Under the pieces are notes generated by a model, which saw only the letters and a list, made by a program, of their open reading frames with translations, was not told where the DNA came from and did not search any database. Source: a virus. Taken from it: 40,271 nt of DNA. Location: the IMG/VR virus record IMGVR_UViG_3300032050_000315, positions 1 through 40,271 of that record; one strand, written 5' to 3'. Below, in pieces: positions 1 through 40,271 of the stretch. A program made the position numbers and the translations under genes. Numbering within the stretch: the stretch's first letter is position 1; each line of letters begins with the position of its first letter.

Positions 1-448
1 CATCAGACAGTGCAGTATTAAACTGTGCAGTTGTGCCAGTTAAAGTGTTGTTAGTTAGGTTAACTGTTTTGTTAGTTAGAGTTTGTGTGTCTGATGTACC
101 AACAACTGAACCAGTTACACCATGAACTGCAGAAGTGGCAGCAATATGGTCCTGTGGTTCCTGTAAGTCACGAGCAGTAATCATGTGCTTAACAACGGCA
201 CCTGAATCGTGTGCTTGTGCCGAGGTGCCATCTTGACCACGGGTAATTGCTAAAGTTGTACCACCACCACTTGACGCAGTAACTGTTACAATTTCTTCCG
301 TTGCAGTATCTGGGTCAATTACTAGCGTATAAGGAAAAGAGTTAGGAAGCGTACTTGCAGTGTTAACTGTCATGCTTCCAATGCTATTATTAATTGATGC
401 GCTAAGTGTCTTAGCCTCAACAGTTGAACGATATTGACGGGCTGCCAT
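1..448 (-). CDS. S74-chaperone tail fibre, 5' part only (duplicate of 38789-40246)
   Basis: This is the N-terminal ~149 codons of the fibre protein found complete at 38789-40246, cut by the window edge. It starts at ATG 448-446 with only a weak AGGT purine stretch upstream. The visible part has a beta-rich N-terminal domain with an ITRGQDGT-like motif, which probably attaches the fibre to the virion (inference). It is not a second gene; on the circular genome it is the same locus. The upstream gene in the operon is the 299-aa virion protein at 456-1355, eight bases away. Confidence 0.9.
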   Translation of the reverse strand, partial: MAARQYRSTVEAKTLSASINNSIGSMTVNTASTLPNSFPYTLVIDPDTATEEIVTVTASSGGGTTLAITRGQDGTSAQAHDSGAVVKHMITARDLQEPQDHIAATSAVHGVTGSVVGTSDTQTLTNKTVNLTNNTLTGTTAQFNTALSD

Positions 449-473
449 GATTTACCTATCGGGTGAAGTGGAT
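1..473. repeat. Left copy of the 473-bp terminal redundancy
   Basis: This stretch matches 39799-40271 base for base except at two positions: C at 350 against T at 40148, and G at 449 against A at 40247. In the fibre gene that crosses it, the first difference is a synonymous third-position change in a Thr codon (ACG/ACA) and the second lies one base upstream of the ATG. It shows that the contig ends overlap and the molecule is circular or circularly permuted, with a unit of 39,798 bp. The two differences suggest strain variation among assembled reads rather than an exact physical terminal repeat (inference). Confidence 0.95.
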
Positions 474-1355
474 ACGGATTGGATTGCGGTCTTGTAGTTT
501 GCGTGTCTCTTCAGCAAGACGCTTATCAAACAAGGCAAGAAGGTATTTAGATGCGTTAGTACCAGCACCATAGGAACGACCAGCAATCTGTGACTGTTGG
601 TCTGACTCAGCAGAACCAAAGGTCAAGCGACCTGGGTCAATGAAGGATGCTAGACGAGCAGATGCTCCAAGGACGATGACATCCTTGCAGGATGCAGGTA
701 AACCTGTAACTGTTTCAAAGTCATCATCGTTTGAGTCCATTACGGCAGGAGCAGAGGTATAGAAAATTTGGACAGTGCGACCAGACTCAACACCAGATAG
801 CAAAGTAATACTATTGCGAGAACCAAAAGCATCAACATTAGCCATAGGGTCAACCCGATAACCACGAACAGGAAGCCATTCTTTAGAAGGACCAGTAGTT
901 TCATAAGCAACCGCCAATACTGTTTCTACTTCTTCAGGCAACGCATAGGTTGACTTAGCAGGAGAGAACGAGAAGGTGTGTGTACCTGTGGTGTATAGGT
1001 CAGGGAACACTGCTTCAATGGTTTCATTGATTGCACCCTTGACATCCACAGATGGGAATGTAGGAGAGATAATTACTCGTGCACCATTCTGGTGCGTTGC
1101 TGGTTGTGTGCCATTGTAGCCACGACCATAAGGTGGGATGTTAAGTACACCAGCAGAACGGTCATAGGAATCTACGTAGATTAGTTCATCGTCAATCTGG
1201 ATAATACCAGTTGAGATATTCTGTGCAGATGCAACATTGATGGTAGTTGCTGTTGAATTAACTGCAGCAGTGAGATGTGTCTGACGGTCTTGACGTAGCG
1301 TAAACCCTGCTAGTTTACGTACAACCTCATCAGTCATTGAACCGAATGTTGCCAT
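456..1355 (-). CDS. Virion structural protein, tail/connector-type (299 aa)
   Basis: Residues ~5-20 look helical, followed by a beta-rich domain containing DDELIYVDS and an RGYNGTQPATH motif (about residues 78-88). The same RG-x-x-GT-x-A-x-H pattern occurs in the N-terminal domain of the fibre encoded immediately downstream, so the two proteins share a virion-attachment-type fold. The C-terminus is helical and basic. It lies between the small basic-protein cluster and the tail fibre. A neck/adaptor or baseplate-like role is inferred from position and the shared motif; no enzyme motif is visible. The stop of the upstream 53-aa gene overlaps this start (TAATG), indicating translational coupling. 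Confidence 0.6.
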   Translation of the reverse strand: MATFGSMTDEVVRKLAGFTLRQDRQTHLTAAVNSTATTINVASAQNISTGIIQIDDELIYVDSYDRSAGVLNIPPYGRGYNGTQPATHQNGARVIISPTFPSVDVKGAINETIEAVFPDLYTTGTHTFSFSPAKSTYALPEEVETVLAVAYETTGPSKEWLPVRGYRVDPMANVDAFGSRNSITLLSGVESGRTVQIFYTSAPAVMDSNDDDFETVTGLPASCKDVIVLGASARLASFIDPGRLTFGSAESDQQSQIAGRSYGAGTNASKYLLALFDKRLAEETRKLQDRNPIRIHFTR

Positions 1356-1516
1356 TATTTCTTCTTCCCTTTGGCTACAGCCATGTTGTCAATAAGGTTT
1401 GGGTACTTACGTCCAGCCTTTTTAGCACGAGCCTTAGCACTAGCAATCTGACTGGGTGTTAACTTCTTGGACTTTGATTTAGGGTTTGGTTTATCCCAAA
1501 CTTGCTTCTTCACCAT
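1355..1516 (-). CDS. Small Lys-rich protein (53 aa)
   Basis: ATG at 1516-1514, stop TAA at 1357-1355; the stop overlaps the ATG of the next gene and the start overlaps the TGA of the upstream 88-aa gene, so it sits in a chain of coupled genes. The protein begins MVKKQVWDKPNPKSKSKK and continues with an Ala/Lys-rich helix (SQIASAKARAKKAGRKYP). The strong positive charge suggests nucleic acid or virion interaction. No function is recognised. Confidence 0.65.
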   Translation of the reverse strand: MVKKQVWDKPNPKSKSKKLTPSQIASAKARAKKAGRKYPNLIDNMAVAKGKKK

Positions 1517-1776
1517 TTCACCTTGTCTGCCCAGTACGCTGCGGACATCTTGCCCTTAGCAATGTTTTTAGCGTGACGGGCTTTAAACGAAGCCTGTCGT
1601 GCGGTAGGTTGTCTATCACCCGTCACACCTTGTTGACCAAAGCGGATAGTCTTAACCTGTGTACCTTCTTTAGCCACAACAACGTGTGACTTTGTTGGAT
1701 GTCCAGGTGTACGCTTCGGCTTGTTGTAGCCAGAAACACCTGCACGTGCTAGTCGTGGGTCCTTCTTGACTGCCAT
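1510..1776 (-). CDS. Small basic conserved phage protein (88 aa)
   Basis: The protein begins MAVKKDPRLARAG and carries KTIRFGQQG in the middle and a C-terminal SFKARHAKNIAKG...AAYWADKVKW block. This pattern is familiar to me from small basic proteins common in aquatic phage genomes, usually beside structural genes, but I know of no demonstrated function. It is rich in Lys/Arg and lacks Cys. It is coupled to the next gene by overlap. DNA packaging or a minor virion component is possible but unproven. Confidence 0.65.
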   Translation of the reverse strand: MAVKKDPRLARAGVSGYNKPKRTPGHPTKSHVVVAKEGTQVKTIRFGQQGVTGDRQPTARQASFKARHAKNIAKGKMSAAYWADKVKW

Positions 1777-1778
1777 AA

Positions 1779-2015
1779 TTAACGACCTTTTTTTGCCATG
1801 CGCTTAGGCTTTGCTGGCTGTACCATACGTGTTGGGCGAGGTCCACCTTTTTTAATAGTTGTTTTTGACCCTGCTTTATTAATTTTATTAACCGCACCGA
1901 AAGCACTATCTATTGCATTTTGCGCAACTTTATCTCGCTTAGTGACGAACTGTTGCACCATACCTTGTGGCTTAGGTTGTGAAGTCTTTTTTGGTTTTAC
2001 TGGTTTCATTGCCAT
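1779..2015 (-). CDS. Small Lys/Pro-rich protein (78 aa)
   Basis: I chose the ATG at 2015 (MAMKPVKPKK), which has GGAAAG just upstream. A TTG four codons earlier is in frame but lacks a better ribosome site. N- and C-termini are Lys/Pro-rich tails (ending KPKRMAKKGR) around a short helix (VTKRDKVAQNAIDSAF). It is one of a run of tiny basic proteins in the leftward operon. Function unknown. Confidence 0.6.
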   Translation of the reverse strand: MAMKPVKPKKTSQPKPQGMVQQFVTKRDKVAQNAIDSAFGAVNKINKAGSKTTIKKGGPRPTRMVQPAKPKRMAKKGR

Positions 2016-2016
2016 A

Positions 2017-2262
2017 TTACTTTCCAACTTTCTTCATGTTTTTACGGTAAACTTTTTCGTTTCTGTTAGCCTTGTCACGTGCTAGTTTTCCAACAGCGAT
2101 AGTACCAACTACAGTTGCAGCAGTTTTTGCCTTAGGGTTACTGGCAACTTTCTTTAAGTCTTTAGCAGCAGGTGAGTTCTTAATCTTCTTAACTACACCA
2201 CCACCGCTACGCATACCGCCGCCGCTACCTTTACCGTCACCTACTTGACGTTGACCTGGCAT
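2017..2262 (-). CDS. Small Gly/Lys-rich protein (81 aa)
   Basis: It begins with a Gly-rich segment (GDGKGSGGGMRSGGG) and then a Lys-rich helix; residues ~48-60 (KTAATVVGTIAVGKLA) form a short non-polar stretch that could be amphipathic or a single weak membrane helix. Very basic overall. Stop and the next gene's start are within a few bases, as throughout this cluster. Function not recognised. Confidence 0.6.
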   Translation of the reverse strand: MPGQRQVGDGKGSGGGMRSGGGVVKKIKNSPAAKDLKKVASNPKAKTAATVVGTIAVGKLARDKANRNEKVYRKNMKKVGK

Positions 2263-2263
2263 A

Positions 2264-2416
2264 TTATTTACCCTTCTTGGTTGACCGTGGCATGGCAGGA
2301 ACTGCTGGTACCTTCGGCATGTTGTAATCTACTTTGTCAATACCCTTGTACGAGCCTGGCATCTTAGGCATTTCATGTTGATAGTTGATGTGGTTACATC
2401 CACAGTTAGCGCACAT
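2264..2416 (-). CDS. Cys-containing small protein with CxxCxC motif (50 aa)
   Basis: ATG 2416-2414, TAA 2266-2264. The N-terminus is MCANCGCNHINYQHE: Cys2, Cys5, Cys7 with His9/His14 nearby look like a compact zinc site. The rest is Pro/Met/Lys-rich (MPKMPGSYKGIDK) and probably disordered. The start overlaps the stop of the upstream 57-aa gene (TAATG). It belongs to the group of small Cys proteins spread through this genome. No function assigned. Confidence 0.6.
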   Translation of the reverse strand: MCANCGCNHINYQHEMPKMPGSYKGIDKVDYNMPKVPAVPAMPRSTKKGK

Positions 2417-2589
2417 TATTTCTTACCTTTTTTCTTAGACATCTTTGCTTCGCTCATTGCAATAGCAACGGCTTGTTTACGAGACTTAACGGTAGGTCCA
2501 CCCTTACCAGAGTGCAAGGTACCAGCCTTATATTCTTTCATTACTTTGGCAACTTTCTTTGCTGCCTTCTTCTTAGAGAGCGGAGCCAT
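2416..2589 (-). CDS. Small basic protein, DUF6496-like (57 aa)
   Basis: ATG 2589-2587, TAA 2418-2416. After a Lys-rich start the protein has VMKEYKAGTLHSGKGGPTVK and RKQAVAIAMSEA, the pattern H-S-G-K-x-G-P-x-V-K-x-R-K-Q-A-x-A-I-A-x-S-E-A that I associate with the DUF6496 family of small phage/bacterial proteins. Function of the family is unknown. It overlaps the 3' end of the 88-aa Cys gene by 17 bases and couples to the next gene by TAATG. Confidence 0.7.
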   Translation of the reverse strand: MAPLSKKKAAKKVAKVMKEYKAGTLHSGKGGPTVKSRKQAVAIAMSEAKMSKKKGKK

Positions 2590-2839
2590 AGGCGTGTCCT
2601 GTCTTGTCGCTTACATCCATAGCCTTACGAATTTGGGCTGTGGAAGTTCCTTCTGGTTGAATGCCTTGTTTACGGGCTTCACGGTATAAACTTAATTCGT
2701 TGTTCCACTTCTTGTTGGTCCAGCCATTGCTAACTAGATTGCCGTTAGCATCTCCAGTTGACATCTGTATGTTTGATGCCCTTAGGCAATCACCCCAAGA
2801 GTCGTGGTCCTGGGTAGGACATCCGCTCCTACAAGCCAT
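2573..2839 (-). CDS. Cys-motif protein MACRxGCPTQD type (88 aa)
   Basis: The N-terminal ~25 residues (MACRSGCPTQDHDSWGDC) are a near match to the whole N-terminus of the 31-aa peptide at 4578-4673. Conserved Cys3, Cys7, Cys18 and His12 suggest a metal-binding knuckle. The rest (ELSLYREARKQGIQPEGT...IRKAMDVSD) is helical and resembles short linear segments of structural-operon proteins. It lies directly downstream of the glycosyltransferase at 2829-3890, overlapping it by 11 bases. Function unknown. Confidence 0.65.
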   Translation of the reverse strand: MACRSGCPTQDHDSWGDCLRASNIQMSTGDANGNLVSNGWTNKKWNNELSLYREARKQGIQPEGTSTAQIRKAMDVSDKTGHAYGSAL

Positions 2840-3890
2840 TCTTGTAATCCTTTACAGTCTGAGTCATAATGAACTCATAGTTATTAACTAGACGTTCATC
2901 GCCTGGATTGAGTTCAACTGCTTTACGTGCGTACTTTTTAGCAGAACCCTTTTTACCTAGGTTCCAACATGCAATAGCAAGTAAGTCGTACATTCTCCAC
3001 GGCATTGATTGGTCAGCCACATAATGATTATGAGACTCAAGGGAAAGTTCTTCTACTTTGATTGCTGCTTGATAGCAATGGTTCCACATCTTACGTTCGT
3101 AATAGTAGAAAGCCAATGGCATCCAAGCCTCAAGGTCATTAGGTGCTTCTTCAACGTTACGTTGATACCAGTAAAGACCTTCACGTTCGTTGCCAAGTTT
3201 GCAATAGGCTTCGCCTATACCTCGCCAAGTCTGAGCACGTTCAACATTCCAACCAGGAATATCTTCTAGTTTTTTGCCAACCTCTATGAGTTTTTCCCAC
3301 ATACCCTTGAAGTAATATTCACGGGCTAGATAAACAATCATACGATGGTCAGTTGCGTCTTCTTGATGTCCCAGTTCTAGCAGTGTTAGATAACTACTAC
3401 GTGGTTTGTCGTTGTCTGGTTTATGAGTAACCAAAGTTTCAACGACTATCAAGTTATCAGGACCATCAGACTGAATAACTTCGTGGCAAGGATAACGCCA
3501 CCTATAACCATGTCTAGCATGAACACGGTTATTGTTAGCCCAGATATTGCCTGTGTCCCACATAACCCAAGCCCTGCCAGTATCTGGCTTCCAAGCCTGT
3601 CTTATTTTGTCAAAGAAGTCAGGGTCAGGAACCTCGTCCATGTCAATAGAGACACACACGTCCACGTCAGCAGGTACAAGGTCTAGTGCCATGTTCCTAG
3701 CCACATCAAACCTAAAGTCGCTTAGCGTGGCTCTGTGGGCTTCTACGGGGTACTTCTGCAGTAGGTCATAGGTGTTATCTTCTGACCCAGTATCTAGGAC
3801 AATTCGGACATCGGCACCCTTGGTTGCCTCCACCCACTGCTTGACATGCTTAGCCTCATTCTTGGCTATAGCGTAGGCTGCAATCTTCAT
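2829..3890 (-). CDS. Family 2 glycosyltransferase with TPR-like tail (353 aa)
   Basis: A GT-A fold N-terminus is clear: MKIAAYAIAKNE, VLDTGSEDNT (residues ~32-40) and the metal/nucleotide-binding SIDMDE (81-86). From about residue 190 the protein turns into helical repeats (W/Y-rich, EAPNDLEAWMPLAFYYYE, KKYARKAVELNPGDE) typical of TPR modules fused to GT2 enzymes. I place the start at ATG 3890, where it forms an ATGA overlap with the stop of the upstream transferase; a start at 3917 would lie inside that gene. Likely role: transfer of a sugar to virion proteins or a host surface component. Donor and acceptor cannot be read from sequence. Confidence 0.85.
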   Translation of the reverse strand: MKIAAYAIAKNEAKHVKQWVEATKGADVRIVLDTGSEDNTYDLLQKYPVEAHRATLSDFRFDVARNMALDLVPADVDVCVSIDMDEVPDPDFFDKIRQAWKPDTGRAWVMWDTGNIWANNNRVHARHGYRWRYPCHEVIQSDGPDNLIVVETLVTHKPDNDKPRSSYLTLLELGHQEDATDHRMIVYLAREYYFKGMWEKLIEVGKKLEDIPGWNVERAQTWRGIGEAYCKLGNEREGLYWYQRNVEEAPNDLEAWMPLAFYYYERKMWNHCYQAAIKVEELSLESHNHYVADQSMPWRMYDLLAIACWNLGKKGSAKKYARKAVELNPGDERLVNNYEFIMTQTVKDYKNGL

Positions 3891-4555
3891 AGTCCAAGTG
3901 CTTCCTGAGTGCGCCACACATCTAAATGAAACTCGTCACGAAGGTAAAGAGAATAAGCCTCTTTGTCTTTTAAGTACTGCTCACGAGTATTTAACTCGTA
4001 AGTTTCATCCATTGGAGCCTTACCATTTGCCCAGTGCAAGTGTTCCATGTTAACGTTTTCAAAGTAATCTAAAGCGTTTAGTGACTCACCAAGCATTTTC
4101 CAGAAGTCATCACAGAAGGAATGCTTTAACACTCTTGGGGAAAAGAACCCCAGGCTTTTAAGAATGTTTGATGAAATGGTTACTTTGGTTGGTAGGCTTG
4201 AACTTTGCATACCATCGTTTCCATAGGATATCCCATAGCCACGTTCCTTTATGGGTGCAGTTATGATTGCATCCCACCCTGGAGTTTGTACCAGACAGTC
4301 ATCATCTATACCAGTAATTGTTGAGTACAAGTCCCAGTATCTATGGACTACATAGTTTCCTTTTTCGTTTGGACCAAATGGAGTTGGAACAATCTCACGC
4401 TTAACCCCTTCTATTTCTGGATAGAGGTCTTGCTGGTCCTCATTTATGATAATAAGGAAATCAGATTCAACACTCATATTCTTGAGTGCTTCAAATGCAC
4501 GTATGGCATTGTGCGGTCTAGACCGTGTGCCAATCATAACTAGGTTAGGATTCAT
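3887..4555 (-). CDS. Phage glycosyltransferase, GT-A-like (222 aa)
   Basis: The start VMIGTRSRP and FLIIINEDQ are GT-A beta strands; ITGIDDDC (81-87) supplies the DxD metal site. The segment EHLHWANGKAPMDETY (171-186) resembles a block I know from many short actinophage glycosyltransferases. It is followed by an ATGA-coupled second transferase, so the pair probably builds a two-step glycan or modifies the same target. They sit between fibre genes and other virion genes, which favours virion glycosylation (inference). Confidence 0.8.
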   Translation of the reverse strand: MNPNLVMIGTRSRPHNAIRAFEALKNMSVESDFLIIINEDQQDLYPEIEGVKREIVPTPFGPNEKGNYVVHRYWDLYSTITGIDDDCLVQTPGWDAIITAPIKERGYGISYGNDGMQSSSLPTKVTISSNILKSLGFFSPRVLKHSFCDDFWKMLGESLNALDYFENVNMEHLHWANGKAPMDETYELNTREQYLKDKEAYSLYLRDEFHLDVWRTQEALGL

Positions 4556-4577
4556 GGTACAATCCTACCACACTAGC

Positions 4578-4673
4578 CTATGGACGTAGTGAGGACTTAT
4601 TGATTGCTACACCCTTGCAGCAATCTGCATAGGATTCACAGTCCTGAGTTGGACAACCTGTACGGCAAGCCAT
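4578..4673 (-). CDS. 31-aa Cys peptide, paralogue of 2573-2839
   Basis: ATG 4673-4671, TAG 4580-4578. The peptide starts MACRTGCPTQDCESYADCC and ends INKSSLRP; Cys3, Cys7, Cys12, Cys18 and Cys19 could bind a metal. Its first 19 residues align without gaps to the N-terminus of the 88-aa protein at 2573-2839. It lies between the collagen-like fibre and the glycosyltransferase pair, with its ATG nine bases from the fibre stop. The homology to a second gene in the same operon is the main evidence that it is real. Confidence 0.65.
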   Translation of the reverse strand: MACRTGCPTQDCESYADCCKGVAINKSSLRP

Positions 4674-4681
4674 GATAACTC

Positions 4682-6505
4682 CTAATGTTTAATGATGTAG
4701 TTAAGTACGATGTACGGCTGAAGGTTGTTATGTGCTCCGCCACCACCAGTTGATGCTGAGTTAAACGCAGCAATGTCTACAGTGGTAGTATGAGTATGGT
4801 TAGCACTAACACCACCAGTAGCAGTTCCGTAACCTTGTGATGATTTAGAATTTGTAGCAAATCCATGATAATGGTCTATATTTGCGCTATTAATTCCAGG
4901 AGCCATAGACTGTGCGCCATTGGTAGCATTACTGTTTCTTGTGTAGTAAACTCTACCAGAACCAGAGATTGCGCCACCAGTCCATTCGTATAAAGTTCCA
5001 CCATGGCTATGATTTGCGTTAACGCCACCTGCCATTGTTGCGGTTTCGCCAGAATGGATGTGGTCATCACCGTGTGCATGGTTGGCAGATTCAATGCCAG
5101 AAGTAAAGTTTGTAGATGGTGGGTCAACTGAATGCAAGTGACTTGGCATTTCAGCACTTGTTAATGTGTGAGTTTTGGCACCACCAGTTTCGCCAAGTGT
5201 ATCAAACTCTGTTTCAGAAGCGTTCAAACCAACAGGAATTTTACCTTTTAAGTTTGGAAGATTGAACGTTGTTGAACCATCGCCAACACCATAAGTAGTT
5301 CCAATAACTCCATAAAGCGTTGCATAAGTTGTTCGGTCAACAGCACTACCATCACATAGGAAGTAACCAGATGGTGCAGTAGAACCAGCAAACATTGTTA
5401 TAACACCAGCAGTAATACCGTCACCAGTAGCACCCGTTGGTCCAGTTGCTCCCGTAGGTCCCGTTGCACCAGTCGGACCCGTTGGTCCAACTGCACCAGT
5501 AACACCTTGAATACCTTGAACCCCTTGAGGTCCAGTATCTCCAGTAGGTCCCGTTGGACCTGTGGGTCCAGTCGGTCCTGTAGGACCAATCGGACCAGTA
5601 GGTCCAGGAACGGTGGAATCAGCACCAGTAGGACCTGTAGGTCCTGCAATACCTACGGCACCAGAAAGATTAACTTCCCATGATGAGTAAGTTCCAGAAC
5701 CGTCAGAGTCAGTAATCTGAGCAACCATAACACCAGTACCAGAGTTATAAGTGTCAACCTCTGCGTGCATGTGATTTGAAATGTCATAAGAAACTAGAAC
5801 AGTTTGGTTGGTGGAGTAAGATAATCCAGTACCAATAGTTAAAGTTAAAGTTCCGCTTGAAGCAATAGTTAAAGTAGATGTAGATGTTGTTGCGTACTTA
5901 TCACCAGCAGTGCCAGTAGCACCCGTGGCACCAGTAGGACCAGTCGGTCCTATTGGACCTGTGTCACCTGTAGCACCAGTGCTACCAGTGGGACCAGTGA
6001 TACCTTGTATACCTTGCTCGCCTTGGATGCCTTGTACACCTTGAGGACCAGTAGGACCTGTAGGTCCTGCGGCTCCCGTTGGTCCAGTAGCACCAGTAGG
6101 ACCCGTAACACCAATACTTCCAGTAGGACCTGTAGGACCCGTATCACCAACTGGACCTTGTGGTCCTTCGGCTCCTGTAGGTCCTGTTACTCCTATTGGT
6201 CCAGTTACACCTTGGATACCCTGTGGTCCTGTCGGACCAGTAGGACCTAATGGTCCCGTTGGTCCTAGCGGACCTGTTGGTCCTGTTGGTCCAGTCGGTC
6301 CCTGTGGACCTGTTGGACCTAGTGGTCCTGTGGGTCCAATGTTTCCATTAATTCCCTGAGTTCCTTGTGGACCTTGTTGGTTGTCAACAAGAACTACAGT
6401 TTCTTGCAAAACTTCTTCACCAAGAATAACATCAGTAACAGTTTCTTCAATAGTAACTGTAGTTGATACAACTTCTTCTTCAATAATAACTGTGTAATCT
6501 GGCAT
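4682..6505 (-). CDS. Collagen-like tail fibre with phage tail-collar domain (607 aa)
   Basis: Residues 1-44 are an acidic, Val-rich N-terminal segment. Residues 45-202 and 286-362 are two collagen-like Gly-X-Y tracts dominated by GPTGPTG, separated by a globular beta domain (203-285). Residues ~365-430 match a phage tail-collar domain ([33 protein letters not shown]). The C-terminal ~165 residues are rich in His-x-His and NHxH motifs ([30 protein letters not shown]), reminiscent of the metal-binding HxH sites in T4 gp12-type adhesins, and end [11 protein letters not shown]. It is probably the receptor-binding short fibre. It overlaps the upstream gene's stop by one base. Confidence 0.9.
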
Positions 6506-6834
6506 TATTGTGTCACCTCAGGGGTGACAATAAAGCGACCTTCAAGAATACGTGTAACTTCATCACCAGAAGATGTAAGTTCAATGTCGTACACCCAACG
6601 ACCAGCAGGAACATCGGTCATTTCAGCAGCAGAAACTTCAACAGAAACATGACCTACAGAAGTCATAGTTGCAGAAGTAACATCTAGCAGAGTTGTGGTT
6701 GAAGAACTGGAACGGCGAACCTGCATAGCAAATGTGTAATCAGACAAATCCCAGGGAGTACCATCAGTCTCAACTCTAAAGTTAAGGTTAAAGGTAGCAC
6801 CCTGTTCGGCTACAATGTTGTACTTACCACTCAT
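6505..6834 (-). CDS. Small beta-rich tail/baseplate protein (109 aa)
   Basis: The protein reads as one beta-sandwich: [34 protein letters not shown], then [24 protein letters not shown] and a final [12 protein letters not shown]. This resembles the N-terminal baseplate/fibre adaptor domains (BppU-like) found next to phage fibres. It directly precedes and overlaps the collagen-like fibre, so an adaptor between virion and fibre is likely (inference). Confidence 0.65.
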
Positions 6835-7061
6835 AGTTCATCCTTAAGATGTAATGTAATGTGCTCATCTAAACGCTTTTCAATCCTGTCCACCGTACGG
6901 GCAATGTCTGGAAGACTGCGACCACCATTAGCCGTAGGCTGGATAGGATATGTCTGTTCTTTAATGTAAGACTTTAATGGGTTAACAACTAACCACTTAC
7001 CTAGCAAGGCAATAATACCTAGGGCTAATGATACAACAGTTAACGATTCTAATAAACTCAT
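6831..7061 (-). CDS. Single-TM small protein with PTANGGRS motif (76 aa)
   Basis: Residues 4-23 are a hydrophobic helix (LESLTVVSLALGIIALLGKW), followed by a short linker with PTANGGRSLPDIARTVDR and a charged coiled-coil-like end ([17 protein letters not shown]). One N-terminal membrane helix with a cytoplasmic or periplasmic coil fits a holin-like or spanin-like protein, but its location among tail genes is also consistent with a virion-associated membrane protein. ATGA-type overlaps on both sides show tight coupling. Confidence 0.6.
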   Translation of the reverse strand: MSLLESLTVVSLALGIIALLGKWLVVNPLKSYIKEQTYPIQPTANGGRSLPDIARTVDRIEKRLDEHITLHLKDEL

Positions 7062-7309
7062 ACTGTAAACACCTCGTAGCCAGCCGCTTCAAGGTCATCC
7101 TTTTCGGTTTCGGTAACATAGTATTCATGTCCGCCTAAGTAAAAAACATCGGCAGCATCTAAGTCATCCTGCCAAGGGTATTGCTCTTCGTACCATTGTC
7201 CGTTAATGCGGTATACACTAATTCCTTGCTTGCGTGTATATCTCCAGAATAGCCAGCCACCACCCATGGGTCCCTGGTCTATTACTGGTGGTACGAATAG
7301 ATAAGCCAT
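7058..7309 (-). CDS. Hypothetical structural-operon protein (83 aa)
   Basis: It is an aromatic-rich, mostly beta protein (PPVIDQGPMGGGWLFWRYTR, YRINGQWYEEQYPWQDDLD). The start at ATG 7309 has a GAAGGA ribosome site. It is the first gene after the major capsid protein in the leftward direction. A head-tail joining or minor virion role is possible; I do not recognise the family firmly. Confidence 0.6.
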   Translation of the reverse strand: MAYLFVPPVIDQGPMGGGWLFWRYTRKQGISVYRINGQWYEEQYPWQDDLDAADVFYLGGHEYYVTETEKDDLEAAGYEVFTV

Positions 7310-7341
7310 TATGTTTTCCTTCTAGTTTAGAAACATAACCC

Positions 7342-7373
7342 CATCCCTAAGCCCGTTATATGACTTAGGGATG
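7342..7373 (-). terminator. Hairpin downstream of the capsid gene
   Basis: CATCCCTAAG (7342-7351) pairs perfectly with CTTAGGGATG (7364-7373) around a 12-base loop. It lies 17 bases past the major capsid stop. The minus-strand sequence that follows is GGGGTTATGTTTC, so there is no proper U-tract. It could be a leaky terminator or an mRNA-stabilising end that lets capsid mRNA accumulate (inference). Confidence 0.55.
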
Positions 7374-7389
7374 AGATTAGTGTCGCTAA

Positions 7390-8397
7390 TTAAGCAATGC
7401 TTGAAGCGGACTCAATGCGGTATAGTGCATCGTTGCGGTATACTGCGTGTCCTAGAACACCGTACCAACCGATTGGACGCTGACGCATCAAACGGTCAAC
7501 GACTGGACCAATAACCACGTGTGGTTCTTCGGCTACAGCCTCAGCAAGTGCTTGCTGTCCTGCAATGAAGGTGCGGTAAACAGTTGTGCTGTCACCATCT
7601 GCAGCCTTCTTTAGACGAGGAGACTCAATGAAGTATGCACCTTCAAACTGACCAATTTCGCCAGCCCAGATTGCATCATTGCTCTGGTACTCGTGTGGGT
7701 TACGCCATGAAGCAGCACCAGTTTCGGCACGAAGGTCGTGGGAAACTTCTGGGTGAATACCACACCAGTAAAGTGAACCCTTACGTCCGTTAGCCTTGTT
7801 GGTACGCAACTTAGCAACAGCCTTGCGGATATCAGCAGCAGAGATTGTGTCATCTGCAGTGATGCCTGAGGTTGTTGTTGCGGTAGTTGTTCCACCAGTT
7901 GCGTATAGAACATTGGTTCCTGCTAGAAGAGCGGTCTGAGCCAACTCGTCAATGCTATCAGCCATGTTGAATGCAATGATGTTTGCAACTGCTGGGTCAA
8001 CATCAGCAAGTGACATCAACTGTAGTTTACGGCTTACTAGAGTAGCGTTACCGTATTCGTTTAGTGTTACAGTCACAATGTCTGGAGTTGACAGAGCAAC
8101 TGCTGCTGGGTCAACTTCTTCCGACAATGCTGTTGTTGCTTGAGCCATGTCGTTGTAAATCTGTAGTGCTACAGATGAACCAGGCATTGCCTGACGTGCT
8201 GGCTTCTTGTCTGCTACTGAACGTAGCAACGGGGTTGCACGAAGTTCAAATTCAACAAGGCGGTCGTATGCCTTCTGAACTAGACCTGCGGCGTTTGATG
8301 GGGTGAATGTTCCAACGTTGTTGGCGGACGAGTACTGTCCACCACCAAGACCACCATTGGTATTGGCGGAACCACCCGATAAGCCTGTTACAGCCAT
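7390..8397 (-). CDS. Major capsid protein, N4-gp56-like (335 aa)
   Basis: After a Gly/Asn/Ser-rich N-terminus, the segment AYDRLVEFELRATPLLRSVAD...KKPARQAMPGSSVALQIYND and ATTALSEEVDPAAVALS...VTVTLNEYGNA is the characteristic pattern of N4-gp56-type HK97-fold capsid proteins (E-loop and P-domain region). Length fits that family. It follows the scaffold gene, as expected for assembly modules. The start at ATG 8397 has AAGGAAT upstream. The hairpins before (9011) and after (7342) the scaffold-capsid pair hint at separate dosing of these mRNAs. Confidence 0.88.
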   Translation of the reverse strand: MAVTGLSGGSANTNGGLGGGQYSSANNVGTFTPSNAAGLVQKAYDRLVEFELRATPLLRSVADKKPARQAMPGSSVALQIYNDMAQATTALSEEVDPAAVALSTPDIVTVTLNEYGNATLVSRKLQLMSLADVDPAVANIIAFNMADSIDELAQTALLAGTNVLYATGGTTTATTTSGITADDTISAADIRKAVAKLRTNKANGRKGSLYWCGIHPEVSHDLRAETGAASWRNPHEYQSNDAIWAGEIGQFEGAYFIESPRLKKAADGDSTTVYRTFIAGQQALAEAVAEEPHVVIGPVVDRLMRQRPIGWYGVLGHAVYRNDALYRIESASSIA

Positions 8398-8428
8398 GAT
8401 TATTCCTTAGGGTTAGATTGATTTGCGA

Positions 8429-8920
8429 TTATTCTACGCCTTGACTGTAGAGGAAGTTTAGTAACTCCTCTGCAGAGCCAGCGTTATTCATGATGTTGAA
8501 CGCATCATTAACATCATCTGGAGAAATAGCCCCAGATGTTACTGCATCTATTTGACGCAAAGCAGCCATGTCATTGACATCAACTGCTGATTGTTGTACA
8601 GGTGCAGCAACACCAAATAAGTCACCATTGTCAGTCAGCCAGTTACTGATGCTGTCCGAGGACAGTTCAATATCTGCTGGAATGAATTTGGCAACCTTTG
8701 GGTTGACACCTTTCTCCGCCAAGACTTGGCTGATTGTTGCTTCCCGTTGGAACTTGCGCAAACTTTCCAATTCGGCTTGCAGTTCTTTGAGTTGCTTGTC
8801 TTTCGCACGTTCTGCACGTCTGACTTTCTTTAGGACATCATCAGATGAACCACGTGATGGTTCGTCCGAGTAATCCTCAAACTCTAAGTCATCGTCCCAG
8901 TCTTGATTATTGTTGCTCAT
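8429..8920 (-). CDS. Capsid scaffolding protein (163 aa)
   Basis: An acidic N-terminus (DWDDDLEFEDYSDEP) is followed by a strong coiled coil (DDVLKKVRRAERAKDKQLKE...SLRKF) and a helical C-terminus. An acidic, coiled-coil protein immediately upstream of the capsid gene is the classic scaffold arrangement. I chose ATG 8920 (MSNNNQ) because AGGGAG lies just upstream; an in-frame ATG at 8965 would add 15 residues (MRHVRTTTNVREIVA) of unlikely composition. Confidence 0.75.
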   Translation of the reverse strand: MSNNNQDWDDDLEFEDYSDEPSRGSSDDVLKKVRRAERAKDKQLKELQAELESLRKFQREATISQVLAEKGVNPKVAKFIPADIELSSDSISNWLTDNGDLFGVAAPVQQSAVDVNDMAALRQIDAVTSGAISPDDVNDAFNIMNNAGSAEELLNFLYSQGVE

Positions 8921-8976
8921 CGCAACTATCTCCCTTACATTAGTTGTTGTTCGTACATGTCTCACTCCTACACAGG

Positions 8977-9037
8977 GGTATGTAGGTTGGTATGTACTAC
9001 CGCTCTTTTACTCGGTGGGGGCGGTCAATCCACCGAG
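8977..9037 (-). promoter_or_regulatory. Leader of scaffold-capsid mRNA: hairpin plus 12-bp direct repeat
   Basis: CTCGGTGG (9011-9018) pairs with CCACCGAG (9030-9037) around an 11-base loop, five bases past the stop of the upstream gene. GGTATGTA occurs twice (8977-8984 and 8989-8996), 12 bp apart. At 121 bp this is the largest spacer inside the structural operon. A transcription end or RNA-processing site and an activator-type binding site for boosted capsid expression are plausible, but I see no convincing -35/-10 pair on the minus strand. Confidence 0.4.
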
Positions 9038-9041
9038 AGTT

Positions 9042-9929
9042 TTATACTTGCTTCTTGCGACTTAGTGAACCAGTGGTGATACCTGTTTGACCACCAAACT
9101 GTGCACGAGCCTGTGAACGAAGACGCTTAGCAGAAGCGGATTCTGTACCAGTTCCAAGTGCTTCTGCTTCAAGTTCAGACTGTGTTGGTGCTTCTCCACC
9201 AAACATACGTGCAGCCTGTTGAATACCAGTACGCTCACGAGCAACCTGTTGCAATCCCTTGGCTGCTATTTCACGGGTAACTCCACGCTTTTGAAGTTCA
9301 GAAACATCAGAGGCTAGACTTATACCAGCAGTTGCTGCTTCAGTTAAAATTTCAGCCTGACCAAATCTCTGCTTTTGTGACAACGCATCGGTTGTTCCAG
9401 TAAGTAAAGCATCAGCCAAATCTTCGTCATTTGCTGCAGGAAAGAACTTTTTAATTTGTTCTTTAAGCCCAGCATCTGCACCCTTAACGGCGAACAAGGC
9501 ATTGTTGATTCTATCTTCAACTTCACCTACTGAGTTTCCACCTTCAATAAACTTCTTAATGCTGTCGGTCTTTGCATACTTCTTGAACTCTGGCACAGCG
9601 AGTAATCTAGAACGATATTCATTTTCTGCAGTAATGTAGTCAGAGATTGAAGAGTATGGTGCTTCAAAGCCACCTTCAATAGCATCCTTGTTAGCCTTTA
9701 ACATCGCAGAAAAACGATTGGTGAACTGTGGTGGTGCCTTCTCTGACTTTAATATTAAGTCAGGAATAATACTTTGGTCTACACCAGCATCCATCTGTGG
9801 CTTAGCAAGATTAAATAGTTCCTGAATCCAACTTTGATTTTCTTCGGCAGCAACATCAATATTAATCAAAGATAGGTAAGCCTTGAATACATCAATGTTG
9901 TTTTTGTATGCTGTTAATTCGTCAGCCAT
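9042..9929 (-). CDS. Internal virion or structural protein (295 aa)
   Basis: The sequence is almost wholly alpha-helical, charged and without enzyme motifs (for example YKNNIDVFKAYLSLIN, LKEQIKKFFPAANDEDLADAL), ending in a basic, Gly/Ser-rich tail (RLRSQARAQFGGQTG...RKKQV). It begins one base within the stop of the 408-aa gene, forming a coupled trio with that gene and the 1904-aa gene. By position and composition it is probably an ejected inner-head protein, comparable in role but not in sequence to T7 gp14-gp16 (inference). Confidence 0.55.
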   Translation of the reverse strand: MADELTAYKNNIDVFKAYLSLINIDVAAEENQSWIQELFNLAKPQMDAGVDQSIIPDLILKSEKAPPQFTNRFSAMLKANKDAIEGGFEAPYSSISDYITAENEYRSRLLAVPEFKKYAKTDSIKKFIEGGNSVGEVEDRINNALFAVKGADAGLKEQIKKFFPAANDEDLADALLTGTTDALSQKQRFGQAEILTEAATAGISLASDVSELQKRGVTREIAAKGLQQVARERTGIQQAARMFGGEAPTQSELEAEALGTGTESASAKRLRSQARAQFGGQTGITTGSLSRKKQV

Positions 9930-11155
9930 TACGCTCCGCCTCTAAATGCTCTAACAAAAGATAGACCAAGGTCTGCTGCTTCTCTCTTTGCTGTGGTTGT
10001 GCTATTAAACTCACTCATCTGACGAACCATTTGGTTCACAGTTCCCATATCTGGAAGTGCATCTGAACCAATAATCTTTTGCATAATGCCATCAGTTAGT
10101 TTTATTGAGTTAGGAGTTTTATCTAGCATTCCTTCAATAAAGTTTGTGTATGGAGTAAGTGCTTCTTTAACTGTTAATCCTTTTAATAGGTCAGGAGTTT
10201 TGTCGTTGCGCAACTTATCCGATAGCGGCTTAAACAGATTGATTGCTTCTTCCTTGTAGGAACCAAGCACATCGTTTAAGTTTTCTCCCTTTATGACACG
10301 AAGAACATCACGATTAATTGTCTTGATATTTTTAACTAATCCCATGTCATTGGCATACTGTTCAATCTGACTTTGAATACCAAATGCATCACCCATAAGT
10401 TTTGCGTCTGGGTCTTTTTGCAAGTCTGACTTTAATGTTTCGTAAAGGAAGTCTTGCTTAAATTTATCTTCGGAGAATCCAGCACCCTTACCCTGCTGTG
10501 CTTGCTTTGTAGCAGCCCTCTGACCTGCAATTAACTTCTTGTAGAAGTTTTCCTTTTCCTGCTTTGTAGCAGAGCGACCAAAGGTAGTTGAGATTGCGGA
10601 CTCAATAAAGAAGTCAGCATCTGCACGAGAGGTGCCAATAAACTTTGGAGCCTGAGAGCGGTATCCACTTGCTCCTGCTCCAGTTCCTGCTGGAAGTTCA
10701 TTTGCTTGCTGCTGAAAACCAGCAATGACATTCCAAGGAGTTGTGTTTGCATTTGCAGCATCTTCAACAATTTGCTCCCAGAAAGAGTTTAATGTTTTCT
10801 TTCCGTAGGTAGCCTTGCCCCATGATTCATAAGCAGACTTGACAAATGAATATTCAGGTACTGAAGGACTCAGATAGTCCTTGGCATCACCAATCGTGCG
10901 GAAAGAAAGCGTCTGACCGTAGGAACCTTCATTCCAAAGAATGTCTGTTGGTTCTCTTCTGGAGCCGAACTCATTACCTTTAAATTTAATTCCGCTACCA
11001 GTCTTGGCTTTATTGCCGCCTTGATTTGGAACATAACTAAATCCACCAGGTGCTTTTGATTGCGTTGGAGTAGGAGTTGGCGTAGGTGTCGGAGTAAACT
11101 TAGGTTTAGGGTTACTCGTTTTACCTGGTCCTGCTGGACCTGACATTTCGCTCAT
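9929..11155 (-). CDS. Internal virion or structural protein with PT-repeat N-terminus (408 aa)
   Basis: Residues 1-60 are disordered: a Thr-Pro repeat (FTPTPTPTPTPTQ) and Gly/Lys-rich sequence. The remainder is helical, with conserved-looking aromatic stretches (FVKSAYESWGKATYGKKT, DADFFIESAISTTFGRSATK). FGRSATKQE is reminiscent of small domains in phage internal proteins. It lies between the giant protein and the 295-aa protein with one-base overlaps at both ends. Likely an inner-core or ejection protein; no catalytic motif seen. Confidence 0.55.
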   Translation of the reverse strand: MSEMSGPAGPGKTSNPKPKFTPTPTPTPTPTQSKAPGGFSYVPNQGGNKAKTGSGIKFKGNEFGSRREPTDILWNEGSYGQTLSFRTIGDAKDYLSPSVPEYSFVKSAYESWGKATYGKKTLNSFWEQIVEDAANANTTPWNVIAGFQQQANELPAGTGAGASGYRSQAPKFIGTSRADADFFIESAISTTFGRSATKQEKENFYKKLIAGQRAATKQAQQGKGAGFSEDKFKQDFLYETLKSDLQKDPDAKLMGDAFGIQSQIEQYANDMGLVKNIKTINRDVLRVIKGENLNDVLGSYKEEAINLFKPLSDKLRNDKTPDLLKGLTVKEALTPYTNFIEGMLDKTPNSIKLTDGIMQKIIGSDALPDMGTVNQMVRQMSEFNSTTTAKREAADLGLSFVRAFRGGA

Positions 11156-14100
11156 TATTTAATCCTCGCTAGTTCGCCATCTGAAAGTAGTGGGTCCCTC
11201 TTTAGGTAGTACTTTGCTATTGGTTCAAACGTTGGTTCCCACGCAATCAACTGATTAAGTAAATCTTCCTTCTGGGCAACAAGGTCATCAAAGGCATTAG
11301 TGTTGTAGATGTTTGTCTTTTCGTTATCTGATATACTCAGACGTTCTTCAACCATTGGCTTGCGGTACTCCATGTAGTAATACAAAGCCTCTAGTGCACG
11401 ATTGTTTTTAACAATAGTGTTGACATACTTCTCGTCACCCATGGCTTCAAGAATAATCTGAGTATTTAGGTTTGACTTACCCATATCAAAGATTGCGCTT
11501 TCCTTAGCCCAGATAGGATTACGCTTTGCCAATCCTTCTTCTGCAGCCTTTAGGTCATCGCCATAGATATTCTTAAACTCTTTTGAGCCAGGAATAATAC
11601 CGTTGCTTTCAGCCTCAGACTCATACTTATCCAGCAGGGTAAAGTATTCGTCATAACCCATATCAACAGCCATAGCACGTTGTTCAGCCTCACGGTTTAC
11701 ATTTCCACGCTTGACCTTTAGTTGATACAGTTTTGCATTTGCTGTTTCGGAGAAGTCTTTGTTCCTATCTCCGATGTTAAACAACATGCCAACAACTTTA
11801 TTGTCTGGTGTTACATCTTTACCCATTGACGCTTGAGTTAATCTAGCCCATAGGTTTTTATTGTTATTGATAGCCTTAACTGTTTGTGGAGTTGCTATCA
11901 CACCAAATGGATTAGTCTCACGTGTATTGCCTTCAGCAATAGATAGCGTGTAGGAACCGTATCTTTCAACAGAACCATCGGCTGCAATCTTAGTGTTATC
12001 AATCATAAAGCGGTACTTGCCCTCTTCATAACCGTACATATCCTGGTACTGACGAAGTTCTCTTGCCTTGATGTCCGCATACTTTTCTATCTTTACGGAA
12101 CCAACAGGACCAACAAACGAAAGGAATGCTTCCCACATGTTCTCTTGGATAGTAAGACCAATAGCCTGTTGTGTTAAATCAGCAATAGTTGAAATCTGGT
12201 CAAGATAGTTGATGTCAGAATCTACACCATCAACAACTTGCTTGTTGGCAAAGTCTTCGTATAGGAACTTAAAGTTCTTATTAACTCCAGCAGCGAAACG
12301 ATTTGCTGCTGATGGGTCCAAGAAACCAGTAACATTGTTCGCCAATGGAGTATCTTCAGACGCAGTTAATACAGAACGCATCCATGCGTTTGGATTAATC
12401 AAGAAGTTAAAGAACTTATCACGCTCAGATACTGGTGCTCCAGTCTTAACGTAACCAGCAAACAAGTCACGAACCTTATTTGGGTCTACACCAAACTTAA
12501 TTAGCAGTGGCTCTGGGTCTACTGGTGAACCAGATAGCGCAAGCAGTGTGCCACTTGCCGCAAAGTCATAAACTGGTGCACCAAACTCTGGCATGATTGG
12601 ATAGAAACCATTGTTAATTAGGTCGTATGTTCCAAGGGATGCTGACATTCTGTCACCCTCAGTCATTCCCATTTTGGAAGCAACTGTCTCAGGTAAAGTA
12701 AACTTTACTGCTGCACCCTTAGGGTCAAACGGATTAACAAACTCTACATCTTTTCCGTCTTCATTCTCTACGTCAAAGACACGAGATGGAGATGACCAGA
12801 TTAGGAAGTAGCGTGGAATTGCTTGTGGGTTTCTAGCGGCATAACCAAACCAGAATCGGTTTGAGTTCTGCTTAGCCATCCAGAATGGAGAGAACAAACG
12901 CAGCGTTTCTGCTGGGTCAGTCTTGCGCTGTACGGAATATAGACGTTCCATTACAGTCTTGTAGGCAGCACGATGTGCTGATTCACGCAACTTATCTGAG
13001 TTAGCATTAATCCAATCGTCACTGCGACCAGATTCTTTCCATAGTGTTGCTATTCTTCTGGACTCTGCTTGGTACATCATTCTGTAGATTGGGTTCTTTA
13101 CAGCCAAATCTTCTGGTTTTGTTCCAATGATTTCAAATAGTTTCTGTACACCACGTTGCCATAGGTTACCAGTTTCTTCTTCAAGGACGTTTCCAGTAAC
13201 ACTGACACGTTGACGCTCAGGAATAGCATTCATGTCTTCGGAAGTTAGTTTGCCTTCAACAGCCTTTGCACGTAAACCAGGTATTAATTGACCTGACTCT
13301 TCAGCAATAATTCCAGTTCCAGGAATAACTTCACCACGGCGAGTTAGGATGTAGTTACCTGCATCATCAACTAATGGAGCAATAACACGACCATCAATAC
13401 CAAAACGTGGCAATGTTCCTTCTAGGAACAAAGCATTGTTTTGTACCAAGTAACTAATTGGGTCGTTAATGTCATACTTGTTATCAAGATTGCTAATTGT
13501 AATAGCCATTAACTCACGCCATTTAACAGCCTCAGGGTCATTTGACTTAGCCCACGCTGTTACCTGTGCAATCGCTGCTGGGTCTGCAGTATCAAGGGTA
13601 GTTAACTTCTTGGCTACTGCATCACGCATTTGACGGTTAGCATAGTCTGCAGCAATAGGTGCCCATTCCGTATTTACAGTAGCAGCAGTCTGATTGCCTT
13701 CTCTTGGAACAACATTGAACGGAGATACTACGTCTTGACGCACACGTCCGTTAAGGATGTTGCCAATTATCACACGGTCTGCACCAAACACGGTAGCAAG
13801 TACGGTATTTGCGGAACTAATTTCCTTGCGCATCATATCGCCAACAATTCCAGCAAATGAATCGTCCATCATCAAGCCACTCTTAGTAACTTGGAACTCA
13901 CCTTCACCGTATCGCTCAAGACTGCGCAGAACATCTGTCTTGTTGATTAGGTTTTCAGCCTTGTTTCGTGCTGTTGCTTTTAAGATTGCAGCATTGGCGG
14001 TATTCTGAATGGAATAATCCATCTGTCCAAGCATCTTGTACATAAATCCAAGTTGAACCTGAGCACCATTAGGTACAGAGAAGAAGAACTCTTCTTTATC

Positions 14101-16869
14101 AAAGATTGCATTGATGGAATCTTGTTCTTTTCTAATTCTCTTTTGCAATTCTGCAAGAGTATCAAGCACAAAGCGTTCATCAGAAGAGGCTAAAATGTCA
14201 AACGCACCAGCATGGTCACCAGTTACAAACTTTGATAGCAGTTGCTGGTCAACTCCACCTGGAACATTCTGGGAATCTAAGATTCGGTAGCCAAATGTTT
14301 GAGAGAACTCTCGTATCTCATCCATCACTGGTACGGCTGGTCCACGACCTGCAGCATATGTGGTTGCTATATCATCTGCGGAGTTTAAAGCCTGAGTAAA
14401 GGTTGAAAATACTGAGTCGCTAGTACTAAACAAAGCATCAGCAATACGAGAGTTTGATGTTTCTTGTATTTCTTTAAACTCTTCACGGTACTTGTATAGT
14501 AAATACTTTGACTTCTGCGCTTCAAACTTCTTTTCTTTGTTGCCTGTGTAACGTTGCCATAGACCTGAATCAAAAGCAGAGGCTAAAATTTCTCGTGTTG
14601 GTACACCATAGTCACGTGAGTATTCAAGTGAGATAGCAAGACCACGTTGCCAGCCGTCACCTACGTTACGAGTTGCATACTTAAAACTTGCAAGCGTTGT
14701 TGGCTTCCAGTACTGGGTATAGAATGTATCTAAAGCGCTTAGGGATGTGTCCCAGGCTCGCAAACCCTTTTCTGGTACCGATGCAATTTTTTCGGTGTAT
14801 AGCATTTCTCTGGATTTATTGTCAGAGAATATAGCAACAATCTCTTTAGGGTCCATTTCCCTGTAGCGTGGGTTGTTTACAAGTTCATCAAACATAGCCT
14901 GTAACGATGACTTATTGTCACGAACAACTCTAGAGAACTGTCGGATGTCAATACCAAAGTGTACTGCTGGCACCTGAGGTGAGCGTGAAGGTGTCTTTGC
15001 AAAGATTGCTTTTACTTCAGCCTTAGCAGCCTCAATATCTTTTTGTGTAACCTTTGAACCTGGACCACGTTCCTGAGCAATCTGCAGCGCAACTGAATCC
15101 TGGAAGTTTGCAAGTTCCTTTAGGTATACCGCACTTCCAAAGCCATCGTCAATGGTGTAATTCTCATCAACAAGTTTTGTAATCATCGCATTGCGGTGAG
15201 ATGTTGACTTGCTTGCAACAATTTGTACAAGTTCGTTAAATGTCTTTACTTGTTCTGGAGTTGCATTTTGAGGAATTTTAATTTCTTTTTTGATTACGTC
15301 AACAATAACTTTTTCGTCAAGTTCGTCAAATGCTTGTAATTGTTGAGTCTTCTCACGAAGAGAGTAAAAGTTACCGTAAAGTCCACGTTGTTCGTCAGCA
15401 CTCTTACCAGCATACTTTCCATATTGACGTACACGAGCAGCGTACTCAAGATGTGAACGGTCACCAGCAATACCACCAAGGGTTGCATAGTATGCAGGAT
15501 ATTCCTGTAGTACTCCACTTGGACTTATCCAGTTTGTTGCATAAGCAAATGGACCAATGCGCTCAGTCTGCCAGTAGTTTGCATCATTCTTGATTGCGTT
15601 CTTGACTCTACCCTGTTCAATTCTTTTAATGCTTGATACAGTTTGTCTTCCAATGGAACCAACTGGTACTTCAGCAATTACCTCATCAAGTACTTCAAGG
15701 TTAGTGCGAACCGCTTTAACTTCTTCTTTTAGTCCATCTAACTTTGTTACTAAGACATTGCGGCGGTAGTTCTCAAGGGCATTTTTGCGCTGTGAACCAA
15801 TCAGAAATGGACTTGAACCACTTGTTATTGGCTTTCCCTTTAGGTCTGCAATTCTTTGTTTAATGCTTGAAACTTCACCAGTTAGATTGCTTAGTTCTTG
15901 AGCAGTTAAAGTTGTATCGTAAGCAAGTTCATCTATGGTCTTTGGGTCACCAATAGCAACCTTAAGTGTACGTGCTAGAGGCTGGTAGTCTCCAGTATCA
16001 TTGCCGTAACTTGCGGTCTTAGCAATTACATCAGCAAGTGGACGGTTGCCAGCAACCATTGAGTGTCTAGCAATTAGCGGTGAGTTACCAGCATTCTCTT
16101 TTGCAAAACCAACAAATGTTGACCAGTCATTATCAATGTGATTGATTACGGCATCGTCAATGTCTTTAGTTGTCTGAGACATTTTCTTTGAGTTAACTGG
16201 TTTTGTAACATACTTACGTACACCAAATCCAAGTCCAGCACCTGCTATTACACCAGGGTCAAGGTACCAGGCTAGTGCAGTATCACCAGACCAAGTAATC
16301 CAACGCTGGATTCCATGGTCAAAGTATTCAGCAACATCATTCTCATTTGACCAGACAATTTTGTCTGTTCCCTGAGTGCCATTTACATTGTCACCGATGT
16401 ATCCAACAAACGCTTGCATTGGCGATACACCACGTGAGTCTAGCCAAGCCTTACGAAACAGTTCTGGATTTGTTGCAGCCGAAAGCACGTCGTAAGCAAA
16501 GAATGGACCTTTAACATTTTTTGATTCACCAACTGCTTGCTGTTGGTATCCATCATTTGCAGCAAGCATAACCGTTGAAATTGGTCGTTGAACAAGTGTC
16601 TGCCAAGGAAGTAAGAGCGTGTTGTTTGCTTTAACTGCAGCATCATCAACAGCAAATTGTGCTTCATCAGAAATCTGTTGTGCAATTTCAGTAGTCTTCT
16701 GCCCTTGTGCTGCTGTCTTAGTACCAACATAACCAAAGGTTAGACCCTTTGTTAGACCAGAAGAAATGTCAGATAGACCGCCACTTACAGACTGTGCTAA
16801 ACCATCAATAAACTTTTGAACACGATTACGATTGTCACGCTGGTTATTGTAAATATCAAACATTGACAT
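11155..16869 (-). CDS. Giant internal virion/ejection protein (1904 aa)
   Basis: At 5.7 kb this is one seventh of the genome. The N-terminus has Gly/Ser-rich, amphipathic stretches (LAQSVSGGLSDISSGLTKG) and a region with membrane-like character (DPGVIAGAGLGFGVRKYV). The middle is long-helical with recurrent aromatic clusters (TQYWKPTTLASFKYATRNVG; FSPFWMAKQNSNRFWFGYAA), and the C-terminal third is again helical and charged. No lytic transglycosylase, peptidase or nuclease motif is evident. Size, helical content and placement between portal and scaffold match the large DNA-ejection proteins of podoviruses (such as T7 gp16 or N4 vRNAP-sized proteins in position only). Its start overlaps the stop of the 60-aa gene (TAATG); an in-frame ATG two codons later is equally possible. 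Confidence 0.65.
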   Translation of the reverse strand: MSMFDIYNNQRDNRNRVQKFIDGLAQSVSGGLSDISSGLTKGLTFGYVGTKTAAQGQKTTEIAQQISDEAQFAVDDAAVKANNTLLLPWQTLVQRPISTVMLAANDGYQQQAVGESKNVKGPFFAYDVLSAATNPELFRKAWLDSRGVSPMQAFVGYIGDNVNGTQGTDKIVWSNENDVAEYFDHGIQRWITWSGDTALAWYLDPGVIAGAGLGFGVRKYVTKPVNSKKMSQTTKDIDDAVINHIDNDWSTFVGFAKENAGNSPLIARHSMVAGNRPLADVIAKTASYGNDTGDYQPLARTLKVAIGDPKTIDELAYDTTLTAQELSNLTGEVSSIKQRIADLKGKPITSGSSPFLIGSQRKNALENYRRNVLVTKLDGLKEEVKAVRTNLEVLDEVIAEVPVGSIGRQTVSSIKRIEQGRVKNAIKNDANYWQTERIGPFAYATNWISPSGVLQEYPAYYATLGGIAGDRSHLEYAARVRQYGKYAGKSADEQRGLYGNFYSLREKTQQLQAFDELDEKVIVDVIKKEIKIPQNATPEQVKTFNELVQIVASKSTSHRNAMITKLVDENYTIDDGFGSAVYLKELANFQDSVALQIAQERGPGSKVTQKDIEAAKAEVKAIFAKTPSRSPQVPAVHFGIDIRQFSRVVRDNKSSLQAMFDELVNNPRYREMDPKEIVAIFSDNKSREMLYTEKIASVPEKGLRAWDTSLSALDTFYTQYWKPTTLASFKYATRNVGDGWQRGLAISLEYSRDYGVPTREILASAFDSGLWQRYTGNKEKKFEAQKSKYLLYKYREEFKEIQETSNSRIADALFSTSDSVFSTFTQALNSADDIATTYAAGRGPAVPVMDEIREFSQTFGYRILDSQNVPGGVDQQLLSKFVTGDHAGAFDILASSDERFVLDTLAELQKRIRKEQDSINAIFDKEEFFFSVPNGAQVQLGFMYKMLGQMDYSIQNTANAAILKATARNKAENLINKTDVLRSLERYGEGEFQVTKSGLMMDDSFAGIVGDMMRKEISSANTVLATVFGADRVIIGNILNGRVRQDVVSPFNVVPREGNQTAATVNTEWAPIAADYANRQMRDAVAKKLTTLDTADPAAIAQVTAWAKSNDPEAVKWRELMAITISNLDNKYDINDPISYLVQNNALFLEGTLPRFGIDGRVIAPLVDDAGNYILTRRGEVIPGTGIIAEESGQLIPGLRAKAVEGKLTSEDMNAIPERQRVSVTGNVLEEETGNLWQRGVQKLFEIIGTKPEDLAVKNPIYRMMYQAESRRIATLWKESGRSDDWINANSDKLRESAHRAAYKTVMERLYSVQRKTDPAETLRLFSPFWMAKQNSNRFWFGYAARNPQAIPRYFLIWSSPSRVFDVENEDGKDVEFVNPFDPKGAAVKFTLPETVASKMGMTEGDRMSASLGTYDLINNGFYPIMPEFGAPVYDFAASGTLLALSGSPVDPEPLLIKFGVDPNKVRDLFAGYVKTGAPVSERDKFFNFLINPNAWMRSVLTASEDTPLANNVTGFLDPSAANRFAAGVNKNFKFLYEDFANKQVVDGVDSDINYLDQISTIADLTQQAIGLTIQENMWEAFLSFVGPVGSVKIEKYADIKARELRQYQDMYGYEEGKYRFMIDNTKIAADGSVERYGSYTLSIAEGNTRETNPFGVIATPQTVKAINNNKNLWARLTQASMGKDVTPDNKVVGMLFNIGDRNKDFSETANAKLYQLKVKRGNVNREAEQRAMAVDMGYDEYFTLLDKYESEAESNGIIPGSKEFKNIYGDDLKAAEEGLAKRNPIWAKESAIFDMGKSNLNTQIILEAMGDEKYVNTIVKNNRALEALYYYMEYRKPMVEERLSISDNEKTNIYNTNAFDDLVAQKEDLLNQLIAWEPTFEPIAKYYLKRDPLLSDGELARIK

Positions 16870-17051
16870 TAGCGCACGCTCACTAGATTACGCTTGTATA
16901 GTTCACCATTGTTCATGGCAACAATTTCATTAATAAATCCATCACGGTCATCTTCGGACTTCCATGGCATTGTCGCTAGTGTCATAACTAGGTCTGGTTC
17001 CTCAACACCAAAGACGTTAAGAAACGATGTTATGTTATTGACCAGTAGCAT
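16869..17051 (-). CDS. Small hypothetical protein (60 aa)
   Basis: ATG at 17051 lies inside the end of the proline-rich gene (17-base overlap), and the stop overlaps the ATG of the giant protein (TAATG). The protein is mildly acidic and helical (LNVFGVEEPDLVMTLATMPW, GFINEIVAMNNGELYKR). Position and coupling support translation; no family recognised. It may be an assembly partner or chaperone of the giant protein (guess). Confidence 0.5.
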   Translation of the reverse strand: MLLVNNITSFLNVFGVEEPDLVMTLATMPWKSEDDRDGFINEIVAMNNGELYKRNLVSVR

Positions 17052-17466
17052 TTATGTCATCCAAACGATTGACTGCCTCAACATATTTAACAAAGGTCTT
17101 AAATATCTGAGGTGTTTCCTTGATTTGTGCAAGACGTTGTAGTTCTGGTAGATACTGAGTTGTAATGGTAAAGCGACCAGTCTGAACAGGTTCTGGTGTG
17201 GTGCCAGGACCAACACTTAAACCTTCAGTAACTGGTTCATTAGGACGTTCAGTTGGAGCAAATAGCGGAGTAAGTTTATTCATTCCAGGAACTGCCGAGC
17301 CACCTTGTGGCTGTACTGGAACTGGTGGTACAACTGGAACCTGCGAAGTTGGAACTTGTCCTGGCTGGATAGGATTCATGTCAGTACGCTGTGAAAGACT
17401 TCCTGGACCAGAGACTGGCTTGGCTTCAGTGTTTGTACGCTGAGTGCGTGGTCCACCTCTTGGCAT
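17035..17466 (-). CDS. Proline-rich structural-operon protein (143 aa)
   Basis: Residues 1-95 are disordered: MPRGGPRTQRTN, then TSQVPVVPPVPVQPQGG, with many Pro/Gly/Thr. The last ~45 residues are a helix (YLPELQRLAQIKETPQIFKTFVKYVEAV). The MPRGGPRTQR start is a pattern I associate with a small protein next to portals in actinobacterial phages. It is a candidate linker or head-stabilising protein; function not known. Its start overlaps the Ntn-hydrolase stop by one base. Confidence 0.6.
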   Translation of the reverse strand: MPRGGPRTQRTNTEAKPVSGPGSLSQRTDMNPIQPGQVPTSQVPVVPPVPVQPQGGSAVPGMNKLTPLFAPTERPNEPVTEGLSVGPGTTPEPVQTGRFTITTQYLPELQRLAQIKETPQIFKTFVKYVEAVNRLDDINATGQ

Positions 17467-17978
17467 TACTGTCCTCTTTCAACTATCTGGGTTTTACCAC
17501 CAGTATTAATATCAAACTTCTTAGCAATCTTCATTGCTTCTTGTAGTGTTGCGCCATGCGCAATAGCACCAAGTGCGTAAGCCGCACCAGTGCCTATTCC
17601 ATAAACACCCGTGTTTGTTTCAAGCACAGCGTAGTTAGATGCGACATGAAAGACCCTATTTCCAAATCCAATAAGGAATACAAAGTCTTCATCCTCTTTC
17701 AGGGTTATGCCAGCATCTTCATGTTGCTTGCGCATTTCGGGAATAAATTTAGACACCATAAAGGTGTAGGCTTCTGAACTGTCATACTTCGGTGGTTGCC
17801 AGCCATATAGGATAACATCACAACAACGTGAGTTACCTGCACCAGCCATTACATATTCGCCAACTTCAACAATCTTCTTCATGCTTTTATGTTGATATGG
17901 TCGTTCTGTATCAGTTACTTGTGCATCTGCTGCAAAGGTAAATCCTTTGCTATCTCTGATGGCAATGATTGTAGTCAT
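17466..17978 (-). CDS. HslV/proteasome-beta-like Ntn-hydrolase, possible head-maturation protease (170 aa)
   Basis: The protein begins MTTIIAI and keeps the catalytic layout of proteasome beta subunits and HslV: after removal of Met1 the nucleophile would be Thr1, with Asp17 (in FAADAQVTD) and Lys33 (in SMKKIVEV) at the canonical positions. The C-terminal VYGIGTGAAYALGAIAHGAT...EAMKIAKKFD...GGKTQIVE matches the GSG/GTG loop and following helices of HslV. Length (170 aa) equals HslV. It lies directly between portal and internal-protein genes, the slot where tailed phages usually encode the prohead protease, and no other protease is seen in the head module. A role in cleaving scaffold or core proteins is inferred; a host-takeover protease is the alternative. 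Confidence 0.8.
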   Translation of the reverse strand: MTTIIAIRDSKGFTFAADAQVTDTERPYQHKSMKKIVEVGEYVMAGAGNSRCCDVILYGWQPPKYDSSEAYTFMVSKFIPEMRKQHEDAGITLKEDEDFVFLIGFGNRVFHVASNYAVLETNTGVYGIGTGAAYALGAIAHGATLQEAMKIAKKFDINTGGKTQIVERGQ

Positions 17979-19756
17979 TATCCACCTAGTTGCGCTAGGA
18001 TATCCTGAATAGTAGGTGCCCCAGGGGGTGCTGCGACAGGAGCACCACCCATAGTTTCGGGTGCCTGTGCTTCAACTGGAGTACCCTCGCCTGGGGCGGC
18101 TTGTGGACCAGCAGCCATCTGTTGTAGAAGGCTTTCAGGACTTTGCTCTACTGCTGCCTGTGCTGGTTGTTCTGGTTTTTTAAATACTTCCAGAACAGAA
18201 TCTTCAACGCTCTTACCACTACGGCGATTGTCAATGGTCTGAGCAATCTTCATTACGATATCTGATGGGTCCTGACCTTGGGCAGCCATCTGTGGGATTG
18301 CCTGTGAGGTAGCACTCAATGCACCCATAAGTGCATTACGCATCTTCTCTATGTCAATGCGCTCAATTTCCTTGGATACGTTTACGTTCCATGGAAGTTC
18401 TTGCATTACAAATTCTTGTGAAATTAAGTTTGCCTGTAAAGCCTGAAGGCTAAAGATAAGGGCACGTGATGGGTCAAGCCCTGACATCAGACCATAGCGT
18501 ACCTGCACGCTGTAATCTTCCTTGATGTCTTTTTCTGGACTGTACTTAAGAATGTAAGGGGCACCGTTGAAAGTCATTTGTGTTGACTTTTCGCCAGGGA
18601 ATAACTTCTCGTCCATCTCCATGGCTAGTGCCATGACATCTTGCAATGTTTCTGCAAGGATTTGCTGACCAGCCTTGATTTGGGAATCAAAGCCACCAAG
18701 AAGTGCCTGAACACCAGAACCCGTAATTACGGATGCGTTGATATTTCCTGAGCGACCCTCTGGATAACGAGCACCCATACGCATTTCTTGTTCAAGAATC
18801 TGTTGTTCTTGGAATGCGCCCATTGGAATCTCTAGACCAACACGGCGAACACCCTGTGGGTTGGCAGTGCGCATGACTGCATCAGGACCAAATGCAAACT
18901 CTTGCATATCCTGTGGAACAACCATAGGTGCGTTAACTGATTTCTCAGCAGCATCCATGGCAAGAAGGCTAAAGCGAGCACGAGCAATCTGTGCCCAGAT
19001 GACATCATCAAACTGACCACGTGGGTCTTCGGTGTCAATGCCTGGACGCTTGGCAATACGCACACTTATCTTACCTAGTGGGTTTTTAGCCTTGCGCAGG
19101 GGAAGGTTTCCTCGTTGTGGAAGAAACAGGATTACCTGGTCTTTGTCCTCGTAACGAATCAAATCAAGTAGAGTACCGAGGTCAATGTTTCTGCGGTCTT
19201 CTCCACCAAGGATTTGGCGTTCGTACTCTGGGAACTCAACGATAAGTTCACCAATGGACTTTAGGTAACGCTTGCTATATGAAACACATCGTCCGTAGCG
19301 GTCATATTCTGGGTAAGCACCCAATGGGTTTTCTACACGAATGCGTGGCATACGAGCCTCAAAGTCAGGCTCTACAACAAACGGCAGGAAGGCATATGTG
19401 TTATACCAATCTGCGCCTGTATACATCTGGGTTTGTAACCCAGAAAATTCAACGTAGTTGTTGACAATCATGGAACGCAAGTTAGCGTTCTTCTTTGCCC
19501 TGTCAGATGTTACGTCAGGTGTCTGACAATTAAACGATGGCAGTGGAGCCAATACTTCAGCCAAGTCACGAGCAACAACGTCAACGAAGTTGGCAATCAT
19601 TGGCTTAGACATGCCCTCAGGGAACATGTCAGGGTATACCGATACCATGTCACCACGGCGTACAGCAGTGATATCAGCCATGCGCTGGTCACGAACTGAG
19701 TATCGCTGGCGTAGGTAAAGTACCTTGTCAGCGACCTGTTCCATTGAGAGTGCCAT
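17978..19756 (-). CDS. Portal protein (592 aa)
   Basis: It lies directly downstream of the large terminase and has the expected length and helical/beta alternation. Recognisable features are the N-terminal YLRQRYSVRDQRMADITAVR helix, the PMIANFVDVVARDLAE segment, the wing-like central region (LPFVVEPDFEARMPRIRVENP) and a helical crown. The C-terminal ~70 residues are Pro/Ala/Gln-rich and disordered. It would form the dodecameric vertex through which DNA is packaged by the terminase. One-base overlap with the protease gene indicates co-translation. Confidence 0.82.
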   Translation of the reverse strand: MALSMEQVADKVLYLRQRYSVRDQRMADITAVRRGDMVSVYPDMFPEGMSKPMIANFVDVVARDLAEVLAPLPSFNCQTPDVTSDRAKKNANLRSMIVNNYVEFSGLQTQMYTGADWYNTYAFLPFVVEPDFEARMPRIRVENPLGAYPEYDRYGRCVSYSKRYLKSIGELIVEFPEYERQILGGEDRRNIDLGTLLDLIRYEDKDQVILFLPQRGNLPLRKAKNPLGKISVRIAKRPGIDTEDPRGQFDDVIWAQIARARFSLLAMDAAEKSVNAPMVVPQDMQEFAFGPDAVMRTANPQGVRRVGLEIPMGAFQEQQILEQEMRMGARYPEGRSGNINASVITGSGVQALLGGFDSQIKAGQQILAETLQDVMALAMEMDEKLFPGEKSTQMTFNGAPYILKYSPEKDIKEDYSVQVRYGLMSGLDPSRALIFSLQALQANLISQEFVMQELPWNVNVSKEIERIDIEKMRNALMGALSATSQAIPQMAAQGQDPSDIVMKIAQTIDNRRSGKSVEDSVLEVFKKPEQPAQAAVEQSPESLLQQMAAGPQAAPGEGTPVEAQAPETMGGAPVAAPPGAPTIQDILAQLGG

Positions 19757-19764
19757 GAATATCC

Positions 19765-21651
19765 TTAAAGATAAGTTGTAAATTGTTCCATTGCTAAATC
19801 GTCAAGATTAACAACTGCTTGCTGCGCCATCTGGCGCTGAGTAACAAAGCGACTTGTTGCGTGGTAGATTTGAGTTCCTGAGTGCTGAATCATTTCTTTT
19901 GCTTTAATCTCGCAGAACCACAGAGCCATCACAACGTCTGTAGGGTTACGAGTTCCAGGCTTCCAAGTAATCAACTGATTGATTAGAGCCTTGATACCCT
20001 CGTGGTACTGAGGGTCTGGTAGTTCAATGAGGTTATCTCGGTTGTGCTTGTTACTTGTCATAGTACCAAACAAGCCCTGCATAGCAGCCACACCGAAGTC
20101 AGTATCCCACTTATTTTTACCAGTGAAGTGGCTAGAGAACCTTACGCCCTTATTAGCCAGATACTGGCGGAACTCTTCGTCCACCTCGTACATCTTCTGG
20201 TGGGCGTTGATTTCAATACGCAGTTCTACTGGACGGTAGGTGTTAATCCAGTCTTCAATAATTGCACGAATCTTGCCAGGTGTTGGGTCTGACATATTGT
20301 AAGCATCTAGGACTAGGCGTTTACCAGACTGACGGTCTACAGCGTAGACAACTAGCGCAGTCTTTCCTGCCATAGCAGGGTCCATGCCAATTAGTGTGAC
20401 CCATTGTCCGTCTCGTGGATGTCCAGGCGCTCCCATGCGGAGAGGACCAGGCTTACGCATACGGTTAACACAGGCGTTAACAATCGTTGGATTAAAAATT
20501 GCGTCATCGTCTATGTCCTGTTGTTGGTAAACTAAAGCCCATGTTGAGGCTGTTACCTCGCTACGTCTGGCAAAGAGGGCTGGTCCGTCCCATTTCTGGT
20601 AGTAACCATCCTCATCTGGCTGAGCATCGTCATCGCCGTCCCACGGACGGTCTGAACGCTCCCAGAGGGTAACCCACTTCTTAGGGTCATCGTGAATCTC
20701 AAGTGCGGCTGGCATAGCCAGACGTGTAAACGGGCTGACACCACCAGACCAGTGTTCTGGGTTTCTAAGTTCTCGGTATAAATCTACCGCTCCGATACGG
20801 GTACCAACAATAAGCAACTTGCCGTTTTTACCCAGACGGGTGATTACTTCCTTCTGAAGCCACTCTAACTGCTTCTCCCACTCGTGAGCGTTGGCAGTAG
20901 TGATAACGTCATCAAGGATGATGAGGTCTGCACGAGCACCGTAAATCTGACCACCAATACCAAGAGCCTGAAGCGTAGGGTCCTTTTCGGAGGAGTCACG
21001 GGCTTCCTGACCTAGGTAGACCGTATCGGTCTTCCAGGTGTCAGAGTCTTCTTTCCAACCACCAGCAGGTCCATAGACCTGTTGTAACTTGGCGTAGCGT
21101 GGATGGCTGAGTCGCTGCTTGATGGAGTAGACGAACTCACGGGCTTTATTTAAAGTCTTGGACACCACAATGATACGCACGTTAGAATCCATGGCAATAC
21201 GGTAGGTGGAATAGCCTACGGTGATTACGGTGGATTTGGCGTGCTCAGGTGGCACATTAATTAAGATACGGTTCTTGTTGCCCTTTTCGTAGGACATGGC
21301 TGGATGGAGCCAACTAGGCTCCCTTCCCTCCAGAACGTCAATCCAGTCCTGCTGGTGAGGGAATACTTCGTTACCTAAGAACTCTTTGGAGAATGTGGCA
21401 AAGTCAATGTTTTTGCCGTTCTCGCTTCCCAGGGTGACCTTCATAAGGTCTGAACCCTTGGTGCGTGCTATCTCTAAGTCCTTGGCAAACACAGGGTCTG
21501 TGAGCCACTTCTTTAGAACATCGGGCTTGCGCCCTACCATGGAAATAGCGGCTCGCACCTCAATGCCAGTTTCTACGTGGGCTATAACCTTGGCTTTGTC
21601 TTCTCTAAGGCGTACCACATTATGGTGCTCTGCACCGCCCTTGGCTGCCAT
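19765..21651 (-). CDS. Terminase large subunit (628 aa)
   Basis: The ATPase domain has a Walker A variant VPPEHAKST (residues ~133-141, Lys139), Walker B LIILDD (243-248) and the coupling motif IVGTRIGAVDLY. The C-terminal nuclease begins with TLIGMDPAMAGKTALVVYA (acidic residue in the first RNase-H-like strand), followed by LRIEIN. The N-terminal ~70 residues (VETGIEVRAAISMVGRKPDVLKKWL) resemble the helix-turn-helix DNA-binding part of a small terminase, and no separate typical TerS gene is obvious, so DNA recognition may be built in (inference). Confidence 0.9.
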   Translation of the reverse strand: MAAKGGAEHHNVVRLREDKAKVIAHVETGIEVRAAISMVGRKPDVLKKWLTDPVFAKDLEIARTKGSDLMKVTLGSENGKNIDFATFSKEFLGNEVFPHQQDWIDVLEGREPSWLHPAMSYEKGNKNRILINVPPEHAKSTVITVGYSTYRIAMDSNVRIIVVSKTLNKAREFVYSIKQRLSHPRYAKLQQVYGPAGGWKEDSDTWKTDTVYLGQEARDSSEKDPTLQALGIGGQIYGARADLIILDDVITTANAHEWEKQLEWLQKEVITRLGKNGKLLIVGTRIGAVDLYRELRNPEHWSGGVSPFTRLAMPAALEIHDDPKKWVTLWERSDRPWDGDDDAQPDEDGYYQKWDGPALFARRSEVTASTWALVYQQQDIDDDAIFNPTIVNACVNRMRKPGPLRMGAPGHPRDGQWVTLIGMDPAMAGKTALVVYAVDRQSGKRLVLDAYNMSDPTPGKIRAIIEDWINTYRPVELRIEINAHQKMYEVDEEFRQYLANKGVRFSSHFTGKNKWDTDFGVAAMQGLFGTMTSNKHNRDNLIELPDPQYHEGIKALINQLITWKPGTRNPTDVVMALWFCEIKAKEMIQHSGTQIYHATSRFVTQRQMAQQAVVNLDDLAMEQFTTYL

Positions 21652-21670
21652 ATGAAGTTATCCTGTCTAG

Positions 21671-21976
21671 TTACTTGCCTTTACGTCCTGAGTAGTTAAG
21701 TCCACCCTTGGACATTGCCTTACCTTGAGCCTTGACCTTACCCTTGATGCCAGTCTTGATGGCTACAGAAGGCTGACGGGCTGAGTTACTCTTTGTGGTT
21801 TTAAATCCGCTAGAAGTAACTTTCATTCCCTTTTCCATCATACCACTCTTAACACGTGCCTTGGCTCGTTGATTCGTGGTAGATGCCTGTGAGTTGGAAA
21901 CTCGCAGTTCGCCCTTGGCTAGTTTGGCGGCGCTGCGCTTTGCATTACGAATATCTAACTTGTCACCTTTAGCCAT
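21671..21976 (-). CDS. Lys-rich protein, first gene of the leftward block (101 aa)
   Basis: A strong AGGAGAG ribosome site precedes ATG 21976. The protein is about a quarter Lys/Arg, low in aromatics and probably disordered (NAKRSAAKLAKGELRV, KTGIKGKVKAQGKAMSKGG). It sits just upstream of the large terminase, where the small terminase is often found, but composition gives no support for a TerS fold. DNA binding or packaging help is possible. Confidence 0.6.
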   Translation of the reverse strand: MAKGDKLDIRNAKRSAAKLAKGELRVSNSQASTTNQRAKARVKSGMMEKGMKVTSSGFKTTKSNSARQPSVAIKTGIKGKVKAQGKAMSKGGLNYSGRKGK

Positions 21977-22061
21977 TTGGCTCTCCTAAGTGGGTTAATT
22001 TAATTTAGCATCCACCGCTAAATCATGTCTAAATAAAATGATATAAAAAGAACCTATATAA

Positions 22062-22162
22062 GAGCGCCCAAAGGCGCTCACAATAACAGCCCCGAAAGGG
22101 CTGTTTGGTTATGTTAGGCAGCCACAAAAGGCTGCCATTGTATTGTGTGCGCCAAAGCGCAC
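22062..22162. repeat. Cluster of four perfect hairpins with A-rich loops
   Basis: In 101 bp there are four perfect stems: GAGCGCC-CAAA-GGCGCTC (22062-22079), AACAGCCC-CGAAA-GGGCTGTT (22085-22105), GGCAGCC-ACAAAA-GGCTGCC (22117-22136) and GTGCGC-CAAA-GCGCAC (22147-22162). Stem sequences differ but the design is the same: 6-8 GC-rich pairs and a short A-rich loop, separated by AT-rich spacers. They lie between the leftward block and the DnaA boxes. Possible roles: 5' leader structure of the leftward transcript, single-strand initiation sites for replication, or insulation. Similar hairpins recur at 22909-22954 and 27812-27858. Confidence 0.75.
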
Positions 22163-22196
22163 TTATGTTATTTTATCCTACATATATACTAACCCT

Positions 22197-22224
22197 GTTA
22201 CAAAGGGACTGTAACGTTTCGTTA
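22197..22224. promoter_or_regulatory. Operator-like palindromes in the divergent region
   Basis: GTTACA (22197-22202) and TGTAAC (22210-22215) form an inverted repeat with a 7-bp centre; overlapping it, TAACG-TTT-CGTTA (22212-22224) is a second one. Both lie in AT-rich DNA just upstream of a minus-strand TATATA, so a dimeric regulator controlling the leftward block could bind here. No -35 element matching host consensus is visible on that strand. Confidence 0.45.
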
Positions 22225-22368
22225 TCAAATTGTTATAAACTATTTTTCAAAGTCCTTATTTCAATGGGTTTTTAGTTGTGTGCCTATTACCAAAATACTG
22301 CAAAAAATATTTAATGGGAGTCTATATAGATATTACATCCGCCGATTCTTCGGGGGTGGGTCAAACAG

Positions 22369-22410
22369 TTTTCCACAGGTTATCCACAGGTGTGGACAAG
22401 TTGTGGACGA
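22369..22410. other. Replication origin candidate: four DnaA boxes at 11-bp spacing
   Basis: TTTTCCACA (22369-22377), TTATCCACA (22380-22388, the perfect DnaA consensus), TGTGGACAA (22391-22399, reverse of TTGTCCACA) and TGTGGACGA (22402-22410, reverse of TCGTCCACA) start exactly 11 bp apart, two in each orientation. They sit in the divergent intergenic region beside about 130 bp of AT-rich DNA (22200-22330) that could unwind. TTTATAACGA recurs at 22451-22460 and 22584-22593, with its inverse form at 22232-22240. This is typical of a DnaA-dependent origin and fits the lack of a phage DNA polymerase. Confidence 0.85.
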
Positions 22411-22627
22411 AGTGTATCCAATCCCACCAGACGGGGAGGGGTAAAAATTCTTTATAACGATTTTATAAACATCGGCGTGTCGCATTGACAAACAAATGGA
22501 AACAAGTACGGGAGTGCGGACAGTCTCCCCCCTCCAAATGGGCGCACAACTTGGACACCTTGCACCGTTCCACATTATGAAAGTTTATAACGAATTGGTA
22601 AAGTTTCCCGAATTCGTGTCATTGGGC

Positions 22628-22656
22628 TTGACAGGTGCAGGGAATGGGCGTATTGT
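22628..22656 (+). promoter_or_regulatory. Early rightward promoter
   Basis: TTGACA at 22628-22633, 17-bp spacer, TATTGT at 22651-22656: a near-consensus housekeeping sigma promoter. It lies 43 bp upstream of the first rightward gene's ATG at 22699. Together with the origin, it marks the beginning of the early block. Confidence 0.8.
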
Positions 22657-22698
22657 TTGAGATGTAAGGGAAACACCCGAACAAACAAGGAGGAAAGA

Positions 22699-22902
22699 AT
22701 GAACACAAGTTCAGGAGTGCACACAATGACAGGTGACATTCTAGAGATGCGAAAAATTAATTTCGTAATTGAGGGCTTGACCCGTTGGATTGGGCAGACA
22801 GGACTACCCGACAAAGTGGCAGAGATTGCCGTTGAGGAATTGGCGGAAAAGTTCGGGCTAACCGATACAATGGTTAGGGAGATTCTAGCCGTTACAGAAT
22901 AG
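22699..22902 (+). CDS. First early gene, helical hypothetical protein (67 aa)
   Basis: AAGGAGG (22687-22693) sets the start at ATG 22699 rather than an upstream in-frame codon at 22657. The C-terminal half (VAEIAVEELAEKFGLTDTMVREIL) reads like a helix-turn-helix or a short two-helix dimer. As the first gene after the origin-proximal promoter it may be an early regulator or host-takeover protein. Family not recognised. Confidence 0.65.
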   Translation: MNTSSGVHTMTGDILEMRKINFVIEGLTRWIGQTGLPDKVAEIAVEELAEKFGLTDTMVREILAVTE

Positions 22903-22908
22903 ACCGAA

Positions 22909-22954
22909 ACCCCGCAAGGGGTCACACCGTGAGGCGGTGTCTGACGAGGTCAGA
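22909..22954 (+). repeat. Three tandem hairpins in an early intergenic leader
   Basis: ACCCC-GCAA-GGGGT (22909-22922), ACACCG-TGAGG-CGGTGT (22924-22940) and TCTGAC-GAG-GTCAGA (22940-22954) follow each other without gaps, ending 15 bases before the AAGGAGG of the next gene. GCAA is a stable GNRA tetraloop. There is no U-tract, so these look like mRNA-stability, processing or attenuation elements rather than terminators. Confidence 0.65.
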
Positions 22955-22974
22955 ACAAACAAGGAGGCAAGACA

Positions 22975-23226
22975 ATGGAGACAGCAACACGCAAGACTTA
23001 CAACGGTTGGGCAAATCGTGAGACCTGGAACGTATCCCTATTCATCAACAATGACTGGGCAGCATACGAACAGGCACGGGGATTTATGGTTGACTATAAA
23101 GGGCGGACACCGTTCCAAGATTTCACCGATGCCTACGGATACATAAGCACTAGTGACGGCGTGCTATTCAATGACCCGAAACTGTCCAAGCGTGAACTTA
23201 ATGCGATGATGAGGGAACTACTCTAG
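22975..23226 (+). CDS. Early protein with WANRETWNVSLFINND motif (83 aa)
   Basis: AAGGAGG 8 bases upstream fixes ATG 22975. The N-terminal YNGWANRETWNVSLFINND segment is a conserved block I recognise from a widespread small phage/plasmid domain of unknown function (NGW-x-N-x-ETWNV). The rest is helical with KLSKRELNAMMREL at the end. Role unknown, probably in early takeover or replication. Confidence 0.7.
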   Translation: METATRKTYNGWANRETWNVSLFINNDWAAYEQARGFMVDYKGRTPFQDFTDAYGYISTSDGVLFNDPKLSKRELNAMMRELL

Positions 23227-23285
23227 GGGGCTTATCTCTCCCCCGTGTCACACGGCACGGGGCAGGGGTTGGCTAAACCCTAGCC
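23226..23285 (+). promoter_or_regulatory. Alternative hairpins in early leader (module A)
   Basis: GGGGG (23226-23230) can pair with CCCCC (23240-23244), but the same Cs also begin CCCCGTG (23241-23247), which pairs with CACGGGG (23256-23262); the two stems exclude each other. GGCTA-AACCC-TAGCC (23271-23285) follows, then the ATGGAGGT ribosome site. The CCGTG-stem plus GGCTA/TAGCC-stem order recurs at 25221-25263, so this looks like a conserved leader element. Confidence 0.6.
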
Positions 23286-23311
23286 AGATAGAAACTAATG
23301 GAGGTTAGACA

Positions 23312-23452
23312 ATGGAAACAGAAACAGAATACACAACAATTCAAGAGGTATTAGACGGGGCTTATGAAAAGTTCGGCGGTTGGTCAATGTCTGCCAATGA
23401 GGTTATTAACTGGATAGCCACCGAACTAGAGGCACTAGAGGAGGGCAACTAA
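23312..23452 (+). CDS. Tiny early protein (46 aa)
   Basis: ATG 23312-23314 follows ATGGAGGT (23298-23305), a leader repeated before three other early genes. The stop TAA overlaps the next ATG (TAATG). The peptide is acidic and helical (IQEVLDGAYEKFGGWSMSANEVINW). No family recognised. Confidence 0.65.
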   Translation: METETEYTTIQEVLDGAYEKFGGWSMSANEVINWIATELEALEEGN

Positions 23453-23673
23453 TGAACAGCCAACAAGAGAGCAGACTATCAACACTACGCAGGGCGTACT
23501 GGCAAGAGTTGGAAACGGGAGATTCCTCAATGTATCTCTATGCCCCATTCAATAAGATAATTCAGGCGAAAACCATAGACGAAAAACTTACAGCCCTTGA
23601 ATACCTGCTGACCGCAGTAATCAGGGGACGGCAGGGAGACTTTAACTTTTTCTACGACAAGGAGAATTACTAA
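23452..23673 (+). CDS. Early hypothetical protein (73 aa)
   Basis: Coupled to its neighbours by TAATG overlaps at both ends. Helical, mixed-charge protein (LSTLRRAYWQELETGDSSMY, DEKLTALEYLLTAVIRGRQG), ending in an aromatic tail (FNFFYDKENY). No recognised family; compact operon position supports it as real. Confidence 0.65.
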   Translation: MNSQQESRLSTLRRAYWQELETGDSSMYLYAPFNKIIQAKTIDEKLTALEYLLTAVIRGRQGDFNFFYDKENY

Positions 23674-23858
23674 TGACAACGGCACAAATGGCGCAACTAA
23701 TCGGGCGTGAGGGGCTACTAGCCACCAACGGGCTACAAGTTGCGGTCAAGATTACAGATGTAAAGCAAGCCTACGGACGGACACGGTACACGGTAACCCC
23801 GTTACACGGTCACGGCGAGGCTACGGTAGAGGATTTTAGAGTGGAGGTATCACAATGA
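23673..23858 (+). CDS. Early hypothetical protein (61 aa)
   Basis: Starts in the TAATG of the previous gene and ends in an ATGA overlap with the next. It resembles a small beta barrel (LQVAVKITDVKQAYGRTRYT, GHGEATVEDFRVEV), possibly SH3- or OB-like. No specific function visible. Confidence 0.65.
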   Translation: MTTAQMAQLIGREGLLATNGLQVAVKITDVKQAYGRTRYTVTPLHGHGEATVEDFRVEVSQ

Positions 23859-24025
23859 ACATCACAGTTAAAGAAACCGAATACGGTTTATACCTGACCA
23901 CAGAATTACGGGGGTGTAAATACGGTTGTGCCTATAAAGACTTAAGCGAATCCGAGGCTAGGAATAAGTTTCAAGATTATGTCAGGCTATTAGATTATGG
24001 TAGATACTTGGAGGTAATGGGGTAA
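23855..24025 (+). CDS. Early hypothetical protein (56 aa)
   Basis: ATG 23855, TAA 24023-24025, ATGA overlap upstream with GTGGAGGTATCACA as ribosome site. Beta strands (MNITVKETEYGLYLTTELRG), two Cys (CKYGC) and a C-terminal helix (SESEARNKFQDYVRLLD). The 60-aa protein at 24375 has a similar beta-then-helix plan with a charged 'TEAKRRFREHL' helix, suggesting related folds (weak inference). Confidence 0.6.
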   Translation: MNITVKETEYGLYLTTELRGCKYGCAYKDLSESEARNKFQDYVRLLDYGRYLEVMG

Positions 24026-24099
24026 TGAATAGTTTCTACTCTTGGGTTTTAATCCTATCCCTTGCAAGTTTAATTTTCTTGGCAGGAAAAGATAGATAA
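24025..24099 (+). CDS. Membrane micropeptide (24 aa)
   Basis: The start overlaps the previous stop (TAATG), with GGAGGTAATGGGGTA just upstream. The peptide MNSFYSWVLILSLASLIF followed by LAGKDR is a single membrane helix with a short basic tail. Very small, but coupling and the clean TM profile support it. Two further single-TM micropeptides lie at 27223 and 30795. Confidence 0.5.
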   Translation: MNSFYSWVLILSLASLIFLAGKDR

Positions 24100-24148
24100 C
24101 AAACTGATAACAGAATAGTAAAGATTTAGTAAAGACTTTCCGATAGCC

Positions 24149-24177
24149 TTGACACCTGTCAGGGACACCGATTAACT
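24149..24177 (+). promoter_or_regulatory. Early promoter with palindrome over the -35
   Basis: TTGACA at 24149-24154; 17 bp downstream is TTAACT (24172-24177), a weak -10. The -35 lies in the perfect palindrome TGACA-CC-TGTCA (24150-24161), so a repressor or activator could bind there. It opens the spacer of 111 bp before the gene at 24211. Confidence 0.55.
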
Positions 24178-24210
24178 AATAACAACAACAGAAACTATGG
24201 AGGTTTCAAA

Positions 24211-24375
24211 ATGTACAACGGATACGCAAGTCAAGATGAATTTCACAAGGCACTAGCGCAAGGTATGCAAGAATACGCCAATGCTATGGACGAGGCGATA
24301 GCCAATGGCACTTACGCTACGGGGTGGGCGCACGCTAATTGTGACCACGCTTATGAGTATTGCGAGGTGGCGTAA
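24211..24375 (+). CDS. Early hypothetical protein (54 aa)
   Basis: ATG 24211 is preceded by ATGGAGGT (24197-24204). Ala-rich helical peptide (FHKALAQGMQEYANAMDEAI) with a C-terminal segment containing Cys and His (AHANCDHAYEYCEVA) that might bind a metal. The stop overlaps the next start (TAATG). Confidence 0.6.
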   Translation: MYNGYASQDEFHKALAQGMQEYANAMDEAIANGTYATGWAHANCDHAYEYCEVA

Positions 24376-24557
24376 TGATTACAGTACGCAGACTACCCCA
24401 TAATGGGGCGTTAGAACTAAGTGCTATGGTACGAGACACGGCAGGGTGGGGCGTGTGGCTAGAACACACAACTTACTACGGCTACGACAAGACAGAGGCT
24501 AAGCGGAGATTCCGTGAACACCTAAGAGAAAAGCACTATGTGCTAGTGAATGACTAG
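24375..24557 (+). CDS. Early hypothetical protein (60 aa)
   Basis: I start it at ATG 24375 (MITVRRLPHNG), coupled to the preceding stop, instead of an upstream in-frame codon at 24360 inside the previous gene. Beta strands followed by a basic helix (TEAKRRFREHLREKHY). Family not recognised. Confidence 0.6.
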   Translation: MITVRRLPHNGALELSAMVRDTAGWGVWLEHTTYYGYDKTEAKRRFREHLREKHYVLVND

Positions 24558-24575
24558 GTTATGGAGGTAACCGCA

Positions 24576-24749
24576 ATGAAAACTTTACACAATGTAGTAA
24601 GAGCAGAGGACAAGGGACAAGGTGACGGATTACAATGTCCTAATTGTTTAGACGTAATGCGTGACAACATAAGCCAACTAGCCCCTGCTTGGTCAGATTA
24701 CTATGACGAGGTAGTATGCACATCTTGCGCCGAGGAGGTAACACAATGA
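24576..24749 (+). CDS. Zinc-ribbon-like early protein (57 aa)
   Basis: The repeated ATGGAGGT leader (24561-24568) sets the start at ATG 24576; the ATG at 24561 is part of that ribosome site. Two Cys knuckles, CPNC (~residues 21-24) and CTSC (~48-51), form a likely zinc ribbon. Such proteins may contact host RNA polymerase or ribosomes, but no evidence here defines a target. Confidence 0.65.
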   Translation: MKTLHNVVRAEDKGQGDGLQCPNCLDVMRDNISQLAPAWSDYYDEVVCTSCAEEVTQ

Positions 24750-24934
24750 ATAAGACACCGCTAGTAGGTAAGCAAGTAACCATAGTCTGTGACGAGGCTA
24801 CGCTACAAGAACTTTACAAGTTAAATGACCACCAATGGGACAACTTTAACGAGGCAGAGTTTATGTTCTTTATTGGTGAGGTAGAGGACACCGAATTGAA
24901 TGATGAACAAATGGAATTCTATGGGAACAACTAG
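24746..24934 (+). CDS. Acidic early protein (62 aa)
   Basis: ATG 24746 overlaps the previous stop (ATGA) and has GAGGAGGTAACACA before it, so the in-frame codon at 24716 is rejected. The protein is strongly acidic (DDHQWDNF-like segments, EFMFFIGEVEDTELNDEQ). Acidic small phage proteins may mimic DNA (speculative). Confidence 0.6.
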   Translation: MNKTPLVGKQVTIVCDEATLQELYKLNDHQWDNFNEAEFMFFIGEVEDTELNDEQMEFYGNN

Positions 24935-24957
24935 ACACGCCGTAAAATCAAGGGTAC

Positions 24958-24986
24958 TTGACAAGCCTGTACCTAACAAGTATAGT
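24958..24986 (+). promoter_or_regulatory. Strong early promoter
   Basis: TTGACA (24958-24963), 17 bp, TATAGT (24981-24986): a near-consensus promoter in the 95-bp spacer before the gene at 25030. GACACGCCGT lies upstream at 24934-24943; the same 10-mer occurs upstream of the promoter at 27760. Confidence 0.85.
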
Positions 24987-25029
24987 TGTAATAGTTAGCA
25001 ACAACGCTAACAAAAATGGAGGTAATAAA

Positions 25030-25209
25030 ATGGACGTAGTATTGCGAGAGTCTGTAAAGACTGGGGCACTACTTATCAGGTGTGCTAAGTGTGACTGGTT
25101 TATAGGTAAGGCAACGGAGAGCAACATTAAAGAGGCGCAAGAAAGAATGTGTCACACCTGTTGCGAATTGCCAGAACATAACCACAACACGGTATACGCC
25201 ACACTCTAG
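25030..25209 (+). CDS. Zinc-ribbon-like early protein (59 aa)
   Basis: ATGGAGGT (25016-25023) precedes ATG 25030. CAKC (~residues 18-21) and CHTCC (~41-45), with His residues at EHNHN, make a clear candidate zinc site. First gene of the operon driven by the promoter at 24958. Function unknown. Confidence 0.65.
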   Translation: MDVVLRESVKTGALLIRCAKCDWFIGKATESNIKEAQERMCHTCCELPEHNHNTVYATL

Positions 25210-25220
25210 GTGACTAGCCT

Positions 25221-25263
25221 GTACCCCGTGCTACGGCACGGTGTACGGGTGGGCTACCTAGCC
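25221..25263 (+). promoter_or_regulatory. Hairpin leader (module A, second copy)
   Basis: CCGTGC-TACG-GCACGG (25226-25241), extended by GTAC/GTAC (25221-25224 with 25243-25246) past one mismatch, is followed by GGCTA-CC-TAGCC (25252-25263). The pairing and order repeat the module at 23241-23285. No U-tract; it precedes the ribosome site of the gene at 25294. Confidence 0.6.
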
Positions 25264-25293
25264 TGTAAGAAAATAGAAACTGGAGGGTTTCAA

Positions 25294-25692
25294 ATGACAA
25301 CAGCAATAACAGATTACCTAGACTCTATCGGCGTAACAGTTGATAGCACTAGAACTTATGACGAACAACCTAAGTGGGCGCAAGGTATGGACGGGTACGA
25401 ATGTATCCTTAAGCGCAACGGTGACAGAATGTTTGCTACCCCTTTCTACCAGGGCAAGGCACACGTTGAATCACCTAAGCGTGAGGACGTACTACACGCC
25501 TTGCTATCAGACAGGGGCACGTTACAGTACGCTAGTGATTTTGAGGATTGGGCTAGTGGCTTAGGCTACAACGCAGACAGCATAAGCGATAAAAAATTGT
25601 TTGATGCAATTACCGAACAGACACACAAACTAGAGTTACACTTTACAGAGCAGGAACTATCTATCCTGTCCGCACTAATGGAGGAATACTAA
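25294..25692 (+). CDS. Early hypothetical protein (132 aa)
   Basis: TGGAGGGTTTCAA fixes ATG 25294; extending to 25210 would translate the hairpin leader. The protein has an N-terminal helix (TAITDYLDSIGVTVDSTRTY), a beta region (YECILKRNGDRMFATPFYQG) and a helical C-terminus (HFTEQELSILSALMEEY). No recognised family; similar small proteins are common in phage early regions. Confidence 0.65.
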   Translation: MTTAITDYLDSIGVTVDSTRTYDEQPKWAQGMDGYECILKRNGDRMFATPFYQGKAHVESPKREDVLHALLSDRGTLQYASDFEDWASGLGYNADSISDKKLFDAITEQTHKLELHFTEQELSILSALMEEY

Positions 25693-25693
25693 A

Positions 25694-25783
25694 ATGAATG
25701 TAAGAGAGTGGCTAGACATACAAGGCGTAGACAAACTTAAATCCGAATGGGAAATTATCTACGGAAACGAGGAGGCTATCTAA
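25694..25783 (+). CDS. Tiny early protein (29 aa)
   Basis: ATG 25694, TAA 25781-25783 overlapping the next ATG. Peptide MNVREWLDIQGVDKLK then SEWEIIYGNEEAI, acidic-helical. TGGAGGAATACTAAA upstream is a good ribosome site. Supported by tight packing only. Confidence 0.5.
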   Translation: MNVREWLDIQGVDKLKSEWEIIYGNEEAI

Positions 25784-26010
25784 TGCAATACCACTATGTA
25801 GTAGTTTATGATTCACTTTCAGAAAAATGGGAGGTTGATTCGGAAACCGCTTGGACGGTGTTCAATAACGGTTACTTTTTTAATACTGATACGCAAGATT
25901 GGGACGTGCCTGACGATTACTTAGAGGCATACCAGGAGGATTACTCTAATAAGAGTGATGAACTATTTAAGATACTAGAAAAAATGGAGGAAACTAATGA
26001 AACTATTTAA
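25783..26010 (+). CDS. Acidic early protein (75 aa)
   Basis: ATG 25783 (MQYHYVVVYDSLSEKW) has GAGGAGG upstream and is coupled to the previous stop; an earlier in-frame codon at 25747 lies within that gene. The protein is acidic and aromatic (FFNTDTQDWDVPDDYLEAYQ), with a charged helical tail. Unknown function. Confidence 0.6.
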   Translation: MQYHYVVVYDSLSEKWEVDSETAWTVFNNGYFFNTDTQDWDVPDDYLEAYQEDYSNKSDELFKILEKMEETNETI

Positions 26011-26128
26011 GCGAGAGCAAGACGTGTTCGCACAACTAGATGAACTAATGGTACGTATGGCAAGTGACGAAACGTATGACGAATACATTGTAATCAGAGG
26101 AGGTATGAACAATGGGAGACAGGTTTAG
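25997..26128 (+). CDS. Tiny early protein (43 aa)
   Basis: ATG 25997 lies inside the end of the previous gene, with ATGGAGGA in front; TAG at 26126-26128 overlaps the next gene by 17 bases. Peptide MKLFKREQDVFAQLDELM then VRMASDETYDEYIVIRGG. Its last codons double as the ribosome site region of the next gene. Confidence 0.5.
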   Translation: MKLFKREQDVFAQLDELMVRMASDETYDEYIVIRGGMNNGRQV

Positions 26129-26537
26129 TTTCGGTGTAGTAGATGAGGGCGGTGATGTGTTGTATCTATACTCTCATTGGGGCGGTGACACGTGGCACAA
26201 CGACCTCAAGGGTGCTATCTGGAAAGCAGGTATCAGGTCTAAAGCCCCTGACTATGCCAACAGAATCCTTATGTCTCAACTAATAGGTGAGAGTTGGGAT
26301 AGAGACGGCGGTTTCGGATTTAGTATCAACAACCCAACAGACACAGAGTATGGATACATACCTATCGTGGACTTTCATAAGAGCACGGTTACATTCTATG
26401 AATTCAAGGATGAATTGGGTGATGCGATACTTAAACTCTCAATCCTTGATTACATAAGTACAGATGATGAGATACACGCTATGTTGCGGTACGCACAGGG
26501 CATACTAGAGGAGGCTAGACCTGATGTCACCGTATGA
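26112..26537 (+). CDS. Early hypothetical protein (141 aa)
   Basis: AGAGGAGGTATGAACA precedes ATG 26112. The sequence GDVLYLYSHWGGDTWHNDL and later VDFHKSTVTFYEFKDELG resemble a small family seen in phage and plasmid genomes where 'YSHWGG' recurs, but I know no function. Globular alpha/beta protein. No catalytic pattern. Confidence 0.65.
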   Translation: MGDRFSFGVVDEGGDVLYLYSHWGGDTWHNDLKGAIWKAGIRSKAPDYANRILMSQLIGESWDRDGGFGFSINNPTDTEYGYIPIVDFHKSTVTFYEFKDELGDAILKLSILDYISTDDEIHAMLRYAQGILEEARPDVTV

Positions 26538-26649
26538 ATTAGATGATGATGAACTACACACCGTGTACACACAAGAGGTGTACGTATGCAAGCGGTGTGG
26601 ATTGAATGACCCCTGGCACGCTTGCGAGGGGAGACCAGACAATGAGTGA
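26524..26649 (+). CDS. Small Cys/His protein (41 aa)
   Basis: ATG 26524 overlaps the previous gene's end; TGA 26647-26649. CKRCGLNDPWHACEG (about residues 22-36) has Cys-x2-Cys and His-x-Cys spacing of a small zinc finger. It directly precedes another Cys/His peptide and whiB. Confidence 0.55.
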   Translation: MSPYELDDDELHTVYTQEVYVCKRCGLNDPWHACEGRPDNE

Positions 26650-26770
26650 GACTATGCATTGTGATTGGGTGTGGCAAGATGACCGTGACGGTTACCGTTA
26701 CTGGGAATGCACTGAACATGGAGAGATAGAGTCAGAAGAACTGGAGGAAAAAACTTATGGAGACGATTAA
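26642..26770 (+). CDS. Small Cys/His protein (42 aa)
   Basis: ATG 26642, TAA 26768-26770. MHCDWVWQDDRDGYRYWECTEHGE places two Cys and two His in a 20-residue span; the C-terminus is acidic (ESEELEEKTYGDD). It overlaps whiB by 14 bases and its 3' end contains whiB's ribosome site (TGGAGGAAAAAACTT). Confidence 0.55.
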   Translation: MSETMHCDWVWQDDRDGYRYWECTEHGEIESEELEEKTYGDD

Positions 26771-27041
26771 GTATCCGAACTATGACGGCACACAGAATTG
26801 CGCACGTATGGGTGTGGATGTGTTCTATCAGGACTATGACAACAAGAGGACAGCACAGGAAGTAGCAGACTTGAAAGAGTTTTGCTCTAATTGCAACATC
26901 CTTGTTGAGTGTGCAGAATACGCAATCAAGCATGAGAAGTATGGTTTCTGGGGTGGCACTACACCATACGAGAGACGTGTCATACGCAATAAACGCAAGA
27001 TAAGATTGGACTTACCAGAAAATGATTGGACTAAGAAGTAA
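26757..27041 (+). CDS. whiB: WhiB-family transcriptional regulator (94 aa)
   Basis: Four cysteines at residues 15, 43, 46 and 52 (C-x27-C-x2-C-x5-C) would hold a [4Fe-4S] cluster, followed by GFWGG (63-67) and a basic tail (RRVIRNKRKIR), the complete WhiB signature. Host WhiB proteins bind the housekeeping sigma factor and tune promoters; phage WhiBs are known to interfere with the host regulators. It is expressed in the early operon and so could redirect host transcription or control the early-late switch. The family is the main evidence for an actinobacterial host. Confidence 0.92.
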   Translation: METIKYPNYDGTQNCARMGVDVFYQDYDNKRTAQEVADLKEFCSNCNILVECAEYAIKHEKYGFWGGTTPYERRVIRNKRKIRLDLPENDWTKK

Positions 27042-27226
27042 TGGTAATCAGCACAGTTGAAAAAGAGGAAGACGTATACGAAGAGATACACGTTGAGGTT
27101 GAACCTGACCACGCATCAGTGTTCTTAGGCAACACGCATTTCTTCATGCACCGCAAGACATTTGAACGCTTGCTATTCACAATGCAAGGTGCATTACTAG
27201 AGGAAGAAGTGTTGTCAGAACAATGA
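27041..27226 (+). CDS. Early hypothetical protein (61 aa)
   Basis: The ATG overlaps the whiB stop (TAATG). Acidic N-terminus (STVEKEEDVYEEIHVEVEPD) then a small beta/helix end (FMHRKTFERLLFTMQGALLE). Close coupling to whiB suggests joint function, but no motif is diagnostic. Confidence 0.6.
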   Translation: MVISTVEKEEDVYEEIHVEVEPDHASVFLGNTHFFMHRKTFERLLFTMQGALLEEEVLSEQ

Positions 27227-27333
27227 AAACAATCCTACTTATAATCATAGTCTTACAGTTTATCTCTCAAAGAAAACTATACAAAGATAACCTGTTCTTG
27301 ATAAAAGAACTAGGCAATAAAAGGTTTCAATGA
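27223..27333 (+). CDS. Membrane micropeptide (36 aa)
   Basis: ATG 27223, TGA 27331-27333, with ATGA overlaps on both sides. MKTILLIIIVLQF is one hydrophobic helix, followed by a basic stretch (SQRKLYKDNLFLIKELGNKR). It may be a membrane-anchored regulator or superinfection-exclusion peptide (speculative). Confidence 0.5.
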   Translation: MKTILLIIIVLQFISQRKLYKDNLFLIKELGNKRFQ

Positions 27334-27665
27334 GGACACGCAAGAAAGAACTAGAGGCTATCGCAGATGTCCTTGAGCAAGAGCACCATGACGTGGTGTA
27401 TCTGGCAGAGATTATCTGGAAGATGATAGATGAGATGCGCCGTGAACGTGAACTCTACGTAGTAGGTGTGAACTATCAAGGCGTTGGACAGTTCCTGTTC
27501 GGACCTTATGAGTCAGATACTATGGCTACCAAGGACTACGAGGGACGAGGTAACATTCGTGCACTAAAGACTGGTGACACAGCAAGGGTGTTCAAGGTGC
27601 TTGCACCTACCAAGTTGTTCGCAGATAGTGACGAAATACAAGGAGACTTGTTTGACATGAGGTAA
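27330..27665 (+). CDS. Early hypothetical protein (111 aa)
   Basis: Residues 1-40 are a charged helix (RTRKKELEAIADVLEQEHHD, EIIWKMIDEMRRERE) and the rest a beta domain (YVVGVNYQGVGQFLFGPYES, TGDTARVFKVLAPTK). Last gene of the first early block, followed by a 212-bp spacer with RNA structures and a promoter. Not assigned to a family. Confidence 0.6.
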   Translation: MRTRKKELEAIADVLEQEHHDVVYLAEIIWKMIDEMRRERELYVVGVNYQGVGQFLFGPYESDTMATKDYEGRGNIRALKTGDTARVFKVLAPTKLFADSDEIQGDLFDMR

Positions 27666-27690
27666 AACTTATGGGAAAATAAGTATGGCT

Positions 27691-27745
27691 GTCGTGGTTG
27701 AGCGGTGATTTTTTCACCTCCATGTTTCATCACTGCTCCCACGAC
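27691..27745 (+). ncRNA. Long hairpin with anti-Shine-Dalgarno loop (candidate sRNA or 3' element)
   Basis: GTCGTGG (27691-27697) pairs with CCACGAC (27739-27745), and AGCGGTGAT (27701-27709) with ATCACTGCT (27729-27737, one G-U pair). The 19-base loop holds ACCTCCAT (27716-27723), the exact complement of ATGGAGGT, the leader in front of the genes at 23312, 24211, 24576 and 25030. A competing hairpin GGTGA/TCACC also forms. Located right after the early operon, it could be a 3' UTR-derived antisense RNA, a terminator-like end, or chance. Confidence 0.45.
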
Positions 27746-27759
27746 ACGCCGTGTACGAT

Positions 27760-27788
27760 TTGACAGACACCTAAACATGGACTATAAC
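27760..27788 (+). promoter_or_regulatory. Promoter of the replication block
   Basis: TTGACA (27760-27765), 17 bp, TATAAC (27783-27788). Upstream, ACACG-C-CGTGT (27744-27754) is an 11-bp palindrome containing most of GACACGCCGT, a 10-mer also present before the promoter at 24958. It should drive the nuclease-helicase-primase operon. Confidence 0.85.
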
Positions 27789-27811
27789 TTAACAACACAA
27801 CAACAACATAA

Positions 27812-27858
27812 GTTCTGCTAAGGCAGAACCAATAATAGGTTCGCCCATAAAGGCGAAC
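27812..27858 (+). repeat. Two hairpins in the 5' UTR of the replication operon
   Basis: GTTCTGC-TAAG-GCAGAAC (27812-27829) and GTTCGCC-CATAAA-GGCGAAC (27839-27858) lie between the promoter at 27760 and the AGAGG ribosome site of the gene at 27878. They share the design of the hairpins at 22062-22162. Probably 5' end mRNA stabilisers or regulatory stems. Confidence 0.65.
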
Positions 27859-27877
27859 ATAAGAAACAAGAGGATAA

Positions 27878-28081
27878 ATGATTAAGGTCAATGGGTATGA
27901 GTTACCCGTACACGTTAGCCATAGCCAGATAGGTACATACAATTCTTGTGGTCACAAGTATTGGTTGTCCAAGGCTTTGGCTGTCCCTGAAGGTCAGACA
28001 TGGTGGTTGGCTGGTGGTGTTGCTGTTCACGAAGCAACCGAAGCCTATGACCGTCAACTATGGGAAACCGAGGGACGATAA
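27878..28081 (+). CDS. Cas4/RecB-like nuclease, N-terminal piece (67 aa)
   Basis: The peptide SHSQIGTYNSCGHKYWLSKA and WWLAGGVAVHEATEAYDR is the N-terminal part of the phage PD-(D/E)XK exonuclease family: Cys24 would be the first ligand of the 4Cys iron-sulfur cluster and His51 the motif I histidine. The ORF then ends at TAA 28079-28081, overlapping the ATG of the second piece (TAATG) in another frame. Either the enzyme is a natural two-subunit form or the reading frame is broken (strain mutation or assembly indel). Confidence 0.75.
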   Translation: MIKVNGYELPVHVSHSQIGTYNSCGHKYWLSKALAVPEGQTWWLAGGVAVHEATEAYDRQLWETEGR

Positions 28082-28749
28082 TGGCTAAGATGAAGCAGGA
28101 AGAATTGACCCTCACACAGGCTACGCCTGAAGAGTTGTGGTTACGGTACTGGCAAGAGAATTTAGACCGTCAGCGTGCCGTACAGGGGCAGGAAGACACA
28201 TCACAGTGGCGTGCTGGTGGACGTGCAACCATAGCCAATCCCAACAAGGAAGACGGGGACTGGTGGAAAGCCAATGGCTTAAACATGGTGAACAACTGGG
28301 TTAACTTTCGTACTACCCAAGAGTTGATGTCACTATGGGTTACACCTCAAGGTGTACCTGCCATTGAATTAGTATTCAACATTAACCTTGATGGTGTCAT
28401 GGTTAAGGGTGCACTTGACCGCATGATGGAACTACCTGACGGCAACCTTGTGGTGCTGGACATTAAGTCTGGTGCACGTATGCCCTCGTCAGACTTTCAG
28501 TTGGGTATCTATGCGGTAGCCATGGAGGAAGTGTTCGGTGTACGTCCTAAGTATGGCGTATACTGGGATGCACGTAAGGGTGCAGTATCAGAGTTAATCA
28601 ACCTAGATAAGTGGACACGTGAAGCCGTGTCAGAAATCGTGGGAATGTTTGACAAGGCACGAAGGGCTGGTATCTTTATACCTAACTTTGACCACTGCAA
28701 GATGTGTAATTTTACTAACGATTGTAAGTATCAGAATGGAGATAAGTAA
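28081..28749 (+). CDS. Cas4/RecB-like nuclease, catalytic piece (222 aa)
   Basis: Catalytic PD-(D/E)XK features: Asp113 (KGALDR), Asp127-x-Lys129 (VVLDIKSG) and Gln140 (FQLGIY). The C-terminus CKMCNFTNDC gives C-x2-C-x5-C, the last three iron-sulfur ligands of Cas4/AddB-type nucleases; the first Cys is in the separate ORF at 27878. GAGGG (28070-28074) is a fair ribosome site for ATG 28081. Family members resect DNA ends for recombination or replication; here next to a possible ssDNA-binding protein and a helicase. Confidence 0.82.
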   Translation: MAKMKQEELTLTQATPEELWLRYWQENLDRQRAVQGQEDTSQWRAGGRATIANPNKEDGDWWKANGLNMVNNWVNFRTTQELMSLWVTPQGVPAIELVFNINLDGVMVKGALDRMMELPDGNLVVLDIKSGARMPSSDFQLGIYAVAMEEVFGVRPKYGVYWDARKGAVSELINLDKWTREAVSEIVGMFDKARRAGIFIPNFDHCKMCNFTNDCKYQNGDK

Positions 28750-29195
28750 TGGAAAAGAACTACGTTGTAAACGTAAAGACAAGCAAGGGCACAATCATCA
28801 CAGCACGTGGTGACAGTGCCGAAGAGTTAATCACTAACGTCAATGCTCTCATTGCACAGGGTGGACCTGATGCAATCAGCACACTGGAAGAAGCATTTAC
28901 TGGTGTATCAGCACCACGTGTACTAGCAACTGACCCAGTGGCTATTGTTCAGGCATCTCTAGGTGGGGAAGTTGTTGCAGAAGTACCAGCGTTTGCACCT
29001 AAGGCACCGCCAGTACAGGCATCAGCACCTAGTGGTAGCGATAAGATGTGCATTCATGGTGCAATGGTTAGACGTACAGGTACAGGTGCTAAGGGAGAAT
29101 GGCGTGCATTCTTCTGCCCAACACCTAAGGGCACACCAGACCAGTGCTCACCAACGTTTGCTAACCGCAACACACCAGAGTGGAACAGTTTCTAG
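28749..29195 (+). CDS. Possible ssDNA-binding/recombination accessory protein (148 aa)
   Basis: An N-terminal domain (YVVNVKTSKGTIITARGDSA...LITNVNALIAQ) is followed by an Ala/Pro linker and a C-terminal Cys module: MCIHGAMVRRTGTGAKGEWR then FFCPTPKGTPDQCSP. Genes of this kind commonly follow Cas4-like nucleases in actinophages. Cys/His residues suggest zinc binding. ssDNA binding is inferred from neighbours and composition, not shown. One-base overlap with the nuclease (TAATG). Confidence 0.55.
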   Translation: MEKNYVVNVKTSKGTIITARGDSAEELITNVNALIAQGGPDAISTLEEAFTGVSAPRVLATDPVAIVQASLGGEVVAEVPAFAPKAPPVQASAPSGSDKMCIHGAMVRRTGTGAKGEWRAFFCPTPKGTPDQCSPTFANRNTPEWNSF

Positions 29196-29232
29196 CAACA
29201 TCGGGTGCTAGGAAACCATAACTAAATATAGG

Positions 29233-29316
29233 TTTGTCCTGCTGGAGGGGAAGCCAGTCAGTACAAATAGGGATGTAGGTCCGAAAGCCTACATGTGGTG
29301 CAAGTCCACACATCCC
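29233..29316 (+). ncRNA. Structured RNA upstream of the helicase gene, riboswitch-like
   Basis: Stem 1: TTTGT/ACAAA (29233-29237 with 29263-29267), CTG/CAG, CTGG/CCAG with an AGGGGAAG loop. Then a three-way junction: GGGATG (29270-29275) with CATCCC (29311-29316), enclosing GTAGG/CCTAC (29275-29279 with 29288-29292; loop TCCGAAAG) and TGTGG-TGCAAGT-CCACA (29294-29310). The 141-bp spacer is long for this compact operon and ends at AAGGAGG. The order AUAGG-stem-AAUAGGGA-GGUGCAAGUCC-UCCC recalls the cobalamin riboswitch core, but no B12 box is visible. An unassigned cis-regulatory RNA is the safe call. Confidence 0.6.
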
Positions 29317-29336
29317 ACGCTTAACAAGGAGGAACA

Positions 29337-30119
29337 ATGAAAACATTAAGCCGTTCGGTAGGACGTTCAGACATTGGTGGCGAGCCAATGCCGTCAGTCT
29401 TTCGTACGTTTGAACAGAATAAGATTATCTTTAGACGTTCAGAGGTATCGTTAATTGCTGGCACACCTGGTGCAGGTAAGTCAACACTTGCTCTAGCACT
29501 AGCCTTGCGTATGCAAGCACCAACACTGTACGTATCAGCAGATACCAATGCTCACACCATGGCAATGCGTTTGTATTCCATGATTGAGGGTGTGTCACAG
29601 ACAGATGCAGAGAAGATTATCTCAGAGCAACCTGAGTTAGCCAAGGAAAAGTTGGCACAAGCACGACACATCTACTGGTCATTTGATTCATCACCTAGTT
29701 TAAACGACTTGGATGATGAGGTTACTGCACTTGAAGAAACGTTGGGCGATAGTCCTGCACTGATAGTTGTTGACAACTTGATGGACATTAACATGGATGG
29801 TGGTGAAGAGTTCGGTGCGATGCGTAGTGCGCTCAAGGAACTTAAGTATCTGGCACGTGATACGAACGCCGCCGTTGTAGTGCTACACCATACCAAGGAA
29901 GGATATTCTGGTACGCCATGTCAACCTAGGTCAGCAGTCCAAGGAATGGTTAACCAACTACCAGCCCTCATTCTTACGGTGGGACAACAAGACGGAATGC
30001 TTGGTGTTGCCAGTGTCAAGAACCGCTATGGTAAGGCTGACCCTTCGGGTAATAACCCAGTGTGGTTGCAGTTCTTGCCAGAGTATATGTTCATTGCAGA
30101 CCTAGAGGATGCACGATGA
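29337..30119 (+). CDS. RecA-fold replicative helicase/ATPase, DnaB/RepA-type (260 aa)
   Basis: Walker A GTPGAGKST at residues 42-50, Walker B ALIVVDN with Asp146, a conserved VVVLHHTKEG motif (His184-His185) and C-terminal beta strands (GMLGVASVKNRYGKADPSG) define an AAA_25/RepA-like hexameric ATPase, the short helicase form used by many phages. It would unwind DNA at the DnaA origin and work with the primase at 31639-32473. AAGGAGG (29326-29332) fixes the start, right behind the structured RNA, so its translation may be controlled. Confidence 0.85.
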   Translation: MKTLSRSVGRSDIGGEPMPSVFRTFEQNKIIFRRSEVSLIAGTPGAGKSTLALALALRMQAPTLYVSADTNAHTMAMRLYSMIEGVSQTDAEKIISEQPELAKEKLAQARHIYWSFDSSPSLNDLDDEVTALEETLGDSPALIVVDNLMDINMDGGEEFGAMRSALKELKYLARDTNAAVVVLHHTKEGYSGTPCQPRSAVQGMVNQLPALILTVGQQDGMLGVASVKNRYGKADPSGNNPVWLQFLPEYMFIADLEDAR

Positions 30120-30310
30120 ATAATACATGCATTGCCTGTGGCTACGATGCCAAGGTAACTATGGTTTTAAGGAAGTATAGCGATTACAAAGTACTGCCAG
30201 AGATAGAGCCTAAATCTTTCTGTTTGCATTGTATGCACGACATCAGCAAGGCATACAGCAATTTACGTGACAATGATTTTGCTGGAATTAGTTTAGGTAG
30301 TGAGCAGTGA
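30116..30310 (+). CDS. Zinc-binding small protein (64 aa)
   Basis: ATG 30116 forms an ATGA overlap with the helicase stop, so an upstream in-frame codon at 30062 is rejected. CIACGYDAK near the N-terminus and CLHCMHD in the middle give two Cys-x2-Cys pairs. Position between helicase and nuclease suggests a replication accessory role. Confidence 0.65.
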   Translation: MNNTCIACGYDAKVTMVLRKYSDYKVLPEIEPKSFCLHCMHDISKAYSNLRDNDFAGISLGSEQ

Positions 30311-30810
30311 CCTTTGATTACGTAGCATCTATGACTGAGGGTCACAAGTATGGTGACATAGTTGCAGAACGCTTACGTTTAAACGGTGTACGTTGTACCG
30401 TACCTGACCTGTACATAGTGCAGTCACGTGAAGAGATACCAGAGATGACAGCCACCGAGAAGGATATTATCCTTGATGATTCAGGTGAGTGCCTTGAGGT
30501 TAAGTCACGCAACATAGAGTTCACTGAACTAAAGGATTTCCCTTGGGGCAACATCATAGTTGACACTGTGTCAGGGTATGAGGCTAAGTTGCAGAAGCCA
30601 TACGCATACGTCATGGTATCTACCAAGACTAAGGGTATGTTTGGACTACTCACATCTACAAAGGACAAGTGGGTAGGTAAGCAACTGCACGACAAGTACC
30701 GTGGGCATGACGATAACTTCTACGTTGTTGACATAGAACATTGCATACCATGGGAAGAACTTGTAGTATTCATAAAGAACTTAGAGGATGAACAATGGTG
30801 GAATGGCTGA
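30307..30810 (+). CDS. Possible PD-(D/E)XK endonuclease (167 aa)
   Basis: Starts with GTG 30307 overlapping the previous stop. The segment EKDIILDDSGECLEVKSRN has Asp/Glu followed by E-x-K, the spacing of a PD-(D/E)XK active site, and the following strands (NIIVDTVSGYEAK, YAYVMVSTKTKGM) fit that fold, similar to restriction-like or resolvase proteins. Not a firm family match. Next to helicase and a Holliday-junction-like nuclease. Confidence 0.55.
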   Translation: MTFDYVASMTEGHKYGDIVAERLRLNGVRCTVPDLYIVQSREEIPEMTATEKDIILDDSGECLEVKSRNIEFTELKDFPWGNIIVDTVSGYEAKLQKPYAYVMVSTKTKGMFGLLTSTKDKWVGKQLHDKYRGHDDNFYVVDIEHCIPWEELVVFIKNLEDEQWWNG

Positions 30811-30872
30811 TTATATTAGGGCTTGTTGGTATACTCGCACTACTTTTATACATGGACAGAGATGATTACTAG
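30795..30872 (+). CDS. Membrane micropeptide (25 aa)
   Basis: ATG 30795, TAG 30870-30872, overlapping the previous gene and abutting the next. MVEWLIILGLVGILALLLY is one membrane helix ending in DRDDY. Small, but clean TM profile and perfect packing. Confidence 0.45.
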   Translation: MVEWLIILGLVGILALLLYMDRDDY

Positions 30873-31073
30873 ATGGACAGCAGACACATATCTCGTGTGT
30901 TCTATGACGGGGAACAGTACGTATCCTTCTATGAAATCATTAAGGTTATCCGTGACATAAGCGATGACTTCTGTGAGCAGGACTTCCACGAAGCGTGCAG
31001 TGCACTAGAGTGGGTGGCTGAACAGTTACAGTTTGCAATGATAGCCGATGGGATTAGAAATGAACAAGTCTAA
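30873..31073 (+). CDS. Hypothetical protein (66 aa)
   Basis: ATG 30873 follows directly after the micropeptide's stop; no strong ribosome site. Acidic helical protein (YVSFYEIIKVIRDISDDF, EACSALEWVAEQLQ), with 14 bases of overlap with the next gene. No family recognised; the tyrosine-rich YVSFYEIIKVI start is reminiscent of small phage DNA-binding or modulator proteins only in general. Confidence 0.55.
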   Translation: MDSRHISRVFYDGEQYVSFYEIIKVIRDISDDFCEQDFHEACSALEWVAEQLQFAMIADGIRNEQV

Positions 31074-31395
31074 GATTAAAGGTACACAGGCAGAGACAGC
31101 CGTAGTTAACTGGCTTGTAAGTAAGGGACGTAAGCACGTTGAAAGACGTGCACTCAACGGAGTCAATGACCGTGGTGATATCGCTGGTCTACCTGCCGTT
31201 GTTATTGAGGTTAAGAACCACAAAGAGATGAAGTTGTCTGCATGGCTCAAGGAACTTGAGGTGGAGATGGCTAACGACAAGGCTGAGACTGGCGTTGTCA
31301 TACATAAGAAGACAGGCACTTTAGACGTTGGCAAGTGGTACGCTACTATGCCAGTGTCGGAGTGGTTTAAACTACTGGAGGAAGCAGGATACTAA
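31060..31395 (+). CDS. Holliday-junction-resolvase-like nuclease (111 aa)
   Basis: MNKSKIKGTQAETAVVNWL places a Glu at residue 12 in the helix typical of archaeal-type (Hjc) resolvases; ERRALNGVNDRGDIAG gives Asp40 and AVVIEVKN gives Glu50-x-Lys52, completing the active site. Length ~110 aa agrees with the family. I use ATG 31060 because the ATG at 31048 would add only four residues and has no better site. Likely resolves recombination or replication intermediates before packaging. Confidence 0.75.
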   Translation: MNKSKIKGTQAETAVVNWLVSKGRKHVERRALNGVNDRGDIAGLPAVVIEVKNHKEMKLSAWLKELEVEMANDKAETGVVIHKKTGTLDVGKWYATMPVSEWFKLLEEAGY

Positions 31396-31649
31396 TGGAT
31401 GAATTGATTACAGAAGAAGAGATATGCAAGCAGTTACTTGAATTGGCTCAGACACCTGAGCAAGTACGTTACTTAACTAGTAACAATCAGGCTGTGTTAT
31501 TAAATAAAATGAGAGAGTATGAATCAGAACTAATTAGAGAAGATTCTAATAATAAACAACTTAGGGTAACAACCCAAGCCAAGGAGGAAGCGTACCTTAA
31601 AGCAATAGTTTCCTTAGCAAAAGGCGTGTACTCTAACTATGACTACTAA
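31395..31649 (+). CDS. Helical hypothetical protein (84 aa)
   Basis: The start overlaps the previous stop (TAATG), with CTGGAGGAAGCAG ahead. Entirely helical and charged (ITEEEICKQLLELAQTPEQV, LNKMREYESELIRED), possibly a coiled-coil partner of the primase or nuclease. The stop region overlaps the primase start by 11 bases. Confidence 0.6.
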   Translation: MDELITEEEICKQLLELAQTPEQVRYLTSNNQAVLLNKMREYESELIREDSNNKQLRVTTQAKEEAYLKAIVSLAKGVYSNYDY

Positions 31650-32013
31650 GCACAGCATACAACCTGTGCTTGAACACTACGGTGCAACAAATATACGTGA
31701 AACATGGGGCTGGCAAAAGATTAAGTGTGTAGTTCACGAGGATTCAACTGCATCTGCTAGTGTCAACGTAACAGAGAACGCATTCGCATGTCATGCTTGC
31801 GGAGTCAAGGGTGACACATATAAAATAATCATGGAGAAAGAAGGAGTGGGATTTCGTGAGGCTATCACAATCGCAGAAACAATCACTGGCGAAAGCCGTG
31901 GCAACATACAAGGCAAACATTCATCTAGCAGAAGAGTACCTAGCCAAGAGGGGATTATCTCTCGCAGACGGGGCTACAGCCCACCTAGGAGTGGTCGCAG
32001 AACCTCTGCCTAG
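31639..32013 (+). CDS. DNA primase, zinc-finger piece (124 aa)
   Basis: Residues 30-54 contain C-x2-H-x17-C-x2-C (Cys30, His33, Cys51, Cys54), the CHC2 zinc-binding domain that starts bacterial and phage primases. Up to about residue 84 (FREAITIAETITGE) the sequence follows primase expectation; beyond it becomes a basic, non-primase tail (SSRRVPSQEG), while the homologous continuation is in the +1 frame at 31856-32473. See the split-primase finding. Confidence 0.72.
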   Translation: MTTKHSIQPVLEHYGATNIRETWGWQKIKCVVHEDSTASASVNVTENAFACHACGVKGDTYKIIMEKEGVGFREAITIAETITGESRGNIQGKHSSSRRVPSQEGIISRRRGYSPPRSGRRTSA

Positions 32014-32473
32014 CCACGAGGCGTACGTTGGTCGCTTGGTTATTCCGTACATCACACCAACAGGTGTAGTGGACATCAGGTTCCGTAGCATGGACAATAG
32101 TGAACCCAAATACATGGGTTTACCAGGGACTTCTACCCGTTTATACAACGTAACAGCACTACAATCGGCAGGTGATTTCATTGCGGTATGTGAAGGCGAG
32201 ATTGATGCGATTACTTTGCACTATAAGTGTGGCATCCCTGCTGTGGGTGTGCCTGGTGCGAACTCGTGGAAGAAACATTACTCACGCATCCTCCAAGACT
32301 TTGAGACGGTCTATGTTTTTGCTGACGGTGACCAACCAGGGTCGGACTTCGCAAAGAACCTCGCCAAAGAACTCTCATCAGTAGTAACATTGCAGATGCC
32401 AGAGGGTGAAGACGTTAATTCAATGTACCTATCACAGGGGTACGACTATCTAAGGAGCAAGGTATCAGCATGA
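31856..32473 (+). CDS. DNA primase, TOPRIM piece (205 aa)
   Basis: The TOPRIM acidic residues are clear: CEGEID (Glu113, Glu115) and FADGDQPG (Asp157, Asp159), followed by MPEGEDVNSM. Residues ~20-35 (NIHLAEEYLAKRGL) is the normal linker after the zinc domain. GTG 31856 has AAGGAG at 31841-31846, nine bases away, so internal initiation is realistic. It overlaps the zinc piece by 158 bp in another frame. The two proteins would act together, or a +1 frameshift would join them. Confidence 0.75.
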   Translation: MRLSQSQKQSLAKAVATYKANIHLAEEYLAKRGLSLADGATAHLGVVAEPLPSHEAYVGRLVIPYITPTGVVDIRFRSMDNSEPKYMGLPGTSTRLYNVTALQSAGDFIAVCEGEIDAITLHYKCGIPAVGVPGANSWKKHYSRILQDFETVYVFADGDQPGSDFAKNLAKELSSVVTLQMPEGEDVNSMYLSQGYDYLRSKVSA

Positions 32474-32985
32474 GCAAGGATGAGTGGGATGATTTCGTTC
32501 AGTCAAGAAGAGATAGAGTTTCTGACTGGGAGACTTTTGGAGATGGGCTTAAAGATTTCCAAGATTGGCTTAACCGAGTCAAGAGAGACCTTGACATTGG
32601 AGATAACAAGGATGCCTTTGCGGTAGATGATGACTGCATATGCGAAGCATGTGTAACTTTCACCGCATGGGATGACCTATACCCTGATGACTTTGAGTTA
32701 GATTCCCTTGATGTGTATGAAGAATTGTGGGATATCTTAATCAAGAAACAGAATGATTATGGTCCTAACAACATCCGTAATGCGCCAGGTGGACCGCTCA
32801 ATGGGCTACAGGTACGGCTATACGACAAGATGTCACGGCTGATTAACCTTATAGAATCAGGTGCTAAACCTGAGAATGAGTCCCTAAGGGACACGTTTGT
32901 AGACATCGCCAACTATGGAGTTATTGGTGTTATGATTTTAGATAACACGTTCCCTGAGGCGAAGGACTACAATGATGAGAGTTAA
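32470..32985 (+). CDS. MazG-like/DUF1599-type protein (171 aa)
   Basis: The C-terminal domain ELWDILIKKQNDYGPNNIRN...LQVRLYDKMSRLINLIESG...ESLRDTFVDIANYG has the K-x-x-DYG, R-x-x-DK-x-x-R-x-x-NL and DT-x-x-D-x-x-Y pattern I associate with the nucleotide modification associated domain 1 / MazG-like group. The N-terminal ~60 residues are a charged helix (DFVQSRRDRVSDWETF). A nucleotide-pool role fits the replication operon (inference). Confidence 0.65.
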   Translation: MSKDEWDDFVQSRRDRVSDWETFGDGLKDFQDWLNRVKRDLDIGDNKDAFAVDDDCICEACVTFTAWDDLYPDDFELDSLDVYEELWDILIKKQNDYGPNNIRNAPGGPLNGLQVRLYDKMSRLINLIESGAKPENESLRDTFVDIANYGVIGVMILDNTFPEAKDYNDES

Positions 32986-33250
32986 GCGTGAAGAGTTTGA
33001 TAAATTTAGGCGAGCCATAAACATATCAATAGACAATCTCAACAAGAGAGTGTACGAACTTGATAGGTCACCAGATAAGCCAGCAACTAAAAGAGAAGTA
33101 CTGACAGACCGTAACCTTAACAATGCTAAGTTTGATACTTTTGAAGAAGCAATTAATCTTATCTTTAGTATACTTGAATCACACAACCTGAATATAATAA
33201 CCTGTATGCACTGCAATCAACCACTACCAAAGGGAAACCATGAAGGTTAA
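32972..33250 (+). CDS. Small helical protein with CMHC end (92 aa)
   Basis: ATG 32972 lies in the end of the previous gene, with AGGCGAAGGACTACA before it. Charged helices (REEFDKFRRAINISIDNL, FDTFEEAINLIFSILES) are followed by CMHCNQPLPKGNHEG, half a zinc knuckle. It overlaps the phosphoesterase start. Function unknown. Confidence 0.55.
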   Translation: MMRVKREEFDKFRRAINISIDNLNKRVYELDRSPDKPATKREVLTDRNLNNAKFDTFEEAINLIFSILESHNLNIITCMHCNQPLPKGNHEG

Positions 33251-33983
33251 AGTTATTGTAAGTGACCTGCAAGTTCCATACCATGACAAGCGTGCGGTTG
33301 CTAACGTAGCCAAGTTTATCAAGGCGTTTAAACCTGATGACGTGGTATCTGTTGGTGATGAGATGGACATGCAGACTATCAGTCGCTGGTCTATGGGCAC
33401 ACCAATGGAGTACGAACGTAGCATTGGTCGTGACCGTGACGCAACTGTTCAGGTACTAGAAAACTTACAGGTTACACACATGACACGTAGTAACCACACT
33501 GACCGTTTATACAACACAATTATGAAGCGAGCACCTGGTCTACTTGGTGCACCTGAGTTTGAGTTAGAGAACTTCCTTCGGCTAAAAGATTTAGGCATCA
33601 CTTACCACAAGAAACCGTGGGAAGTTGCACCTAAGTGGCTGCTCTTACATGGCGATGAAGGTTCTGTGAATCAAACTGGTGGGCAGACAGCCCTTGGTTT
33701 GGCTAAGAAGACTGGCATGTCCGTAGTATGTGGTCATACACATAGAGCAGGACTACTGCACTACACCGAATCTGTATCAGGTGTATCAACCCGTACCATC
33801 TGGGGACTAGAGGTTGGCAACTTGATGGACCAGAAGAAAGCATCCTACCTAAAGGGTGGCATTGCTAACTGGCAACAGGCTATTGGTGTGCTGTACATTG
33901 ACGGTCAAAAGGTTACACCTAAACTTATTCCTATCCACAAGGACGGCACGTTTGTTGTTGATGGAAAGGTATGGGGTAAATAG
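33240..33983 (+). CDS. Calcineurin-like metallophosphoesterase (247 aa)
   Basis: Metal-binding motifs in order: SDLQVPYHD (8-16), VVSVGDEMD (36-43), RSNHTDR (the GNHD equivalent), LLHGDEG and GHTHRAG. The usual D-x-H of motif I reads D-L-Q, with His15 nearby, a variant known to me from phage members. Such enzymes act as SbcD/Mre11-like nucleases or cyclic-nucleotide phosphodiesterases. In the replication block a DNA end-processing role is likely, but an anti-defence phosphodiesterase is possible. Confidence 0.82.
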   Translation: MKVKVIVSDLQVPYHDKRAVANVAKFIKAFKPDDVVSVGDEMDMQTISRWSMGTPMEYERSIGRDRDATVQVLENLQVTHMTRSNHTDRLYNTIMKRAPGLLGAPEFELENFLRLKDLGITYHKKPWEVAPKWLLLHGDEGSVNQTGGQTALGLAKKTGMSVVCGHTHRAGLLHYTESVSGVSTRTIWGLEVGNLMDQKKASYLKGGIANWQQAIGVLYIDGQKVTPKLIPIHKDGTFVVDGKVWGK

Positions 33984-34681
33984 TGTGCAACCAAATGGAA
34001 GATGCTGGTCGCATCCGTAAACTACAAGAACAACAAGTCAACGACTACTACGACATGGTGCAACAGATTGCCAGTGAGTACCGTAACAAGTACCAGATGG
34101 TAGAACGTGCAGACATTGAACAGGAACTATGGCTATGGTTTGCTGAGCACCCTAACAACATTGCTAGGTGGAAGGCTGAGCAGGACGAGAAGTCCTGTGA
34201 CAAGTTGATTGCTAAGTCCCTACGTAACGCTGCTCTTGATTACTGTGTCAAGGAGAAGGCAGTAGCCGAGGGTTACAACGCAACAGATAACTTCTGGTAC
34301 AGCAAAGACTTTGTTAAGATGCTTATTCCTGGTGTCCTTACGGACAACTGGGAGAAACTAGAGACAGCAATGACTAACATGGGTCGTAGTACCAAGGCTC
34401 CATCGGAGTCTGGTGACTGGATGGCTTATGGTGCTGACATTCGTCATGCGTTTAGTAAACTAACTGAGGTTGAACAGAACCTAGTGTTCTTGTTCTACGC
34501 TCAGGACGTGGACTCAACACAGTTGCATGAGGTAACTGATAGTGACAGACCATCAGTTAAGGCTACGGCTATGGCTGCTAATCGTGCGTTAAACAAAATA
34601 GTAAGAAACCTTGGTGGCTTTCCGCCATTCAAGGATGATGATAACCAGGAGGTAACGGATGATATGCAAGAACTGCCGTGA
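33983..34681 (+). CDS. Sigma-70-like/HTH protein (232 aa)
   Basis: The start is GTG 33983 overlapping the TAG before it; ATG 33995 is an alternative. Residues ~20-60 (YYDMVQQIASEYRNKYQMVE, DIEQELWLWF) resemble sigma region 2, and residues ~155-205 (LTEVEQNLVFLFYAQDVDST...SVKATAMAANRALNKIV) resemble region 4, with a helix-turn-helix. Proteins with this layout occur late in replication modules of actinophages and are candidate late-transcription factors. It would fit activation of the leftward block, which lacks a clear host promoter. Confidence 0.65.
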   Translation: MCNQMEDAGRIRKLQEQQVNDYYDMVQQIASEYRNKYQMVERADIEQELWLWFAEHPNNIARWKAEQDEKSCDKLIAKSLRNAALDYCVKEKAVAEGYNATDNFWYSKDFVKMLIPGVLTDNWEKLETAMTNMGRSTKAPSESGDWMAYGADIRHAFSKLTEVEQNLVFLFYAQDVDSTQLHEVTDSDRPSVKATAMAANRALNKIVRNLGGFPPFKDDDNQEVTDDMQELP

Positions 34682-34778
34682 TGCAGGAGATGCAAGCAAG
34701 ATAGATATGACACAGGTATCTGCCATGCTTCATGCTAAGTGCAACTACATAGGTTGCTACTGTCAGCACAAAATTTAG
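34659..34778 (+). CDS. Small zinc-binding protein (39 aa)
   Basis: AGGAGG (34648-34652 area) precedes ATG 34659, which overlaps the sigma-like gene's end. MICKNCRDAGDASKID begins a Cys-x2-Cys module; the C-terminus (HAKCNYIGCYCQHKI) has C-x4-C-x-C-x-H. This two-knuckle layout is common in tiny actinophage proteins. Last gene of the rightward block, ending 20 bases before the terminator. Confidence 0.65.
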   Translation: MICKNCRDAGDASKIDMTQVSAMLHAKCNYIGCYCQHKI

Positions 34779-34798
34779 CACTAAATTTAGAGCCAAAA

Positions 34799-34834
34799 AA
34801 TAACCCCCCTTGGATTTCTCCTTGGGGGGTTATT
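34799..34834. terminator. Bidirectional intrinsic terminator
   Basis: AATAACCCCCC (34799-34809) pairs perfectly with GGGGGGTTATT (34824-34834), an 11-bp stem. Leftward transcripts continue into TTTTTT (complement of 34795-34800), a strong U-tract; rightward ones into AGTTTT. It sits exactly where the rightward and leftward blocks converge. Confidence 0.92.
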
Positions 34835-34849
34835 AGTTTTAGGTGTGAC

Positions 34850-35254
34850 TTATGCGGAAAGGATAGCCTTAGGGTCTAGACCACCGCCACGCTTCCAGCC
34901 TGGACCTGCCTGTAGTTCCATGTGAAGATGAGGACCTGTGACATTGCCGTCCTTCCCAACCTTTCCGATGAAATCTCCAGCCTTAAGCCTTTGTCCGACC
35001 TTGACCTTGTATGAAGACAGGTGAGCAAAGAGAAGATGACCACCTTCAACTTGCATCAAGACTGAGTGCTGTCCAAAAGCAGCACCCCACACTTGACCAA
35101 CCCTTGCAACCTTGCCATCGCATGGAGCAACAACGATTGCACCTACTGGTGCTGCGTAATCTACTCCTTCATGGCGACCAGAGGACCATAAACGCCCCTT
35201 GACTCCGAACGGTGTCGTGACCTTATACTTTGGGTCTTGCATTGGTGAAGCCAT
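34850..35254 (-). CDS. M23 peptidase endolysin (134 aa)
   Basis: Zinc ligands and catalytic residues of LytM-type M23 peptidases are all present: His28 and Asp32 in RHEGVDYAAP, His78 in LLFAHLS, and His109/His111 in GPHLHMEL. No signal peptide and no separate cell-wall-binding domain, so it is a minimal glycyl- or D,D-type endopeptidase needing a holin for export. It is the last gene of the leftward block, one base after the 60-aa membrane protein, forming a lysis cassette. Exact cleaved bond not predictable. Confidence 0.88.
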   Translation of the reverse strand: MASPMQDPKYKVTTPFGVKGRLWSSGRHEGVDYAAPVGAIVVAPCDGKVARVGQVWGAAFGQHSVLMQVEGGHLLFAHLSSYKVKVGQRLKAGDFIGKVGKDGNVTGPHLHMELQAGPGWKRGGGLDPKAILSA

Positions 35255-35436
35255 TAATCTTCATCCTCATCTCTTAGTGGTATTGTTACTAGCCATACTA
35301 GAAAACTAACTATCGCTATGATTCCTGTGACCTTCTTGGCACTGCCGTCTAACGTGAAGTAAGCAATGGCGAGACCGCATAAGGTGTATGTTTCTGCTGT
35401 GATTTCTTTCAAGTATTTCTTTAGCCGTTTAAACAA
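35254..35436 (-). CDS. Holin-like membrane protein (60 aa)
   Basis: A basic N-terminus (MFKRLKKYLKEI) is followed by two hydrophobic helices (about 17-29 and 37-54, VTGIIAIVSFLVWLVTIPL) and an acidic tail (RDEDED). Small size, two helices, charged ends and direct coupling to the endolysin fit a class II-type holin. Confidence 0.7.
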   Translation of the reverse strand: MFKRLKKYLKEITAETYTLCGLAIAYFTLDGSAKKVTGIIAIVSFLVWLVTIPLRDEDED

Positions 35437-36543
35437 TTACTTAAGTCTCCTGACTTGGGCTAACTGTCCAACAATAATTGCTGCGACTACGACACCTTGA
35501 GATTCTTCTCTCTCTTTAGGTGTCATATCACTACCGATAGCCATGATTGCTTCCGCAGCCTTTGCCAACTGTACGACACCAGGAACGTTTTGTAGGTAGG
35601 TTGGTACTTCTATATCAACTTGGGCTAAAAACTCGTCTACGGGGCTTACAGGGGCAGGAACAGCCATTGTAGGCTGTGGTTCTGGGGTTATTTCTGGGAC
35701 TAATTCAAGGGTAGGGGTTACCGTTGGGGTGGGGGAAGGTTCAGGCTCAACCGTAGGGCTAGGGGTTGGCACTGGTGGTACTGGTACGACACTTTCCTGG
35801 GAAGGGGATGGTGTAGGCTCAGCGACAGGGGTAACGTCTGGCGTTACTACAGGTTCTGGGATTGGTGATTCACTTTGAGTAGGTTCAGGTATTGGCGTTG
35901 GCTCTGGGTCCAAACTGGGTACAACACTTGGGACTGGTTCAGGAACCACAGGTGGTTCAGTAAATGATGGTGGCACTGGAGCAGGTGGTACCTCTACAGG
36001 TACACCACCGTTAACATCAAACGCTGCTTCCATAGGTACAACAGGTTGACCCTGTTCAAACCTAATGCCACGTCTTACGTTATCGGGTAGCCACCCAAAG
36101 GTAACTATCTCTCCATGCCAACCACCATCAGATGCACGATTGATTACTAATCGTATCTGAGTTAGTTCACCTGTTGACTGAGGAAAAGGGCGTACGCTCC
36201 ATTCGGCACAGAAAGTATTCTCTGTTGAACCAAACGAAAGGTACGCACCTTCACCAAAACTTACCCAGTCATAACCTGCGACAGATACCGATGGTGTCTG
36301 AGGATAATCCCAGTACGTACCATCAGGTCTGCCAAAGGTTAGTGTTGCATTAGTTGACACATACACATTGCTGTATTCCGTACTACCCAACGAGAGGCTG
36401 AAAGGTAGGTTGGCTGCGAATGCAGAGTCATCATCACCACGGTATGTGTACGTATTACAGTTGACACTAGCCTCTACAGGCGTAGCAACCATAAACGAAC
36501 CTACAATAAAAGAAACAATCCCTAAGCGGAGTTTCCTTTTCAA
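35437..36543 (-). CDS. Secreted/surface protein: signal peptide, nidogen-like domain, Pro-rich stalk (368 aa)
   Basis: Residues 1-25 form a Sec signal peptide (MKRKLRLGIVSFIVGSF...PVEA, likely cut after Ala25). Residues ~26-175 form a beta domain with NVYVSTNATLTFG and two Cys, similar to nidogen-like extracellular domains. Residues ~180-305 are a Pro/Val/Glu/Thr-rich stalk (PEPTPIPEPTQSES). The C-terminus has a helix and a short non-polar segment (GVVVAAIIVGQLAQVRRLK). A signal peptide is unusual for a gene inside a virion/lysis block; it suggests a protein exported to the host surface, for example to affect adsorption, superinfection or lysis. Confidence 0.65.
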   Translation of the reverse strand: MKRKLRLGIVSFIVGSFMVATPVEASVNCNTYTYRGDDDSAFAANLPFSLSLGSTEYSNVYVSTNATLTFGRPDGTYWDYPQTPSVSVAGYDWVSFGEGAYLSFGSTENTFCAEWSVRPFPQSTGELTQIRLVINRASDGGWHGEIVTFGWLPDNVRRGIRFEQGQPVVPMEAAFDVNGGVPVEVPPAPVPPSFTEPPVVPEPVPSVVPSLDPEPTPIPEPTQSESPIPEPVVTPDVTPVAEPTPSPSQESVVPVPPVPTPSPTVEPEPSPTPTVTPTLELVPEITPEPQPTMAVPAPVSPVDEFLAQVDIEVPTYLQNVPGVVQLAKAAEAIMAIGSDMTPKEREESQGVVVAAIIVGQLAQVRRLK

Positions 36544-36546
36544 TTA

Positions 36547-36795
36547 CTACTTAGACTTCTTCTCGTTTGCTTTAGCGAAAGAATCGTTGATTTCTTTGTC
36601 ATCTAGTTTGCCATCACCAAGGTAGCCACGGGCTAGAGATTCAGATACAACTGCAACACCCATGATTGCTGCTAAGGCGGCAGACTTCCAGGTGTCAATA
36701 CCTAGTAGTGCACCAGCACCAAGGGTACCCATTACAGATGCGATAACTACAGCCAACATGCGACCAGAGATATCTTTAACTTGCTTCTTACTCAC
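36547..36795 (-). CDS. Two-TM membrane protein, holin candidate (82 aa)
   Basis: Two hydrophobic helices (about 13-32, MLAVVIASVMGTLGAGALLG; and 37-54, SAALAAIMGVAVVSESLA) are followed by a charged C-terminus with DGKLDDKEINDSF. This arrangement resembles small membrane proteins in actinophage lysis regions. With the 60-aa protein at 35254 it could form a holin/antiholin pair. Stop and start separation from neighbours is minimal. Confidence 0.65.
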   Translation of the reverse strand: MSKKQVKDISGRMLAVVIASVMGTLGAGALLGIDTWKSAALAAIMGVAVVSESLARGYLGDGKLDDKEINDSFAKANEKKSK

Positions 36796-38789
36796 TATAG
36801 TTTCCTAACTGTTACTAACAACAAGCCACCGAAGCCGTTGCTGTCTTTATCTGGGGAAGATTCGTTAGTAAAACGAACCTCTTCAATTACACCTTGGAAG
36901 GATTCATCAGTTCTATAATCCTTTACAGTTACAAAGTCACCTGTAGTTTCAAGTTCTTCTAAGATTTGAACTACATCGTAGGCTCTACCCTTGTAACCAA
37001 ACTGTGCGTTGTACTTATCCATTTCAATGTCAAAGCATGACAGTGGGTACTGGTACATTCTTTGACGTGGTACACCAGGAATAGACTTCAACTGGTAGGA
37101 CTGTAGAACTGGGTAGTCTGTCACAGGTGAGCCATTGTTTAGTGTGTACTTAATTGCAATGAACTCTTGACCACCAACAGGTTGCGTTAATCCAACATTC
37201 TGTCCAAGAGATACGGCATCTAAAGTAATGATGTCATACTCATTGCCAGCATAGTCAATCGTTTGAACTGCGATACTGTCACCAGATGATGCTAAACCAC
37301 GGGTTTGTAGGTACTTGAAGAATTTAGGCTCAACTGTAGAGTAACGAATCTTGCCTGTCTGCAACCAACCAGATGTGCGGTAGTTAGTTGTATGTTCTAC
37401 CTGGAGTTCTCCAGCACTTCCGTCTTCTTGTATTACCATAACAAGACGGTTGTCTATGTTGTACACTTCAGTGCAATCAGAACTATCACCATCTAATGAT
37501 GATTGATATTCAAGGTCATAAGCATACGCAAATGTTCCATCATTAAATTGCTGAGACAAGTCAATGCGGATAAGAATACCGTTTGTGTTAGCACCTTCAG
37601 CAACTTTAGTTGCTGCATAAATGTAACTACCACGTTCAGCAAAACCATTAACTGAATAAGAAGTTTCTACAAGCAAAGGTCCTAGGATTGGATTTCCGTC
37701 ATTGCCAACTGGACAAACACGTATACCCTTATTAGTTCCAATAACCAAGAATCCCAAGTAATAATGAATTGACTTCACTAACTCACCATCTGGAAATGAA
37801 AGAACCATTACGGAACCAGCCATGTCCAATGAATTGGTGCTATCGTCAAACAGTGCCTTCCAAACCTCACCGTTGTTGCCACCGTTACCAGAAATAAACA
37901 CGGCATTAGGCGATGCAGTTGCATCATTCCAAGCCCAACTAGAATTAATGTGAGTTTTGGAATTTGCTAATGCGTCAGCAGAACCAGTGGTGTGTGTGCC
38001 TGAAGTTGCTGCAGCAGTCGTGTCAAGCACGCCAACTTTGCTATCTGTCCCTAGTAGAACAAATCCTTTTACATACTTAACAAAAGCATTAGTTGTACTT
38101 GAGGCATGATGCTTAAAAAACACATCATCAGATGCAGCAGTTCCCACGGTTCCTTTATGTACACAGCGAGAGCAAGCAGCATAGTAAGTAGAACCATCAG
38201 TTGTTACTGAGTAAAACGGAAAGTCCGTACCGCTATGCCCATCTGGATAAGATGTTGAAGGTGCTACATAGTTTGAAGTTGTTGCAGCACTATTGCCGTT
38301 CAGGGTAATCTTTTTTAAGATTCCGTTTGCATCGCCAGATACAAGAACTTCATTAGTTCCATCGTTGCCAGTTGCTGCATTTATACCAGCAGTACCTTCG
38401 TAGGCATGAAATACATCTTTGTGTAAACGAAGTTCACCAACAGTCCATACATCTACACCACGAGAATCATAGAATCTGTGGCTTACATGTTCGTAGTCAG
38501 AGCCTGGTTCGTAGAACTCAATACCAGCACCATTGTGCCAAGATGTTTGTGAACGTACCCACCAACCAGTAAGCGACTGCTCACCTGGTTCGGCACTGTT
38601 ATCAAATTGGTCTTTCTTGTACTGTGCCGTCTCACGGCGGTATGGATTTTGGTTATCAACCTTTAGAATGAATGGTACGTTGTTAAAAGAAACATCGTAG
38701 GCAACGTCTGTTAGGTCAAAGCCTGAACCACTAGCAGTGTATGAAATATCATATTGAAATTCTTCGCTAATGTCATTGTTGACTGTCAT
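36795..38789 (-). CDS. Large tail protein (664 aa)
   Basis: The N-terminus includes PYRRETAQYKKDQFDNSAEP followed by GEQSLTGWWVRSQTSWHNGAG, a conserved block I know from tail proteins of diverse actinophages. The middle (residues ~120-420) has repeated beta strands such as VLVSGDANGILKKITLNG and GSTYYAACSRCVHKG, suggesting a beta-propeller. The C-terminus is beta-rich (FKYLQTRGLASSGDSIAVQT). Likely a tail hub, nozzle or minor tail protein. One-base overlap with the S74 fibre on one side and the membrane gene on the other. Confidence 0.65.
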   Translation of the reverse strand: MTVNNDISEEFQYDISYTASGSGFDLTDVAYDVSFNNVPFILKVDNQNPYRRETAQYKKDQFDNSAEPGEQSLTGWWVRSQTSWHNGAGIEFYEPGSDYEHVSHRFYDSRGVDVWTVGELRLHKDVFHAYEGTAGINAATGNDGTNEVLVSGDANGILKKITLNGNSAATTSNYVAPSTSYPDGHSGTDFPFYSVTTDGSTYYAACSRCVHKGTVGTAASDDVFFKHHASSTTNAFVKYVKGFVLLGTDSKVGVLDTTAAATSGTHTTGSADALANSKTHINSSWAWNDATASPNAVFISGNGGNNGEVWKALFDDSTNSLDMAGSVMVLSFPDGELVKSIHYYLGFLVIGTNKGIRVCPVGNDGNPILGPLLVETSYSVNGFAERGSYIYAATKVAEGANTNGILIRIDLSQQFNDGTFAYAYDLEYQSSLDGDSSDCTEVYNIDNRLVMVIQEDGSAGELQVEHTTNYRTSGWLQTGKIRYSTVEPKFFKYLQTRGLASSGDSIAVQTIDYAGNEYDIITLDAVSLGQNVGLTQPVGGQEFIAIKYTLNNGSPVTDYPVLQSYQLKSIPGVPRQRMYQYPLSCFDIEMDKYNAQFGYKGRAYDVVQILEELETTGDFVTVKDYRTDESFQGVIEEVRFTNESSPDKDSNGFGGLLLVTVRKL

Positions 38790-40246
38790 TACTTAGCCTC
38801 TAGTTCTGCTACCTTAGCCTCAAGAGCGATAAGACGTTGTTCAAGGTCATTAGAACGAGTCTTTTCACGCTTAATAATATCAAGCAAGTAGACAGCCAAC
38901 TTGTCGTAGTTAACGCCCTCAGCAGTTGGTGTATCTAAAGTCGTAAACTGCTGTTGTCCATTTTCATCAAATACAAGATTGCCATGCTCATCTAAGGTTG
39001 GTTCAACAGTGTTAAAGAAAACCAAACGTGGTTGAACTTCTGCAACTTCTTCAGCAATAAGACCAACATGTGACCATTGTTCTGCGTCATCAACACTTGA
39101 TTCCTTTGACCTAAACCAAACGGGACGAAGATTAAGAACTGAATCTGCAGTGGCAGGGTCTAAATCTTCAATGTCTTTTTTGTATCTTACGGAAGATGTG
39201 GCTAGACGAAGTTGATAATCTGAACTAACAACAACATTTGCTGTTGCGCTAACAGTATTAAGTCTGACTGCGGGCCAGTAGGCAGTTGTACTTGTTACCG
39301 TAAAAGCACCAGCACCACTAGCATTTAACGCAGCAAGTTGAGAACTAGCGGCATTATTAGTAAATTGAATAATTGCATCAGAACCATTACCTGATGGTTG
39401 TTTAACAAGTAATCCACGTCCAGCACCAGCATTTGTGGTTGCACCAATAATTCCAGGTGAATCAATATCTCCACTTATAAGTGGTGAAGATATTGATGGA
39501 GTAGTTAATGTCTTATTTGTTAATGTCTGTGAACCAGTTAAAGTCACAGTGGTAGAAGTAGGAGCCTTAGAGTCTAACTGTGTTTGAATGGCAGAAGTAA
39601 CACCATCTACATAGTTAAGTTCAGCAGTAGATGTAGTAACACCATCAAGGATATTTAACTCAGCAGCACTTGCAGTTACACCATCAAGAATGTTAAGTTC
39701 TGTAGCAGTAGCAGTGACAGCAACATCTTCATTAATCTTTGGACTTGTTAAAGTTTTATTGGTTAGTGTTTCCGTACCAGCCTGAGTAGCAAAATTTCCA
39801 TCAGACAGTGCAGTATTAAACTGTGCAGTTGTGCCAGTTAAAGTGTTGTTAGTTAGGTTAACTGTTTTGTTAGTTAGAGTTTGTGTGTCTGATGTACCAA
39901 CAACTGAACCAGTTACACCATGAACTGCAGAAGTGGCAGCAATATGGTCCTGTGGTTCCTGTAAGTCACGAGCAGTAATCATGTGCTTAACAACGGCACC
40001 TGAATCGTGTGCTTGTGCCGAGGTGCCATCTTGACCACGGGTAATTGCTAAAGTTGTACCACCACCACTTGACGCAGTAACTGTTACAATTTCTTCCGTT
40101 GCAGTATCTGGGTCAATTACTAGCGTATAAGGAAAAGAGTTAGGAAGTGTACTTGCAGTGTTAACTGTCATGCTTCCAATGCTATTATTAATTGATGCGC
40201 TAAGTGTCTTAGCCTCAACAGTTGAACGATATTGACGGGCTGCCAT
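38789..40246 (-). CDS. Tail fibre/spike with S74 intramolecular chaperone (485 aa)
   Basis: Residues 1-100 are an attachment domain with ITRGQDGT. Residues ~120-255 form a trimeric stalk with repeats: TLTNKT(L/V) four times and TELNILDGV / AELNILDGV / AELNYVDGV. The C-terminal ~130 residues are the S74 chaperone, with SSVRYKKDI giving Ser351 and Lys356 as the catalytic Ser-Lys pair, followed by HVGLIAEEV and a coiled coil (LEQRLIALEAKVAELEAK). After trimer folding, the chaperone cleaves itself off before Ser351. The first 149 codons are repeated at the left window edge, an assembly overlap. Confidence 0.88.
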   Translation of the reverse strand: MAARQYRSTVEAKTLSASINNSIGSMTVNTASTLPNSFPYTLVIDPDTATEEIVTVTASSGGGTTLAITRGQDGTSAQAHDSGAVVKHMITARDLQEPQDHIAATSAVHGVTGSVVGTSDTQTLTNKTVNLTNNTLTGTTAQFNTALSDGNFATQAGTETLTNKTLTSPKINEDVAVTATATELNILDGVTASAAELNILDGVTTSTAELNYVDGVTSAIQTQLDSKAPTSTTVTLTGSQTLTNKTLTTPSISSPLISGDIDSPGIIGATTNAGAGRGLLVKQPSGNGSDAIIQFTNNAASSQLAALNASGAGAFTVTSTTAYWPAVRLNTVSATANVVVSSDYQLRLATSSVRYKKDIEDLDPATADSVLNLRPVWFRSKESSVDDAEQWSHVGLIAEEVAEVQPRLVFFNTVEPTLDEHGNLVFDENGQQQFTTLDTPTAEGVNYDKLAVYLLDIIKREKTRSNDLEQRLIALEAKVAELEAK

Positions 40247-40271
40247 AATTTACCTATCGGGTGAAGTGGAT
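39799..40271. repeat. Right copy of the 473-bp terminal redundancy
   Basis: Matches 1-473 except T at 40148 and A at 40247. The fibre gene start (ATG 40246-40244) lies inside, and the last 25 bases correspond to the end of the 299-aa gene at 456-473. It marks the point where the circular genome was opened. Confidence 0.95.

What the first reader, a model, noticed from the sequence alone, without database searches (positions are those of the whole stretch)
35437..36543. Secreted stalk protein inside the lysis cassette
A cleavable signal peptide, a nidogen-like beta domain, ~125 residues of Pro/Glu/Thr-rich stalk and a weakly hydrophobic C-terminus together look like a surface-displayed bacterial adhesin rather than a virion part. 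It is flanked by membrane proteins and an endolysin. Possible jobs: receptor masking, superinfection exclusion, or outer-envelope disruption.
Basis: partly seen in the sequence, partly recalled or inferred. Interest (0 to 1): 0.62.

Follow-up and report, generated by a model that had tools for sequence, protein, structure and literature searches.

The report
Phage-encoded surface display module, swappable head
This phage gene encodes a protein that appears to be sent out through the infected cell's membrane and held on a long stalk, always paired with one tiny membrane protein; related uncultured water phages keep the same stalk base but exchange the outer binding head, which suggests a widespread, undescribed way for phages to redecorate the surface of the bacteria they infect.

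Summary
At 35437-36543(-) lies a 368-residue ORF with a Sec-type signal peptide, one all-beta domain (AlphaFold2 pLDDT 90), a 114-residue disordered Pro-rich stalk and a C-terminal helix ending in RR-K. 'Nidogen-like' is not confirmed: no Pfam or PDB match. 'Inside the lysis cassette' is right here (holin-like, stalk, p60, M23) but is not the essential link. The essential link is the next gene, a 60-residue membrane protein (p60). In four viral-contig scans every locus where both could be seen carried the stalk's C-terminal motif (G[AS]DM[ST]xExRE...VVxAxxVxxQ...RR) directly upstream of p60, while holin and endolysin change order or are absent. The chassis is constant and the outer head is exchanged: this beta domain, a small two-Cys domain, PA14, SUEL-lectin-like, PPC-like, or heads on Ala-rich coiled coils. 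Two phages 99% identical downstream differ only in the head. The pair has no hit in 50,697 GenBank phages and one in GTDB contigs (a phage-like contig). Best reading: a surface-display module, most likely for superinfection exclusion or receptor masking. The architecture is well supported; the function is inferred (about 0.4). The host is actinobacterial (WhiB; kin of isolated Planktophila phages, which lack the module).

The parts
35437..36543 (-). Stalk display protein, 368 aa, TTG start
36469..36543 (-). Signal peptide, residues 1-25 (MKRKLRLGIVSFIVGSFMVATPVEA)
   Evidence: helix 2-19 in the full-length model
35995..36468 (-). Exchangeable all-beta ectodomain, residues 26-183
   Evidence: model pLDDT 90.3; dN/dS 0.05-0.13; replaced whole in near-identical phages
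35644..35985 (-). Pro/Val/Thr/Glu/Ser-rich stalk, residues 187-300, predicted disordered
35440..35577 (-). Conserved C-terminal element, residues 323-368 (GSDMTPKEREESQGVVVAAIIVGQLAQVRRLK core), candidate membrane anchor or p60-binding helix
35254..35436 (-). p60: obligate partner, 60-aa small membrane protein (weak first and strong second hydrophobic segment around a conserved LDGSAK turn)
36547..36795 (-). 82-aa holin-like membrane protein directly upstream (neighbour, not obligatory)
   Evidence: phrog_26427 7e-23 and holin phrog_443 1.4e-4
34850..35254 (-). M23 endopeptidase, putative endolysin (neighbour, not obligatory)
   Evidence: PF01551 3.7e-23

Best explanation
A two-gene phage surface-display module. 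Shown: a conserved chassis (signal peptide, stalk, C-terminal motif) is always followed by p60, and only the outer head is exchanged between related phages. Inferred: late in infection the protein is exported by Sec. Its C-terminal helix stays in or at the cytoplasmic membrane with p60, the Pro-rich stalk crosses the peptidoglycan, and the head is displayed outside. There the head most likely binds the cell's own envelope glycans and blocks adsorption of other phages, and keeps progeny off infected cells and wall debris (superinfection exclusion or receptor masking).
For: Pairing: all loci where both parts could be seen have motif and p60 adjacent: 48/48, 77/77, 74/74 (one with a 221-nt gap) and 78/78 in four scans, which overlap in contigs. 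C-terminus and p60 distances correlate best (rho 0.66, against 0.30-0.40 for C-terminus or p60 with M23 or holin). Head exchange: L005 and L039 are 99.2% identical over 1.78 kb downstream and 91.5% upstream, with unrelated heads; further cases L015/L036, window/L031, L126/L127. Heads resemble surface-binding domains: of 65 non-redundant members PA14 in 16, SUEL lectin in 4, fn3 in 2. Signal peptides throughout. The head is under strong purifying selection, so it works as a fixed tool exchanged whole. Precedents: phage-encoded variable secreted surface proteins in Cryophage, for which its authors suggest superinfection exclusion (PMC7468147), and T5 Llp (PMC9586334).
Against: Membrane anchoring is marginal: the window's hydrophobic C-terminal run is about 14 residues (KD19 1.19) and modelled at low confidence. 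Head type does not track the tail proteins gp664 or S74 (p 0.17 and 0.59), so a match between head and the phage's own receptor is not shown. Superinfection exclusion is usually an early function, whereas this gene sits in a late cluster. No ligand is known. Isolated relatives E7 and F5 lack the module.
Confidence: 0.4

Rival explanations
1. A lysis-module protein: exported stalk plus p60 act in envelope rupture or its timing (spanin-like, antiholin-like, or helping wall and debris to separate).
For: 59 of 75 non-redundant loci have an M23 gene and/or the holin-like gene within a few genes. A marine relative lies between a holin-like gene, a PG-binding protein and an SLT transglycosylase. p60 looks like a small holin.
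Against: In a large-phage clade (L115, L116, L118, L119, L125, L126, L128, L130) the pair sits away from lysis genes. E7 and F5 lyse their host without it (PMC10202952). Exchangeable lectin-like heads are not needed for lysis.
Confidence: 0.22
2. An adhesin of the infected cell: the head sticks infected cells or wall fragments to other cells, particles or mucilage, or alters grazing, helping progeny meet new hosts.
For: PA14, SUEL-lectin, PPC-like and fn3 heads are typical of adhesins. Phage SM1 surface components are a precedent for phage-encoded adhesion (PMC2920869). Secreted subtilase-like genes lie near the module in large phages.
Against: A free-living plankton host gives no obvious partner; no ligand known.
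Confidence: 0.2
3. A virion component (fibre or decoration) whose signal-like N-terminus is not cleaved.
For: It follows tail genes in the window and has domains known from phage fibres.
Against: Signal peptides with AxA-type sites across the family; the constant parts are the signal peptide and C-terminus with an obligate membrane partner; beside lysis genes in most loci.
Confidence: 0.08

Closest known systems
Cryophage variable T9SS cargo proteins (PMC7468147)
   Same: Phage-encoded secreted or surface proteins, variable between near-identical phages, one with a PA14 domain; superinfection exclusion proposed.
   Different: They use the host's Bacteroidetes type IX system and its C-terminal sorting domain. 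Here the host is actinobacterial, the C-terminal motif is different and a dedicated phage partner, p60, is always present.
Phage T5 Llp superinfection-exclusion lipoprotein (PMC9586334)
   Same: A small exported phage protein proposed to stop adsorption to infected cells and debris.
   Different: Llp is a periplasmic lipoprotein of a Gram-negative host that jams FhuA. This protein is stalked, has no lipobox, and exchanges its head.
SM1 phage surface components in Streptococcus mitis (PMC2920869)
   Same: Phage-encoded proteins that end up on the host surface and bind partners.
   Different: As I recall, PblA and PblB are tail-derived; this family is Sec-exported and has its own membrane partner.
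Nidogen NIDO domain (PF06119)
   Same: The N-V-Y-V-S-T-N-G-T-L-T-F-G stretch looks similar by eye.
   Different: No Pfam hit in 22 members and no PDB fold match.

Membership tests
NIDO domain (nidogen-like) | Match to the NIDO profile or fold | tested here: not met
   0 of 22 members at E up to 1; no PDB sequence or fold hit
Stalk-p60 display module | C-terminal motif followed directly by p60 | tested here: met
Stalk-p60 display module | Export signal at the N-terminus | tested here: met
   (by sequence only)
Stalk-p60 display module | C-terminal membrane anchoring | tested here: inconclusive
   hydrophobicity marginal, low-confidence helix
Superinfection-exclusion proteins | Blocks adsorption or infection by related phages | not testable with these tools
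   needs expression and adsorption assays
Superinfection-exclusion proteins | Head type matched to the phage's own receptor-binding genes (supporting, not strictly defining) | tested here: inconclusive
   no correlation with gp664 or S74 in 14-17 phages, but the receptor-binding gene itself is not identified
Holins / lysis proteins | Always in the lysis cassette | tested here: not met
   large-phage clade
LPXTG or lipoprotein surface anchors | LPXTG motif or lipobox | tested here: not met
   neither present in the sequence

The most novel reading that the evidence does not exclude
A dedicated phage surface-display system in which p60 anchors or sorts any protein carrying the C-terminal motif, letting phages of aquatic actinobacteria exchange lectin-like heads on a fixed chassis to reprogram the infected cell's surface.
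Probability: 0.4. Interest if true: 0.78.

Novelty: new variant of a known kind. Interest (0 to 1): 0.62.

Why it matters
If it displays exchangeable binding heads, it is a general phage tool for controlling the infected cell's surface in some of the most abundant freshwater bacteria, and it makes superinfection exclusion in monoderm plankton directly testable.

Tried and rejected
Nidogen identity: tested and not met. Cellular origin: two GTDB scans found no relative and one phage-like contig in a Flavobacteriaceae MAG (pattern-based, limited sensitivity). Co-variation of head type with tail genes: none. Search for the module in isolated Planktophila phages E7 and F5: no p60 or stalk hit in either; E7, read gene by gene, carries a 68-aa protein, a 167-aa protein that I read as an M15-like endolysin (no Pfam hit) and a 61-aa holin-like protein in that slot. 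A Streptomyces relative (FlowerPower) has only small genes in that slot. 'Strict lysis gene' rejected because of the large-phage clade. The genome search could not sample host relatives for a virus record. Literature searches for a description of this pair found none; the library is open-access only.

Full report
What is there. The ORF at 35437-36543(-) encodes 368 residues from a TTG start. It lies in a tight minus-strand run: S74-containing fibre, gp664, 82-aa holin-like protein, stalk protein, p60, M23 endopeptidase. Residues 1-25 are a Sec-type signal peptide without lipobox; 26-183 form an all-beta domain; 187-300 are a Pro-rich acidic stalk; 323-368 hold two predicted helices ending in RRLK. 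dN/dS of 0.05-0.40 over head, stalk and C-terminus shows a real gene.

The beta domain. AlphaFold2 with 22 family sequences gives pLDDT 90.3 and pTM 0.86. Foldseek finds no PDB match and only four viral matches at E <= 0.001, all from phages and without an experimental function, the best A0A6J5P6J9 (TM 0.82 by query). Pfam finds no NIDO in any of the 22. 'Nidogen-like' should be dropped; 'phage beta domain of unknown kind' is what the data show.

The partner. In 52 stalk-derived loci, p60 follows the stalk gene wherever the contig extends that far, while holin and M23 take at least three different orders. A second scan with divergent p60s and one with the C-terminal motif gave the same answer: 48/48, 77/77, 74/74 (one with a 221-nt gap) and 78/78 assessable loci are paired, the exceptions being contig ends. 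The four sets overlap in contigs and hold the best-scoring loci only. Across 45 loci with all four genes, C-terminus and p60 distances correlate at 0.66, against 0.21-0.40 for the other pairs.

The exchangeable head. L005 and L039 share 99.2% identity from the stalk base through p60, M23 and beyond, and 91.5% identity in the signal-peptide region, but have unrelated heads. Similar exchanges occur between L015 and L036, window and L031, L126 and L127. Among 65 non-redundant members Pfam finds PA14 in 16, SUEL lectin in 4 and fn3 in 2; by eye others carry PPC-like heads or Ala/Glu-rich coiled coils. Within one head type selection is strongly purifying, so heads are replaced whole rather than tinkered with. 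Head type does not follow tail, holin or endolysin identity.

Context and host. The window has a terminal repeat, as in a circular assembly, encodes WhiB (8.3e-12), and shares terminase, portal, capsid and several other proteins with the isolated Planktophila phages E7 and F5 (PMC10202952). Those two give no stalk or p60 hit, and in E7 other genes fill the slot. The pair gives no hit in 50,697 phage records and a single hit in 84,980 GTDB genomes, a phage-like contig in a MAG. Of 75 non-redundant loci, 59 have M23 and/or the holin-like gene nearby; eight large-phage loci have the pair beside nrdF, capsid or other genes instead.

Mechanism. Shown: conserved chassis, obligate p60, whole-head exchange, export signals. 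Inferred: Sec export, retention at the membrane by the C-terminal helix with p60, and display of the head through the wall. A 114-residue Pro-rich stalk at roughly 0.3 nm per residue would reach about 34 nm, enough to cross a monoderm wall (my estimate). The most likely job is to mask receptors and block adsorption. Precedents are the variable secreted proteins of Cryophage (PMC7468147) and T5 Llp (PMC9586334). Lysis function, adhesion and virion roles remain open at lower odds.

Limits.

Noticed in passing
window 1 to about 473 and 39799-40271: Direct terminal repeat (identical over the 300 bases shown; offset 39798): the window looks like a complete circular or terminally redundant assembly, and the S74 fibre gene runs into the repeat.
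   Followed up: partly
window 26757-27041: WhiB-like gene (PF02467, 8.3e-12), marking an actinobacterial host.
   Followed up: yes
window 36547-36795: Two-segment membrane protein whose best PHROG (7e-23) is labelled 'nuclease'; the label looks wrong, since it also matches a holin family.
   Followed up: no
window 11155-16869: 1904-residue protein of unknown function (phrog_10618) among the structural genes.
   Followed up: no
window 4682-6505: Collagen-repeat fibre with a tail-collar domain.
   Followed up: no
L128:5054-5839; similar-looking secreted proteins near the module in L118 and L130: Secreted subtilase-like gene close to the display module in large phages.
   Followed up: partly
L044:5421-5813; L017 and L026 next to the module: A 130-aa protein family beside the module in 31 loci; similarly placed proteins in L017 and L026 carry a signal peptide.
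   Followed up: no
L105, L107-L110, L112, L124, L126-L128, L130, L136: The signal-peptide reading frame has no ATG, GTG or TTG at the expected start, so an unusual start codon (such as ATT) may be used.
   Followed up: partly
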